Below, piece by piece: positions 1 to 48,036 of a DNA stretch of 48,036 nucleotides. The notes under the pieces are model-generated. The model saw only the letters and a program-made list of their open reading frames with translations. It did no database searches and had not been told where the DNA came from. The stretch covers positions 1 to 48,036 of IMG/VR virus record IMGVR_UViG_3300015371_000064. The stretch is one strand, 5' to 3'. The stretch comes from a virus. A program made the translations under genes and the position numbers. Every line of letters begins with the position of its first letter. The stretch's first letter is position 1.

Positions 1-123
1 GGAGGCTGAAGTGGCTCAGCCTGAGACATAGGAACTGGGCCACCCATAGTGGGGAATGAACCAGTACCATAATCTACATCAGGCGGCTGAGAGCCTGGAA
101 ATGTCTGTGGAGTAGCTGGTGGA
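1..123. repeat. Terminal direct repeat, left copy (assembly circularisation)
   Basis: These 123 bases are identical to 47914..48036. The same minus-strand reading frame passes through both copies without interruption, so joining the ends restores one open gene. This is what an assembler leaves at the ends of a circular or circularly permuted molecule. A true short terminal repeat is less likely because it lies in the middle of a coding sequence. Confidence 0.95.
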
Positions 124-1274
124 TGTGGAGGAGGTGGAGCAGTCCAGCTATCCCTAGCCTGCTGATAATGATAACGTAGTTGAGCTTGCTGGTCAATTAG
201 TTCAGATGCTCTAGCCCAATCACCAGCTTGCGTAGCTCTGTATTCATCCTGTGTTAGTTCAAACATCTTTGCTTCATAACCCTGTTGTAGAGCAGCCATA
301 GCTCTACGACGAAGCATGTCTGCATCATCTGGACCTATAGTTTGTTGTTGACTAGCAGGATGACCTCCACCAAACATGGATGGACCAGCACCCATTAGGC
401 CACCAGTGATGGTGCCCATTGTGGTAGCAGGACCAGTACCTTCTAGTATAGGTTTACCTGTAGCCCAGTTCTGAGCCGCCTGCTCTTGGAATGATTGAGG
501 TGCTTCTTCAAGTAGACCTTCTGATACGAATCCCTTCGCTGCTGCGGGGATTCTATTCCATCCTGTAACAACAGGACCACCTGGCACATCAATATCACCA
601 ATGCCTAGTCTATTTGCTAATTTACCACCTACAGCTCCAAGACCTGTAGTTAAAGCACCTGAACCAAGTGCGATTCCAGCTTGACCAGCAGTTAATCCAC
701 CAGTTGATTGGTGTATTTGGTCCGCTGCCTGACCCGCACTTATGATTCCTTCACCCGCTGCACCAGCCAACCAAGGAGCTATTTCAGGTGCTAGTGCTGT
801 TAGTCCCTTAGCAATACCTCTACCACCATAAATGTATGGGGCAGACTCCAACATTCCCATTACTGCCAGACCGGGATTCTCCCATATTGCATTGAACCCA
901 CCACTGATTCCCCGTGATTGGGCGAATCTCTCTTGTGCCTGTTTGTATTCGTCAGATTGGAAAGATGCCAAGTATTCGTCTAGGTCATTTATTCCCTGAT
1001 TTACTAAGCCTCCACCTATCGATTCTAGCCCTCTACCGATGTATCCACCAGTAAGGGCATCACCAATTCTACCTAGTCCTATCGCAGTTTTAGCAATTCC
1101 GGTAGGTATTCGCATGCCGAACTGTGCGATATCCTGCCATTGTGGTTCAACATAACCACTACCGAAACTACCATAGGTAGGCTGTTGTGGAGTAACAGGT
1201 AGGTCTACCCAACCACCCTGATTCTGGTTTGGTTGAATTACAGGAAGGTCCACCCAACCATTTTGTGGAGGCAT
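1..1274 (-). CDS. Giant polyvalent ejection protein, N-terminal 424 codons
   Basis: The gene starts with ATG at 1274, two bases after the stop of the upstream gene, and runs off base 1. Through the terminal repeat it continues in frame at 47913 and ends at 42870, giving 2,105 residues. The first residues contain the heptapeptide GWVDLPV twice (about residues 6-12 and 21-27), like a docking peptide. Residues about 80-240 are Gly/Ala-rich and hydrophobic (long stretches such as GIALGSGALTTGLGAVGG), a composition typical of proteins ejected into the host envelope. A Gln-rich helical segment and a Pro-rich linker follow near the window edge. The position as last gene of the late operon, after two other internal-virion-type genes, supports an ejected role. 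Confidence 0.85.
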   Translation of the reverse strand, partial: MPPQNGWVDLPVIQPNQNQGGWVDLPVTPQQPTYGSFGSGYVEPQWQDIAQFGMRIPTGIAKTAIGLGRIGDALTGGYIGRGLESIGGGLVNQGINDLDEYLASFQSDEYKQAQERFAQSRGISGGFNAIWENPGLAVMGMLESAPYIYGGRGIAKGLTALAPEIAPWLAGAAGEGIISAGQAADQIHQSTGGLTAGQAGIALGSGALTTGLGAVGGKLANRLGIGDIDVPGGPVVTGWNRIPAAAKGFVSEGLLEEAPQSFQEQAAQNWATGKPILEGTGPATTMGTITGGLMGAGPSMFGGGHPASQQQTIGPDDADMLRRRAMAALQQGYEAKMFELTQDEYRATQAGDWARASELIDQQAQLRYHYQQARDSWTAPPPPHPPATPQTFPGSQPPDVDYGTGSFPTMGGPVPMSQAEPLQP

Positions 1275-1276
1275 CA

Positions 1277-2866
1277 CTATCTCCCCGGAGGATTTTCTGC
1301 CAATCCCTGAACAGCTACTTGGCTACCATCAGTGAATGTAAAGAGAGTTTGATTAAGTTCCTGATTATATTGCCTTCTAGCTACCACTCGACCCTGTGAG
1401 TTAACGGGACTACCAAATGCTGGTGAACCAGCCTGTGATACAGGTCCACCGCCGGGAGCAGCAGGAGCAGGTAATGATGGGAATGCTGATTCCGGTGCAT
1501 CAGGATTAGCACTAATAATGTTAGGAATAGTTCCGGGAGCAAGACCTTTACCCGCACTTGGACTTGGATTCGGTATAGCAGCAGGTGGCGGCGGAGGTTG
1601 CCAGTTAGGCTCAACTGCTTTCCTAGCTCTAATATAGCTATCTACTTGTTCTTGAGTTGTTGCGCCCCAACCAGTTCCGAAGAATCCCTTACTAACTTGA
1701 GGCATTGGATCCCAATCATATCTTGGAGCACCATTCCTCGTAGTCTTAGTCATCCATTCTCTAACTTCAGGATATTGTTCCCACGCATTTCCCCTTGCTG
1801 TTTGTTCAATACGACCTTTCTCTAGTTCTCCTACTGGAGAACCCGGAACTGGGATTCTAGTAGTTCCAGCTTCAGGTCCACCCGCACCTGGAGTGGTAGT
1901 ACCGAAATTAACCCGTTTACCTGCTTGGTCCCAGAAGGGTACTTCCTTGTATCCACCCCTAATAGGGTCAGGTTCCCACACTCTACCATCAGGAGACCTT
2001 AACTGATTAGTAGGAAGTGCAGACTGATTAGTAGCCTGATTCTGTCCTTCTTGTCTAGTATTGTTAATAGTCCATTGTCCCCTTATCGCAGCCATTTCTG
2101 CTTCACTTGTTGTACCCGGTATCCGACCTAGAGTCCTGATACTCTGGGGATTCTTAGGATCATATGCTATTACTATTCCATCTTCAACTTTTACCTCCCA
2201 TTGTTGTGCTCTAGCCTGATTTGCAAGTGCATTGATTCTGGATATTTCAACTCTATCTCTATTGTATCGTTCAGTTTCATCTGCTCTACGATTGGCCGCA
2301 TCAGCGGTGAGCATATTGCTCGCTAGTGTGCGCTGATTGACGTTAGATTGTCTTTCAAGATTTGCAGCATTGTATGCAGGTCCAGCCAATTCCTTCCATG
2401 CGGCCACGTCACGTATGTAGGGAGCATTGAGGAACTTCTGTGAGTTCTCCAGTCCGTTGTCTCCTAATGCCATTCCTGATGCGACGAGTGTGCGTCCAAG
2501 ACTTGGCCTCTCATACTGTGGAAAGTCCTTTAGTAGTCTATTGAACTTATCAGTTGCCTCAGTTTCAGGAGTGTAGAGCTTGTCCACATCCTGCATCATC
2601 TCAGCTAGTGTTTTTCTAGGAGGTGAAGGTATTGGTGTGATAGGAGCGAATTGACTCCCCGCACCCATGCTACTAGACGGAGACATAGGCTGGCTACCTA
2701 CACCACTACCACCTATGGTTCCAGCAGCATCACCAAAGAACGTATAGCCCTCATCAGGATTCTCCTGGTCAGGAGGATAACTACCCTCCTGATATGGAGT
2801 ATTACTCTGATATGAAGGCATGCTATCGAACAAGTTCTGGAGACGAATCTGTGAGAATGGCGCCAT
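1277..2866 (-). CDS. Putative internal virion protein (Pro/Gly/Gln-rich)
   Basis: 529 residues, start supported by a GGAGG box six bases upstream of the ATG. The first 110 residues are disordered (Gly, Ser, Pro), residues about 140-260 are helical with many Ala/Asn/Arg, and the C-terminus is Pro/Gly-rich again. I recognise no enzyme motif. It lies between another low-complexity protein and the giant ejection protein, two bases from each, as internal virion proteins of podoviruses often do. Function inferred from position and composition only. Confidence 0.6.
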   Translation of the reverse strand: MAPFSQIRLQNLFDSMPSYQSNTPYQEGSYPPDQENPDEGYTFFGDAAGTIGGSGVGSQPMSPSSSMGAGSQFAPITPIPSPPRKTLAEMMQDVDKLYTPETEATDKFNRLLKDFPQYERPSLGRTLVASGMALGDNGLENSQKFLNAPYIRDVAAWKELAGPAYNAANLERQSNVNQRTLASNMLTADAANRRADETERYNRDRVEISRINALANQARAQQWEVKVEDGIVIAYDPKNPQSIRTLGRIPGTTSEAEMAAIRGQWTINNTRQEGQNQATNQSALPTNQLRSPDGRVWEPDPIRGGYKEVPFWDQAGKRVNFGTTTPGAGGPEAGTTRIPVPGSPVGELEKGRIEQTARGNAWEQYPEVREWMTKTTRNGAPRYDWDPMPQVSKGFFGTGWGATTQEQVDSYIRARKAVEPNWQPPPPPAAIPNPSPSAGKGLAPGTIPNIISANPDAPESAFPSLPAPAAPGGGPVSQAGSPAFGSPVNSQGRVVARRQYNQELNQTLFTFTDGSQVAVQGLAENPPGR

Positions 2867-2868
2867 GA

Positions 2869-4236
2869 TTAGCCTCCGGTAAAGTATTGATCATCATAAC
2901 CAGGAGTATTACCACTATTATTGTTCCACCAACCAGTGATAGGTGGAGCAAATTGGTTAGGATTCCAGCCACCACCAGCTTGTACAGGTAGTGGAGGTGG
3001 TTGATACCAAGAAGGTTGTTGTTGTTGTCCCCTTCCTTGAGTGAGGTAATCCACCCAAGGAGCAGCCGCATTACTGATTTGACCTATTCTATTCATTGCC
3101 ATATCCCAGTTACCAGGCATTTGTTCAGCCTGACTTGTAGCAGTTACCATATTCTGACCGAAGTTACCACCTTGACCAACGATATTAGAGACTTGAGTTC
3201 CAAACATATTACTCATGCCTGGAGTAGTTCCGTATAGCTGTGAGGCTCCCTGAAGGGCTCTCAGTCTATCGTTAGTGCTCTGTGCTGCCGCCGCTGCTCT
3301 ACTAGCTGCTGCCTGTTGAGCCGCAGCATTATTAGCTGCCTCAGCACGCGCTTGAGCATCAGCATTGTATTGCTGACCCTTAAAGTTCAAATCAGCATTA
3401 AACATACCGACTTGATTACCCTGTCCTGCGTTGTACATTCCTACCTGATTACCCTGACCAGCATTGAACTGATTAGTGTTCATCTCATTAGTAATGTCGA
3501 ATTGCTGGCCCTGATTAGCCTGTTGAGCATTGAAGATGTCACCCTGCATCTGAGCATTCAGTTGTGCCTGTTCGATGTTGGACATTCCACCAAGTCCAGC
3601 CAGTCTATTTGTAGCACGATTCTGAGCGATTCCTGCCTCTACGTTCTGAGCAGCATCAGCCATTCCCTGTCCCTGCTCTCTAGCCATCTTGACCTGAGCA
3701 GCGATAGCATTAGGTGAGTATCCACCCTGTAGTGACCTTTGCTGAGCTATGTTCCTCTCAGCGTTGCCATACGCGGTTCTAATGGGAGACATCCCACGAG
3801 CACGCATATTAGCGATATCTTGAGGACTGTATCCACCAGTCTGCGAGAAGTTCTGATATCCCGCGTAAGACTGGAATGGATTAGATTGCTGAACTCTCTC
3901 CAGTGGACCTAGCTTACGTGCAGCAGCAGCTCTTTCTACACTTGCCTGCTGAGCACTTACTCTCTCAGGATTGACAGTGTAGGCATTGTATCCACCACCC
4001 CCACCGCCGCCACCATCTCCTCCCCCACCGGCAGTATTACCACCACCTGAGTAGATGGACCGATAGTTGTTCATCAAATCGGTATAATTACCGTAGTCCG
4101 CTTCTGTTCCACGGCCATAGTTATAGGCCATAGAGTTAGCAAGTGGACCCTGCTGACTCTCATACCGATTCTTCTGGTAGTCTATCTCATTCCTTACGTT
4201 CTGAGCGCCGCCCCATGACCCCTGAGTAGCTGCCAT
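2869..4236 (-). CDS. Putative internal virion protein (Asn/Gln/Ala-rich)
   Basis: 455 residues dominated by Gln, Asn, Ala and Gly. A poly-Gly linker lies near residues 70-83. Residues about 215-300 hold short tandem units, including FNAGQGNQVGMYNAGQGNQVG-type repeats, then an Ala-rich helix. The C-terminus is rich in Pro, Trp and Tyr. This composition is seen in structural proteins packed inside podovirus heads and ejected with the DNA. No catalytic motif seen. Two bases separate it from the next late gene. Confidence 0.6.
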   Translation of the reverse strand: MAATQGSWGGAQNVRNEIDYQKNRYESQQGPLANSMAYNYGRGTEADYGNYTDLMNNYRSIYSGGGNTAGGGGDGGGGGGGGYNAYTVNPERVSAQQASVERAAAARKLGPLERVQQSNPFQSYAGYQNFSQTGGYSPQDIANMRARGMSPIRTAYGNAERNIAQQRSLQGGYSPNAIAAQVKMAREQGQGMADAAQNVEAGIAQNRATNRLAGLGGMSNIEQAQLNAQMQGDIFNAQQANQGQQFDITNEMNTNQFNAGQGNQVGMYNAGQGNQVGMFNADLNFKGQQYNADAQARAEAANNAAAQQAAASRAAAAAQSTNDRLRALQGASQLYGTTPGMSNMFGTQVSNIVGQGGNFGQNMVTATSQAEQMPGNWDMAMNRIGQISNAAAPWVDYLTQGRGQQQQPSWYQPPPLPVQAGGGWNPNQFAPPITGWWNNNSGNTPGYDDQYFTGG

Positions 4237-4239
4237 GAT

Positions 4240-4623
4240 TTACCCCTGTTTCGGCATTAAAGATTCGTGGAACTTACCCTTTTGCAGTCTATCTAGTGCC
4301 TTAATAGCACCTCGACTAGACTCCCCAATCGACCACGGCACAGAGCTGACATATTGGTAGAGTAAGTCATACTGTTGTTCATCAATATCTACTGTAGAAC
4401 CACCTTCACGCAGTTCGCGGTCAGGTTCTTTAGTCCCTGGTACTAGTCGGCCACATTCACAGGGTTCACTAATCTCCTCTAGCTTGTCTAGTAGACTTAT
4501 TTCACGCTTTAGTATCGATAGTCCCTTCTGTCCATTCTGGTTCCCACCAATAATGAGACCCCGGAACATATACTCGAAGAACTTCCTACCCTGTTCATCG
4601 TCTGTAAACACTAGTGTTCGCAT
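4240..4623 (-). CDS. Hypothetical late protein
   Basis: 127 residues from the ATG at 4623 (MRTLVFTDDEQG...), chosen over the ATG at 4641 because AAGGA lies six bases upstream and the start abuts the stop of the fibre gene at 4626. It has one CECG motif and a helical C-terminal half. Family not recognised; it lies between the fibre genes and the internal virion genes. Confidence 0.7.
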   Translation of the reverse strand: MRTLVFTDDEQGRKFFEYMFRGLIIGGNQNGQKGLSILKREISLLDKLEEISEPCECGRLVPGTKEPDRELREGGSTVDIDEQQYDLLYQYVSSVPWSIGESSRGAIKALDRLQKGKFHESLMPKQG

Positions 4624-4625
4624 CG

Positions 4626-5612
4626 TCAGTCCTTCATGCAATAAACCACGTCAACGTAAGGTGGAAGATTCGGTGCATCATCAGTCCTGTTCATATTGAG
4701 AGGATGCGTATGGTCCCCGACCCCACTTGTATCCCCACTGATACTCACACTTCCTGAGAATGGATGAGAGTGCGGAAGAAATAGCATCGCATCAGGTCCA
4801 CTCCTGTTTACTCCGATTGGAGTTGCGTTATTCACGACTCCTGTATCTCCGCTGAATGAGCCTGACCCAGAGAATGAGTGTAAGTGCGCCCCTGCCTGAC
4901 CAGTAGAACCTGATACATCATGTGAGTGAGTAGCACTTCCACCAGTTGCTCCAAAGCTGGTAGCACCTCGTGGAAATCTACCATCCATACCTGATACTCT
5001 AGTCCATCCTGGTGGACAATTACTAGCGAACATTGCAATTAGTCCTGAAGGTAGACTACCGGGTATAGGCTGCCAAGTCTGGTCCCCTCTAAGGAATGTA
5101 TTAGAATTAGCTACTCCACTTCCCAATCTTGGTGTAGCAACTATTCCTGTAATCAGATTTGAAGCATTAAGAGGAGTACCACCTAGTCCGCCCGGAGAAG
5201 TAAATGCACCATCACTCCTTCTGAACTCCCAATATGCCTGTTGAGTATTCAAATCATTTGCCACATGCTGAATATAGAAGTTATTACTACCTCCAAATAT
5301 TCTACTTACTTGATTATTCACTCCAGCAGCCAAATCCCAAAAGGCTATGAGAGGAACTGGAGCTACAATATTCTGTGGACTTGCAACAAATGAGTTCTGT
5401 TTGTCAGCAAGGACTACGTTAGATGAGAGACGAGCATCAACTACCGTTCCTGACGTAATAACACCGCCAGATAGATTAACGACAGCATCAGTACCACCAG
5501 TTTCATGAGTAATGTGATGCGGACCTCCACCACCAGAACCTCCACCTGCTATTACTCCAGCAGGTTGCCAGATTGGAACCCATTCCGTAGTTGCAGGATT
5601 AGGAGTTGCCAT
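4626..5612 (-). CDS. Tail fibre / receptor-binding protein with HxH-rich collar-type tip
   Basis: 328 residues. An N-terminal Gly-rich linker is followed by a module HHITHETGGTDA...VITSGTVVDARLSSNV (about residues 32-76), which also occurs in the neighbouring fibre (5612..6580). The C-terminal half begins GLIAMFASNCPPGWTRVSG and contains HSH, HLH, HSH and HTH motifs spaced between Gly/Ser loops, ending NLPPYVDVVYCMKD. This is the layout of tail-collar/tip domains; in T4 gp37 HxH pairs bind iron along the needle. Likely host-receptor tip. The start overlaps the preceding gene's stop. Confidence 0.85.
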   Translation of the reverse strand: MATPNPATTEWVPIWQPAGVIAGGGSGGGGPHHITHETGGTDAVVNLSGGVITSGTVVDARLSSNVVLADKQNSFVASPQNIVAPVPLIAFWDLAAGVNNQVSRIFGGSNNFYIQHVANDLNTQQAYWEFRRSDGAFTSPGGLGGTPLNASNLITGIVATPRLGSGVANSNTFLRGDQTWQPIPGSLPSGLIAMFASNCPPGWTRVSGMDGRFPRGATSFGATGGSATHSHDVSGSTGQAGAHLHSFSGSGSFSGDTGVVNNATPIGVNRSGPDAMLFLPHSHPFSGSVSISGDTSGVGDHTHPLNMNRTDDAPNLPPYVDVVYCMKD

Positions 5613-6580
5613 TATGTAGTCTCGTAAGAACCTGCAAGACGGATTAAGTCTCCATTTGCGAAGGTTGCTGGATAAGTGTTGGATATGACAGTGTTGAATC
5701 CGGTGAAAAGTATCGAAACATTGCTGAAATCATTCGTATAGATAGCTCCATCTGTTCTATAATTGGCTCCTCCGGTCAGGGTATATGCATTTCCGAGTAA
5801 TACCAGGTTAAATCCAGGATTAGCACCCGCTACTGGCAGTCCAAAGAAGTATTGTCCTGTTCCGAACGTAGTCGTAGTGTTAGCTACGAGAGAAATCTTG
5901 AAGTGACAAGTCTTACCTACGAGAGTATACCTTCCAGTCAGTACTCCATTACCGATTGCTGGAGCAGTTCCAGTTGAAATCCATGCTGGAGTGTATGTTG
6001 CCCACTCTCCTAGCGGTACTGGTCTACCTCGCTCACCAATAGCACCTGCTACGGCAAGTCCACCATTGATGGTCTGACCCACTGAGAAGTTATTATTGAT
6101 GTTTCTGAGTGCGACGTTACCACTTAGTCTAGCATCTGATAGTACTCCAGAGTTAATTACTGAGGCAGCTAGTTGAGTAATAGCATCGGCTCCACCTGTC
6201 TCATGCGTAGTATGATGTGGTCCCGGTGGAGTAGTTGGAAATGGCTCAGGAGGTGTAACTGTACCATCCTTTACGCACATGTAGAGGATGCCGTCTGCAC
6301 CTACAACGATGTCTCCATCATTATAAACTGGGCCTGATACGAAATCTCCTAGATAGTCTAGGTCCATTCCTGGCGGTCCCGGCGGAGTAGTACCTCCACC
6401 ACCTCCGCCACCTGCTTCAACAGCACTTATTCTCTCTTTTAGAGAGCCAAGAATCGGAGTGAGTCGTTCAATAATCTCCTGAATAGTTTGATAGAGTGCA
6501 TTATCAGTATCTTTAGATTGGGCAAGAATACCCTTCAGGTCAGCGAACTCCGGTAGGTTCCTAGATGGTCTGAATGGCAT
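5612..6580 (-). CDS. Tail fibre protein
   Basis: 322 residues. Residues 1-55 are helical (QTIQEIIERLTPILGSLKERI), probably a trimeric coiled coil. Next come a poly-Gly hinge, a small module with GDIVVGADGILYMCVKDG that resembles carbohydrate-contact repeats, and the module HHTTHETGGADA...VINSGVLSDARLSGNV shared with the next gene. The C-terminal 150 residues are beta-rich (FKISLVANTTTTFGTGQYFFGLP), like globular fibre heads. Probably stacks with the neighbouring fibre. Confidence 0.8.
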   Translation of the reverse strand: MPFRPSRNLPEFADLKGILAQSKDTDNALYQTIQEIIERLTPILGSLKERISAVEAGGGGGGGTTPPGPPGMDLDYLGDFVSGPVYNDGDIVVGADGILYMCVKDGTVTPPEPFPTTPPGPHHTTHETGGADAITQLAASVINSGVLSDARLSGNVALRNINNNFSVGQTINGGLAVAGAIGERGRPVPLGEWATYTPAWISTGTAPAIGNGVLTGRYTLVGKTCHFKISLVANTTTTFGTGQYFFGLPVAGANPGFNLVLLGNAYTLTGGANYRTDGAIYTNDFSNVSILFTGFNTVISNTYPATFANGDLIRLAGSYETT

Positions 6581-6581
6581 T

Positions 6582-6893
6582 CTAGTTACCCGGATACGAC
6601 GTGTAGAGTTGCTTAGTGAAGATTACGATACGGTTAATCCTGAACTTCTCGAATCTCTCAGTAGTTTTCAGCTCGAATGATGCGCGCTGTTCTACGAAGT
6701 TGACTATACGAGTTGGAGAGAATCGGTTCTTATCATTCATAGTGATAGGAATCATTAGTTTTGAGCGGATATCCCCAAGAGAATACACAGATAGGCGCAA
6801 ATCACCCCTTCCATCTACTCTGACACGGAGAGATGCGAAGTGAGTTACTAGCTCACCAGAACTACGCTCTGATAATACGGCACCTACAGGCAT
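6582..6893 (-). CDS. Hypothetical structural protein
   Basis: 103 residues, beta-strand-rich with many basic residues, no known motif. It sits between the LamG fibre and the coiled-coil fibre with spacers of one or two bases, so it is probably a small virion or fibre-attachment component. A GAG-rich ribosome site precedes the ATG. Confidence 0.6.
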   Translation of the reverse strand: MPVGAVLSERSSGELVTHFASLRVRVDGRGDLRLSVYSLGDIRSKLMIPITMNDKNRFSPTRIVNFVEQRASFELKTTERFEKFRINRIVIFTKQLYTSYPGN

Positions 6894-6895
6894 CT

Positions 6896-8206
6896 CTACT
6901 CACCTATGAAGGCTGTTCGGATGGTTGGGTCTGGAATCTTAACTACCTTACCCTTATTATACTTATCAGCAACAGGGCCACCCTTGTCTATTGCAAAGAG
7001 TCCAGCAAATGCCTCTACAGTCTGACCGGGTAGTCCCGTAGTAATACCTGCAAAGGTAACAAAGAGTAGAATATTACTGAGATTAGCCTGAGCAGTTGGA
7101 ACTGCTGGAACTTGACCAGGATAAGTAAACTGACCACCATATTGCCACGCATACAGTAGTTCTGGAGTGGCCGCGGCTGGAAGTGCTACTCCTGTTTTAA
7201 GTCCAAATCGATTAAGAGAATTACCGGCAGCACCCTGTTCAACTCCATTATGGTCTATATATAGTCCCCAACTATCAGTTGCACCTAATCCACCCCCAAC
7301 AGATGAAGAAGGAAGTGCATAGTATTTTGCACTCCAGAAGGGTACTGTAGCAGCTTGTGGAAACTGTCCTACATCTTCAAATTCATAGAATTGAGTAGAT
7401 TTATACACCGTCGGAACTGCTGGTGAAGTACCAGGATTGACGGATATGATAGTTGGCCCCTTGAATACGGGATAAATCCATGCATTACAGGGTTGAGTCT
7501 CTAGCCACACAGGGTCACGTATCTTATCAAAAGCACTTCTATCAACTTTTGAAGTCCAATCGTGTCCTGCCTCCCAGTCCGTAGAAGTGTAAGGCTGACA
7601 GATACTTGCGGTATCTGTTCGTGTTCGCATGGTACATGCCCAGACTGGAGGTATACCAACATTCTCAAGCCATTGATTAGGTGCTTGTTGTATCTCAGTT
7701 GATGTGATAGCACGATTCCACACTTTGAAATTGCAGATTGAATGCACTGGAGAACATCTGATAACGCATCTCAGGAATAAGTCACTATTACCCGCAAATG
7801 GTAAAGTTCCAGCTAGAGTCAATACGAGAGGACTACTTGGGTCGCCTGGAACACTTTCTCCGGCTCCCCACACTTCAAAGTTTAGTCCATTCTTTCTTAT
7901 AACGAATACTTGCCAGTGAGGAATCGCTATACCTGAGACAAAGAGAGCTGGTCCCGCTTGACTTCCACCGAAAGTTTGCACTAGATACCAAGCTCCATTT
8001 ATAGCCATGAACTTGATACCCATTCCAAATCGACTCATGTATTCAAAAAGTGTGATATCAGTATGGTCTTGGCAGTAAACCCAGAAGGAAACGGCAAAAT
8101 CCTGATTATACCAGATATCAGAAAAGACTACTGGTGGATTAGCAGCTTCTCGTCCAGTATTCCTAAACTCAAACTCTGCCACACCTGCAAAGGTTTTGAT
8201 AGCCAT
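6896..8206 (-). CDS. LamG/concanavalin-like tail protein
   Basis: 436 residues. Residues about 30-180 look like a LamG-type jelly roll: FAVSFWVYCQ, then GIKFMAINGAWYLVQTF, WQVFVIRKNGLNFEVWG and NFKVWNRAITSTEIQ, the last being the family's typical closing strand. The rest is beta-rich without an assigned fold. LamG domains bind glycans and are common in phage tail fibres and tail tips. It follows the nozzle-like protein directly. Confidence 0.75.
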   Translation of the reverse strand: MAIKTFAGVAEFEFRNTGREAANPPVVFSDIWYNQDFAVSFWVYCQDHTDITLFEYMSRFGMGIKFMAINGAWYLVQTFGGSQAGPALFVSGIAIPHWQVFVIRKNGLNFEVWGAGESVPGDPSSPLVLTLAGTLPFAGNSDLFLRCVIRCSPVHSICNFKVWNRAITSTEIQQAPNQWLENVGIPPVWACTMRTRTDTASICQPYTSTDWEAGHDWTSKVDRSAFDKIRDPVWLETQPCNAWIYPVFKGPTIISVNPGTSPAVPTVYKSTQFYEFEDVGQFPQAATVPFWSAKYYALPSSSVGGGLGATDSWGLYIDHNGVEQGAAGNSLNRFGLKTGVALPAAATPELLYAWQYGGQFTYPGQVPAVPTAQANLSNILLFVTFAGITTGLPGQTVEAFAGLFAIDKGGPVADKYNKGKVVKIPDPTIRTAFIGE

Positions 8207-9853
8207 TTAGAACTCCGGTCCTGGCGTACCAATTACCAGTCTATCAGTCTCAATTAGTGCGATAGTAAATGCTTTAATGTCGAATATCCACCTTGCCCAT
8301 CTTACAGTATTCCCGGCCATGCCATTTTGGTAGTTAGCATGAAGCATTTCCTTCCGATGAGGCTCTGGGAGTGAAATCCATATCTTCTTATTGATTGAAT
8401 CGTTGACTATTTGCATGTTATGGAACTCATTTCGGTCCAAACCACGCCAAAAGTCCTCTATTTTGAAGGTTAGTTCAGGTTGAGCATACGTTCCATTGAA
8501 TAACATCAGTCCTGACCAGTCGATGATTACCAAAAAGTCGATATTCACACCACCTGTGTCGAGAACTGTTGCAATTCCATGGACTGGAGCACCTATTCCC
8601 TGGTCCAATACTTCTTCGTGCCATGATGCCGGCACATCATTGTTGTCCGAGTATGCGAAAGTGCGTGTTTTCTTGAATAGGTAGAGAATATCCCTGAACT
8701 CCTGCACATTCGTGAGAGGATTCCCGTCTAGTGGAGCTATAATTAGCCCATCAATCTTACTAAATGCTTCAGGTTCACCCGGATGTGATACTCTAGCGAT
8801 TGAACGGTTATCAGTTACTCCAACTGGTAGTCCTGTTAATGTATTTTCTGTAGTATCAGGTGGACCACTCAGTCCAAACTCACCAACGATGATTAGTCGG
8901 GAGTGATAAGTATTGACATTCACCCCTGCTGGAATCTCTGAGAAGTTATCGATGAGATGTGAAGCATCTGAAACCAGATCTATATCGAAATACTCTATTA
9001 CTTTACTCTGAATGAAGTTATCATCAATCATTCCACCTGGAACGAAAAAGAATTGATATCCTAGTGGATCTCCATTGAAGTCTAGGATTGCCTTAGTCGA
9101 AACTATGTGACGCCTTCTCACACGAGATGGAAAACCTCCAGGTTGTTCAAGAGGTCCAAGTGGAATATTACTGACTAGAATCTTATGTAGTCCATCGAAC
9201 TCCAAATGACCGAATGCTGGTACGTTAGTTCCCTGAATCAGAGGTCCGGGTGCAGTCATAAAGCCTGTATCAGTCTCATATACTACGGCTAGATAATGAA
9301 GTCCCTCATCTGTTAGTCCTCCTACATCATTTTGAACACCTAGTTGACCATTAGTATCAGCTACCATTGGGGGTAATCCACCAGCCTTCCTAGCTTGTGA
9401 TTGGTCCCCTTTGTAGACATAGAGAAACTCATTCTTGAGTCCAAGAGAATATTTAGTTCCCGTAGAGTCCGTATAAGTCTTGAATGGGGTGATGTAGGCC
9501 CGCCCATTGATTGCAACGAACCCGAAATCTTCCATCGCGGGAATAGTTAGAATTGGATTAGCTGGTAAAAGATTTCTATCCTCAATATGCCAGATTTTTC
9601 CACCTACAGTCAACACAATGAGACTATGACCCTTCATTGTAACATAATTATAGACCCTCAACACCTTTAAGGGTGGAAATGGGTCAGTAATGTAACCAAC
9701 TAGTCCATCCCGAGTCTCTACTCCTGAATGAAAATATTGAATATTATCAGCTTGGATGAAATGACCACTAGGGGCAGATTCAGGGTCGCCCCTATTCCAC
9801 CATCCATCGAAGTTTTCAATTACTAGAGGTTTATGGTCCCTTACGGTTGCCAT
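8207..9853 (-). CDS. Tail tube/nozzle-like protein (tail tubular protein B role)
   Basis: 548 residues, beta-rich. It has short strands suggestive of a propeller or wound sheet, for example LRVYNYVTMKGHSLIVLTV and FLYVYKGDQSQARKAGGLPP. Size, position after the adaptor gene and before the fibres, and the absence of other tail genes fit the nozzle (gp12-like) of short-tailed phages. No single diagnostic motif, so this rests mainly on context. The ATG overlaps the adaptor gene stop (TAATG). Confidence 0.6.
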   Translation of the reverse strand: MATVRDHKPLVIENFDGWWNRGDPESAPSGHFIQADNIQYFHSGVETRDGLVGYITDPFPPLKVLRVYNYVTMKGHSLIVLTVGGKIWHIEDRNLLPANPILTIPAMEDFGFVAINGRAYITPFKTYTDSTGTKYSLGLKNEFLYVYKGDQSQARKAGGLPPMVADTNGQLGVQNDVGGLTDEGLHYLAVVYETDTGFMTAPGPLIQGTNVPAFGHLEFDGLHKILVSNIPLGPLEQPGGFPSRVRRRHIVSTKAILDFNGDPLGYQFFFVPGGMIDDNFIQSKVIEYFDIDLVSDASHLIDNFSEIPAGVNVNTYHSRLIIVGEFGLSGPPDTTENTLTGLPVGVTDNRSIARVSHPGEPEAFSKIDGLIIAPLDGNPLTNVQEFRDILYLFKKTRTFAYSDNNDVPASWHEEVLDQGIGAPVHGIATVLDTGGVNIDFLVIIDWSGLMLFNGTYAQPELTFKIEDFWRGLDRNEFHNMQIVNDSINKKIWISLPEPHRKEMLHANYQNGMAGNTVRWARWIFDIKAFTIALIETDRLVIGTPGPEF

Positions 9854-10554
9854 TAGTAGATGCCCCCGCGAAGTTTCCAGCCAGCCCTGAATGGCCTATG
9901 ACGTGTTACTATCTCCTGCCGGCCCTTATTGTTGATTGTGATTAGCTTGTCTAGTGCGATTTCTGCCTTTCCATCGAGTAGAGCAGCTCTAGTTTCATTC
10001 TCTCCGATGAATTGAGTGCAGAGTGCGGCTGTCTTGAATGCCAAGTATGAGCGCGTATTGATGGTTCCGATTACTGCTGCTTCAGTTGCGGCCTGTTGAA
10101 TAGCCTGTCTAACATACTTCAGTTCAATCTCTCTTGGTGATGTAGCACCTGAAGGATTAAACTTGATACATTGATCCTCCCATGCCCAATACAGGAGAGA
10201 TTGAGTTGCTGGAAATGAAGTTACGAAGTCTCGTCTAATGAGAGGAATGAATCCCTCATTAGAACTAGCCCTTTCGGATACTTCTTGCAGCTCAACCAAA
10301 TCGATGGGATAGTGCGGACCTGCTGCATTCTCAGTGGGAGTGATTTTATTGGTTCCTACAGGAACCGTGATTACAGCAGAAGTCATGTTGGTAGGAGATG
10401 AATTAGTTTCTTGTAGAGCTTCAATCAGTTCGTCAATCGCCATGTTAAGATATGGCAACTGAACTGTGTAAGTATAGTCCGTCTTAGCGGGGTCGTTCAT
10501 TAACACCGCTGAACGGTCCATTACCTCACCGGCTGTTAATGAAGTCGTTGACAT
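9853..10554 (-). CDS. Head-tail adaptor (tail tubular protein A-like)
   Basis: 233 residues. The N-terminal helical portion (YLNMAIDELIEALQ), central IELKYVRQAI and C-terminal helices fit the gp11-like/adaptor fold that sits under the portal. A GGAGG site lies seven bases upstream of the ATG. Its place between the capsid accessory genes and the nozzle gene supports the call; it is not proven by motif. Confidence 0.6.
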   Translation of the reverse strand: MSTTSLTAGEVMDRSAVLMNDPAKTDYTYTVQLPYLNMAIDELIEALQETNSSPTNMTSAVITVPVGTNKITPTENAAGPHYPIDLVELQEVSERASSNEGFIPLIRRDFVTSFPATQSLLYWAWEDQCIKFNPSGATSPREIELKYVRQAIQQAATEAAVIGTINTRSYLAFKTAALCTQFIGENETRAALLDGKAEIALDKLITINNKGRQEIVTRHRPFRAGWKLRGGIY

Positions 10555-10565
10555 TACTTTCCTCC

Positions 10566-10796
10566 CTACTCAGAGCGATAACTGTTCAGCAACTGCCAGT
10601 AATCGCTATTCATGGGAATATCTGATTCCCTTCCACCGTGTTCTGCCAGCTTTTCTTCCAGCTTCTTGTGGATTTCTTCCTTTTCCTTCTTCCTCTTTTC
10701 CCTCTTTTCCTTCTCTGCCTTATCTACAGGCTCAGGCTGCTGTGGACCTTTTTCCTCTAGCTTTACTTCCTTGAGAGGTTCTGCTTTGACAGTCAT
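10566..10796 (-). CDS. Highly charged Lys/Glu-rich small protein
   Basis: 76 residues; residues 25-55 are almost entirely Lys and Glu (EKEKREKRKKEKEE), predicted as one long charged helix. AGGAGG precedes the start. Function unknown; possibly a head-completion or DNA-associated virion component given its neighbours. Confidence 0.6.
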   Translation of the reverse strand: MTVKAEPLKEVKLEEKGPQQPEPVDKAEKEKREKRKKEKEEIHKKLEEKLAEHGGRESDIPMNSDYWQLLNSYRSE

Positions 10797-10804
10797 GGTT
10801 CCTC

Positions 10805-11023
10805 CTAGCTCACAGTGATGGTGTAATTACCACCCGAGATGGCGAAGGTAACAGTAGTAACAGTCTTGAGGTCGAACTCTGCTACTGGCTGTGAGGATAC
10901 GCGGTGAACTTGCAAACGATTATCAGCAAGCTGAAAGTCAACTCGCTGAACATCATTGATAACCGCAGCCGTAATAGCGCGGTCAGGTCCAGTCTTACCC
11001 GTGATGGTTACTGAATGGGGCAT
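10805..11023 (-). CDS. Hypothetical small beta protein of the head-tail cluster
   Basis: 72 residues, alternating hydrophobic pattern (VTTVTFAISGGNYTITVS) typical of a small beta barrel or sandwich. AGGAG lies upstream of the ATG. No family recognised. Confidence 0.6.
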   Translation of the reverse strand: MPHSVTITGKTGPDRAITAAVINDVQRVDFQLADNRLQVHRVSSQPVAEFDLKTVTTVTFAISGGNYTITVS

Positions 11024-11032
11024 GATTCTCTC

Positions 11033-11728
11033 CTACTGGGCAAACGTGAGTCCGAGCTTCTTAGCGAGTTCTGGGTCAGCGATAGCTTTACAGACTGCAC
11101 AGATTGGGAATGCAGGATTGCGTAGATTTCCACACGCCACGCATCTCACCAACTCAGCAGTCTGAATATCACCCAACCACGGTTTGTTGGTAATGTTCAG
11201 TTCCCTACACGCCATACGCGCATCATCACTGATTGACAGCGGATTTCCATTACTTCTCGCCCACAGAATATCAGCGACTTTAACTAGCGCAAGGAACCAT
11301 GATTTCTGCTTAGTCTGAGCATTGATAAGAAGAGTTGGATGGTCTTTCTTTATTTTGTCAACAGTATAATCTCCAGGTAGGTAAAATAGACCAGGCATAC
11401 TAGCCGCCATGTCACAGGCCAGCAAGCCGTTACAGTAGTCTTTAACGATTGAATCAGCGATTTGGATGCTGCTGACCGGGATTTCGAGTAAAGGTTGGTT
11501 CTCATCAATCTCTCTCCACCAACTGCTTGTTCCTACTACTAGAACTGCTGGTTTATCGAATGAACCTGCTTCAAGTTGAAAGATTCCGGGCTGAACAGTT
11601 GGCTTTCTCTCATAGATTGGCTTGGGTAGAATGGATACGACCGTAGCCTTATCCATTGGATTCACGGGTGCTCTGATTGCACGCCGATTAAGTGCTGTCA
11701 TTCCTGGGAACTCTGCTGTGACACTCAT
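11033..11728 (-). CDS. Hypothetical protein with C-terminal zinc ribbon
   Basis: 231 residues. Residues about 193-213 hold CVAC...CAVC, a four-cysteine zinc ribbon; the rest has no recognised motif. The start overlaps the upstream gene by four bases (ATGA type), so the two are translationally coupled. Position between capsid and adaptor genes suggests head completion or a virion-associated role. Confidence 0.65.
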   Translation of the reverse strand: MSVTAEFPGMTALNRRAIRAPVNPMDKATVVSILPKPIYERKPTVQPGIFQLEAGSFDKPAVLVVGTSSWWREIDENQPLLEIPVSSIQIADSIVKDYCNGLLACDMAASMPGLFYLPGDYTVDKIKKDHPTLLINAQTKQKSWFLALVKVADILWARSNGNPLSISDDARMACRELNITNKPWLGDIQTAELVRCVACGNLRNPAFPICAVCKAIADPELAKKLGLTFAQ

Positions 11729-12258
11729 TGTTTATCTCCGTAACTGGACGGTACTACGATACCTTCTCTATATCGGAGTGCGTCGGTTGTTTCTGTCTCA
11801 TTACCGAATAACTCATCATGTAACTTAGCTATTCGGCGTTCCTGTTCCTCTTGAGAAGTATCTTCGACGTAATTAGCCATACTAGTCTTACCAAGTGCGG
11901 CGTATAGCGTATCAACCACGAACTTAGTTGCAGTCCAAATTGGCGGTACTGGATTCCGCTCGCCATCACAGTATGTCCAAATAGGCTCGTAACTCTTTTT
12001 CAGCCCTGCTAGTTCATTTCTGTCATCTTCAGGAACTAGAACTAGCCGTTCGAGGACGTATAAGTGTCTGATATACGGGTACTTCTTAACTTTCCGCACT
12101 TCGGGAAATAGCAGTTGTATTCCTGAATCAGTATACGATACAAGTCTCTTTTCAAACTGTTCTTCCGACCATACGATACGGAAGATTGGGTCATTAGTAT
12201 CAGAATCATGCCCGAAATGCTCTGATAGTCTTTCATTAAGTGTTTCTATTGATTCCAT
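11725..12258 (-). CDS. Hypothetical protein downstream of the capsid terminator
   Basis: 177 residues, mixed alpha/beta, acidic N- and C-termini, no recognised motif. The ATG lies only a few bases after the T-tract of an intrinsic terminator, so its expression depends on read-through of the capsid transcript or a local promoter. First gene of the connector/tail block. Confidence 0.65.
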   Translation of the reverse strand: MESIETLNERLSEHFGHDSDTNDPIFRIVWSEEQFEKRLVSYTDSGIQLLFPEVRKVKKYPYIRHLYVLERLVLVPEDDRNELAGLKKSYEPIWTYCDGERNPVPPIWTATKFVVDTLYAALGKTSMANYVEDTSQEEQERRIAKLHDELFGNETETTDALRYREGIVVPSSYGDKQ

Positions 12259-12263
12259 TGTTC

Positions 12264-12295
12264 AAAAAGGGGGTAGAGTTATTAGCCCTACCCCC
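12264..12295 (-). terminator. Intrinsic terminator after the capsid/decoration genes
   Basis: Reading the minus strand, GGGGGTAG pairs perfectly with CTACCCCC across an 11-base loop and is followed directly by TTTTT. The stem is 12269..12295 and the T-tract 12264..12268. It lies immediately after the two decoration-like genes and just before the next start codon. Confidence 0.85.
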
Positions 12296-12301
12296 ACCAG
12301 C

Positions 12302-12601
12302 CTACAGGCCGATTACCCACTTGCCAAGGGAGCGCACGTAAACCATGAACACAGCTCTGTTCTGGGTAGCTGAAATGCCAACCAAGATATTTCCAGAGGT
12401 TCCAAGTGTCACAGCTCCGTCAGTTGCCACCAGAATCAGAAAGCCGCCAAAACCACCACCAAAGTTCGGTACGATGGTATTGACTTGGGTAGTACCAGTA
12501 ACTTTCACCACATCCGATTTCGCGTATATGGTGCCAGCACTGGCTACTGTACTCTCTGAGGTCTTACTCGTTGAACCAGGAATCATCTCTACCTCCACCA
12601 T
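12302..12601 (-). CDS. Small capsid decoration-like protein
   Basis: 99 residues from ATG 12601, or 94 from the internal ATG at 12586, which has the stronger ribosome site (GGAGG five bases upstream). Beta-rich: NTIVPNFGGGFGGFLILVATDGAVTLGTSGNI...GKWVIGL. It resembles its upstream neighbour (GNI followed by hydrophobic strands and a final W/Y strand), so the two may be paralogues. Position directly after the major capsid gene fits a decoration or head-fibre protein. Confidence 0.6.
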   Translation of the reverse strand: MVEVEMIPGSTSKTSESTVASAGTIYAKSDVVKVTGTTQVNTIVPNFGGGFGGFLILVATDGAVTLGTSGNILVGISATQNRAVFMVYVRSLGKWVIGL

Positions 12602-12616
12602 CCATTACGAGATGAC

Positions 12617-12913
12617 TTAACCAACAGGGACGTACTTCTGAATGGCTGTGTTCCATACGAGCAACATGATTTGACCGGCTACTGATGCCGTCGCACTCTT
12701 AATGTTACCCGCAGCCGTAACACCGGCTGTACCAGCGAACTCAATCATCAGCATGTGAGGACCGTTAATAGGCGGTGTGATATTCACCACCGCCGTATTA
12801 CCAGTCAGAACCGTATAACCAGTGCTTGGTGCGATAGTAGCTGCACTAGCCATAGTTATCGGAGTTGCACCGAATGGAGTCAGCTTTGCCCAATCAGAAT
12901 CAGGAATCGGCAT
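12617..12913 (-). CDS. Small capsid decoration-like protein
   Basis: 98 residues, beta-rich (TVLTGNTAVVNITPPINGPHM, then a GNI-containing strand and IMLLVWNT). AGGAGAAG precedes the ATG. Follows the major capsid gene by 14 bases. Decoration role inferred from position and fold pattern. Confidence 0.6.
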   Translation of the reverse strand: MPIPDSDWAKLTPFGATPITMASAATIAPSTGYTVLTGNTAVVNITPPINGPHMLMIEFAGTAGVTAAGNIKSATASVAGQIMLLVWNTAIQKYVPVG

Positions 12914-12927
12914 GTTCTTCTCCTATC

Positions 12928-14178
12928 CTAGTAACCGATGGGGACTGCCAACTGGTCGATGTAGCTGCAAGCAGCAGGATTATTCACGAACACCTGCATA
13001 CCCACAACCATGTAAAAGACTTCCGCAGTCGCTACGCCACCAGACGGCCCGCGAATCTCGAAAATCTTACGTCCATCCGTTGTGTAGAATCCGATGGGGA
13101 GGATTTCTGCGCGTCCCCACACTTCATCCACAACGAAGTCGATACGAGTCTTGTCCCATGAGAACGATGGCGTAGCTGATGCACCTGCGAGCTGCATATT
13201 GCTGCCAAAGTACATATTCAGAGACTCCTCTTTAGGAGTTTTCTGAATAATGGATACAAGCTGACCGATTTCCTCGTATGCCTGCATCTGACAAGGATGG
13301 AGCCACGCACGGGGATTGAACGTATTGTCCTGTCCCACGCGATTACCAATCTTGTTCATTGCAAGACGAGGTAGCGGGAGTGTCAATCCAGCGCCTCCTG
13401 CATTGACACGATTTGCACGAATCTCTGGCGTAGTACTGCGAGAGAATCCCAACCATGTCCCTGCACTAGCATTGGAATGATGGTACGGAACACCAAACAG
13501 ACCAGGTAGTGATGCTGGTGCAGCAAGTCCAGCAGTCACAATCTTGTCTGTAGGTGCTACAGCAGCAATCTGTGGAGTAATGCTGATGGTCTTATTCTCC
13601 ACGTCATGTGCTGTAATCTTACCCTCACCACGCTTGATGGCAAGAGCAGCATCCCACACCTGTACTGTCTGACCGAAGCGCATGAGTCTCGCTCCGAAGC
13701 CGTCAGTAGTCAGTGTGATTACGTTGGAGCCGCCTGCTGGCGTATCAGTAGTGACTACGCCAATCACACCATCCCCAACCTGCATCATCTGACTGTCCAA
13801 CTGCCTACGCATTTCATCGAGTGCAGTTGCAGTAAGACGGCGGACAGAGTTGATAATGGCTTTACGCGCATCATCAGTTGCCCACTGGGTCAGCTTGGTG
13901 TATTCAATGCCCTCATTGAGGAACACTGAATTAAGTACGGCCTTATCGAAGGTAGGACCATCACCACGTCCAAGGTCTCCACCATCAGGATTGAAGTACC
14001 CGAATGCTCCACCCGGACGCAGTTCTAGCGGAACACGCATTTGGCGGTGTGAAATCTTCTCCACATCCCGCTTCTTGATGTTCGCGTAAAACTTGTCGTC
14101 ACGCTCAAACAGTACCCGAACCTTCGGTACTACATGTTCAAGCTCGGTGGCTGCTACTTGTTGCTCAACAACAGCCAT
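12928..14178 (-). CDS. Major capsid protein (HK97-type)
   Basis: 416 residues. Begins with a helical N-arm (VRVLFERDDKFYANIKK), then LRPGGAFGYFNPDGGDLGRGDG and TALDEMRRQLDSQMMQVGDG. Later come PRAWLHPCQMQAYEEIGQ and a C-terminal beta strand set (FEIRGPSGGVATAEVFYMVVG). Length, order (scaffold just upstream, decoration downstream) and these segments fit a podovirus HK97-fold major capsid protein that may not need an N-terminal delta domain because a separate scaffold is present. Confidence 0.85.
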   Translation of the reverse strand: MAVVEQQVAATELEHVVPKVRVLFERDDKFYANIKKRDVEKISHRQMRVPLELRPGGAFGYFNPDGGDLGRGDGPTFDKAVLNSVFLNEGIEYTKLTQWATDDARKAIINSVRRLTATALDEMRRQLDSQMMQVGDGVIGVVTTDTPAGGSNVITLTTDGFGARLMRFGQTVQVWDAALAIKRGEGKITAHDVENKTISITPQIAAVAPTDKIVTAGLAAPASLPGLFGVPYHHSNASAGTWLGFSRSTTPEIRANRVNAGGAGLTLPLPRLAMNKIGNRVGQDNTFNPRAWLHPCQMQAYEEIGQLVSIIQKTPKEESLNMYFGSNMQLAGASATPSFSWDKTRIDFVVDEVWGRAEILPIGFYTTDGRKIFEIRGPSGGVATAEVFYMVVGMQVFVNNPAACSYIDQLAVPIGY

Positions 14179-14195
14179 TGAACTACCCCCATGTG

Positions 14196-15455
14196 CTAAT
14201 CTTTCATCAGCACGTCTAGTGTAGACATTCCTTTTGGAATGTCCGATGCTTTCCTGATTTTTCCACTAGTAGGGGGTGTGGAACGGCCCGATTGTGGTGC
14301 AGAACTAACTGGACTCCGTAGAGTCGATGTTTCAGGTTCGTTGCGCCCAAGTCCCTTCAAAGCATTCTGACGTGCCTTTTTGATTACGCTTGGCAAGAGC
14401 GTTTTTGCTTTGGAGAGATAGGCTGATTTGATTCTGTCTGACGATTCCTTATCGAAGCCCTGCTGGAATGCTTTCTCCCACAGTCTATCGATGAGTCCTC
14501 GGAAGCGTGTATCTCTGCTCAACAAATCTTCGAGCATAGCGTGAGCTTCCTGAGTTGCATGACCCCTTACGTAATCAGTCATGGACTGATTTGGGTCTAT
14601 GTGCTGGTCGATAGTAGCTTTCAGCACGTTATCTGCCTTCGTTTGCAGCGTTTCACGCGTACTTTCAAACGCGCCCATGATACGCTGCTGGTCCTCATAC
14701 TGAATCTGTTGCTGCCTGTTAATTTCATCAGGCTGCGGCTGTCTTGCTAGTGTCCGTGGAGGCGTAAAGTTCTGTGAACCGAATACGAACTGGTTCAACA
14801 CATTCGCCGCTGCTTGTAAGGGAGCACCTTGTTCTCCAAGTGCTCTACCCTCTCGGACCATCGTAATGATAGTGTCCTTGATTACGTTACCTAGTACATG
14901 GTAGTAAGCCTGCTGATCAACTGCGCGTAGAGCAGGTAGATAGTTATCAGCAATTCTAAGAAACGCCTCACCATTCCCATCATTCTTAGCAGCCGCTAGA
15001 ACTGAACGAATGTCACCATTCGACAAATCTCTATCTACATTGTCTAGAATCTGAGCCTTGTGGACCGCTACTTTAGCATCCTGAATTGTAGGAAGGATTT
15101 CGGTAAATTGCTGGTCCCTATAGTATGCCTTCTCCAGGTATGGAAAGTCTTTGAATAGTTTCGGATACTTTGCGAGAATCTCCCTGCGTCTAACAGGGGT
15201 CATCAGCTCCAAATCTTCTTCTTTTGGACCTTCTAGTTCTTCTTCAATTTCCTTTAGTTCATCTGGTTCTTCTTCGTCATCATCTCCTTGTCTATCTGTT
15301 TCGTCAGCTCCGCTATCACCTGACTTCTTAGGTGTATCAGTGAGATCGAGAGTTTCTTCTGGTTCTTCTTCATTGAGAAGTTCAAAAGTCTCTTTACCTT
15401 CATCTGTTGATTCAGGTGTAATAGTCTCTACTGGCTCATTGGATTGTGGGGACAT
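14196..15455 (-). CDS. Scaffolding protein
   Basis: 419 residues. The first 80 are extremely acidic (DDDEEEPDELKEIEEELEG), followed by a long helical body rich in Gln/Ala/Arg and a Ser/Pro/Thr-rich tail. Composition and the position between portal and major capsid are those of phage scaffolding proteins, which guide procapsid assembly and then leave. The ATG lies inside the 3' end of the portal gene (20-base overlap). Confidence 0.8.
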   Translation of the reverse strand: MSPQSNEPVETITPESTDEGKETFELLNEEEPEETLDLTDTPKKSGDSGADETDRQGDDDEEEPDELKEIEEELEGPKEEDLELMTPVRRREILAKYPKLFKDFPYLEKAYYRDQQFTEILPTIQDAKVAVHKAQILDNVDRDLSNGDIRSVLAAAKNDGNGEAFLRIADNYLPALRAVDQQAYYHVLGNVIKDTIITMVREGRALGEQGAPLQAAANVLNQFVFGSQNFTPPRTLARQPQPDEINRQQQIQYEDQQRIMGAFESTRETLQTKADNVLKATIDQHIDPNQSMTDYVRGHATQEAHAMLEDLLSRDTRFRGLIDRLWEKAFQQGFDKESSDRIKSAYLSKAKTLLPSVIKKARQNALKGLGRNEPETSTLRSPVSSAPQSGRSTPPTSGKIRKASDIPKGMSTLDVLMKD

Positions 15456-17793
15456 TCTGTTCTCCTGTCATTGGTACCCCTGCATTAGGTACTGGTGGTT
15501 TTGCAGTATCCGGTCCTGGTCCCGGCGGTGGTGGTGGCGGTGCCATCATCATTTGTTCTTGAGCCTGTTGCATCGCCATCATTTTCATGAAATCGTTGTG
15601 CATCTTCATGTGAAGTAGCACATTTTTGTATCCCAACGGATTTTCCATCTTACAGAGGCGTCCTGCTGCACTAACTAACCAGCGCCGACAGATATCAGCC
15701 TCTACTTGATGGTCATCTACGTCGGAATCTATCTCAATACTGGGTAACTCCACAGGCGGTGGAGGAGGCATACCCATCATCATCGCCTGCTGCATAGCCA
15801 TTGGGTCAGGCGGCATCATTATTGGTTCAGAGTTCACCAATAACTGGATTTCTTCATACTGTTTTTGTCTATCATCCTCACCTGGAATGACATAATCAGT
15901 TAGTCCGATAGCTCCTTTAACGTATGGAATATTGTCTGGATTGAGAATGGTCGATGTAATTGCATCATTACCGAGTTTGAACAATTCCATGATAGTGTCT
16001 TTCTGCTGATTCCAAGTAATTGGTAGATTTTCATTACCTTCTAGTTCGATTGAGCCTATTCTACCCTCTAGTTCAGACCGACGAATGAACACATTCACGA
16101 AATTACCGAACTTATCCTTCTGTACCTGCTTTTCATCATCTCTCATCTCTTTAATGTAGAGAGGAATTGCCTTTCCAAAGATGTCTTTCCACCAAATTAG
16201 GAGCATCTTCCATGAAGTCTGGAGTCTCTGGAGTGCTTGCGCCCTACTCATCGAGTATTCACTAGCTGTTCTACTACCCGATACTTGTCCTCCGAAAAGT
16301 GATGGGAGAGCGCCAGATACCAACTGGCCCATTTCTTGTATTTTCTGCGCGAACGGCAATACTTCTTGACTAAGTGTGGCAGTTTTGACTTCATAGAAGC
16401 CATCTCCTACATTCTTGCCACTCCTGGGCGTAGCAGGATAGATTCCACCTGGAATTGCCTCAGATTCACGATATGCCTTGAAATTAACTACTTTCGGGTC
16501 AGCAAATGTCTGTGGGATGCCATGTTCGATAGTCTGAACGGTTAGTGAGACCAAATCATTAGTGATATCCTGAATTGGATTCAGCAATACACCGATTGGG
16601 TCGAAGTGTAGATAGTCTGAGAGGGGATTCTGAGTTATCGTCCAGCAATCATCAAGTGAACCATTCTCAGCATGGCACACTTCATCATTCACAACGACAA
16701 CTTTGACTCCATCTGGAAAGTTCTTACGCAGTTCATCCGTCATTTCCTGGTCAACGATATTAAAGCTGGCTGGTCTGAGCCATGCTTTTCTAGCGGTGAC
16801 GTTATTAGTTGGATGCTCCCCTCTATACTGAGGCGAAGTACGCCCCCATTGTTCATAGAGGTCGTAGTTGGATGAGCCTTTCTGGATTTTATCCCTCAAT
16901 TCAGGATATTCCTCCATGACATTTGAAAAGTGAGTTTCATATGAGTAGATGAGATAAGGACAATCCTTCTGATTACGCGCCCACACGGGAACTTTCACAT
17001 TCAGTCCACCAAATACCTCCATGCATACGCGAGATTTCGGTTCATTCTTAGTCTCAATGAGTTTCGTGATGGGCATGCTCTGTTCCTGAATATCAGGCAT
17101 GACCATCTGAGCACATTGTGGACAGATATCCATCTCTCGATTTTCAATCAAGTCATTCACAAGAGCATCTTCATCTCCAGGATTAGCTTTATCTTCCTGT
17201 TTCTGTGTGATTAGCTTATCTCCCATATTAGCCTGACAGAGTGGGCAGATTGACATCTCATGAAGTTCATTGTATGTCTCATATTTATTCTCTTTGTAAG
17301 TTCCATAAGACGCATCGCGCTTAGGATAGGTGTAACATGCAATCAGTCCTTCAGTGCAATAGATAAAGAGAGAACGAAGCCAAAGAATATTGGCATTATT
17401 ATGCCTGAAAAGGAGTGTAGAAATCTTATCGCCAGCAGTTGCCGTCAGTCTGTCGAGAGGATTCTCTGCATCGTCAGGATAACAGACGATAGGAGGAACA
17501 TTAACACTGAGAGCAGCAATGATTGACTCCAGGTAGGCCCGTTGAATGTTGACTGGTTTGTCGTAGTAACCTTGGTCAGTATCTTCACCTGCTCTCTGAG
17601 AGTCTGGTATGCGCCAGTCATGTGCGATTTCACTGAAATAGACATGATGAATGTTCTCCCATGCCAACTTGAGTTTACGCCATACACGAATCTGCCTATC
17701 ACGGACAGCTCTATCCTCATCATCGAAGTGGTCGATGATGCACTTTAGAGCCGTCTTTAATTCTTCTGAGAGTTCTTTATCAGTATGAGGCAC
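15436..17793 (-). CDS. Portal protein
   Basis: 785 residues from a GTG at 17793 preceded by AGGAC; this start is preferred to an upstream one that would overlap the previous gene by 140 bases. Portal-type segments: helical N-terminus (WRKLKLAWENIHHVYFSEIA), RAYLESIIAALSVNVPP and GSRTASEYSMSRAQALQRLQ (the TASE helix of portals). The C-terminus is Met/Pro-rich. An insertion near residues 165-225 carries CPLC and CPQC pairs, a probable zinc-binding loop. Large size is normal for podovirus portals. Confidence 0.85.
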   Translation of the reverse strand: MPHTDKELSEELKTALKCIIDHFDDEDRAVRDRQIRVWRKLKLAWENIHHVYFSEIAHDWRIPDSQRAGEDTDQGYYDKPVNIQRAYLESIIAALSVNVPPIVCYPDDAENPLDRLTATAGDKISTLLFRHNNANILWLRSLFIYCTEGLIACYTYPKRDASYGTYKENKYETYNELHEMSICPLCQANMGDKLITQKQEDKANPGDEDALVNDLIENREMDICPQCAQMVMPDIQEQSMPITKLIETKNEPKSRVCMEVFGGLNVKVPVWARNQKDCPYLIYSYETHFSNVMEEYPELRDKIQKGSSNYDLYEQWGRTSPQYRGEHPTNNVTARKAWLRPASFNIVDQEMTDELRKNFPDGVKVVVVNDEVCHAENGSLDDCWTITQNPLSDYLHFDPIGVLLNPIQDITNDLVSLTVQTIEHGIPQTFADPKVVNFKAYRESEAIPGGIYPATPRSGKNVGDGFYEVKTATLSQEVLPFAQKIQEMGQLVSGALPSLFGGQVSGSRTASEYSMSRAQALQRLQTSWKMLLIWWKDIFGKAIPLYIKEMRDDEKQVQKDKFGNFVNVFIRRSELEGRIGSIELEGNENLPITWNQQKDTIMELFKLGNDAITSTILNPDNIPYVKGAIGLTDYVIPGEDDRQKQYEEIQLLVNSEPIMMPPDPMAMQQAMMMGMPPPPPVELPSIEIDSDVDDHQVEADICRRWLVSAAGRLCKMENPLGYKNVLLHMKMHNDFMKMMAMQQAQEQMMMAPPPPPPGPGPDTAKPPVPNAGVPMTGEQNVPTIQ

Positions 17794-18451
17794 TGTTCTG
17801 TCCTCTACCCTGAGCACGATTAGGCTGATTCTGCTTTCTCTGGTATCCTGCGTAGGATGAAGTAATCTTCGGCATTCTGAGTGTAGTAGTCGTGCCCGGA
17901 ACTGTATTACCTTCTTCATCCTCTGTGTCTGGATTGAGGACGTTCACATCGTATCCCTTACGGAATCCCTGGTCCTTCACCGCACCTCTACTACCACCAG
18001 TTAGTGCATTACCGAATGCGTTCATTGATGGTCCCAATCCTGTAGTCGGTGCAGTTCTAGTATTTCCTGATGGTGCAGGTGCAGTCCGTGTATTAGATGG
18101 TTGTGAGGTTCCTTTAGCCTGAGCTATACCACCAACAATGTCTTTAGCACTATTGATTATTGCACCAGTTTTACCACCAGGAGCAAGGACACTACCTATT
18201 CCCTTACCAGTGATTTTATTGAGAACTGAACCGGATGGACCCAATCCACCCTTTAGTGCGCCACCTGTAGCAGCACCGATTCCACCAGAGATTGCAGCAT
18301 CTTTCCAACTGCCTCCTGATAGTTTCTTAGATGCAGCATTAGCAGCACCAGAAATAGCCATACTTGCAAGTGGCCCCACTCCTGGAATGAATGCCGCTGC
18401 GATTGGTGCGGCTTTTAGTGCAATGTTTTTAAGTCCGCTCCAGAATCCCAT
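17780..18451 (-). CDS. Gly/Ala-rich membrane-active virion protein
   Basis: 223 residues. Residues 1-100 consist of hydrophobic Gly/Ala segments (AAPIAAAFIPGVGPLASMAISG), resembling glycine-zipper helices that insert in membranes. The rest is disordered and basic. Such proteins near portal genes are often virion-associated and help DNA entry. GGGAG precedes the ATG. Function inferred. Confidence 0.6.
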   Translation of the reverse strand: MGFWSGLKNIALKAAPIAAAFIPGVGPLASMAISGAANAASKKLSGGSWKDAAISGGIGAATGGALKGGLGPSGSVLNKITGKGIGSVLAPGGKTGAIINSAKDIVGGIAQAKGTSQPSNTRTAPAPSGNTRTAPTTGLGPSMNAFGNALTGGSRGAVKDQGFRKGYDVNVLNPDTEDEEGNTVPGTTTTLRMPKITSSYAGYQRKQNQPNRAQGRGQNSASY

Positions 18452-18454
18452 TGG

Positions 18455-18640
18455 TTATCTCCCAGGAAGAATGTTCGGCAAGCCGCCACTGAATCTACTG
18501 AGAAGATAGAGAATGACGATGATTAGTGCAATGACTTGAATTGCGATAGGCCATCCCGTGGGCATGGGTACTTTAGTGGTGATTACCCACACAGCGAAAC
18601 CGATGAGTGCGACGACTAGCACGAGAAGGATGAGATCCAT
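18455..18640 (-). CDS. Holin-like small membrane protein (two TM helices)
   Basis: 61 residues from ATG 18640 (GAGGAG upstream; overlaps the previous stop). Two hydrophobic helices, about residues 2-22 and 31-48, are separated by a short KVPMPTG loop. The pattern matches small phage proteins annotated as Pam3-gp28-type putative holins. If it is the holin, it would act in the inner membrane. No endolysin with a familiar domain is nearby, so the role is tentative. Confidence 0.65.
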   Translation of the reverse strand: MDLILLVLVVALIGFAVWVITTKVPMPTGWPIAIQVIALIIVILYLLSRFSGGLPNILPGR

Positions 18641-18801
18641 CACTTATCTCCTCTACGCGACCACTGTTTCCGAAGTGCGTGGGGAGTTTTACGCACAAAC
18701 TCTTTGGCTACTTCAACTGATGGTCCAATTCCCTTCCTGGGAGTCTCACCATTAGCGATTGCAGCCATGAATCTGTATTGTCTAGGAGACTTTGCTGGCA
18801 T
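18640..18801 (-). CDS. Small conserved-type phage protein (MPAKSPRQYRFM...)
   Basis: 53 residues, basic. The sequence begins MPAKSPRQYRFMAAIANGE and ends with a GPSVEVAKEFVRKTP segment, a pattern I recognise from many short uncharacterised phage proteins next to packaging genes. Overlaps 20 bases of the upstream gene and shares TGATG with the downstream one. Function unknown. Confidence 0.75.
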   Translation of the reverse strand: MPAKSPRQYRFMAAIANGETPRKGIGPSVEVAKEFVRKTPHALRKQWSRRGDK

Positions 18802-19120
18802 CTTCCGTACTCCCGATACCGAGTTCCTTCTCCAAGTCCTCGATTTCTTTAGCCCTATCTTTCATTAGTCTAGCCTTTTGTCTATCTTCAGCTTCCATCA
18901 TCTGCTGTCTCACATGCCAAGGCACATAGTTTGTAGTTTTAAGTGGTTCGAGTTCTTCCTTCTCAGGAGGTGCTTCGGGCCTGTCCTTCGTCAAGAGTCG
19001 GTCCAGTAAGTTGCGTCGTTCGTTCTCGCTGTGTGCAAGTTGTTCGCGCAAAACCTCGCACGTACTACATGATGGAGCGACAAGCCCGAACCACTTTCTG
19101 AGCAATTCTGAGATAATCAT
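18782..19120 (-). CDS. Hypothetical coiled-coil protein
   Basis: 112 residues with a CSTC pair near residue 18 and a long charged helix (EVLREQLAHSENERRNLLDRLL), followed by a Glu/Lys-rich second helix. It is near the packaging genes. No weak-spot motif links it to a known family; possible virion or packaging accessory factor. Confidence 0.65.
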   Translation of the reverse strand: MIISELLRKWFGLVAPSCSTCEVLREQLAHSENERRNLLDRLLTKDRPEAPPEKEELEPLKTTNYVPWHVRQQMMEAEDRQKARLMKDRAKEIEDLEKELGIGSTEDASKVS

Positions 19121-19122
19121 GA

Positions 19123-19806
19123 TTAAAAAGCCGGCTTAAACTTACGTGACGGTCCAATTCCTGTTGATTTTTCCTGATACGGAAATCTAGTATCAAAATC
19201 ATATTTTTCATCGTATGGAAGCGGAGGCGGTGGATTATAAGTCCATCTGCTTGCCTCGGGAGATTTATCCCACGCTTCATCAAACAAATGAATATCTCCA
19301 CGTTCGGGAGCAAGTAATCCAGCTAAACCACCAACATCATATGCATTTGGTTTACCACTAAAGTCACGTATCCCTGCACTATGAGATAATTCATGAGCAA
19401 TAACATTCATATTATATTCAGTACTAAATGGTTTACCAGTATTTGGATTAACTCCCCTTAAATCTATTCTGCCTAGTGCAGGATGATTTAGACCATATGT
19501 ATCAGGATCCATATATTTATCATTTCCAGTATAGATAGTTCTAACATGACTTGCAACTTCAGGATATTTTTCCAATGCGGAAAATATTGCACTGACTTGA
19601 GATGGATTATTTCCGCCTTCTCCCTGATAAACATTGGGAGTTTTCAGCGGAGGATTAGTTCCTGATAGTTTATGCCATATATCTAATGTGGGAAGTAAAT
19701 TCTTATTCCTTAATACATCATCCAATAAGTTCTGTACTCTCTCCCGTGAGAACCACGGTGATAGTCCAGATGGAACATATTTCGGCCACTCATCAGGAGG
19801 AGGCAT
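19123..19806 (-). CDS. Putative zincin metallopeptidase
   Basis: 227 residues. NVIAHELSHSAGIRD gives HExxH with His138, Glu139 and His142, followed by a possible third ligand downstream in the GGLAGLLAPERGDIHLF segment. TAGGAG-type ribosome site upstream. More AT-rich than its neighbours by eye. It sits between TerL and the portal block, next to the holin-like gene. It could process virion proteins or contribute to lysis; the sequence does not decide. Confidence 0.6.
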   Translation of the reverse strand: MPPPDEWPKYVPSGLSPWFSRERVQNLLDDVLRNKNLLPTLDIWHKLSGTNPPLKTPNVYQGEGGNNPSQVSAIFSALEKYPEVASHVRTIYTGNDKYMDPDTYGLNHPALGRIDLRGVNPNTGKPFSTEYNMNVIAHELSHSAGIRDFSGKPNAYDVGGLAGLLAPERGDIHLFDEAWDKSPEASRWTYNPPPPLPYDEKYDFDTRFPYQEKSTGIGPSRKFKPAF

Positions 19807-19814
19807 TCTTACTC

Positions 19815-21461
19815 CTAATGGCGATAACGAGCTACAGGACGATACATTGCAGCCTCGTCCGACTCCATCTTTGCAGCGTTACGGTAGAATGCAGTCCAAT
19901 CCTGGCTTGATTCTAGCTTGTCTGTGAGTGCTTGCTGTGCTTGCACGCGCTTGAACTCAACATTAGCTTCATCAAACAACGATTCGGCAGCATCTACCAA
20001 ATATCTCAGTCCATCTATCGGGTCATCACCTTCAAACTCTGCTATATCTTCGGCAGGTTTGTTGTTTTTCGGCTTATCGTAACTACAAGCCTTAATGGCA
20101 TCAATAAGAATTGGACATGTATTCTCGAAGATTTGGAGTCGTGGTATATTTGTCTCTTGCTCCTGCGGAGCAAATGAATCAATATAGGACTTGTATTCCT
20201 TCATTCCCCTATTTCTCATTATCCAGAGTGCGTACTCCTCAGAGTACGCGCCTATCTCTTGCCGATTTTGAACTTTGGGAGTCCATCGGAGGTATTCGTG
20301 GATGAGCATCTTACCCGTAACTCGTGAGCCAGGAGTGTTCTGCGAGAGTTCAATTTGCGTATCCAGTTCTTCCTCAATTTGCTGTTGAATGGTATGCTCT
20401 TGTCCACGATCTTGACCAGCAGATTTACAGAATCTAATAAATCTTGGATGTTCTTGGTTGATGTAGTGCTTAACTTCGGGTGCCCATGCAGAGATTTTGG
20501 TTTTGACCCAATATTGTTCCCTGTAGATGTAGACTCGTTTAGTAGGCGATACAGCGGCATAACCCACCCACGTCATCGCTCTAAATCCCCAGTCACCAAC
20601 GATGAAACGCGGCCACCATTCAGGAATATTGAATTGAGGAATTACGTGTAATGCGTTATCCGGTTCATCTTCGAACTTATGGTCCCTGAACTCGTCAAAT
20701 ACCTGCCCTTGATATGACTCCCAATCACCGAGTTCTTTCGCTTTCCGTTCCGCTTCAACGGTAATACCCTGAAGTGACTGTTTGTATGTAGGGTCAATGT
20801 GCTTATTGTCCTTAAGAGTTGCGTGAATATAGATTCGCTTATTGCCCCCCTTACCATGAATGATTTTACCGCCCTCCGGAGCAGGCTTAACGAATCTCTT
20901 GTAAGTCCAAGTATGTCCAATTCCTCCCGGCATACCTGCCGCGCGTATGATAGCAGGTAATTCTCTAGTAGGTGAACGTACTCGCTGAAATCCGATGTAG
21001 TTGTAAATCCATTCCGTGTATGACGTGAGTTCGTCCGGCGAGTAGAGATTGATTTGCATCGAGTCATATTTATGAACGTCGTCCTCATTCTCACAATGAC
21101 CCAAGAAAATCATTGCTCCGCCATTAGTAAATCCACTACCAGCTTGGTCGGGACGTGGGAAAGTCCAACACATGTCGGTTTTATTGAAAGTCGCACCGAA
21201 CTTTCGATACAACTCACGGCTTCTTGGAATAATTTCATTACGTAGTTCAGGGAATGTTCTTCGCATGAATACTTGTTTGAACAGAGGATGCTCGTGCCAT
21301 CGATGGACAATTCCATAGAGCAAGAGCACGTCGCTTTTACCCGAACCAGCACCACCTCCATAGAATGCTTCCTTTACTGTAGTTGGAATTGAGAGAAAGA
21401 TTTCCTGTTTTGGCTCAGGCTTCCACTGATTCCGGTCAATTACTGGTGCCTGAGTTTCCAT
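19815..21461 (-). CDS. terL: Terminase large subunit
   Basis: 548 residues from ATG 21461 (METQAPVIDRNQW); a longer frame start would overlap the previous gene and add an unlikely hydrophobic leader. Walker A GGGAGSGKS at residues 35-43; Walker B/catalytic YSPDE with Asp143-Glu144; C-terminal nuclease with IVGDWGF (first Asp) and DDPIDGLRYLV (last acidic pair). This motor pumps DNA into the prohead and cuts it. It starts four bases after the preceding stop, so it is probably translationally coupled. Confidence 0.95.
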   Translation of the reverse strand: METQAPVIDRNQWKPEPKQEIFLSIPTTVKEAFYGGGAGSGKSDVLLLYGIVHRWHEHPLFKQVFMRRTFPELRNEIIPRSRELYRKFGATFNKTDMCWTFPRPDQAGSGFTNGGAMIFLGHCENEDDVHKYDSMQINLYSPDELTSYTEWIYNYIGFQRVRSPTRELPAIIRAAGMPGGIGHTWTYKRFVKPAPEGGKIIHGKGGNKRIYIHATLKDNKHIDPTYKQSLQGITVEAERKAKELGDWESYQGQVFDEFRDHKFEDEPDNALHVIPQFNIPEWWPRFIVGDWGFRAMTWVGYAAVSPTKRVYIYREQYWVKTKISAWAPEVKHYINQEHPRFIRFCKSAGQDRGQEHTIQQQIEEELDTQIELSQNTPGSRVTGKMLIHEYLRWTPKVQNRQEIGAYSEEYALWIMRNRGMKEYKSYIDSFAPQEQETNIPRLQIFENTCPILIDAIKACSYDKPKNNKPAEDIAEFEGDDPIDGLRYLVDAAESLFDEANVEFKRVQAQQALTDKLESSQDWTAFYRNAAKMESDEAAMYRPVARYRH

Positions 21462-21465
21462 TTTA

Positions 21466-21966
21466 TTAGCGACGTGGACCCAGTGAAAGATTAGCAGGAT
21501 TATCCATCCACGACATATCATTACCTGCCGCTGTACCTGCCTGTCTGTATGCTGCCATATCCTGTGGTCCTCTTTGCATGGGTGGTCCCTGCATTCTATT
21601 ACCCATCTGTGGACCTACAGGTACTCCAGGAAATGGTTGACGCTGCATTCCCATTGGATTTTGTGGGGGAGCAGGAATTGGAGGTCTATTCTGTAGTGGT
21701 CCCGGAGGTATTCCTTGCATGGGAGGACGACCCATTCCCTGCATTGGTCCCATACCTTGCATGGGTGGTCCCATTGGAGCATTCATGGGTGGTTGCATAG
21801 GTCCACCCATCGGCATAGGACTCATGTTAGGTGGTGGACCACTTACAGGTGGTGCCATTCCTTGCATAGCACCCGGCGATGGACCTATTCCTCTAACTGG
21901 TTGAGGTCCATTCATTGGTGGTCGTCCTTGCATTGGTTGCATACCACCGATTGGTTGCATTGGCAT
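21466..21966 (-). CDS. Met/Pro/Gly/Gln-rich low-complexity protein
   Basis: 166 residues, over most of its length built of MQGM, PPM and GP units. Only the last 35 residues look more ordered (DMAAYRQAGTAAGNDMSWMDNP). The frame has AGGAG before its ATG and is flanked by real genes with nine and four bases between, so it is coding. Function unknown; probably a disordered linker-type protein acting near TerL. Confidence 0.7.
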   Translation of the reverse strand: MPMQPIGGMQPMQGRPPMNGPQPVRGIGPSPGAMQGMAPPVSGPPPNMSPMPMGGPMQPPMNAPMGPPMQGMGPMQGMGRPPMQGIPPGPLQNRPPIPAPPQNPMGMQRQPFPGVPVGPQMGNRMQGPPMQRGPQDMAAYRQAGTAAGNDMSWMDNPANLSLGPRR

Positions 21967-21975
21967 CTTTGACTC

Positions 21976-23085
21976 CTACTTGTTACCAGGATAATAAAAG
22001 CGGCTTGCATCGAAAGTTTCAGGCAAATAAAATTGCTTATGTTTCTTTGCTTCTTCCTCTATAAGTGCTGCCATCTGTTCCTCAAAAGTCGGAGGAGGTG
22101 GTGGCTTTGGACCTATGGCTACTGCATATGGGTCAGGTCTTGGTCTAGTTTCAAATGGTACTGGATGACTTCTCATTTCGTCTAGTAGAGTGTTCTTAAC
22201 TTCAGGAATCATTGGCTTATCGCCTAGTCTATCTGCTGTGAATAATTTCTCTAGATGAGTTCCTTCCCAATCCTTACCTCTTGGAATGTATTCCTTCATG
22301 AACTCGTATGTTTCCGGCCAGCCCCGAGTACCTAGATTTTTAGTTTCAATTCCGGGTCTGTTCCAGATTTCATTAGAGAATGGACCACGCATACTTGTCC
22401 TTGATGCTATTCCCTGATATCCTAATTCCTGTGCTTTTTCCATAGCATCCTTATACATCGCAGTACCGAGTCCTGCATTGTGATAGTTTCTATTTGACCA
22501 TGTAGAACCTACTGACAAATAGTTCTCTACAGGATTATTCTTGAATGATATACCTCCTATTTCACCAGGATAAGGATGAGAGTCCATAACCTTAAATGCC
22601 CAAGGTTCCCACTCCCCATTCTCATTGATATTATGTTCAAGTTTTGAAGTAATAGAGCCAGCAGGTTTACCCATTCGTGCGGCGACTTTATCAAAGTCAG
22701 CCATTGCCATTCCTAGTAATGGCGCGCCCTTAATAGCTTTACCTCCTAGTAGAGCTAATTCTTCAGGACCAGGTGTAGCTAGGTCAGTGAAGAATTGGCC
22801 CATGAATTGATGTCCAGTTTGCGGTGTAGCCCATGCCTCTAAGTTATTCCGTACTGGGTCTGCCATGAATGGAAAGCCAGAATCGTTAATCATAAGTCCA
22901 GTATTAGCTAGACTTTGTAGTGCGCCCTTACCCATATCGTATGCTCTAGTGCTATAGTCTATTGGTGGTGGAGTAGTTGGTGCAATAGGATGAGAAGCCA
23001 TCGGTGCCATTGGTGCAGGCTGATGGGAAGGCATCGGTTCCATATTGAATGGAAGTATCGATGGTCCTATTCCCTTCTGTGGCAC
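21976..23085 (-). CDS. GNAT-like acetyltransferase domain protein
   Basis: 369 residues from a GTG at 23085 (GGAGG upstream; overlaps the lipoprotein stop as TAGTG). The N-terminal 45 residues are Pro/Met-rich. Residues about 165-255 have a GNAT pattern: GGISFKNNPVENYLSVGSTW, then RNYHNAGLGTAMYKDAMEKA (motif A, acetyl-CoA loop) and ELGYQGIASRTSMRG. The remainder is Pro-rich or helical. Substrate unknown; it may be carried in the virion like other late polyvalent proteins. Confidence 0.65.
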   Translation of the reverse strand: MPQKGIGPSILPFNMEPMPSHQPAPMAPMASHPIAPTTPPPIDYSTRAYDMGKGALQSLANTGLMINDSGFPFMADPVRNNLEAWATPQTGHQFMGQFFTDLATPGPEELALLGGKAIKGAPLLGMAMADFDKVAARMGKPAGSITSKLEHNINENGEWEPWAFKVMDSHPYPGEIGGISFKNNPVENYLSVGSTWSNRNYHNAGLGTAMYKDAMEKAQELGYQGIASRTSMRGPFSNEIWNRPGIETKNLGTRGWPETYEFMKEYIPRGKDWEGTHLEKLFTADRLGDKPMIPEVKNTLLDEMRSHPVPFETRPRPDPYAVAIGPKPPPPPTFEEQMAALIEEEAKKHKQFYLPETFDASRFYYPGNK

Positions 23086-23522
23086 TATCGCCTCCAGGTT
23101 CCATTTACTGATAGCGTATTCAGGAACCAGTCACCCGATGTAGCTTCTCTGAATAGTTTCCCGTCAACGAATATCTGTGCTGACAGGAATGGGAATTGAA
23201 TATTAGCCGGGTAACTGAGAGGTGTTACGTCTAGTGTGAGGAAGAATGTTTCTTCGGTGATTTCAAATGATGTGAGGTAGGGAAGTGTGGTAATGACTTG
23301 AATCAGTCCGTCCTGTGGATTACTTGTGCGGACGCGCACTTGATTCGCATTACCTGTGACTCTCAGTTCAATCTTCGTCTTGCTGATTGGAACTGGACTA
23401 GTCGGATTAGTTGGGACGATTGGAGTCGTATTGATTCTGTCTGATGGTTGAGTTGGTACTGTGATTCGGGTGCATCCTACTGCGAGCGCGCATGCTATGA
23501 TGGCAACTCTGTAGAAAGTCAT
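23085..23522 (-). CDS. Predicted lipoprotein
   Basis: 145 residues. Hydrophobic signal peptide ending LAVGC (Cys17) is a lipobox, followed by a Thr/Pro-rich linker (about 20-48) and a beta-sandwich-like domain (about 50-145). It would be exported and lipid-anchored. It starts within the end of the upstream Acb2-like gene (four-base overlap). Phage lipoproteins of this kind can block superinfection or act in lysis; neither is shown here. Confidence 0.7.
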   Translation of the reverse strand: MTFYRVAIIACALAVGCTRITVPTQPSDRINTTPIVPTNPTSPVPISKTKIELRVTGNANQVRVRTSNPQDGLIQVITTLPYLTSFEITEETFFLTLDVTPLSYPANIQFPFLSAQIFVDGKLFREATSGDWFLNTLSVNGTWRR

Positions 23523-23740
23523 ACCTCCACCTCTGAATCTTCATCATTGAACACAACAGCTTTAATTGCCCACATCGCTGTCTGTTCATTGTTAGTGATT
23601 GCTAGTGATGTATGCCGTGATGGTGGACATACTTCTCTAATCACTTGCTCCATTTCACTGAACTTTTCTCTCAGTCTAGTAATTGCCTCCAGTCCTCGTG
23701 AACTTGGTTTGTGATAAGCGTACGGTTTATCGATAGGCAC
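23519..23740 (-). CDS. Acb2/Tad1-type cyclic-nucleotide sponge (anti-CBASS/Thoeris-like)
   Basis: 73 residues from a GTG preceded by GAGGA. The pattern YHKPS, then a helix LEAITRLREKFSEMEQVI, then CPPSRHTSLAIT and EQTAMWAIKAVV matches my memory of the Acb2/Tad1 helical-hairpin family. Members bind cyclic di- or trinucleotides or gcADPR and so blunt CBASS or Thoeris defence. The ligand preference cannot be read from sequence. It is encoded in the late operon between a beta protein and a lipoprotein, not among early genes. Confidence 0.75.
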   Translation of the reverse strand: MPIDKPYAYHKPSSRGLEAITRLREKFSEMEQVIREVCPPSRHTSLAITNNEQTAMWAIKAVVFNDEDSEVEV

Positions 23741-23767
23741 TTTGTCCTCACTTCCAGCTCTGGGAAG

Positions 23768-24013
23768 TTAATCCCGTTTCAATACAATCGTTACAGGAGA
23801 CGCACCCGTAGAGCGAATGAATCCTCCACCCACTACAGCAGAACCAGCGGTCAATGTTACGGTGGACTTAGCAGCGAAGTCACTCGTGTTTGAGATTTCA
23901 AGTGCAGGAGTAGTATCTGCCGTGAAGATTGTAGCCTTAGCCGCAGGTAGAGCGAACACAGTGTTCTGCGTCAATACCGCGGGTGGGCCGAATGGAATTG
24001 ATTGGATGGGCAT
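23768..24013 (-). CDS. Hypothetical small beta protein
   Basis: 81 residues, Ala/Thr/Val-rich, predicted strands throughout (ATIFTADTTPALEIS, STVTLTAGSAVVGGG). GGAGTAGAAC precedes the ATG. Resembles small decoration-type proteins in general pattern, but no family is recognised. Confidence 0.6.
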   Translation of the reverse strand: MPIQSIPFGPPAVLTQNTVFALPAAKATIFTADTTPALEISNTSDFAAKSTVTLTAGSAVVGGGFIRSTGASPVTIVLKRD

Positions 24014-24025
24014 GTTCTACTCCAG

Positions 24026-24466
24026 TTAGACAGGAGCAGTTACATCAAAGTCTTTCGGGTCAGAAATGATATTACCCGTCTGAACTCTGACAGGAATCTT
24101 AACAGTCTGAGCCGGCACATTGACTGTTGCCTTCAGTTCCGTCGCACTCACGTATGTAGTAGCTACAGGTGAGCCAACCCATACAATCTCTGATGTGTTA
24201 GTAAACTCAGTTCCCGTGACTGTGAGCTGAACTGTCCCTGAACCTGCTACTGCCGTAGATGGATTGATTGTACCAACTGTAGGAACTTTGGTGATTCCCG
24301 CAGTCAGAATTAGCATGATTGCATCGAATGCTTTATTCACGAACTGTGTATCGGATGATGCAACTTCCAATACTTTGCGGATTAGAACCATCTGCTCCAT
24401 CGTCACTGACAATGCAGGAGATGAGAGAAGGACTGGTTTGAATGCATCGATTCGTGTGACTGGCAT
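24026..24466 (-). CDS. IPT/TIG Ig-like domain protein
   Basis: 146 residues from ATG 24466 (MPVTRIDAFKP), chosen over a start 48 bases upstream because AGGAG lies eight bases ahead. Residues about 1-60 are helical. Residues about 65-146 form a TIG domain: PTVGTINPSTAVAGSGTVQL, TGTEFTNTSEIVWVG, then ATTYVSATELKATV. Such domains occur in phage virion proteins that touch cell surfaces. Confidence 0.75.
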   Translation of the reverse strand: MPVTRIDAFKPVLLSSPALSVTMEQMVLIRKVLEVASSDTQFVNKAFDAIMLILTAGITKVPTVGTINPSTAVAGSGTVQLTVTGTEFTNTSEIVWVGSPVATTYVSATELKATVNVPAQTVKIPVRVQTGNIISDPKDFDVTAPV

Positions 24467-24508
24467 GATGTATCTCCTACATTGAACTGATGGGATGATG
24501 GATTCAGA

Positions 24509-24542
24509 GGACACGCACTCAGCCCATCATAAGTGCGTGTCC
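24509..24542 (-). other. Perfect 11-bp stem hairpin in late leader
   Basis: GGACACGCACT pairs exactly with AGTGCGTGTCC over a 12-base loop. It lies between the HPIV-repeat gene and the TIG gene. No T-tract follows on either strand, so it is more likely an mRNA processing or stability element than a classic terminator. Stem word ACGCACT also occurs in the plus-strand hairpin at 37648..37694. Confidence 0.7.
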
Positions 24543-24570
24543 ATTCAACTAGTTCCTGTCCTTCAATCAA

Positions 24571-24960
24571 TCAATCGATCTTCACGAGGATGTAACCGAC
24601 ACCCGGCTGCCACAACATCGTGAATGCGCCGTCAGGCTTTTCTTCCAACAGAGGAACACCTTCAGTGGGAGGAGGTGCCACAAGTGTTGGAGGTAGCACG
24701 ATTGGATGTGTAGGAATGCCTGGTCCTACACTACCCGGCGGAATGACGATGGGATGCTCCGGTGTGTATGGTGGCAACACAATCGGATGTTCAGGCTTAA
24801 GCGGGGGTCCAGGGTCAATAGCTCCCGGAGGAATAACGATTGGATGTTCAGGACGCGGTGGAGGAAGTACGATTGGATGCGACGGAACTCCAGGTCCAAT
24901 GGAATCTGGTGGGATTACGATTGGATGAGCTGGAATCGGTGGTGGACAGCCATTCGCCAT
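24571..24960 (-). CDS. HPIVxPP tandem-repeat proline-rich protein
   Basis: 129 residues. The core HPIVxPP occurs six times, alternating HPIVIPP and HPIVLPP strictly (I, L, I, L, I, L), with Pro/Gly linkers between. A short C-terminal domain ends GAFTMLWQPGVGYILVKID. AGGAG precedes the ATG. Probably an extended polyproline-type rod; function unknown. Confidence 0.7.
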   Translation of the reverse strand: MANGCPPPIPAHPIVIPPDSIGPGVPSHPIVLPPPRPEHPIVIPPGAIDPGPPLKPEHPIVLPPYTPEHPIVIPPGSVGPGIPTHPIVLPPTLVAPPPTEGVPLLEEKPDGAFTMLWQPGVGYILVKID

Positions 24961-24963
24961 GAA

Positions 24964-25539
24964 CTACTCCTGCACGGTGATATGCTCGAAGCTACGCTCA
25001 TCTCTGAATTGAGGAGCGAAGATTACGAACTGTTGGTTGTTGTTTGATTCAGCTGAGGAAGGAGGAGCTGGGGGCTCAAGATTCTTAATGACTACGCTCA
25101 TGTCCTTAGCTATGGTACTAAGGTCTTTCGCATCAGCGTAGTCTAACTTCTCTTGCGTTATCGCGCCCATCGCACTATTGAGTACGTGTTGGGCTTTCTT
25201 GATAGCGCGCTTCCTTGATTTCGTAATGTGTTCTATGATTGACTTCTTCGGTTCATTGTAGCTCGTCGTACTCGTCGCACCTTTAGCGTACGCACTTACG
25301 GATGATGGAGAGATGCCGAACATTCCCGCTAGTCCTAGTGCTGCTTTCCTACCTTCGAGGACTGACGTTTCTCCGATGATTTTGCGGAGACTGTCTGGAA
25401 TGTTTGTGTCTCCTTCTTTCCTACCAGGTTTGTCGAGTACTTCGACTACCGGAGTGCGTGTGGGTTCAGGAGATTTATTGTCCTTATAGGACTCTAGTTC
25501 TCGTAAGAAGTCATCATCAGTTACGATTCCAATAGGCAT
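24964..25539 (-). CDS. Putative terminase small subunit (DNA-binding)
   Basis: 191 residues. Residues about 60-90 contain a helix-turn-helix-like stretch (GLAGMFGISPSSVSAYAKG). Next come a basic helix (KSRKRAIKKAQHVLNS), a long helical segment and a disordered tail. First gene of the late operon, with GGGGGATG before the ATG. HTH, size and place ahead of TerL fit the small subunit that recognises the packaging site; no motif proves it. Confidence 0.55.
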   Translation of the reverse strand: MPIGIVTDDDFLRELESYKDNKSPEPTRTPVVEVLDKPGRKEGDTNIPDSLRKIIGETSVLEGRKAALGLAGMFGISPSSVSAYAKGATSTTSYNEPKKSIIEHITKSRKRAIKKAQHVLNSAMGAITQEKLDYADAKDLSTIAKDMSVVIKNLEPPAPPSSAESNNNQQFVIFAPQFRDERSFEHITVQE

Positions 25540-26267
25540 AACTCATCCCCCACTATTGAAATTACATGTATAGCAACTTAGGGAATGGACGGGTGCTCTC
25601 CGTCACTACCAGCCTAGCACGGCTGTCAAATCACCTGTCCCCCTAAGTCGTTGACAATCAACGGTTTAGACCCGGTATTTTTCTTGATTCTCCCCTATGG
25701 AAGATTCTTTCCCTTAGTACCTATTACCTCCTTTTCTACAGAATATGGGACCCATTTTTAATATGTATTTCTCATGGCATGTTATTTCAGGCAAGCCCCT
25801 TCGAGAAAGTTTGTCAACCCCCAATATACAGGGGTATACCCACTGGCTCATACCATATGTTGGGGTGTTTACAGCGCAAAGTACTCGGCTTTGCAAAGTA
25901 AAGCACTCTGCGAAGCAAAGTCCTTGAAAGAGCAAAGCCCTTTGTGCTGTGCCTGTCAAGCCGGGCCGCAACGTATACGTTAGCGCACGCACTAGCGCAT
26001 ACGCACTTACATGTAAAGCCTGACGCCACGGTATGGGCTCAGCCGGGCGACCGAAAAAAAAATGTGGCCGGACCTGAAAAAGATGTTGCACCGGACTGGC
26101 CCCGTGATATTCTTGTCTTGCGGCAATGGAGCGCAAGGCGAGCCGAGAGGCGAACCGATAAGACGCAGCCCACGCCGCCAAGATTAGGGACGGCGCTAAC
26201 GGCGACTCCCGGCAAGCGTGAAAGGCCCGGATGCATGGTGCTTCCGGTAACATGGAGCTGATACAGT
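25540..26267. promoter_or_regulatory. Divergent non-coding control region
   Basis: 728 bases without a convincing gene, between the divergent late and early operons. It holds palindrome TACATGTA at 25563 and 26008, GGGTATACC at 25832, four GCAAAG words at 25876, 25893, 25915 and 25932 (spacing 17, 22, 17), and a 12-bp palindrome at 25970..25981. A weak promoter-like pair TTGTCA (25811) and TATACC (25835) is 18 apart. The right 300 bases are clearly GC-richer than the left. Expected to carry promoters for both operons; exact start sites are not visible. Confidence 0.6.
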
Positions 26268-26708
26268 ATGGCGAACATCAAGACAGAGACTTTCACCGCG
26301 ACGATGGCGAACGCCCATGGCAGGCCGCTGACAAAGCTGGAGGTCAAGGAAGGATTCGCGCCTCTTCCGGCCAGCATCGAATACGAAGTGACGTACGATG
26401 CTTTGCTTGATATCGCGAGCGTCAAGGAAGTCAATGAGTATCCGAAGGACGCGGATATCGTCGATTTCGTCAACGCGAAGCGCAAGGCCAACGCGCGTCA
26501 GAAAGCAGGGACGGCGAAGCTCGATTCTTTGGGCCGTATCATTCCGACTGCCGAGAATGACGACGACCTGAAGCTCAAGAACATCTTCGACACGCTGATG
26601 CTCATGAAGAACAAGGACGGTTCCAAGCAGTACACCGTGGCCGAAGCGCGTGCGACTGCGGAGACGGTGCTCGGACTCAAGTGGTCCGACGACGGGGCCA
26701 GCAAGTAG
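26268..26708 (+). CDS. First early protein, GC-rich, unknown
   Basis: 146 residues, mostly helical, with a charged N-terminus and a C-terminal TVAEARATAETVLGLKWSD. Ribosome site GGAG ahead of the ATG. Third codon positions are mostly G or C, unlike the AT-richer neighbours, and a hairpin follows 11 bases after the stop. These signs suggest strong early expression or recent acquisition. No family recognised; host-takeover or DNA-binding roles are possible guesses. Confidence 0.7.
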   Translation: MANIKTETFTATMANAHGRPLTKLEVKEGFAPLPASIEYEVTYDALLDIASVKEVNEYPKDADIVDFVNAKRKANARQKAGTAKLDSLGRIIPTAENDDDLKLKNIFDTLMLMKNKDGSKQYTVAEARATAETVLGLKWSDDGASK

Positions 26709-26719
26709 TCTCTACACAC

Positions 26720-26747
26720 TCCGGGCTGGTCTACATGACAGCCCGGA
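26720..26747 (+). terminator. Hairpin after the first early gene
   Basis: TCCGGGCT pairs perfectly with AGCCCGGA over 12 bases, followed by a short pyrimidine run TTCTACTCTCTC. It may be a weak terminator or an mRNA 3' stabiliser; the run is not a clean T-tract. Confidence 0.6.
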
Positions 26748-26775
26748 TTCTACTCTCTCACACTGAGGTAACACA

Positions 26776-26940
26776 ATGAAGAACAAAGTCCGCACGATGC
26801 CACACTACATCTACTCTTACGTCCGCTACATGGAGCTGCGCCGTATCAAGGATACCATCGGCCTTTCCATCAAGCAGGCCGCCGAGTATGACTACCAGCG
26901 CAAGATGTTCGCGCTGGACACGCTGATGTCCACCAACTAA
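26776..26940 (+). CDS. Small basic early protein
   Basis: 54 residues (MKNKVRTMPHYIYSYVRYME...), Tyr/Arg/Lys-rich and helical, with GAGGT before the ATG. GC-rich codons like the preceding gene, and hairpins on both sides. Size and basic charge fit a nucleic-acid or polymerase-binding early protein; not recognised. Confidence 0.7.
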   Translation: MKNKVRTMPHYIYSYVRYMELRRIKDTIGLSIKQAAEYDYQRKMFALDTLMSTN

Positions 26941-26950
26941 CCTTTACATG

Positions 26951-26973
26951 GGGGCCAGCGTCCTGCTGGCTCC
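26951..26973 (+). other. Hairpin after the second early gene
   Basis: GGGGCCAGC pairs with GCTGGCTCC, nine pairs with one G-U, around a five-base loop, 10 bases after the stop. No T-tract follows, so it is listed as an mRNA stability or processing element. Confidence 0.6.
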
Positions 26974-27402
26974 TCTCCCCGCCCTGCCTGGCCCTACCTG
27001 CCCCAGAGTCCGACGCCCTTCTGTTCTGTGCGCCCATTCTGTGCAAGTTGTATGATGTCTGATGTCATACAGAACCATACATGTATTCTGTGCATGTAAT
27101 TTGTCAAGAGTAAAACTTGTATTCTGTGCGCCTAGTCTTTACTTACTAGATAAGTCTCTCCCTCCCTCCCTCGCCCTCCTAAGGGTATACCACCACATAG
27201 GGGGGAGTGAGGGTAGTCGTGGGTTGTGCTTTCTTTTTATTTTTTTTTTTTTTTTTACATATAATCAATACACATAAATACCCCTAAATACGCCTTTCCC
27301 CACTTGACACGAATTGCCTTGAAAACAGCCAAAGTATCGGGTAGGCTAGTGGAGGGCGAGAGCGGGGGAGAGGGAGATTGCCCCATTTTGTAAAGGATAC
27401 AT
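26974..27402 (+). promoter_or_regulatory. Candidate origin / early control region
   Basis: No convincing gene. Contents: four direct copies of TTCTGTGC (27024, 27037, 27086, 27122; two extend to TTCTGTGCGCC); an inverted repeat TGTATGA...TCATACA at 27049..27071; TACATGTA at 27078; GGGTATACC at 27183; C/T-rich tract 27156..27180; 17 T's at 27240..27256 followed by TATAAT at 27260. Iteron-like repeats beside an AT-rich stretch are typical of replication origins. Confidence 0.5.
27024..27129 (+). repeat. Four iteron-like TTCTGTGC repeats
   Basis: Direct copies start at 27024, 27037, 27086 and 27122, all on the same strand. The first and last share the longer word TTCTGTGCGCC, and the third and fourth share TGTATTCTGTGC. 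Clustering in non-coding DNA argues against chance. Confidence 0.7.
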
Positions 27403-27594
27403 ATGAGAATAGAACCTGAGTGTAACAAGAGGAAGTTAGATGGGGACTGTCGATGTAAGAAGTGCGAAGAAGTGTATGAAGCGGACATAAGATTACCCTT
27501 CGAGAACTTATGCGCGCTTTGTACAGTTCACGAAATGACATTCCTTCTATCGAAGGCCATAACGAAGATACACGAACTTGAGAGGAGGAAGTAA
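27403..27594 (+). CDS. Zinc-finger microprotein
   Basis: 63 residues. Cysteines CRCKKC and CALC, with an earlier Cys, can form one zinc site; a short helix follows. AAGGAT precedes the ATG, and the stop overlaps the next start (TAATG). Unknown function, first of a run of small zinc-binding early proteins. Confidence 0.65.
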   Translation: MRIEPECNKRKLDGDCRCKKCEEVYEADIRLPFENLCALCTVHEMTFLLSKAITKIHELERRK

Positions 27595-28046
27595 TGGGAC
27601 AGAGAACAGGTTCTATGAACCATACGCACAGATACATCCTCAAACAGATGGGGTCAAGCTCAATCAATCCTGTCTGGAAATGCTCATTACCAGGCTGCGC
27701 GCACTTCATTCCACGGAACGTAGAGGTTTGGGGTCGCATGTCTATCTGTTGGAATTGTGGTAAGGAGTTTCCAATGGATGAGAGTAACGCGCAGAAATAC
27801 ATCCTTAACGACAATATGCCTAACTGTGAGTCGTGTATAGACCTAGCGGAGCGTGGTGAAGTCTACATACCGCCAGCACCAGCAAAGACGGTATACGATG
27901 TGTTCCCATCAGCTCCTCGCACTTCGACGGAAACAGAGGAAGATGCAGAGAAGAAACGGCTCAAGGAACAGCTCAAGAAGCGTATCGAAATCTACAAGAG
28001 CATGGGACTAAACACTAAAGAACTAGAGGAAGAACTCAATAAGTAG
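27594..28046 (+). CDS. Zinc-ribbon protein with C-terminal charged helix
   Basis: 150 residues. Cysteine pairs (CSLPGC, CWNC, CESC) give one or two zinc ribbons across residues about 30-85, followed by a Pro-rich linker and a Lys/Glu helix (KKRLKEQLKKRIEIYKSM). Translationally coupled to the preceding gene. Possibly a nucleic-acid-binding regulator; not recognised. Confidence 0.65.
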   Translation: MGQRTGSMNHTHRYILKQMGSSSINPVWKCSLPGCAHFIPRNVEVWGRMSICWNCGKEFPMDESNAQKYILNDNMPNCESCIDLAERGEVYIPPAPAKTVYDVFPSAPRTSTETEEDAEKKRLKEQLKKRIEIYKSMGLNTKELEEELNK

Positions 28047-28236
28047 TAATCCATACTAACTAAGGGAAACTGGCCGGGTCCGGGCAGGTCGGCTCGGCCA
28101 GTCGCCCTAAGTGCTTACCAGTCAACGACTTAGGCCCCCATTGACCCTCCCCGGCGACCTGTGATACGCTTGGGTTGGCGGCTTACGGCAGTTCTTACAA
28201 GTAAGCCTTACATGTATTCCGAAAGGACGTGTCCAA
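28047..28236 (+). promoter_or_regulatory. Structured intergenic leader
   Basis: 190 bases without a gene. Stem ACTGGCC (28069) with GGCCAGT (28096). Nested stems GTCGCC (28101) with GGCGAC (28153) and CCTAAGT (28106) with ACTTAGG (28128). Palindrome TACATGTA at 28209 just before the ribosome site. Looks like a terminator/leader plus promoter zone for the next gene block. Confidence 0.5.
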
Positions 28237-28437
28237 GTGTCCGAGCGATACAATCCGAACATTCCAGCGTTGTATGAAGCAGCCGAAAGGTTTGGCTTCA
28301 TTGTAGATACGCGTGGCGTCTATCCTACGATGATTCGTGGGGTGAAAGCTGCACAGTATCGCACTCACCGTGATATGCTGAAGTTCATCTCAGTTTCGCA
28401 GGAATATGCGGAACGTCACGGCACGGCATCCAACTAA
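28237..28437 (+). CDS. Hypothetical small protein
   Basis: 66 residues from GTG (MSERYNPNIPALYEAAERFG...), helical, preceded by TCCGAAAGGAC, the same unusual ribosome box used by two following genes. Contains a KAAQYRTHRDMLKFI basic helix. Function unknown. Confidence 0.65.
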   Translation: MSERYNPNIPALYEAAERFGFIVDTRGVYPTMIRGVKAAQYRTHRDMLKFISVSQEYAERHGTASN

Positions 28438-28459
28438 CTGATTCCGAAAGGACAGCACA

Positions 28460-28645
28460 ATGCGTAGATTCTTCTGCTCCATCTGCAAGAAAGTAAAGCG
28501 TGTCCAAAAGTGGCCGAAGAACGTGGAAAACAGGGATTCCGGCGTAGTCACTGAGCGCGTAGGAACCTGTAATCACCACGAGGGTCGCTTTGAACGCGCC
28601 CAACTTGGTAATCGATTCAACCAGACTACTACGGGAGCACGGTAA
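28460..28645 (+). CDS. Zinc-finger microprotein
   Basis: 61 residues, basic. CSIC near the N-terminus and CNHH later could coordinate one zinc. TCCGAAAGGAC sits before the ATG, and the final base overlaps the next start. Not recognised. Confidence 0.6.
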   Translation: MRRFFCSICKKVKRVQKWPKNVENRDSGVVTERVGTCNHHEGRFERAQLGNRFNQTTTGAR

Positions 28646-29316
28646 TGTCTCCACTACTGAAGCAAGTAACAGGTGATTGTGATTGCTGTGATTCGGTCAA
28701 TATCGTAATCACAATGCGGCATGACATGAAGATGTGCGATGACTGTATCGCAAAGGAAGATGCCGTAGTTCCTACCATTCAATCCGTCGATGCGCTGATT
28801 CAACAGTCGCGCAAGATGGACGATGCCATACAGCTGAAGCAAGACGTGTTCAACGCTACCAGCGTCGCGGCAATCGAAATACACGCGGCAATCATGAATG
28901 ACCCATCAATTCCAGATGACCAAAAGGATTTCATGGTCGTAAAGGAATTGTTCCGGCGTCAACAGCATCTTCAGGAAGTGCTGTTTAACGAGCGTCAATC
29001 AATTCTACAGCATGAATCAGAGATGCGTGCGTGGCAAGTCCAGACTCAAGAGTTTGCAGGTAAACTGCGAGCTGAGCTGCGCGCTCAATTCAAGGTAGTC
29101 GATATCAACTATCAGCCAGTTACGCCGAAGTCACCGAAAACTGCTAAGGCTCCCAAGCCATCCACAGGCAGGACCAGACCTAATACAAAGGAAGTCACGG
29201 AAGCAGCCGCGAAGTATGGTGTTGTGGCTTCTATGGTGGCTATGGTCTGCGATACTCGTAAGCTATCGCCTGAAGCAGCAGCGAAGTTTCTCGCAGAGAA
29301 GCTCAACACGAAGTAG
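28645..29316 (+). CDS. Hypothetical protein with zinc motif and long helix
   Basis: 223 residues. CDCC near residue 12 and CDDC near residue 32 form a probable zinc site. A long coiled-coil-like helix (about 60-150) follows, then a Lys/Pro-rich linker and a C-terminal helical pair ending with LSPEAAAKFLAEKL. The position before the SprT-SNF2 gene suggests a DNA-processing partner. Function unknown. Confidence 0.65.
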   Translation: MSPLLKQVTGDCDCCDSVNIVITMRHDMKMCDDCIAKEDAVVPTIQSVDALIQQSRKMDDAIQLKQDVFNATSVAAIEIHAAIMNDPSIPDDQKDFMVVKELFRRQQHLQEVLFNERQSILQHESEMRAWQVQTQEFAGKLRAELRAQFKVVDINYQPVTPKSPKTAKAPKPSTGRTRPNTKEVTEAAAKYGVVASMVAMVCDTRKLSPEAAAKFLAEKLNTK

Positions 29317-29346
29317 TCTCTCGTAATCCGAAAGGACGAGACAATC

Positions 29347-31419
29347 ATGGATAGACAGGCAGCAGCACAAACGTGCCGGGACGAAATGAATAAGCACGGC
29401 CTGACTAATTGGGGAGTCAGGTTGAATCAGAATGCGGACGCAGGATTTCTCGGTATGTGTATGCATCGGGATAAGGTGATTATCCTGAGTGCTCACCATA
29501 TCGATATCCATCCTGACCCGGATGTAATCAATACCATCCGTCATGAAATCGCTCACGCGCTTACACCCGGTCATTCTCATGATGAAGTGTGGGCTGATAA
29601 GGCACGGGAGATTGGATGCGATAACGTAGCACCATGCTCTAATCTCACGCTAAGCCCTGCAATCATTGACGCAATTCGCTCAGGTGCGGACGTGGAAGTA
29701 ACCTTTACTGAGCAAGTAATCCGCACGCCGAAGTACACCATCACACGGCTTCAGGACAAGTGTGAAATCTGCGGTAAGGTTGCGAAAACAGTCTCCGAGC
29801 AAGTAGTGGAGAATGACGACGACGAGCGGCCTAACCTGAAGATTACGAAACTCGACTGCGGCCATATCGTAATGAAGCGGATTCCAAAAGGAACACCGTT
29901 TCATAAGCTGCACTACGGTGGTGACGACAACTGCCAGCATGCATGGAAGAAGAATGAATGCATGTTGTGTGGACGCTTCAAGCCTTTCGACTTTCAAATC
30001 GATGGCATGAGATTCTTGGAACAAGCTCTCGCAGTCAATAGCGGTGGAGCTATTTTCGACGAGATGGGCCTAGGTAAGACCATACAGGCTAACGGCGTCG
30101 TATACTTCCATCAGGCAGAGCTTACGCCATGCCTGCAGATTGTCAAGTCTGGTATTAAGTATCAGGCTGCGATGGCTCTCATGAACTGGGGAGATGAAAG
30201 TCAGGTTCCTCAGGTAATCAATTCCAGCAAGGATTGGCTTATTCCTGGCCTGAAGCACTACATCATCGGCTACGATATGCTGGTCCCCAAGGTCCGAATG
30301 GTGAAAGGAAAGGAAGTTAAGAGCGGCTTCGATATCACTCAATTCGACCGAGTCGGTATCAAGTGTGTCATCCTTGATGAGTGTCAGCAGATTAAGAACC
30401 CTGATTCCACGCGCACTCAGATGGTGCGTAAGGTATGTAAGGGCAGGAAAGTCATCGCACTATCAGGGACTCCGTGGAAGAACCGTGGTAGCGAATTGTT
30501 CCCTGTCTACAACATGCTTGCGCCTAGCAAGTTCTGGTCATTCGAGGACTTCAAGCGGCGTTGGGTTGATACATACTGGCAGGGAAACATCTTGAAAGAA
30601 GGCGGTATCAAGCGTATCGCTCAATTCAAGGAATACACGAAGGACATCTCTATCCGGCGTGAAAGGACGGAAGTTATGTCAGAACTCCCACTAGTCAATA
30701 GGACTAAGCTCTACGTGCAGATGAGCCAGCTTGAAGAAGAACTCTACGATGAGGCTGTCGATGAATTCGTCAAGTGGTATGAAACTGAAGTAGAGAACAT
30801 GTCAGGCATCGCAATCATCGCAGCCATGCAGAAGATGCGGCATCTAGTGGCGCAAGCTAAGGTGCCAGCTACGATGGACTACATGGACGACTTCGTAGCG
30901 GAGACTGACCGTAAGATGGTTATCTTCGCTCATCATAAGGACGTTCAACAGTTCCTTTACGATGACTGCGTGGCTCGTTACAGCTCAGAGATTCCAGTGT
31001 TCAAGCTCACGTCAGAAATGGGTGGGCAGGCACGTTACGAAACTCAGGAAGCCTTTAACAAGGCTCCGCGTGCAATCCTTGTAGCGTCACAGCTCGCAGC
31101 CGGAGAGGGTTTGAATCTTCAGACCTGCGCTGATTGCATCATGCATGAGCGTCAGTGGAATCCAGGTAATGAGGAGCAGGCTGAGGGACGGTTTATCCGT
31201 ATCGGTCAGACTGCTGCTTCAGTAAATGCTGTTTACGCTCATTTGACCGGGTTGACTACAATCGACCCGCAGCTTGATGCAATCGTTGAGCGTAAGCGTC
31301 ATCAGTTCTACGCGGCGATGAGTAATGGTGAGACTCCACGATGGAGTGAAGATTCCATCATGAAGGAACTGGCCGAGACTATCGTGCGCGCTCACAAACA
31401 GAAGAAAGCGGCAGCATAA
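29347..31419 (+). CDS. SprT-like metalloprotease / SNF2 helicase fusion
   Basis: 690 residues. Residues about 1-100 form a SprT-type domain: HEIAH at 66-70 plus His76/78, preceded by the strand VIILSAHHIDIHPDPDVI. A cysteine-rich linker follows (CEICG at 139-142, C171, C196, CMLCG at 205-208). Residues about 215 onward are an SNF2 translocase: Walker A DEMGLGKT (238-245), motif II DECQ (344-347), SGTP (373-376), and late motifs QWNPGNEEQAEGRFIRIGQ. The fusion suggests a translocase that pulls on DNA-bound proteins or cross-links and a protease that cuts them, as Spartan does. TCCGAAAGGAC ribosome box. Confidence 0.9.
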   Translation: MDRQAAAQTCRDEMNKHGLTNWGVRLNQNADAGFLGMCMHRDKVIILSAHHIDIHPDPDVINTIRHEIAHALTPGHSHDEVWADKAREIGCDNVAPCSNLTLSPAIIDAIRSGADVEVTFTEQVIRTPKYTITRLQDKCEICGKVAKTVSEQVVENDDDERPNLKITKLDCGHIVMKRIPKGTPFHKLHYGGDDNCQHAWKKNECMLCGRFKPFDFQIDGMRFLEQALAVNSGGAIFDEMGLGKTIQANGVVYFHQAELTPCLQIVKSGIKYQAAMALMNWGDESQVPQVINSSKDWLIPGLKHYIIGYDMLVPKVRMVKGKEVKSGFDITQFDRVGIKCVILDECQQIKNPDSTRTQMVRKVCKGRKVIALSGTPWKNRGSELFPVYNMLAPSKFWSFEDFKRRWVDTYWQGNILKEGGIKRIAQFKEYTKDISIRRERTEVMSELPLVNRTKLYVQMSQLEEELYDEAVDEFVKWYETEVENMSGIAIIAAMQKMRHLVAQAKVPATMDYMDDFVAETDRKMVIFAHHKDVQQFLYDDCVARYSSEIPVFKLTSEMGGQARYETQEAFNKAPRAILVASQLAAGEGLNLQTCADCIMHERQWNPGNEEQAEGRFIRIGQTAASVNAVYAHLTGLTTIDPQLDAIVERKRHQFYAAMSNGETPRWSEDSIMKELAETIVRAHKQKKAAA

Positions 31420-31451
31420 CTGATTCGCTAGATTGTGGATGGACAATTGAA

Positions 31452-31991
31452 ATGAGAGTAATGGACCCTGCTAAGACTGCGGCATTCCGTTCAATGGTCT
31501 ACTTCATGACACGGGACGGCATGAATATCTGGGACGCACGCATGAAAGCGCGTGAGATACTCGATTATCCTCTCCGCACTCGACGTGAGTGGCAGAGAGA
31601 GTACAAGTTCAATAAGGAAGGTCAAAAGAAACGGTTTCAGTATATTCCAACTAGTGAGGAAGTACTCGACTTGAACTTCCACGCCATTGTATCAGATTGC
31701 CGTGGAATTGTGAGGGGAACATTAGTTCCGAGGGCGTGGCAGGACTTGTCAAGTACTTGGGTAGAGATTGAGCATATCAATCGTGCTCAGTATCCACCGG
31801 AACCTGAATACAAGGTAGTCCACCGTGAGCGTAAGGCTGCTCAGCGTAATCAGGTGGAAGTAAGAACGGGAGAAGAAAGGAAGTTCATTAGGAAGATACA
31901 GCGTATCCTCATGATGCAAGGCATGGAGAAGGAAGTAGCTAGGCAGAAGGCAGAGACTCTACTACTCGGTCCGACTAAAGGAGAGGTATAG
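31452..31991 (+). CDS. Hypothetical protein
   Basis: 179 residues, strongly basic and helical, no motif recognised (RTRREWQREYKFNKEGQ and KFIRKIQRILMMQG are typical stretches). The ribosome site is weak. Follows the helicase gene by 32 bases. May be nucleic-acid binding. Confidence 0.65.
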   Translation: MRVMDPAKTAAFRSMVYFMTRDGMNIWDARMKAREILDYPLRTRREWQREYKFNKEGQKKRFQYIPTSEEVLDLNFHAIVSDCRGIVRGTLVPRAWQDLSSTWVEIEHINRAQYPPEPEYKVVHRERKAAQRNQVEVRTGEERKFIRKIQRILMMQGMEKEVARQKAETLLLGPTKGEV

Positions 31992-31992
31992 T

Positions 31993-32058
31993 ATGGATTC
32001 ACCAGGCGCAATTCTGCTCGTCATTCTTTTCTTTTGTTTGTTGGGACTCGATAACTGA
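31993..32058 (+). CDS. 21-residue transmembrane microprotein
   Basis: ATG follows GGAGAGG by six bases and the ORF starts just after the previous stop. The peptide is almost entirely hydrophobic (GAILLVILFFCLLG), long enough for a single membrane helix, with Asp residues at both ends. Likely a small membrane regulator, though at this length coding status rests on the ribosome site and spacing. Confidence 0.5.
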   Translation: MDSPGAILLVILFFCLLGLDN

Positions 32059-32072
32059 GAGGAGAAAGTAAA

Positions 32073-32222
32073 ATGCCAGAGTTCAAACAGATGACACTCT
32101 CGGAATGTGCTCGATTTGACCGTCAGAATAAGCTGAAAGATAAGCTGACCGGATGGGGCCGAATCTGTAAGGATAGACAGGCCAAAGGAATCTCACGTAA
32201 AGAAAGGAGGAAGCAAAAATGA
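32073..32222 (+). CDS. Small basic protein
   Basis: 49 residues (MPEFKQMTLSECARFDRQNK...) ending in a KERRKQK tail. GAGGAG precedes the ATG, and the stop overlaps the next start by ATGA. Charge suggests nucleic-acid binding; unknown family. Confidence 0.65.
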   Translation: MPEFKQMTLSECARFDRQNKLKDKLTGWGRICKDRQAKGISRKERRKQK

Positions 32223-32434
32223 GGAGCGACTATGACCGTGCCATCCTTGAGACAATGAAAGCATTAGGGGATGGTACGGAACGTATACTGGCCATAATGT
32301 GCATGAAAGCTGATGAAGGAACATTTCATCAGTTGCGGCTAACGTGGCCGGAAGTGTTCAAGAAGTACTTGGAAATCACGCAGTTAGAACAGATCTACTC
32401 TTTGGATAGTTACAAGTGGAGGACGAGACAATGA
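32219..32434 (+). CDS. Hypothetical helical protein
   Basis: 71 residues, helical, mixed charge. GGAGG within the upstream gene and ATGA overlap give translational coupling. Not recognised. Confidence 0.6.
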   Translation: MRSDYDRAILETMKALGDGTERILAIMCMKADEGTFHQLRLTWPEVFKKYLEITQLEQIYSLDSYKWRTRQ

Positions 32435-32622
32435 TTACTACCGAACAGATGGAACTCTACAATACGATGGTCGAAACCATCAAGCAGAATGGTGATACCA
32501 GCATTAAGCTGCTGGCTGCACTTGAAGCTCTGGTAGAGAAAGTAAACAGTCTCGAAGCACGTATCTTCGAGCTGGAATGCCAGATGACTATGGTGGGCAG
32601 CAATAGGAAGGACACGCACTAA
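32431..32622 (+). CDS. Coiled-coil microprotein
   Basis: 63 residues from ATG 32431 (GGAGG eight bases upstream; overlaps the prior stop), preferred to an in-frame GTG 15 bases earlier. Heptad pattern LLAALEALVEKVNSLEARIFELE predicts a coiled coil. Function unknown. Confidence 0.65.
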   Translation: MITTEQMELYNTMVETIKQNGDTSIKLLAALEALVEKVNSLEARIFELECQMTMVGSNRKDTH

Positions 32623-32828
32623 TGTTGCTCCACCAGATTCCTGTCAATTTCACGGTACGTGCTGAGACTGCTGACGAAGCAGTAAGGAAGTTGGGTGACT
32701 TCCTTGCAGCGGCAGATGCTCATGACGAACTGGAAGCACTTGCTACACCCATCAAGGGTTACTCGTTGGAGGAAGTGTTTGAATCCTACGAGGAAGAACA
32801 GATGGACCTGCCTTTCGGTAACGAGTAG
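32622..32828 (+). CDS. Acidic hypothetical protein
   Basis: 68 residues, acidic, beginning with a strand and two helices (ETADEAVRKLGDFLAAADAHDELEAL). TAATG overlap with the preceding gene. Not recognised. Confidence 0.6.
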   Translation: MLLHQIPVNFTVRAETADEAVRKLGDFLAAADAHDELEALATPIKGYSLEEVFESYEEEQMDLPFGNE

Positions 32829-32840
32829 GAGGATACGACT

Positions 32841-33047
32841 GTGCCAACATACTACGATGACAACTTCGGATTTTGGGAAAACATGGATGGACCTGATGGA
32901 GAGGACAACAGGGAGTTCTACAAGCAGGTTCAACGTGAGTCCGTATGGAAGAAATGCACGTCATGCGGACGGCGTGTAAGGATTCGTCCTGACTATGCAA
33001 TCTGCAATTCCTGCGCTGACAAGCGTGAGCGCGGATACGATTGCTAG
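32841..33047 (+). CDS. Zinc-ribbon microprotein
   Basis: 68 residues from GTG, preceded by TAGGAGG. Acidic N-terminus, then a zinc ribbon CTSCG...CNSC in the last 25 residues. Adapter-type nucleic-acid or protein binder; unknown. Confidence 0.65.
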   Translation: MPTYYDDNFGFWENMDGPDGEDNREFYKQVQRESVWKKCTSCGRRVRIRPDYAICNSCADKRERGYDC

Positions 33048-33060
33048 TTACAGGACTCGA

Positions 33061-33124
33061 CTAGGCGAGTATAAATAGCCATTTGGCCTAGTGCGTCCTC
33101 TCACTACTGGAGGGTGGTGAGAGG
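33061..33124 (+). other. Paired hairpins ahead of 33170 gene
   Basis: CTAGGC (33061) pairs with GCCTAG (33086). CCTCTCAC (33097) pairs perfectly with GTGAGAGG (33117). An alternative stem ACTCG/CGAGT overlaps the first, so two folds compete. Probable leader structure. Confidence 0.5.
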
Positions 33125-33169
33125 AGTTGGACAATTCAGTCCATACGTGAAAGTAGGAGACAACACAGT

Positions 33170-33331
33170 ATGACCGCTATCAAGTATCTGCTGAGCACCG
33201 GCGTTGCCACCACTGCAGAAATCATGCAGCTTAACCGTGAGGACAAGCCCGGTTACAAGCTGCTGATGCAGTGGGCCAAGGAGCAGGCCGAGAAGCAGGG
33301 CGTTACCATCGAGGAGCCTGCTAAGGCGTAG
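33170..33331 (+). CDS. Small GC-rich protein
   Basis: 53 residues (MTAIKYLLSTGVATTAEIMQ...), two helices. TAGGAG before the ATG. Codons are GC-rich at third positions as in the first early genes, and hairpins flank it on both sides. Likely highly expressed; function unknown. Confidence 0.7.
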   Translation: MTAIKYLLSTGVATTAEIMQLNREDKPGYKLLMQWAKEQAEKQGVTIEEPAKA

Positions 33332-33333
33332 TA

Positions 33334-33412
33334 CTCTGGACAGACCAGAGAACCGGATGGTGCCGAATAGTGGGGGAATAAGGCACATCATGATGCTGGG
33401 GAGCACATCCGG
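33334..33412 (+). other. Hairpin pair after the 33170 gene
   Basis: CTCTGG/CCAGAG (33334..33350), then CCGGATG (33353) with CATCCGG (33406) enclosing GTGCC (33360) with GGCAC (33382). No T-tract. Structured 3' end or leader of the next gene. Confidence 0.55.
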
Positions 33413-33439
33413 CCCTATCTTTCATTACTAGGAGAGACA

Positions 33440-33646
33440 ATGGATATACTAGATGAAGCCGGACGCACTTTGAATGTGTACGCACTCACTGAGGACGGTG
33501 AAGTGTATAGATGTAATACTGCGAAGTCCATCAGTTCTGTGCGCCGAATCCATAAGTGCGACGAGGACAGAGCAGTCGAACTGTTGCAAGCAAGTGACTA
33601 CGACCATCCGTTAACTGTGGACGACGAAAGGATGTGGTTAGAGTAA
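33440..33646 (+). CDS. Hypothetical acidic protein
   Basis: 68 residues, alternating strand and helix, TAGGAG before the ATG, ends overlapping the next start. No motif recognised. Confidence 0.6.
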   Translation: MDILDEAGRTLNVYALTEDGEVYRCNTAKSISSVRRIHKCDEDRAVELLQASDYDHPLTVDDERMWLE

Positions 33647-34041
33647 TGATTACACGGACTAAGATTGAGACAGTAATCGGCAAGGGATTCGCAGATTCAT
33701 TGGATGCACCAATCTTTCAAGTCAATGAATGGAGATACACGCGCAGGCAGATGGTGGAACTTCTGGACTGTGCTAATTTCATCGCTGCTGCTCGTCTGGC
33801 TAAGGTATTGAAGCGGCTAAAGATTGAGTCAGCGGCACAACTCAATAAGATGGACCCCTACTCTCTCGCACGCACTCGCGGAATTGGTAATGCGTGTATA
33901 TTCGTCGCGATGTGTATCCTCGACGCGGGTGGATACGACGTGCTGAAATGGTGGAACTACAAGGATAACGTGGTGAAGTTCCAGACTTTCAAGCACAAGG
34001 CTATTCAGCGTGCTTCGAGAAGGAAGCATGAGGTGGCGTAA
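33646..34041 (+). CDS. Protein with RNA polymerase alpha-CTD-like helix-hairpin-helix
   Basis: 131 residues from ATG 33646 (TAATG overlap); a GTG 12 bases earlier has its ribosome box too close. Residues about 38-95 (CANFIAAARLAKVLKRLKI, then QLNKMDPYSLARTRGIGNACI) follow the alpha-CTD order of helix, acidic strand, GIG-type hairpin and helix, which binds DNA or sigma factors. A host-transcription role is possible, but HhH folds also occur in many DNA-binding proteins. Confidence 0.6.
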   Translation: MITRTKIETVIGKGFADSLDAPIFQVNEWRYTRRQMVELLDCANFIAAARLAKVLKRLKIESAAQLNKMDPYSLARTRGIGNACIFVAMCILDAGGYDVLKWWNYKDNVVKFQTFKHKAIQRASRRKHEVA

Positions 34042-34085
34042 TGAAATACACCGATGACTACGGACTCTCACTCTGGAGGAAGTAA
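34041..34085 (+). CDS. 14-residue coupling peptide
   Basis: MKYTDDYGLSLWRK, overlapping the upstream stop and placing its own TGGAGG as the ribosome site of the next gene. It could be a translational bridge rather than a functional peptide. Confidence 0.35.
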   Translation: MKYTDDYGLSLWRK

Positions 34086-34273
34086 TGAAACTAACTGTGG
34101 TTAAATGTGATAGGTGTGGAACTGTCCACGACAATCAGGACGACAAGAAGTTCGAGAATCGTACTTACATCGGAGTAGATGAGCGGTTCCATTTCTGTAA
34201 GGAATGCGCGGTCAAGATTACACTCTATGACTTCATCGCAGTCAGAGCAGAAAAGGTCAGGAGTGAGAGATGA
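34085..34273 (+). CDS. Zinc-ribbon microprotein
   Basis: 62 residues with CDRCG near residue 8 and CKEC near residue 38, giving a zinc ribbon; TGGAGG upstream. Unknown function. Confidence 0.7.
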   Translation: MKLTVVKCDRCGTVHDNQDDKKFENRTYIGVDERFHFCKECAVKITLYDFIAVRAEKVRSER

Positions 34274-34491
34274 GCTATTACTGCGTCCACGTTCCTGTCG
34301 GAGCTGACGAAGTGGAAGTCATTCGGAAAGAGTTGGACGAGTATCTCGAAAAGGCTGGTGCCATCGCTATCGTGGTAGTTACACCGGACCCAAAGAATAG
34401 AGTGTCACCTGAGTTGGCGAAAGCTATTCAGTCTCTATTCATGCAGCTCATCTCAGCGTGTAGCAACGACCAGTTTGAAGGGATGAACTAA
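34270..34491 (+). CDS. Hypothetical protein
   Basis: 73 residues, ferredoxin-like pattern of strands and helices (YYCVHVPVGADEVEVIRKEL, GAIAIVVVTPD). Four-base overlap with the previous gene. Not recognised. Confidence 0.6.
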   Translation: MSYYCVHVPVGADEVEVIRKELDEYLEKAGAIAIVVVTPDPKNRVSPELAKAIQSLFMQLISACSNDQFEGMN

Positions 34492-34492
34492 A

Positions 34493-35461
34493 ATGGAACT
34501 ACCAGAAGTTGATGAACTAATTGGGAAGAAGAACGTCATACTAGATGCGACATCACTCTCATCACTGATGGGATGTGGTCGCTACTACGACTTGCGTATG
34601 AATCATCGGTTCGTATCCTCACGAGGTAAGTCAAACTCGTTAGAGGTAGGACTGTTGATTCATAAGGTGTTTGAGGTATTTTACAAGCACCTAATCAACG
34701 GTTTTCCGAGAAGTACCGCCATCGGCAACGCACTTACGATGGGCCAGCTATTCATTACTGGCTGTCCATACTGTGCTAATCACACAGGCGATGGACCACC
34801 AGCCTGTAAACATGAACCTGAAGAATATCCAGGCATGCAGAACACACCTGAAAAGTCTGAGAAGTGGACAGTTGGATGGAAGTTCGCTCTCGACACCTGC
34901 GAGCAGTACTTCGCTCACTACAAGAATGATGCATTCATTCCTCTCGCTGCTGAGACTGTTCGTGGTGAGATTCTCTACGAGGATGATGAAATCCGCATCT
35001 TGTGGAAAGCGAAGATGGACCTAATCATCGATACGAACCAAATCGGTATCATATCGATGGACCATAAGTCCTTCAAACAGCGGCGCGATAAGACTACACT
35101 GAGCAATCAGTTCATGGGTCAGTGCTGTCTGCTGAAGTCTCGTAATGTCCTAGTCAACAAGATAGGATTGCAGACTACGCTGAAGATAGAGGAACGGCTT
35201 ACCAGAGAGATGGTTTCATTCTCTGCTAACCGCCTTGAAGAATGGAAGGCGACTACACTTCCATACTACGCCTACAAGTTCATCGAGTACAAGGAGACTG
35301 GATACTGGCCTCCGAATTACGCGCACTGTGACAATATGTTTGGCGCGTGCATGTTCAAAGACGTGTGCGAAGCAGATACGAACATGCGTGAGGAAGTACT
35401 CAGGCTCAACTTCAACTTGGCTCCTAAGTGGGATCCTGTCAACAAAGATGGGGATGAATAG
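34493..35461 (+). CDS. Cas4/RecB-like PD-(D/E)XK nuclease
   Basis: 322 residues. Conserved positions: Cys28, His57, Asp176 (KMDLII), Asp190-x-Lys192 (MDHK), Gln206/210, and a C-terminal cysteine set C279, C286, C292 that with C28 can hold a 4Fe-4S cluster as in Cas4/AddB. An additional CPYC...CKH insertion at 91-107 may bind zinc. Sits just before the recombinase genes, so DNA-end processing for recombination is likely. Confidence 0.85.
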   Translation: MELPEVDELIGKKNVILDATSLSSLMGCGRYYDLRMNHRFVSSRGKSNSLEVGLLIHKVFEVFYKHLINGFPRSTAIGNALTMGQLFITGCPYCANHTGDGPPACKHEPEEYPGMQNTPEKSEKWTVGWKFALDTCEQYFAHYKNDAFIPLAAETVRGEILYEDDEIRILWKAKMDLIIDTNQIGIISMDHKSFKQRRDKTTLSNQFMGQCCLLKSRNVLVNKIGLQTTLKIEERLTREMVSFSANRLEEWKATTLPYYAYKFIEYKETGYWPPNYAHCDNMFGACMFKDVCEADTNMREEVLRLNFNLAPKWDPVNKDGDE

Positions 35462-35463
35462 TC

Positions 35464-35631
35464 ATGTCAGAGACTACATGGGATTCGCTCTGCGTATGTG
35501 GACACATGCTTCACAGCCATACTCTCGATGAAGTCATCAATGATAATGGTGATGAGTCAGTGTTCGTCTGTAATTGTAAACTGTGTGATTGTGACCAGTT
35601 CAGGGAGAAGAAAGATGCCGACCATAAGTAA
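35464..35631 (+). CDS. Cysteine-rich zinc microprotein
   Basis: 55 residues, CVCGH and CNCKLCDC give at least one zinc site. It starts two bases after the nuclease stop and overlaps the start of the next gene by 17 bases. Weak ribosome site. Confidence 0.55.
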   Translation: MSETTWDSLCVCGHMLHSHTLDEVINDNGDESVFVCNCKLCDCDQFREKKDADHK

Positions 35632-35983
35632 GGATGTGTGGATTACTCGTGAGGGAAAGGAGATGGAGGCCGCTATCGAACGGCTCCGTGAAGCCTGCTT
35701 CGGTGAAGGCGAAGGCCGCAAGATTTTCATGGAGGACATCGCCAAGCTGCTCCACGCAGTTGAAACCGCCCCACCCCGCGCCTCGGGGCAAGAGGTGGAC
35801 GTAGAAGCTCTACTGCGCGAGAGATGGTGGCTAACTCATGGGTGCCCCGTGTCGATGTTGTATGGCGACGACGGCGAGATGCAGTGTAGTACGTGCGGGG
35901 CCGACTTCAAGCGGTGGCCGCTGGACCAACTTAGTCCGCTGGTGTCGAATCCACCATCGTCGCCGCAGGAAGGAAATAAGTAA
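35615..35983 (+). CDS. Zinc-finger protein, GC-rich
   Basis: 122 residues from ATG 35615 (GGGAG upstream), preferred to an earlier in-frame start because it fits the ribosome site and avoids the overlapping gene. Residues 1-60 are helical. The C-terminal WWLTHGCPVSMLYGDDGEM, CSTCG and WPLDQL region is a pattern I have seen in small phage proteins. GC content is clearly higher than neighbours, hinting at transfer. Confidence 0.65.
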   Translation: MPTISKDVWITREGKEMEAAIERLREACFGEGEGRKIFMEDIAKLLHAVETAPPRASGQEVDVEALLRERWWLTHGCPVSMLYGDDGEMQCSTCGADFKRWPLDQLSPLVSNPPSSPQEGNK

Positions 35984-36802
35984 ATGCCGAACATGAATGA
36001 CGTGGACTTCGATTCGCTCTACTGCATGTTTAAGGGAGAGCCAGGTACACGTAAGTCTACTCAGGCTCTATCATTCCCTGGACCTCAGTATTGGTTTTCA
36101 TGGGATAGGAAGATGAATGGTATCTATCTACCCATGAAGAAGTGGGGAGTAGACCCTAAGACAATACAGTTCGATGACTATGATGATTGGAACAAGGCCA
36201 AGAAGAAGCTGGAACTGTTTCAGTCACAATGCCCATTCAAGACACTAGTGTTCGATAGCTTGACTTCATGCGCGGACATGACTCTCAGACAAACCGTAAA
36301 GCTTAAATACGGTTTAACTAGACAATCAGGCGCAGCGGCAGGTAAGTTGATTGCAGGTATAGCAGTCAACGAGATTGAGGACTATAATGCAGAGTCAGCA
36401 GCTCTGCAAGAACTCATCGCGCTCACGAAAGATATCAGCGCGTATCACAAAGTCAACATCATTCTGATTGCTCACGTCGTTCAGGCTGAGTATCGGAATA
36501 CAGCAACGAATACTACCCACATCAGTCGCACAATCGTGACTGCGGGTAAAAAAGTGGCTCCCAAAATCCCTGCCTATTGTGGTGAAGTCTATCACTTCAA
36601 TATCAAGAAGGGATTTGTTGAAGGACAAGGAGGTGACTATTCACTACTGACTGAGCACACTGGTGATGACTTCGCAAGAACTGCACTTGGACTACCGAAG
36701 GAAATTGTGTTCGGTGACAAGCAACTTTACGACACTTGGATTAAGCCTGCAATCGCAGAGCTGAAGAAAGAGTCAACTCCCGTAACTAAGTTTGGCTCTT
36801 AG
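35984..36802 (+). CDS. Sak4-like RecA-fold recombinase/ATPase
   Basis: 272 residues. Walker A GEPGTRKST (18-26) and Walker B TLVFDS (Asp91) on a RecA-like core, with NIILIAHVVQAEYRN in the sensor region. Fits the AAA_24/Sak4 family of phage single-strand annealing ATPases. Next to an SSB-like gene and downstream of a Cas4-like nuclease, it forms a recombination unit. Starts directly after the preceding stop. Confidence 0.85.
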   Translation: MPNMNDVDFDSLYCMFKGEPGTRKSTQALSFPGPQYWFSWDRKMNGIYLPMKKWGVDPKTIQFDDYDDWNKAKKKLELFQSQCPFKTLVFDSLTSCADMTLRQTVKLKYGLTRQSGAAAGKLIAGIAVNEIEDYNAESAALQELIALTKDISAYHKVNIILIAHVVQAEYRNTATNTTHISRTIVTAGKKVAPKIPAYCGEVYHFNIKKGFVEGQGGDYSLLTEHTGDDFARTALGLPKEIVFGDKQLYDTWIKPAIAELKKESTPVTKFGS

Positions 36803-36845
36803 TCCATCACCAACAACAACCATCAACCATCAAGGACACAGACAG

Positions 36846-37235
36846 ATGCCTATCATCTCTTTCACCGACCGTGACCTGCTCCGCGGAAAAGTCGTGGAGC
36901 CTGCGTGGTACGTAGTGCTTATCCAGAGCGTCGGAGAAGCACCGTCCAAGGATGGCAATTCCACCAACTATCCGGTGGAAGGTGTCATCGTGAAGAACGC
37001 CGACAATGGCAGCGAGGACTTCAAGGGAGTTCCGCTGGACTGGAACTTTAACAGCAAGGCAATCGGCTTCGCTGTGGGATTTCTCTCGGCCTTCGGCGTG
37101 GACGTAAAGTCTGGTGCGCGGTTCGACCTGAACAACGCTACTGGGCAGCAGCTCGAAGTGTTCGTAGAGAATGGTGAGTGGCAGGGACGCGCTGTGAATC
37201 GCGTCAACCACAAGTACCGCACTCTGCGTAGCTAG
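36846..37235 (+). CDS. SSB-like partner of Sak4
   Basis: 129 residues from ATG 36846, with AAGGA in the CA-rich 43-base spacer. Beta-rich, with ISFTDRDLLRGKVVEPAWYVV and LEVFVENGEWQGRAVNRV, the pattern of proteins encoded after Sak4 and thought to bind single-stranded DNA. GC-rich codons and a 12-bp hairpin right after the stop suggest high expression. Confidence 0.75.
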   Translation: MPIISFTDRDLLRGKVVEPAWYVVLIQSVGEAPSKDGNSTNYPVEGVIVKNADNGSEDFKGVPLDWNFNSKAIGFAVGFLSAFGVDVKSGARFDLNNATGQQLEVFVENGEWQGRAVNRVNHKYRTLRS

Positions 37236-37245
37236 TAGTTCTACC

Positions 37246-37284
37246 CAGGCCCCTATGGTATCGACCTTTTATCATAGGGGCCTG
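37246..37284 (+). other. 12-bp stem hairpin after the SSB-like gene
   Basis: CAGGCCCCTATG pairs perfectly with CATAGGGGCCTG over a 15-base loop, 10 bases after the stop. Strong stem, no T-tract; probable mRNA 3' stabiliser, possibly a terminator on either strand. Confidence 0.7.
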
Positions 37285-37323
37285 ACTTCCACACTAAAGG
37301 TCCAGCATACAGGAGTACAGGTC

Positions 37324-37542
37324 ATGAATAACGGAAAAGAGAAGGAAGAAGAATTGGATGAAGTGGTAGAGGACATCATCCACGAGCATCCTGAATCAGA
37401 GGAAGCCGAAGTTGAAGTGGAAGTAGAGGCTGACCCTGAAGAAGATGATGATGACGACTTCGACGACGATGATGATGAAGATTCCATCGATGACGATGAC
37501 GACGAAGTAGTCGAGGATGATGACGAGAAGGAAGTAGACTAA
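37324..37542 (+). CDS. Extremely acidic Asp/Glu-rich protein
   Basis: 72 residues from ATG 37324 (AGGAG upstream). After a short N-terminus nearly all residues are Glu then Asp. Such proteins can mimic DNA and occupy DNA-binding enzymes, but low-complexity acidic tails also arise without that role. No motif. Confidence 0.65.
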   Translation: MNNGKEKEEELDEVVEDIIHEHPESEEAEVEVEVEADPEEDDDDDFDDDDDEDSIDDDDDEVVEDDDEKEVD

Positions 37543-37722
37543 TCATTAGATGGACCTGTAGGGATGTCCAGAAATTGCTGGTGCCCTCTGTAGGTATGAG
37601 GATAACAACAGCATAAGTTGGTGCCTTACTTGAACCATCTAGTGCCAGGGGACGCACTTAACGCTATAATCCAGTAGCTTACGAGTGCGTCCCCGCTCTT
37701 TAAGTAAGAGGAGTAAGGGAAC
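37543..37722 (+). promoter_or_regulatory. Structured leader of the cold-shock gene
   Basis: 180 non-coding bases. AGATGG (about 37547) can pair with CCATCT (about 37634). GGGGACGCACT (37648..37658) pairs perfectly with AGTGCGTCCCC (37684..37694), with TATAAT (37665) in its loop. Cold-shock mRNAs of bacteria often carry long folded leaders. Confidence 0.5.
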
Positions 37723-38040
37723 ATGCAGACCGAGAACAAACTCACAGGCAAAATCATCAGGGTGAACAAGGAAGGTTGGGGATTTATCTCCAGCAAAGAG
37801 ATTGCATTCACCCGTATCTTCTTTCACTGGACCGCACTCCGACAGGATACGGTTACATTCCCAGAACTCAGGCCCGGAATGTGGGTAGAGTTTACGCCTT
37901 TGCAATTTGAAGGGCGTGGCTATCGTGCTGTGCATATCCGCGTAATCGAGAAGCCTGCTCATCAAGAATCGGAGTCTGAAGATGGAATCCCCGAAGCTGA
38001 TGTGTCCATTCTGCATGAATCAGGACAAGACTCTGATTAG
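37723..38040 (+). CDS. Cold-shock domain protein
   Basis: 105 residues. Cold-shock domain 9-75 with RNP1-like GWGFI (18-22) and RNP2-like RIFFHWT (31-37). It binds single-stranded nucleic acid and may melt mRNA structure. The C-terminal acidic tail (ESESEDGIPEADVS) is unusual. Good ribosome site AGAGGAG. Its 3' end overlaps the next small gene. Confidence 0.85.
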   Translation: MQTENKLTGKIIRVNKEGWGFISSKEIAFTRIFFHWTALRQDTVTFPELRPGMWVEFTPLQFEGRGYRAVHIRVIEKPAHQESESEDGIPEADVSILHESGQDSD

Positions 38041-38158
38041 TAGAGTCTCTACCGGCGCACTCACGAAACAGAAATACTACTGCGACGTGTGCTCAAAAGT
38101 ATTCGAGGTGATAGATGAGCCAATTTCACAAGGACATAGTAGAGGAACTAGTTCGTAA
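37982..38158 (+). CDS. Zinc-ribbon microprotein overlapping the cold-shock gene
   Basis: 58 residues with CPFC and CDVC, a clean zinc ribbon, in a different frame inside the last 59 bases of the cold-shock gene and reaching 44 bases into the following gene. GGAG lies seven bases before the ATG. Confidence 0.6.
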   Translation: MESPKLMCPFCMNQDKTLISRVSTGALTKQKYYCDVCSKVFEVIDEPISQGHSRGTSS

Positions 38159-38303
38159 TTGGGATGTAGCACAACTCTCTAAATACATTCTAGAACTAGA
38201 GGAACGTGTCGATAACACGAAAGAGATGATACGTGACCTCAAAACTTTACGCCGTCGAAGGACTCGTAAGAGTCTAGAGAATGGGGAACGAGGTGGTAAA
38301 TGA
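38115..38303 (+). CDS. Coiled-coil basic microprotein
   Basis: 62 residues; helix LSKYILELEERVDNTKEMIRDLK followed by an Arg-rich stretch. GAGGTGATAG upstream. Four-base overlap with the next gene. Not recognised. Confidence 0.65.
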   Translation: MSQFHKDIVEELVRNWDVAQLSKYILELEERVDNTKEMIRDLKTLRRRRTRKSLENGERGGK

Positions 38304-38443
38304 AACACGCATTCTGGGTCAAGCTCGCTGGACAACCTCCAGAGAGGTGGGTAATAACTAATTTCGAGCAGTTCTGGCATGAACTTCGTGAATACATGAT
38401 GCGGAATCATCGTCTACATCTGGAGTGGATTATCCGTGACTGA
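38300..38443 (+). CDS. Small hypothetical protein
   Basis: 47 residues, Trp/His-rich (MKHAFWVKLAGQPPERWVI...). AGGTGG before the ATG; overlaps both neighbours. Unknown. Confidence 0.55.
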   Translation: MKHAFWVKLAGQPPERWVITNFEQFWHELREYMMRNHRLHLEWIIRD

Positions 38444-41000
38444 AAAAATATACGTCCCCGGTGGAGGTAATCGTGGGGCGAAACTGATGATTCTAGGTGA
38501 AGCGCCATCATATGAGGAAGTGATGGCGCGTAAGCCATTTGTTGGTCCTTCAGGGAGAGAACTTGACAGACTCCTCAGTGATGCAGGCATTCCGCGAGGG
38601 GAGTGTTGGATATCCAATGTCTGTAAATATCAGGTTCCTCCCAATGTTGGGAAAAAGAAAGTTCCCTTTCACGAGCGCGCAAGGAGCGTTGGCATTGATA
38701 TTGACCAACAACTTGCCGAACTACAAGTTGAAATCAATGACCTCAAGCCGAACTGTATACTTGCTCTGGGTGGGACTGCTCTGTGGGCGCTTAGAGGAAA
38801 GGGAAAAATCACGCAGTTCCGTGGCTCCATCCTCAAAGGTATGGGTACGAAGTTTGTACCTACCTATCATCCAGCGCACTTGCTACATACAGCTGCGGGT
38901 GGAGAAATCAAGGGATATTTCAATCGTCAAATAATGGTGTTTGACTTCAGGAGAGCTTGGGAAGAACGGTTAGACCCCGCACTTAACCTACCTACTCGTA
39001 ACATCCAAATCTGCCGCAACTCAGGTGAACTCTATCACTTCCTGAATACCTACAAGGACTGCAATAAAGTCTCTGTAGACATTGAGGCAGGTGGTCATTG
39101 TCTCCCTATCTGCATCGGACTTGCATTCAGTAAGTCTCATGCGATGACGGTACCACTCTGGAATAAGGGTGGTATCAGTGATATTCCCGACTCGGACCTA
39201 GCTACCCTCTGGAAGATGCTAACCATCACTTTGTGGGAGAAGAACATTGTCGGACAAAACTTCAACTACGACCGCGATAAGATCCGTAGACTGGGGTTCG
39301 CCATCAGGGGAATATACCGTGATACGATGCTCAAGGCATTCGCAATTAACCCTGAACTCCCTAAAGGGCTCGCATTTCTTACAAGTATCTACACCCGAGA
39401 ACCCTTCTATAAAGATGAAGGTATGTATGAAGGGAGCATTAGAGATTTACTGCTCGGATGTGGGCGTGACGCTTGTGTCACGTATGAAATAGAAGAAGCG
39501 ATGGAGCCGGACCTAGATGAACTAGGTGTAAGGAAGTTCTACGAGAACTTTCTGATGAAGCTCCCCGACTTCTATAAGGAGATTGAGAACAACGGATTCC
39601 ATATCGACAATGCAAAGCGAATGGAGTTGGTGAAGAAGTACATCGAATGGGATGAGAGACTAGGCTATGAGATGTTTCAGATAGCCGGTATCGATGTGAA
39701 TGTAGGTTCTCCCGTGCAGGTATACAGTTTCCTATTTGACTATTGGAAGCTACCTCGGCGTGATGGTGTAGGTGAGGAAGAACTAACTGCACTTCTGAAT
39801 CTAAAGCATGGAGTAAAGAACGATGACCAAAGACTCTGGATTGAAAAGTGTCTAGAGCGACGACGAGTTAAGAAAACTATCAGCACGTATCTATTTGCAA
39901 TCCCAGATTACGACGGAAAGATGCGTACAACTTGCTTCATGTGTCTCGAAACTGGCAGAACTAGTACAGGGCAGCAAGACCCTCCCATTAGACCCAAAGT
40001 CGATATCGGAGGAAAAGGACTAAAGAAAGATATGAAGGTAATGGGCACGGCCTTTCAGGTATTCACTAAGCATGGTGATATTGGTGCTGATGTGCGTGGT
40101 ATGTATATCCCTGCTGAGGGTGAAGTACTCGTACAGCTCGATAGTTCGCAGGCAGAAGCGCGTGTAGTTTTCAACCTGGCTACAGACGAGCAGGCACTAA
40201 AGGACATAGACGAACATGATTACCATGCTCTTACTGCTTCTTGGTTCTTCGGTGGTACTGAATCTGATTACTCTAAGAAAGTACTGGGATATGAAAGCCC
40301 GATACGCTTTGCTGGTAAGACTCTCCGCCACGCAGGACATCTCATGGCCGGAAAAAGGAGAGCATCAACTGAGCTTAATACTCAGGCAAGAAAGTTTAAG
40401 ATTCCAATCAAAATTGACGAAGCTACCGCCGAACGAGCACTAAAGATATTCCACGCTAGACAGCCCAAAATCCAGCAGGTCTTTCATGCTGGTGTCATTG
40501 AGTGCATCAAGAATACCCGTCAACTAGTAGCACCGCTACCCTGGGGGATAGATGCTGAGAGAGGTGGTGTACGTATCTTTTATGAGAGATGGGGAGATGA
40601 CCTATTCAGGGAAGCAATGGCCTATCTTCCACAACGAGCTGTTACTGATAATACCAAAGCCGCTGGCCTCCGAATTAAAAGAAAGTTCCGAGAGGCGAAG
40701 ATTATTCTTGAAGCTCACGATGCGTTACTTTTTGCCATTCGACGTGATTGCTTGGAAGATTTCATTCCAATAGCAAAGAAGGAGATGGAACGTCCAATCA
40801 ACTTTACTGCGTGTTCACTACCACGGAGATTCCTGAAGATTCCATGTGAGGTAGAAGTAGGTGAGAACTATAAGGACTTACGGAAGTTCAAGGGGAGAGA
40901 TGAACCTGTCAAGATAGAGACTGTGGAGCCGGTCAACATAAGAGCACTTACACCAACAGAAAGGTTTATGGTGACAGATGGAGCTGAAGGATATAATTGA
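38436..41000 (+). CDS. UDG-domain / family A DNA polymerase fusion
   Basis: 854 residues from GTG, GGAG upstream. Residues 1-170: uracil-DNA-glycosylase-like (GEAPS at 21-25, YHPAHLL at 144-150). Residues about 205-360: 3'-5' exonuclease with Asp215/Glu217, Asn275/Asp279 and Asp345; the Tyr of ExoIII is replaced. Residues about 480 onward: polymerase with motif A DSSQAEAR (569), motif B R624...K628 with HAGHLM, and motif C HDA (761-763). The last acidic residue of motif C is Ala instead of Glu, and motif B lacks the usual aromatic at the Tyr766 position. UDG-polymerase fusion is known from SPO1-type phage enzymes. Replicative polymerase. Confidence 0.9.
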   Translation: MTEKIYVPGGGNRGAKLMILGEAPSYEEVMARKPFVGPSGRELDRLLSDAGIPRGECWISNVCKYQVPPNVGKKKVPFHERARSVGIDIDQQLAELQVEINDLKPNCILALGGTALWALRGKGKITQFRGSILKGMGTKFVPTYHPAHLLHTAAGGEIKGYFNRQIMVFDFRRAWEERLDPALNLPTRNIQICRNSGELYHFLNTYKDCNKVSVDIEAGGHCLPICIGLAFSKSHAMTVPLWNKGGISDIPDSDLATLWKMLTITLWEKNIVGQNFNYDRDKIRRLGFAIRGIYRDTMLKAFAINPELPKGLAFLTSIYTREPFYKDEGMYEGSIRDLLLGCGRDACVTYEIEEAMEPDLDELGVRKFYENFLMKLPDFYKEIENNGFHIDNAKRMELVKKYIEWDERLGYEMFQIAGIDVNVGSPVQVYSFLFDYWKLPRRDGVGEEELTALLNLKHGVKNDDQRLWIEKCLERRRVKKTISTYLFAIPDYDGKMRTTCFMCLETGRTSTGQQDPPIRPKVDIGGKGLKKDMKVMGTAFQVFTKHGDIGADVRGMYIPAEGEVLVQLDSSQAEARVVFNLATDEQALKDIDEHDYHALTASWFFGGTESDYSKKVLGYESPIRFAGKTLRHAGHLMAGKRRASTELNTQARKFKIPIKIDEATAERALKIFHARQPKIQQVFHAGVIECIKNTRQLVAPLPWGIDAERGGVRIFYERWGDDLFREAMAYLPQRAVTDNTKAAGLRIKRKFREAKIILEAHDALLFAIRRDCLEDFIPIAKKEMERPINFTACSLPRRFLKIPCEVEVGENYKDLRKFKGRDEPVKIETVEPVNIRALTPTERFMVTDGAEGYN

Positions 41001-41409
41001 AAGGATGAAGGAAAGAACCATTAACCTTACAGGATGCTGGGAGTTTCAAGGAGCTGCTCCCAAGGGATATGGAATGGTACGCTTCAATGGTAAAATGAGA
41101 AGCGTGCATAGACTTTCAGCAGCATATTATCTTGGATTGAACTTGGATGACAAGTCTCAACAGGCTAATCACAATGCTGCATGTACTCACAAGAACTGTT
41201 GGAATCCCGACCATCTCTACGTAGGAACTGAAGTTGAGAATAAAAGAGATAGAAAACTAAAGGGAGAAGAACATAAAGGTAATCAGTATACTAATGCGAC
41301 TCACTGTGTTAATGGACATGAGTTCACACCTGAGAATACTTATCAGTATGGTTCTGGTCAACGAAGATGCAAACAGTGCTACAAAGATAGATATGACAGG
41401 TCACACTAA
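40978..41409 (+). CDS. HNH homing endonuclease
   Basis: 143 residues if started at 40978 (23-base overlap with the polymerase gene) or from ATG 41005. HNH_3-type: GCWEFQGAAPKGYGMVRF, His44, ANHNAACTHKNCWNPDHLYVG with His65 and His79; C-terminal CxxC pairs (CVNGH, CKQC) suggest an additional zinc finger. Such free-standing enzymes spread next to polymerase genes. Confidence 0.85.
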   Translation: MELKDIIERMKERTINLTGCWEFQGAAPKGYGMVRFNGKMRSVHRLSAAYYLGLNLDDKSQQANHNAACTHKNCWNPDHLYVGTEVENKRDRKLKGEEHKGNQYTNATHCVNGHEFTPENTYQYGSGQRRCKQCYKDRYDRSH

Positions 41410-42695
41410 TGGCAACATGGCTAGACAAATTACTAGCTCAACACTCGGAATTAGAAAGCCCCATGAACTTCTGGCTTTGGGGAGGAATCAGTGCTATCAG
41501 TGCTGTGCTGAAGGACAATGTCTGGTTGCACAGACAAATACATAATCTGTATCCCAACATCTACGTGATGTTTCATGCTGAGTCAGGACTGAAAAAAGGC
41601 CCCCCAGTCAGTATGGCTAAGCAGTTGGTATCCGCAGTTGGTGGGACACAGATTATAACAGGGCGTAGCTCTATCCAGGGTATCCTGAAAGAAATGGGTA
41701 CTGCTGAGACTAAGCCGGGTGGTAAGATAATCAGCAAGTCTACCATCTTCATCTGCTCATCGGAATTGACTAGTTCAATCGTGAGTGACCCTGTAGCGAT
41801 GGACATTCTGACTGACCTGTATGACCGACAGTATAACGTGGGTCAGTGGAGGTCACTACTGAAGATGGAGCAGTTCAATCTGGATAAACCGACTATCTCA
41901 ATGCTAACTGCAACGAACGACGCGCACTCTAATGACTTCTTCAGTAAGAAAGACCTGCATGGAGGATTCTTCGCTAGGACATTCGTTATATCGGAGAGTA
42001 GACGGAATAGAGCCAACTCCCTGCTGGTACCGCTGGTCAATGCGCCGAACTATCCTGATATGGCGGAGTATCTGAAGGAACTAGGTAAGTTGAAGGGACC
42101 GTTTCAACCATTAGCTGAGCGCGAACAAGTCGATGGCTACAAGATACCTCACAAAGACCCTGCTACAGGAGAGACACACTATTACACCGAAGCTGGTATA
42201 CTCTATCAGCTATGGTATGAGGAGTTTAGTGAGGACTTACAATACCAGGAGATTAAGGATGAAACAGGTACTCTGAATAGGTTTGGGGACTCAGTTCTGA
42301 AGGTGGCGATGATACTGTCCCTAGCTAGATCGCCAGAACTATACATCGATGAGGAGTCGATGCAGCTAGCTATTGACTACTGCAAGCGGCTGGTGGGTAA
42401 TATCAGGGAATTAACTTACGGGCAGAAAGGAATGTCAGACTCTAGTTCCTTGAAAGCAGCTATCATTAAGGAACTGGTTACGAGGGATACGCACTCTATC
42501 AGTAGGCCGATGTTGCTCAAGAAGATGTGGGCACACTACAAGGAAGCACATGAACTAGACGAGATAATGCTCTCATTCGACCAGGCTGGTATGATTAACA
42601 CTCAATCAGTGGGGAATCAGATTATGTATTCGATGGCCGATAATACTGTGCGTGAGTTCAAACTAGCATGGGCTAGAGGTGAGAAGAACCGATGA
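41409..42695 (+). CDS. DUF3987-type helicase/primase-like protein
   Basis: 428 residues, ATG overlapping the HNH stop. The N-terminal P-loop-like ESGLKKGPPVSMAKQL lacks the normal GKS/T, a trait seen in DUF3987-type replication proteins. The mid-region has TIFICSSELTSSIVSD and later helical lids. Beside the polymerase, it is probably the replicative helicase-like or primase-associated protein. Confidence 0.7.
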   Translation: MATWLDKLLAQHSELESPMNFWLWGGISAISAVLKDNVWLHRQIHNLYPNIYVMFHAESGLKKGPPVSMAKQLVSAVGGTQIITGRSSIQGILKEMGTAETKPGGKIISKSTIFICSSELTSSIVSDPVAMDILTDLYDRQYNVGQWRSLLKMEQFNLDKPTISMLTATNDAHSNDFFSKKDLHGGFFARTFVISESRRNRANSLLVPLVNAPNYPDMAEYLKELGKLKGPFQPLAEREQVDGYKIPHKDPATGETHYYTEAGILYQLWYEEFSEDLQYQEIKDETGTLNRFGDSVLKVAMILSLARSPELYIDEESMQLAIDYCKRLVGNIRELTYGQKGMSDSSSLKAAIIKELVTRDTHSISRPMLLKKMWAHYKEAHELDEIMLSFDQAGMINTQSVGNQIMYSMADNTVREFKLAWARGEKNR

Positions 42696-42919
42696 TTATC
42701 CCCAGACCAACTTACACTGAGCCTGCCCCATCCGATACACCTAATGGAGTGACGGAAGGACAGGCTGAAAGAATCAGACAGTACATGGACTGTGAGAACT
42801 GGACTTGCCTCAAATGTGGAGCAGTCATGTTTGGACGAATGAAGTATTGTGTCTACTGTAAGTTCAAACTTAACGTCCTTGTCCTGAGAGGTCAAACGGA
42901 ATGGGTGACAGACTCCTGA
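42692..42919 (+). CDS. Zinc-ribbon protein ending the early operon
   Basis: 75 residues; CLKCG and CVYC form a zinc ribbon. Its last 50 bases overlap the end of the convergent giant late gene. TGATG coupling to the upstream gene. Unknown function. Confidence 0.7.
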   Translation: MIIPRPTYTEPAPSDTPNGVTEGQAERIRQYMDCENWTCLKCGAVMFGRMKYCVYCKFKLNVLVLRGQTEWVTDS

Positions 42920-45900
42920 GTCCCTCACCACCTTCCAGCAACCAGTCACTATGCTTAGGAATGAACTTTGCTATCGACTCACCCTTCTCGTAAGTCTGCG
43001 TGCCCATTCCAAACAGTGCAGGGAATCCCAACGGAAGTAGTGCCGGATCTTCCTTACCAAGAGAGTACATATCTTGAAGGAATAGTGGGATGAACATCTG
43101 CATCGTCCTATCTCCCACATGGAATGGATTGTATTCTGATGCAAATGCTACGTCGTAAGCATACTTGAATACAGGATTTAGTTTGTTAGCCATGAACCTC
43201 TGACCATACTCACCCTGAGTTGGTCCCTGGAATCCCTCACCGAATGTGTGATACTCGCCAGTTGATGATGAGGTGTATCCTCCCTGTATTGCTCTCGCCG
43301 CAGCTACGATGAACTGTTGGAATCCACCACCGGGGTCCAAGCGCGTGTTACCAATCTTAATCTTACCGAAGTCTGCATTCAGGATGTCCGTACCAATTTC
43401 AACGTCATCAGGTGCGGCCATCTTCGCTAGTAATGCAACTGCCCACCATGCAGCGGCGGCTCCAAGTGCTGACCGCAGATATTCCTTCCTTACCTGAGGT
43501 GTAGCCATGATGTAGGTGGAAGGATTGAGCATCCTGATTCGTGATGCCATCAGTCCAGGTGAGAATAGGACTCTCCCTAATCCCCTTCCGTAACTCTCAA
43601 GATTGAGTTCAAATGCCTTATGTGGTAGAAGGTGAGTCTTGAGTGGTGCGTGTCCGGTAGCAGTATTCACATAGTCTGCAATCTCCTTAGCTAGTACCAT
43701 ATTATGGAAGGGATTCAAGTCCCTTGCCTCATTCGCAGTCATCTTAGTTCTCCAGGGCATTACTCCCTGTCTAACACTACCTGTATTCAATGCTTCAAGT
43801 GACATATCCCTTGCGCGGTTGAGTAGAAACTCAGTTCGATTAGCATTCAAGTGATTAAGGAAAGTGATGAATGCCCTATTGGACATTCTGATAGGAACAC
43901 CTGCCGTGTTTGCCCACATCCATCGTGGAACATTGGGTATACCTGCTAGTTTCTCAGGTCCGAGGAATCCACCAGTTTCAATCCACCTACTAGCTGTAGC
44001 TTCAGCGCGTGGACCAGCCTTACTCGCAGGTGCGAATAGCTTCATTCCAATCTGTTCACCAAATGACTTACCTTCCTTACCTGTAACAGGGTCAATAGGA
44101 CGAACAAACATCCACTTACTTCTCAAGTCTGCATCAATCTTATTGAACCCTGCCTCACTAAAACCACCAGGGAACATCATAGCAGCAGCTTTCCAGAATT
44201 GTGGAGTAAGAAACATTGATAGTCCTTGTCTACCCGGAGCAGACAAGTCGAATGTAGTAGTTAGCGCACTTGGTAATGATAGTGCTTCATCTACGAATCT
44301 AACTTCATCCTTTTTCCTATTAGCGGGTCTACTTACTCCCTGCCCTATTCCTGTGGAACGCTTGAATCGTTTCCAGAGGGAAGTAGTTCCAACTCCAGAT
44401 CCTGTAGTATTACCAGGAACAGGCCCCGCTCCTCCGGATTGGGTATTTGCTGACTTAATTCCCGTTGGTGTGAGAGCGTCCTCCGTAGTAGCTCTACGCC
44501 CCCGTGAGCTAGAATAGACTTGTAGAAGTCTCGTAATCTCTGGACTGTAGCCCCCAGAGAGTTTTCCTCCTGTGAAGATCCGTTGTATCCTGTCGGTGGC
44601 AGCGAAGGTCCGTTGTACGCCATAAGCTGAAATTATCCTTCCTAGTCTGTTCAAGTAATCCGCGTCGTGTCCAGCATCGGGATTACGGGTATATCTATCC
44701 ATCTGCTTCATGTAGGCGATTGTAAGTCCACTCAGTCGAGGGTCATTCAAGTCCTCATGAGTCCATGTAAGACCCTTCGTCATAGGCTCATGGCCTACGT
44801 GTGCAACCTCATGCAACATGGTCATTACGGTGTCCCATGCTGCATCTCTTGGAATCTGACGATTGATATCAATGTATGGATTGAGTCCGATTAACATCTT
44901 CGTAGTGATGGGGTCACGTATTCTAATGCCGTGACTAGTCTTGTCAAGAACGAGTCCGACGCCTTGAACTCTTTCCTCCCAATCACTCATTTCACTTGTT
45001 TGCAGAATCTCATCTACTATTTGGTCAAATATTTGAATCATAGCATGAGTGCTAGGACTGTCTAACATTAGACTTCGTTCATCTGGAGTGAGTCTATCTC
45101 CTGGGTCGAAGAATACTGGATTACGTACCGCCTTTCCAATGAACTTAAATGGAGCCATAGCTGCTTGGAACAGCCTATGTAGCGTGGCATCATTTTGTGG
45201 CTGCCCCGCTTGTTGATTAGCAGAGAACTCTATTCCACCTTTCATTACTCTCTGGGCTGCCCTCTCATACTTAGCCCTAGCTAGAGCATAGAGTCTCCAT
45301 GCTTTAGAGGCTTCCGTATTGAACTGTCTATTCATGCCCTGACTTTGATGAGCTAAGGAAGCTACATCCTCATATTCCTCCAGCATTCGATTACGATTTT
45401 CCGCAATCTTACCTAAATCTGTCTCTCCATGAAGGTCTAGAGCCTTCTGTAATGCAGTAGGGAACTCTCGACTTATTTCTTCTAAAAGAGTATCAGGGTC
45501 AGTTTCAAGGTCTCTATTAGCTTCTGCTCGTATCCGCTCTGCTGTCTCAATATCACCTGCCGTTTCAGCATCATCAGCTAAGTTCATTGCTTCTTGATAT
45601 GAAGTTGGATGACTGAAATCAGCTATTTGTCCTCTTGGTCCCTTAGTTGGGAACTCGTCGGAACTGCGCTCAATACTACGAGACTTCAGTACTCGGATGA
45701 TAGCATTCACCCGTTCATAGATATCACGGGGACTGTGGTCTCTGTCAATAGTGATGTGTCTTGATGGACCTCTACCACGCTGTGACATTTCAATGGTTAG
45801 AGAGTCCTGACCCATCTCAGATAGTGCTCTAGCTATTACATTAGCCTGAGTTGGAGTGATAGTTCCTTGTACTTCTGCACCCTGCCAGTTCTCAGCAACA

Positions 45901-48036
45901 CGGACTACTCCCATGTGCATGACTGTATCAAGGTCTAGCCCGATATCATCGAGTCCTTCTCTATGAGACTTACCTCCATGATGAAGTCTGGTACCATCAG
46001 GCTGAATGAAGTGAGTTTCACCCCATGTTCTAGCCTCTCGTAGTCCCTTCTTCATCTTGTCCATAGTCTCAGCAACTTCCTTCTGAGAAGGAGGCTGCAT
46101 TCTTCTATGATCTTCATCATAGAGGATACTGAATAGACGTTGTACTCTAGGATTATCTTGGTCAGTGACTCGTGACAAATCACTCATCTCATTGTAGATT
46201 TGATTATCGGTCATCCCCTTTACACGTTCCTTGAATCTGTTAATATATTCTTCCTCATCCTTAGTCATCTTAGTATCATTGACTGCTTTCTTAATATTGT
46301 ATAGTTCTTCTAGTGCCTGCTCTCTGGAAGTGAATCCTTCCAGAACAGGTCTACCATCTGCATGAATATCCCAGGTTCTCTCCTTACCCCGTTGGACTAC
46401 TTCAATCTTCTTAGCACCTTCAAAGTCTCCAACCTCCCAATCCTTACTAAACTGAGGTTCATGACTAATTTCAGGATTGAGCATCCGTTGTGCTGTACGC
46501 TCGTACTTAGCTTGAGCCAGGCTCCTGAGTCTATCAGTTTTATTGAAATTATAACTGATTTCTGGAGATACTGGAGCATTGGGATTCCTACCATATTGAT
46601 CTCGTGCTCCATAATATGCACCCCGTGCTCTTTCATACTCAGCTTGAGTACGAGCAAAATTCTCGACTATTCTCTTGGGGTCTTGTTCATTATAAATAGC
46701 ACGAGCCTCATCTAGTATACTTGAAAAATGTAATTCAATCTCCCGCATTGCTTCTTCAGGAGCTGTTTCAGTATCTTGATTAATCATCTGTCTGGTTGAT
46801 GGATTGGTAACTTCTCTACCAGCAGTTCCACCTTCAGATGGAGGTGCAAAGTTTTCTCCCCAACTTCTACTAGTAGCTACTCCCTCATCAGGCTGGAATG
46901 CTAGACTGGGTATAGCCTCATCTCCAGTTCTACGCATATGGTATGCTTCAGGTCTTTCACTCCACTGTATTCTTCGTGGAGGATTTAGTCTATTAAGTAT
47001 CCTGATTATAGCCAGATTGGGGTCAGACTCCTCATCTGAATGACGTTGTATTCCGAAGTCATTCATATTAGGAGGACCACCAAAGTCAAATGCCTGCTGC
47101 GTAGGTTCTGGACCCATACGCGCTCGTTCTTCAGCTTGTCTCTGCTGTTGAGCGAATATCTGTCGCTCCCTGAGTGCGCGTAGGTCAGCGTCAAACTCTC
47201 TCGGGTCTACCTGTGGTCCTACTTCCATCCCAACTAGGTTGCCCTGCTCTACGTTAGGCTGAGCAGTTCCGGTGAATGCACCCATTCGTCGAACATGGAT
47301 GATTCGTTCCCTGAGTGCGTAGATTATCTTCCGATAAGCATCGATTTCAGCCGTATTATTAGGTTCATTAGCCTGAGCCCACATGAAGTTTCTAACTGAG
47401 TTATCCAGTGATGTAGTGAGACTATTCAAGTCATCTGCTTGACTTATGAGATTCATCAAGTTATCGAAATGGGGTAGAATATGTCCCATTCCGGGTGTCT
47501 CATCAGCATTCTGCTCCACATCCTCAAATGGAGCTGCTGGTCTACCAAACTTAGTAGTATTAGCATCTTGAGAGACTATTACGAATCCCTCATCCTTCAT
47601 TCGCTGAGCTAGTTGTGGTGAGACATTCCGAGTAGGATAGTCTCTAGTCTGCCCAAATGCACCCATCGGTTCAGTCTGAACTGGCTCAGTCTGTACTGGT
47701 TCAGTTGATTGAACTGGTGCAGTAGGACGCTCTGATGCAGGCCGTCTGTAAGGATGATTGAATATCTCCTGAACTGAGGACCAACGAAGTCTAGTTCTCC
47801 GCTGGTAGTCATGTGGAGTTTCATCCTCAAAAGGAACAAGTTCCTGTATTCCTGTTGTAGGTCTTTCTCCTCCTGCTGGTTGAACTGGTAATGGAGTACC
47901 AGCAGAGTCAGTTGGAGGCTGAAGTGGCTCAGCCTGAGACATAGGAACTGGGCCACCCATAGTGGGGAATGAACCAGTACCATAATCTACATCAGGCGGC
48001 TGAGAGCCTGGAAATGTCTGTGGAGTAGCTGGTGGA
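42870..48036 (-). CDS. Giant polyvalent ejection protein, main part
   Basis: C-terminal part of the 2,105-residue protein that begins at 1274. It resembles the large polyvalent proteins that phages eject with their DNA. Visible parts: Pro/Gln linkers with TEPVQ repeats; two related helical segments ending in AKYERTAQRML (about residue 890) and AKYERAAQRVM (about 1306); a central region containing HHGGKSHREGLDDIG; a zincin motif HEVAHVGH with the first His at residue 1459; and a C-terminal domain (about 1750-2100) with a hydrophobic Ala/Trp segment near 1905 that could be a membrane helix. The 3' end overlaps the convergent gene ending at 42919 by 50 bases. Role inferred from size, architecture and position; no enzymatic activity is proven by sequence. 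Confidence 0.85.
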   Translation of the reverse strand, partial: PPATPQTFPGSQPPDVDYGTGSFPTMGGPVPMSQAEPLQPPTDSAGTPLPVQPAGGERPTTGIQELVPFEDETPHDYQRRTRLRWSSVQEIFNHPYRRPASERPTAPVQSTEPVQTEPVQTEPMGAFGQTRDYPTRNVSPQLAQRMKDEGFVIVSQDANTTKFGRPAAPFEDVEQNADETPGMGHILPHFDNLMNLISQADDLNSLTTSLDNSVRNFMWAQANEPNNTAEIDAYRKIIYALRERIIHVRRMGAFTGTAQPNVEQGNLVGMEVGPQVDPREFDADLRALRERQIFAQQQRQAEERARMGPEPTQQAFDFGGPPNMNDFGIQRHSDEESDPNLAIIRILNRLNPPRRIQWSERPEAYHMRRTGDEAIPSLAFQPDEGVATSRSWGENFAPPSEGGTAGREVTNPSTRQMINQDTETAPEEAMREIELHFSSILDEARAIYNEQDPKRIVENFARTQAEYERARGAYYGARDQYGRNPNAPVSPEISYNFNKTDRLRSLAQAKYERTAQRMLNPEISHEPQFSKDWEVGDFEGAKKIEVVQRGKERTWDIHADGRPVLEGFTSREQALEELYNIKKAVNDTKMTKDEEEYINRFKERVKGMTDNQIYNEMSDLSRVTDQDNPRVQRLFSILYDEDHRRMQPPSQKEVAETMDKMKKGLREARTWGETHFIQPDGTRLHHGGKSHREGLDDIGLDLDTVMHMGVVRVAENWQGAEVQGTITPTQANVIARALSEMGQDSLTIEMSQRGRGPSRHITIDRDHSPRDIYERVNAIIRVLKSRSIERSSDEFPTKGPRGQIADFSHPTSYQEAMNLADDAETAGDIETAERIRAEANRDLETDPDTLLEEISREFPTALQKALDLHGETDLGKIAENRNRMLEEYEDVASLAHQSQGMNRQFNTEASKAWRLYALARAKYERAAQRVMKGGIEFSANQQAGQPQNDATLHRLFQAAMAPFKFIGKAVRNPVFFDPGDRLTPDERSLMLDSPSTHAMIQIFDQIVDEILQTSEMSDWEERVQGVGLVLDKTSHGIRIRDPITTKMLIGLNPYIDINRQIPRDAAWDTVMTMLHEVAHVGHEPMTKGLTWTHEDLNDPRLSGLTIAYMKQMDRYTRNPDAGHDADYLNRLGRIISAYGVQRTFAATDRIQRIFTGGKLSGGYSPEITRLLQVYSSSRGRRATTEDALTPTGIKSANTQSGGAGPVPGNTTGSGVGTTSLWKRFKRSTGIGQGVSRPANRKKDEVRFVDEALSLPSALTTTFDLSAPGRQGLSMFLTPQFWKAAAMMFPGGFSEAGFNKIDADLRSKWMFVRPIDPVTGKEGKSFGEQIGMKLFAPASKAGPRAEATASRWIETGGFLGPEKLAGIPNVPRWMWANTAGVPIRMSNRAFITFLNHLNANRTEFLLNRARDMSLEALNTGSVRQGVMPWRTKMTANEARDLNPFHNMVLAKEIADYVNTATGHAPLKTHLLPHKAFELNLESYGRGLGRVLFSPGLMASRIRMLNPSTYIMATPQVRKEYLRSALGAAAAWWAVALLAKMAAPDDVEIGTDILNADFGKIKIGNTRLDPGGGFQQFIVAAARAIQGGYTSSSTGEYHTFGEGFQGPTQGEYGQRFMANKLNPVFKYAYDVAFASEYNPFHVGDRTMQMFIPLFLQDMYSLGKEDPALLPLGFPALFGMGTQTYEKGESIAKFIPKHSDWLLEGGEGLRSLSPIPFDLSGQGR
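47914..48036. repeat. Terminal direct repeat, right copy (assembly circularisation)
   Basis: Exact copy of bases 1..123. Removing it gives a unit genome of 47,913 bp. Confidence 0.95.

Follow-up and report, generated by a model that had tools for sequence, protein, structure and literature searches.

Can a single phage gene supply both a protease and the DNA-tracking motor that would feed it, and if so, what would such an enzyme be for? DNA-protein-crosslink proteases have been studied mostly in eukaryotes, where separate proteins unfold and cut. The question is raised by a gene encoding 690 residues at positions 29347-31419 of the window, the whole 48,036-base IMG/VR virus record analysed here. 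Its phage origin follows from the nature of the record and from the presence of a large terminase gene (19815-21521). A first-pass annotation had read the protein as an N-terminal HEIAH zincin, a multi-cysteine linker, and a complete SNF2 motor, together forming a self-contained machine for removing proteins from DNA; absence of a SprT fold, or loss of HExxH in homologues, was to count against it. All features of the fusion and its cassette lie on the plus strand.

Domain architecture

The gene starts with ATG and has no internal stop. Pfam places a SprT-like domain (PF10263) at residues 25-91 with 27.7 bits, just over the cut-off of 25.6, followed by SNF2-rel_dom (PF00176) at 216-476 (97.3 bits) and Helicase_C (PF00271) at 513-620 (46.5 bits). 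PHROGs agrees with this layout at higher scores, with phrog_1006, phrog_3768, phrog_6445, and phrog_10840 over residues 1-100 and the DNA helicase family phrog_62 over residues 210-674. The first four are labelled "unknown function", yet proteins annotated as SprT-like proteases in cultivated phages match them. A chance or mis-called reading frame is ruled out by dozens of contigs that encode homologues along the whole length of the protein, at 50-71% identity. As judged from sequence, one phage open reading frame combines a SprT-like zinc protease domain, two Cys/His clusters of zinc-binding type, and an intact SNF2 motor.

The SprT-like zincin domain spans residues 1-97 (29347-29637). When the N-terminal 131 residues were modelled alone with AF2 from 53 relatives, the SprT fold that the annotation depended on was predicted with a pLDDT of 90.3. 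VIA-align ranked human SPRTN (6mdx) first, with Z 11.2 and an rmsd of 2.1 Å over 99 residues at 16% identity; Wss1 scored Z ∼7.4. Foldseek matches include minigluzincins, SPRTN, and Wss1, and a sequence profile of the domain also picks up minigluzincins and SPRTN, weakly.

The HEIAH catalytic motif occupies residues 66-70 (29542-29556). The 84 complete fused sequences agree without exception at H66, E67, H70, and W82, so that HExxH is retained in every homologue that has the domain. H78 and W82 form an HxxxW element (29578-29592) that is invariant in 53 representatives, as are W22, H66, E67, A69, H70, A86, and G90. The SprT-like/SPRTN family pattern, HExxH with a third His and then an aromatic residue, is present together with the fold, and by this pattern H78 is the third zinc ligand. 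The domain would be expected to bind metal and cleave protein. A linker at residues ∼97-128, modelled at low confidence, separates it from the first zinc cluster; the linker carries the motif IDAIRSGA (residues 107-114, 29665-29688; D108-G113 conserved at ≥90%), with a helix at residues 104-111 in predicted models.

Zinc-ribbon-like cluster 1 (C139, C142, C171, and H173; 29761-29865) is present in every one of the 84 fused sequences, and cluster 2 (C196, H198, C205, and C208; 29932-29970) in all 83 with letters there. Both are also retained in homologues without SprT. Cluster 1 occupies the position of the ribbon in stand-alone SprTs, yet is also found in these SprT-less homologues. Because the clusters and motor persist where SprT has been dropped, the multi-Cys region appears to be tied to the motor no less than to the protease.

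The N-terminal ATPase lobe of the motor (residues 216-476, 29992-30774) contains the Walker A motif GLGKT (residues 241-245, 30067-30081), the Walker B or motif II sequence DECQ (residues 344-347, 30376-30387), and SGTP (residues 373-376). The Helicase_C lobe spans residues 513-620 (30883-31206), and motif VI, QAEGRFIRIGQ, residues 611-621 (31177-31209). G241-K244, D344, E345, Q347, Q611, and the arginines R615 and R618 are kept in all 84 fused sequences, and motifs I, II, III, V, and VI lie in two RecA-like lobes, as in SNF2 family SF2 ATPases. Among solved structures, the Sulfolobus SNF2 core 1z63 is nearest in sequence (E 7e-26). A full-length model (mean pLDDT 78.9, pTM 0.54) matches ISW1 and the Sulfolobus SNF2 core, with modest TM-scores and uncertain lobe placement. 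The zincin and complete motor of the first-pass annotation are thus borne out; its linker has the cysteines claimed and resolves into two conserved clusters.

Selection, gain, and loss of the protease

Pattern scans of IMG/VR returned 28 and then 351 relatives, so the same architecture, which the annotation had proposed to seek in other phages, exists there in hundreds of relatives. The best 80 are nearly all full-length fusions at 50-71% identity. Among fused sequences, mean pairwise identity is 61% for SprT and 57% for the motor, and the identities of the two parts correlate (r = 0.76). Median dN/dS is ∼0.10 for SprT and ∼0.08 for SNF2, values that come from 8-9 usable close pairs, some with shared members and several with high dS, and that are supportive rather than precise. 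Both the SprT domain and the motor appear to be under purifying selection.

Relatives lacking SprT begin just upstream of zinc cluster 1 (L020/L021, L023, L024/L027, L132, L134, L135, L147, L157, L158, L160, L170, and L178). Whole-record PF10263 searches found no substitute SprT on the records of these relatives, six of which are 44-47 kb, although virus records may be incomplete. A six-frame profile search of the loci likewise found no separate SprT gene, except for a decaying remnant in L124 (5758-7611), in which the N-terminal helix and strands are recognisable, the active-site helices are deleted, and the motor is intact.

On the motor tree, presence and absence of SprT takes 10 changes, at least 7 of them forced by well-supported branches. 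On the SprT tree, which also included 47 cellular SprTs and 40 stand-alone ones from phages, the 50 fused domains form a single clade apart from them (99% SH-aLRT); this tree has only 95 columns, and many inner forks are unresolved. Independent fusions are unsupported, because every fused SprT domain falls in one clade. The simplest reading is a single fusion that was probably followed by repeated protease loss; re-gain of SprT by recombination inside the clade is possible.

These losses undercut the first-pass annotation where it implied that a self-contained machine is a necessity, as relatives have repeatedly lost the protease and their records contain no SprT in its stead. Because the zinc clusters and motor stay, the motor is best regarded as the core and the protease as a real, active-looking accessory, an optional addition to a motor that several lineages keep without SprT.

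The same pattern could be taken further. The SNF2 part alone might be the functional unit, a translocase that remodels forks or anneals DNA within the replication module, with SprT a tolerated marginal add-on; retention of the motor and zinc clusters in relatives that repeatedly lost SprT and the catalytically dead remnant in L124 are both consistent with this. However, a marginal domain would gather active-site changes, none of which is seen in the 84 fused sequences, and selection on SprT is about as strong as on the motor. We consider this reading improbable.

A replication cassette around the fusion

The fusion is the first gene of a rightward gene set conserved over 32 compared loci. Downstream are a PD-(D/E)XK nuclease (34493-35461; PF12705, phrog_1218 exonuclease) and a Sak4-like ssDNA annealing ATPase (35984-36802; PF13479, phrog_124), each in 30 of the 32 loci, as is a 147-aa protein of the cassette. 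Further on lie a uracil-DNA glycosylase (UDG) fused to a family A DNA polymerase (38436-41000; PF03167 and PF00476) and a primase/helicase-like protein (41409-42695; phrog_14296 DNA primase, DUF3987), both beyond the reach of many fetched flanks, which were too short. The gene set headed by the fusion is a replication and recombination cassette, and a site at its head fits a role in removing proteins from DNA. The upstream neighbour (28645-29316), a 223-aa protein with N-terminal CxxC pairs and no family match, occurs in 26 of the 32 loci and is a possible functional partner.

The UDG-polymerase is a second repair-enzyme fusion within the cassette. Its N-terminal domain is family-4-like (PF03167, E 1e-19), with GEAPS and HPAHLL motifs in most relatives. 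Two ideas about this domain were considered and set aside. The glycosylase could make abasic sites whose crosslinks the fusion clears; this link lacks co-occurrence support, because the UDG domain is also found in SprT-less relatives. UdgX-like suicide crosslinking was rejected as well, the candidate His not being conserved. Megablast found no cultivated-phage match to the neighbourhood of the fusion. An open reading frame of 1696 aa on the minus strand (42870-47960 of the window) matches nothing in Pfam or PHROGs and has no equivalent in the flanks compared.

The cassette bears on a different view of the substrate, in which the targets of SprT are DNA-bound proteins of the host, from its nucleoid, repair, or defence systems, and the motor delivers the protease to DNA, making the fusion a host-takeover or counter-defence enzyme. 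The patchy retention of the protease, with at least 7 changes, is what would be expected of a host-dependent trait. Jumbo-phage SprTs have been proposed to cut host proteins (PMC7824862), and overexpression of a stand-alone mycobacteriophage SprT, LHTSCC gp83, is bactericidal and causes filamentation (PMC7474061). However, gp83 is a different protein without a motor attached, and the SprT of phage Adephagia was scored as non-toxic (PMC11373665). The fusion, moreover, sits in a conserved replication cassette, and its SprT is permanently tethered to the motor and conserved to the same degree, unlike fast-evolving arms-race genes. Action on host proteins therefore seems unlikely, though a serious competitor.

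Proposed mechanism

In eukaryotes, SPRTN is paired in trans with an unfolding helicase (FANCJ) or an AAA+ unfoldase (p97). FANCJ translocates into the crosslinked protein, which it unfolds and thereby exposes to cleavage by SPRTN; in vitro, SPRTN needs FANCJ for this unfolding prior to cleavage (PMC12279946). The zinc-binding domain of SPRTN binds ssDNA (PMC12279946).

We put at about an even chance that the phage fusion is a replication-associated, ATP-driven enzyme that clears roadblocks or DNA-protein crosslinks; its activity, DNA dependence, translocation, and substrate are what we infer. The SNF2 motor would bind duplex DNA and track along it, as expected from its family, while the two zinc modules may engage DNA. 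On meeting a tightly bound or covalently attached protein, the motor would displace or partly unfold the obstacle and present it to the tethered SprT zincin for cutting. Once the obstacle was cleared, the phage polymerase and Sak4-type recombination could proceed. Fusion in cis would substitute for the eukaryotic pairing in trans.

Several lines of evidence support such a clearing role: the architecture, the SprT fold match, the kept catalytic and ATPase residues, purifying selection, the single clade, and the position in the cassette. Against it, the protease is dispensable, being absent from many relatives with no substitute SprT on their records; the fusion shows none of the recognisable tethers of eukaryotic crosslink proteases, and published opinion on phage SprTs leans towards host-protein targets. 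Repeated loss fits a conditional benefit, whether the protease clears replicating DNA or acts on host proteins. A more specific proposal is plausible though rather less probable than not: that the fusion is a single-polypeptide, ATP-driven DNA-protein-crosslink protease in which the motor pulls or unfolds crosslinked proteins into the tethered SprT, dispensing with ubiquitin and with any separate unfoldase. It would be a counterpart, in viruses of prokaryotes, of FANCJ plus SPRTN that was fused once and then became optional in a large phage clade.

If both activities are real, this compact 690-aa enzyme would offer a simple system for studying how a translocating motor delivers proteins on DNA to a protease, and would be evidence that phages must clear proteins off replicating DNA. 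The natural relatives without SprT are built-in controls for the contribution of the protease.

Distribution beyond IMG/VR

None of 50,697 cultivated-phage records matches as much as 80% of the fusion. A total of 776 such records match it; the matches listed align to the motor, with identities of about 29% at most. The SprT domain alone matches ∼1,000 phage records, which, where named, are mostly SprT-like proteases. A pattern-based scan of 84,980 cellular species, which distant cases may escape, gave no confirmed relative of the full-length fusion. A motif scan of the best 80 cellular SprT loci, subject to the same caveat, found no in-frame helicase-type Walker A. An open frame in an Aenigmarchaeum MAG (L258) has a Walker A segment of SF2-helicase type upstream of a SprT domain, in frame; it may be a gene remnant or an assembly artefact.

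Two stand-alone SprT genes of Klebsiella phages (L042, 4950-5489, and L186, 2393-2971) are annotated "DNA helicase" in GenBank. A second fusion there was rejected, the genes having just 180-193 codons, and PHROGs matches of the protein from L042, the T4-like phage phi1_146010, are only SprT-type and unnamed. This gene lies directly after topoisomerase II genes and before rIIA/rIIB, a neighbourhood that is suggestive because topoisomerases form covalent complexes with DNA. In mycobacteriophage Eaglepride (L187, 2462-2926), two DNA methylase genes immediately follow the SprT gene.

Comparison with known systems

Every part of the fusion belongs to a known family. No earlier description of a SprT-SNF2 phage fusion was found in the open literature searched, and within that scope this combination is apparently undescribed.

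Each half has simpler relatives. Stand-alone phage SprTs (phrog_1006, 3768, 6445, and 10840), such as Streptomyces phage Jada gp238 and mycobacteriophage Eaglepride gp83, share a homologous domain, mostly at 33-47% identity, and are ∼150-180 aa long, without a motor. SSO1653-type and phage SNF2 helicases (1z63, phrog_62, and the Rhodothermus phage RM378 helicase) share the motor motifs and fold, without a SprT match; motors of cultivated phages reach at most ∼29% identity among the matches listed. Defence SNF2 proteins (ZorD, DpdE, and DrmD) give PADLOC matches to the motor only, and NCBIfam scores of these families on the fusion are far under cut-off. No Zorya, DISARM, or Dpd partner genes were recognised among the scanned neighbours, of which the recognisable ones serve replication and recombination, and PADLOC found nothing in either flanking gene. 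The motor matches mirror the shared SNF2 fold.

A zincin and an SNF2 ATPase in one polypeptide are already known from phage polyvalent proteins (DarB-like), in which a zincin metallopeptidase (MPTase) accompanies a SWI2/SNF2 ATPase and has been proposed to act in self-processing (PMC5512222). By analogy, SprT might cleave the fusion itself, splitting the protease from the motor or tuning its activity, and the low-confidence linker ahead of zinc cluster 1 would suit such a cut. However, both peptidase clade and architecture differ. Polyvalent MPTases combine HExxH with a Glu ligand and show no specific kinship to earlier MPTase clades (PMC5512222), whereas the fusion has the invariant H78 and SPRTN as its best structure match. 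Polyvalent proteins are large, with DNA methylase, ART, ParB, or other effector domains; the fusion has only SprT, SNF2, and Helicase_C in its 690 aa and belongs to a replication cassette. Autocleavage strikes us as a long shot.

The closest functional parallel may be the eukaryotic crosslink proteases. SPRTN and Wss1 share with the fusion a zincin fold, HExxH with a third His, and perhaps the Cys/His zinc-binding region after the protease. The fusion has no recognisable ubiquitin, SUMO, or replisome-tether module such as these enzymes carry; in place of their ubiquitin, SUMO, PCNA, and p97 tethers, the phage protein has a covalently joined SNF2 motor.
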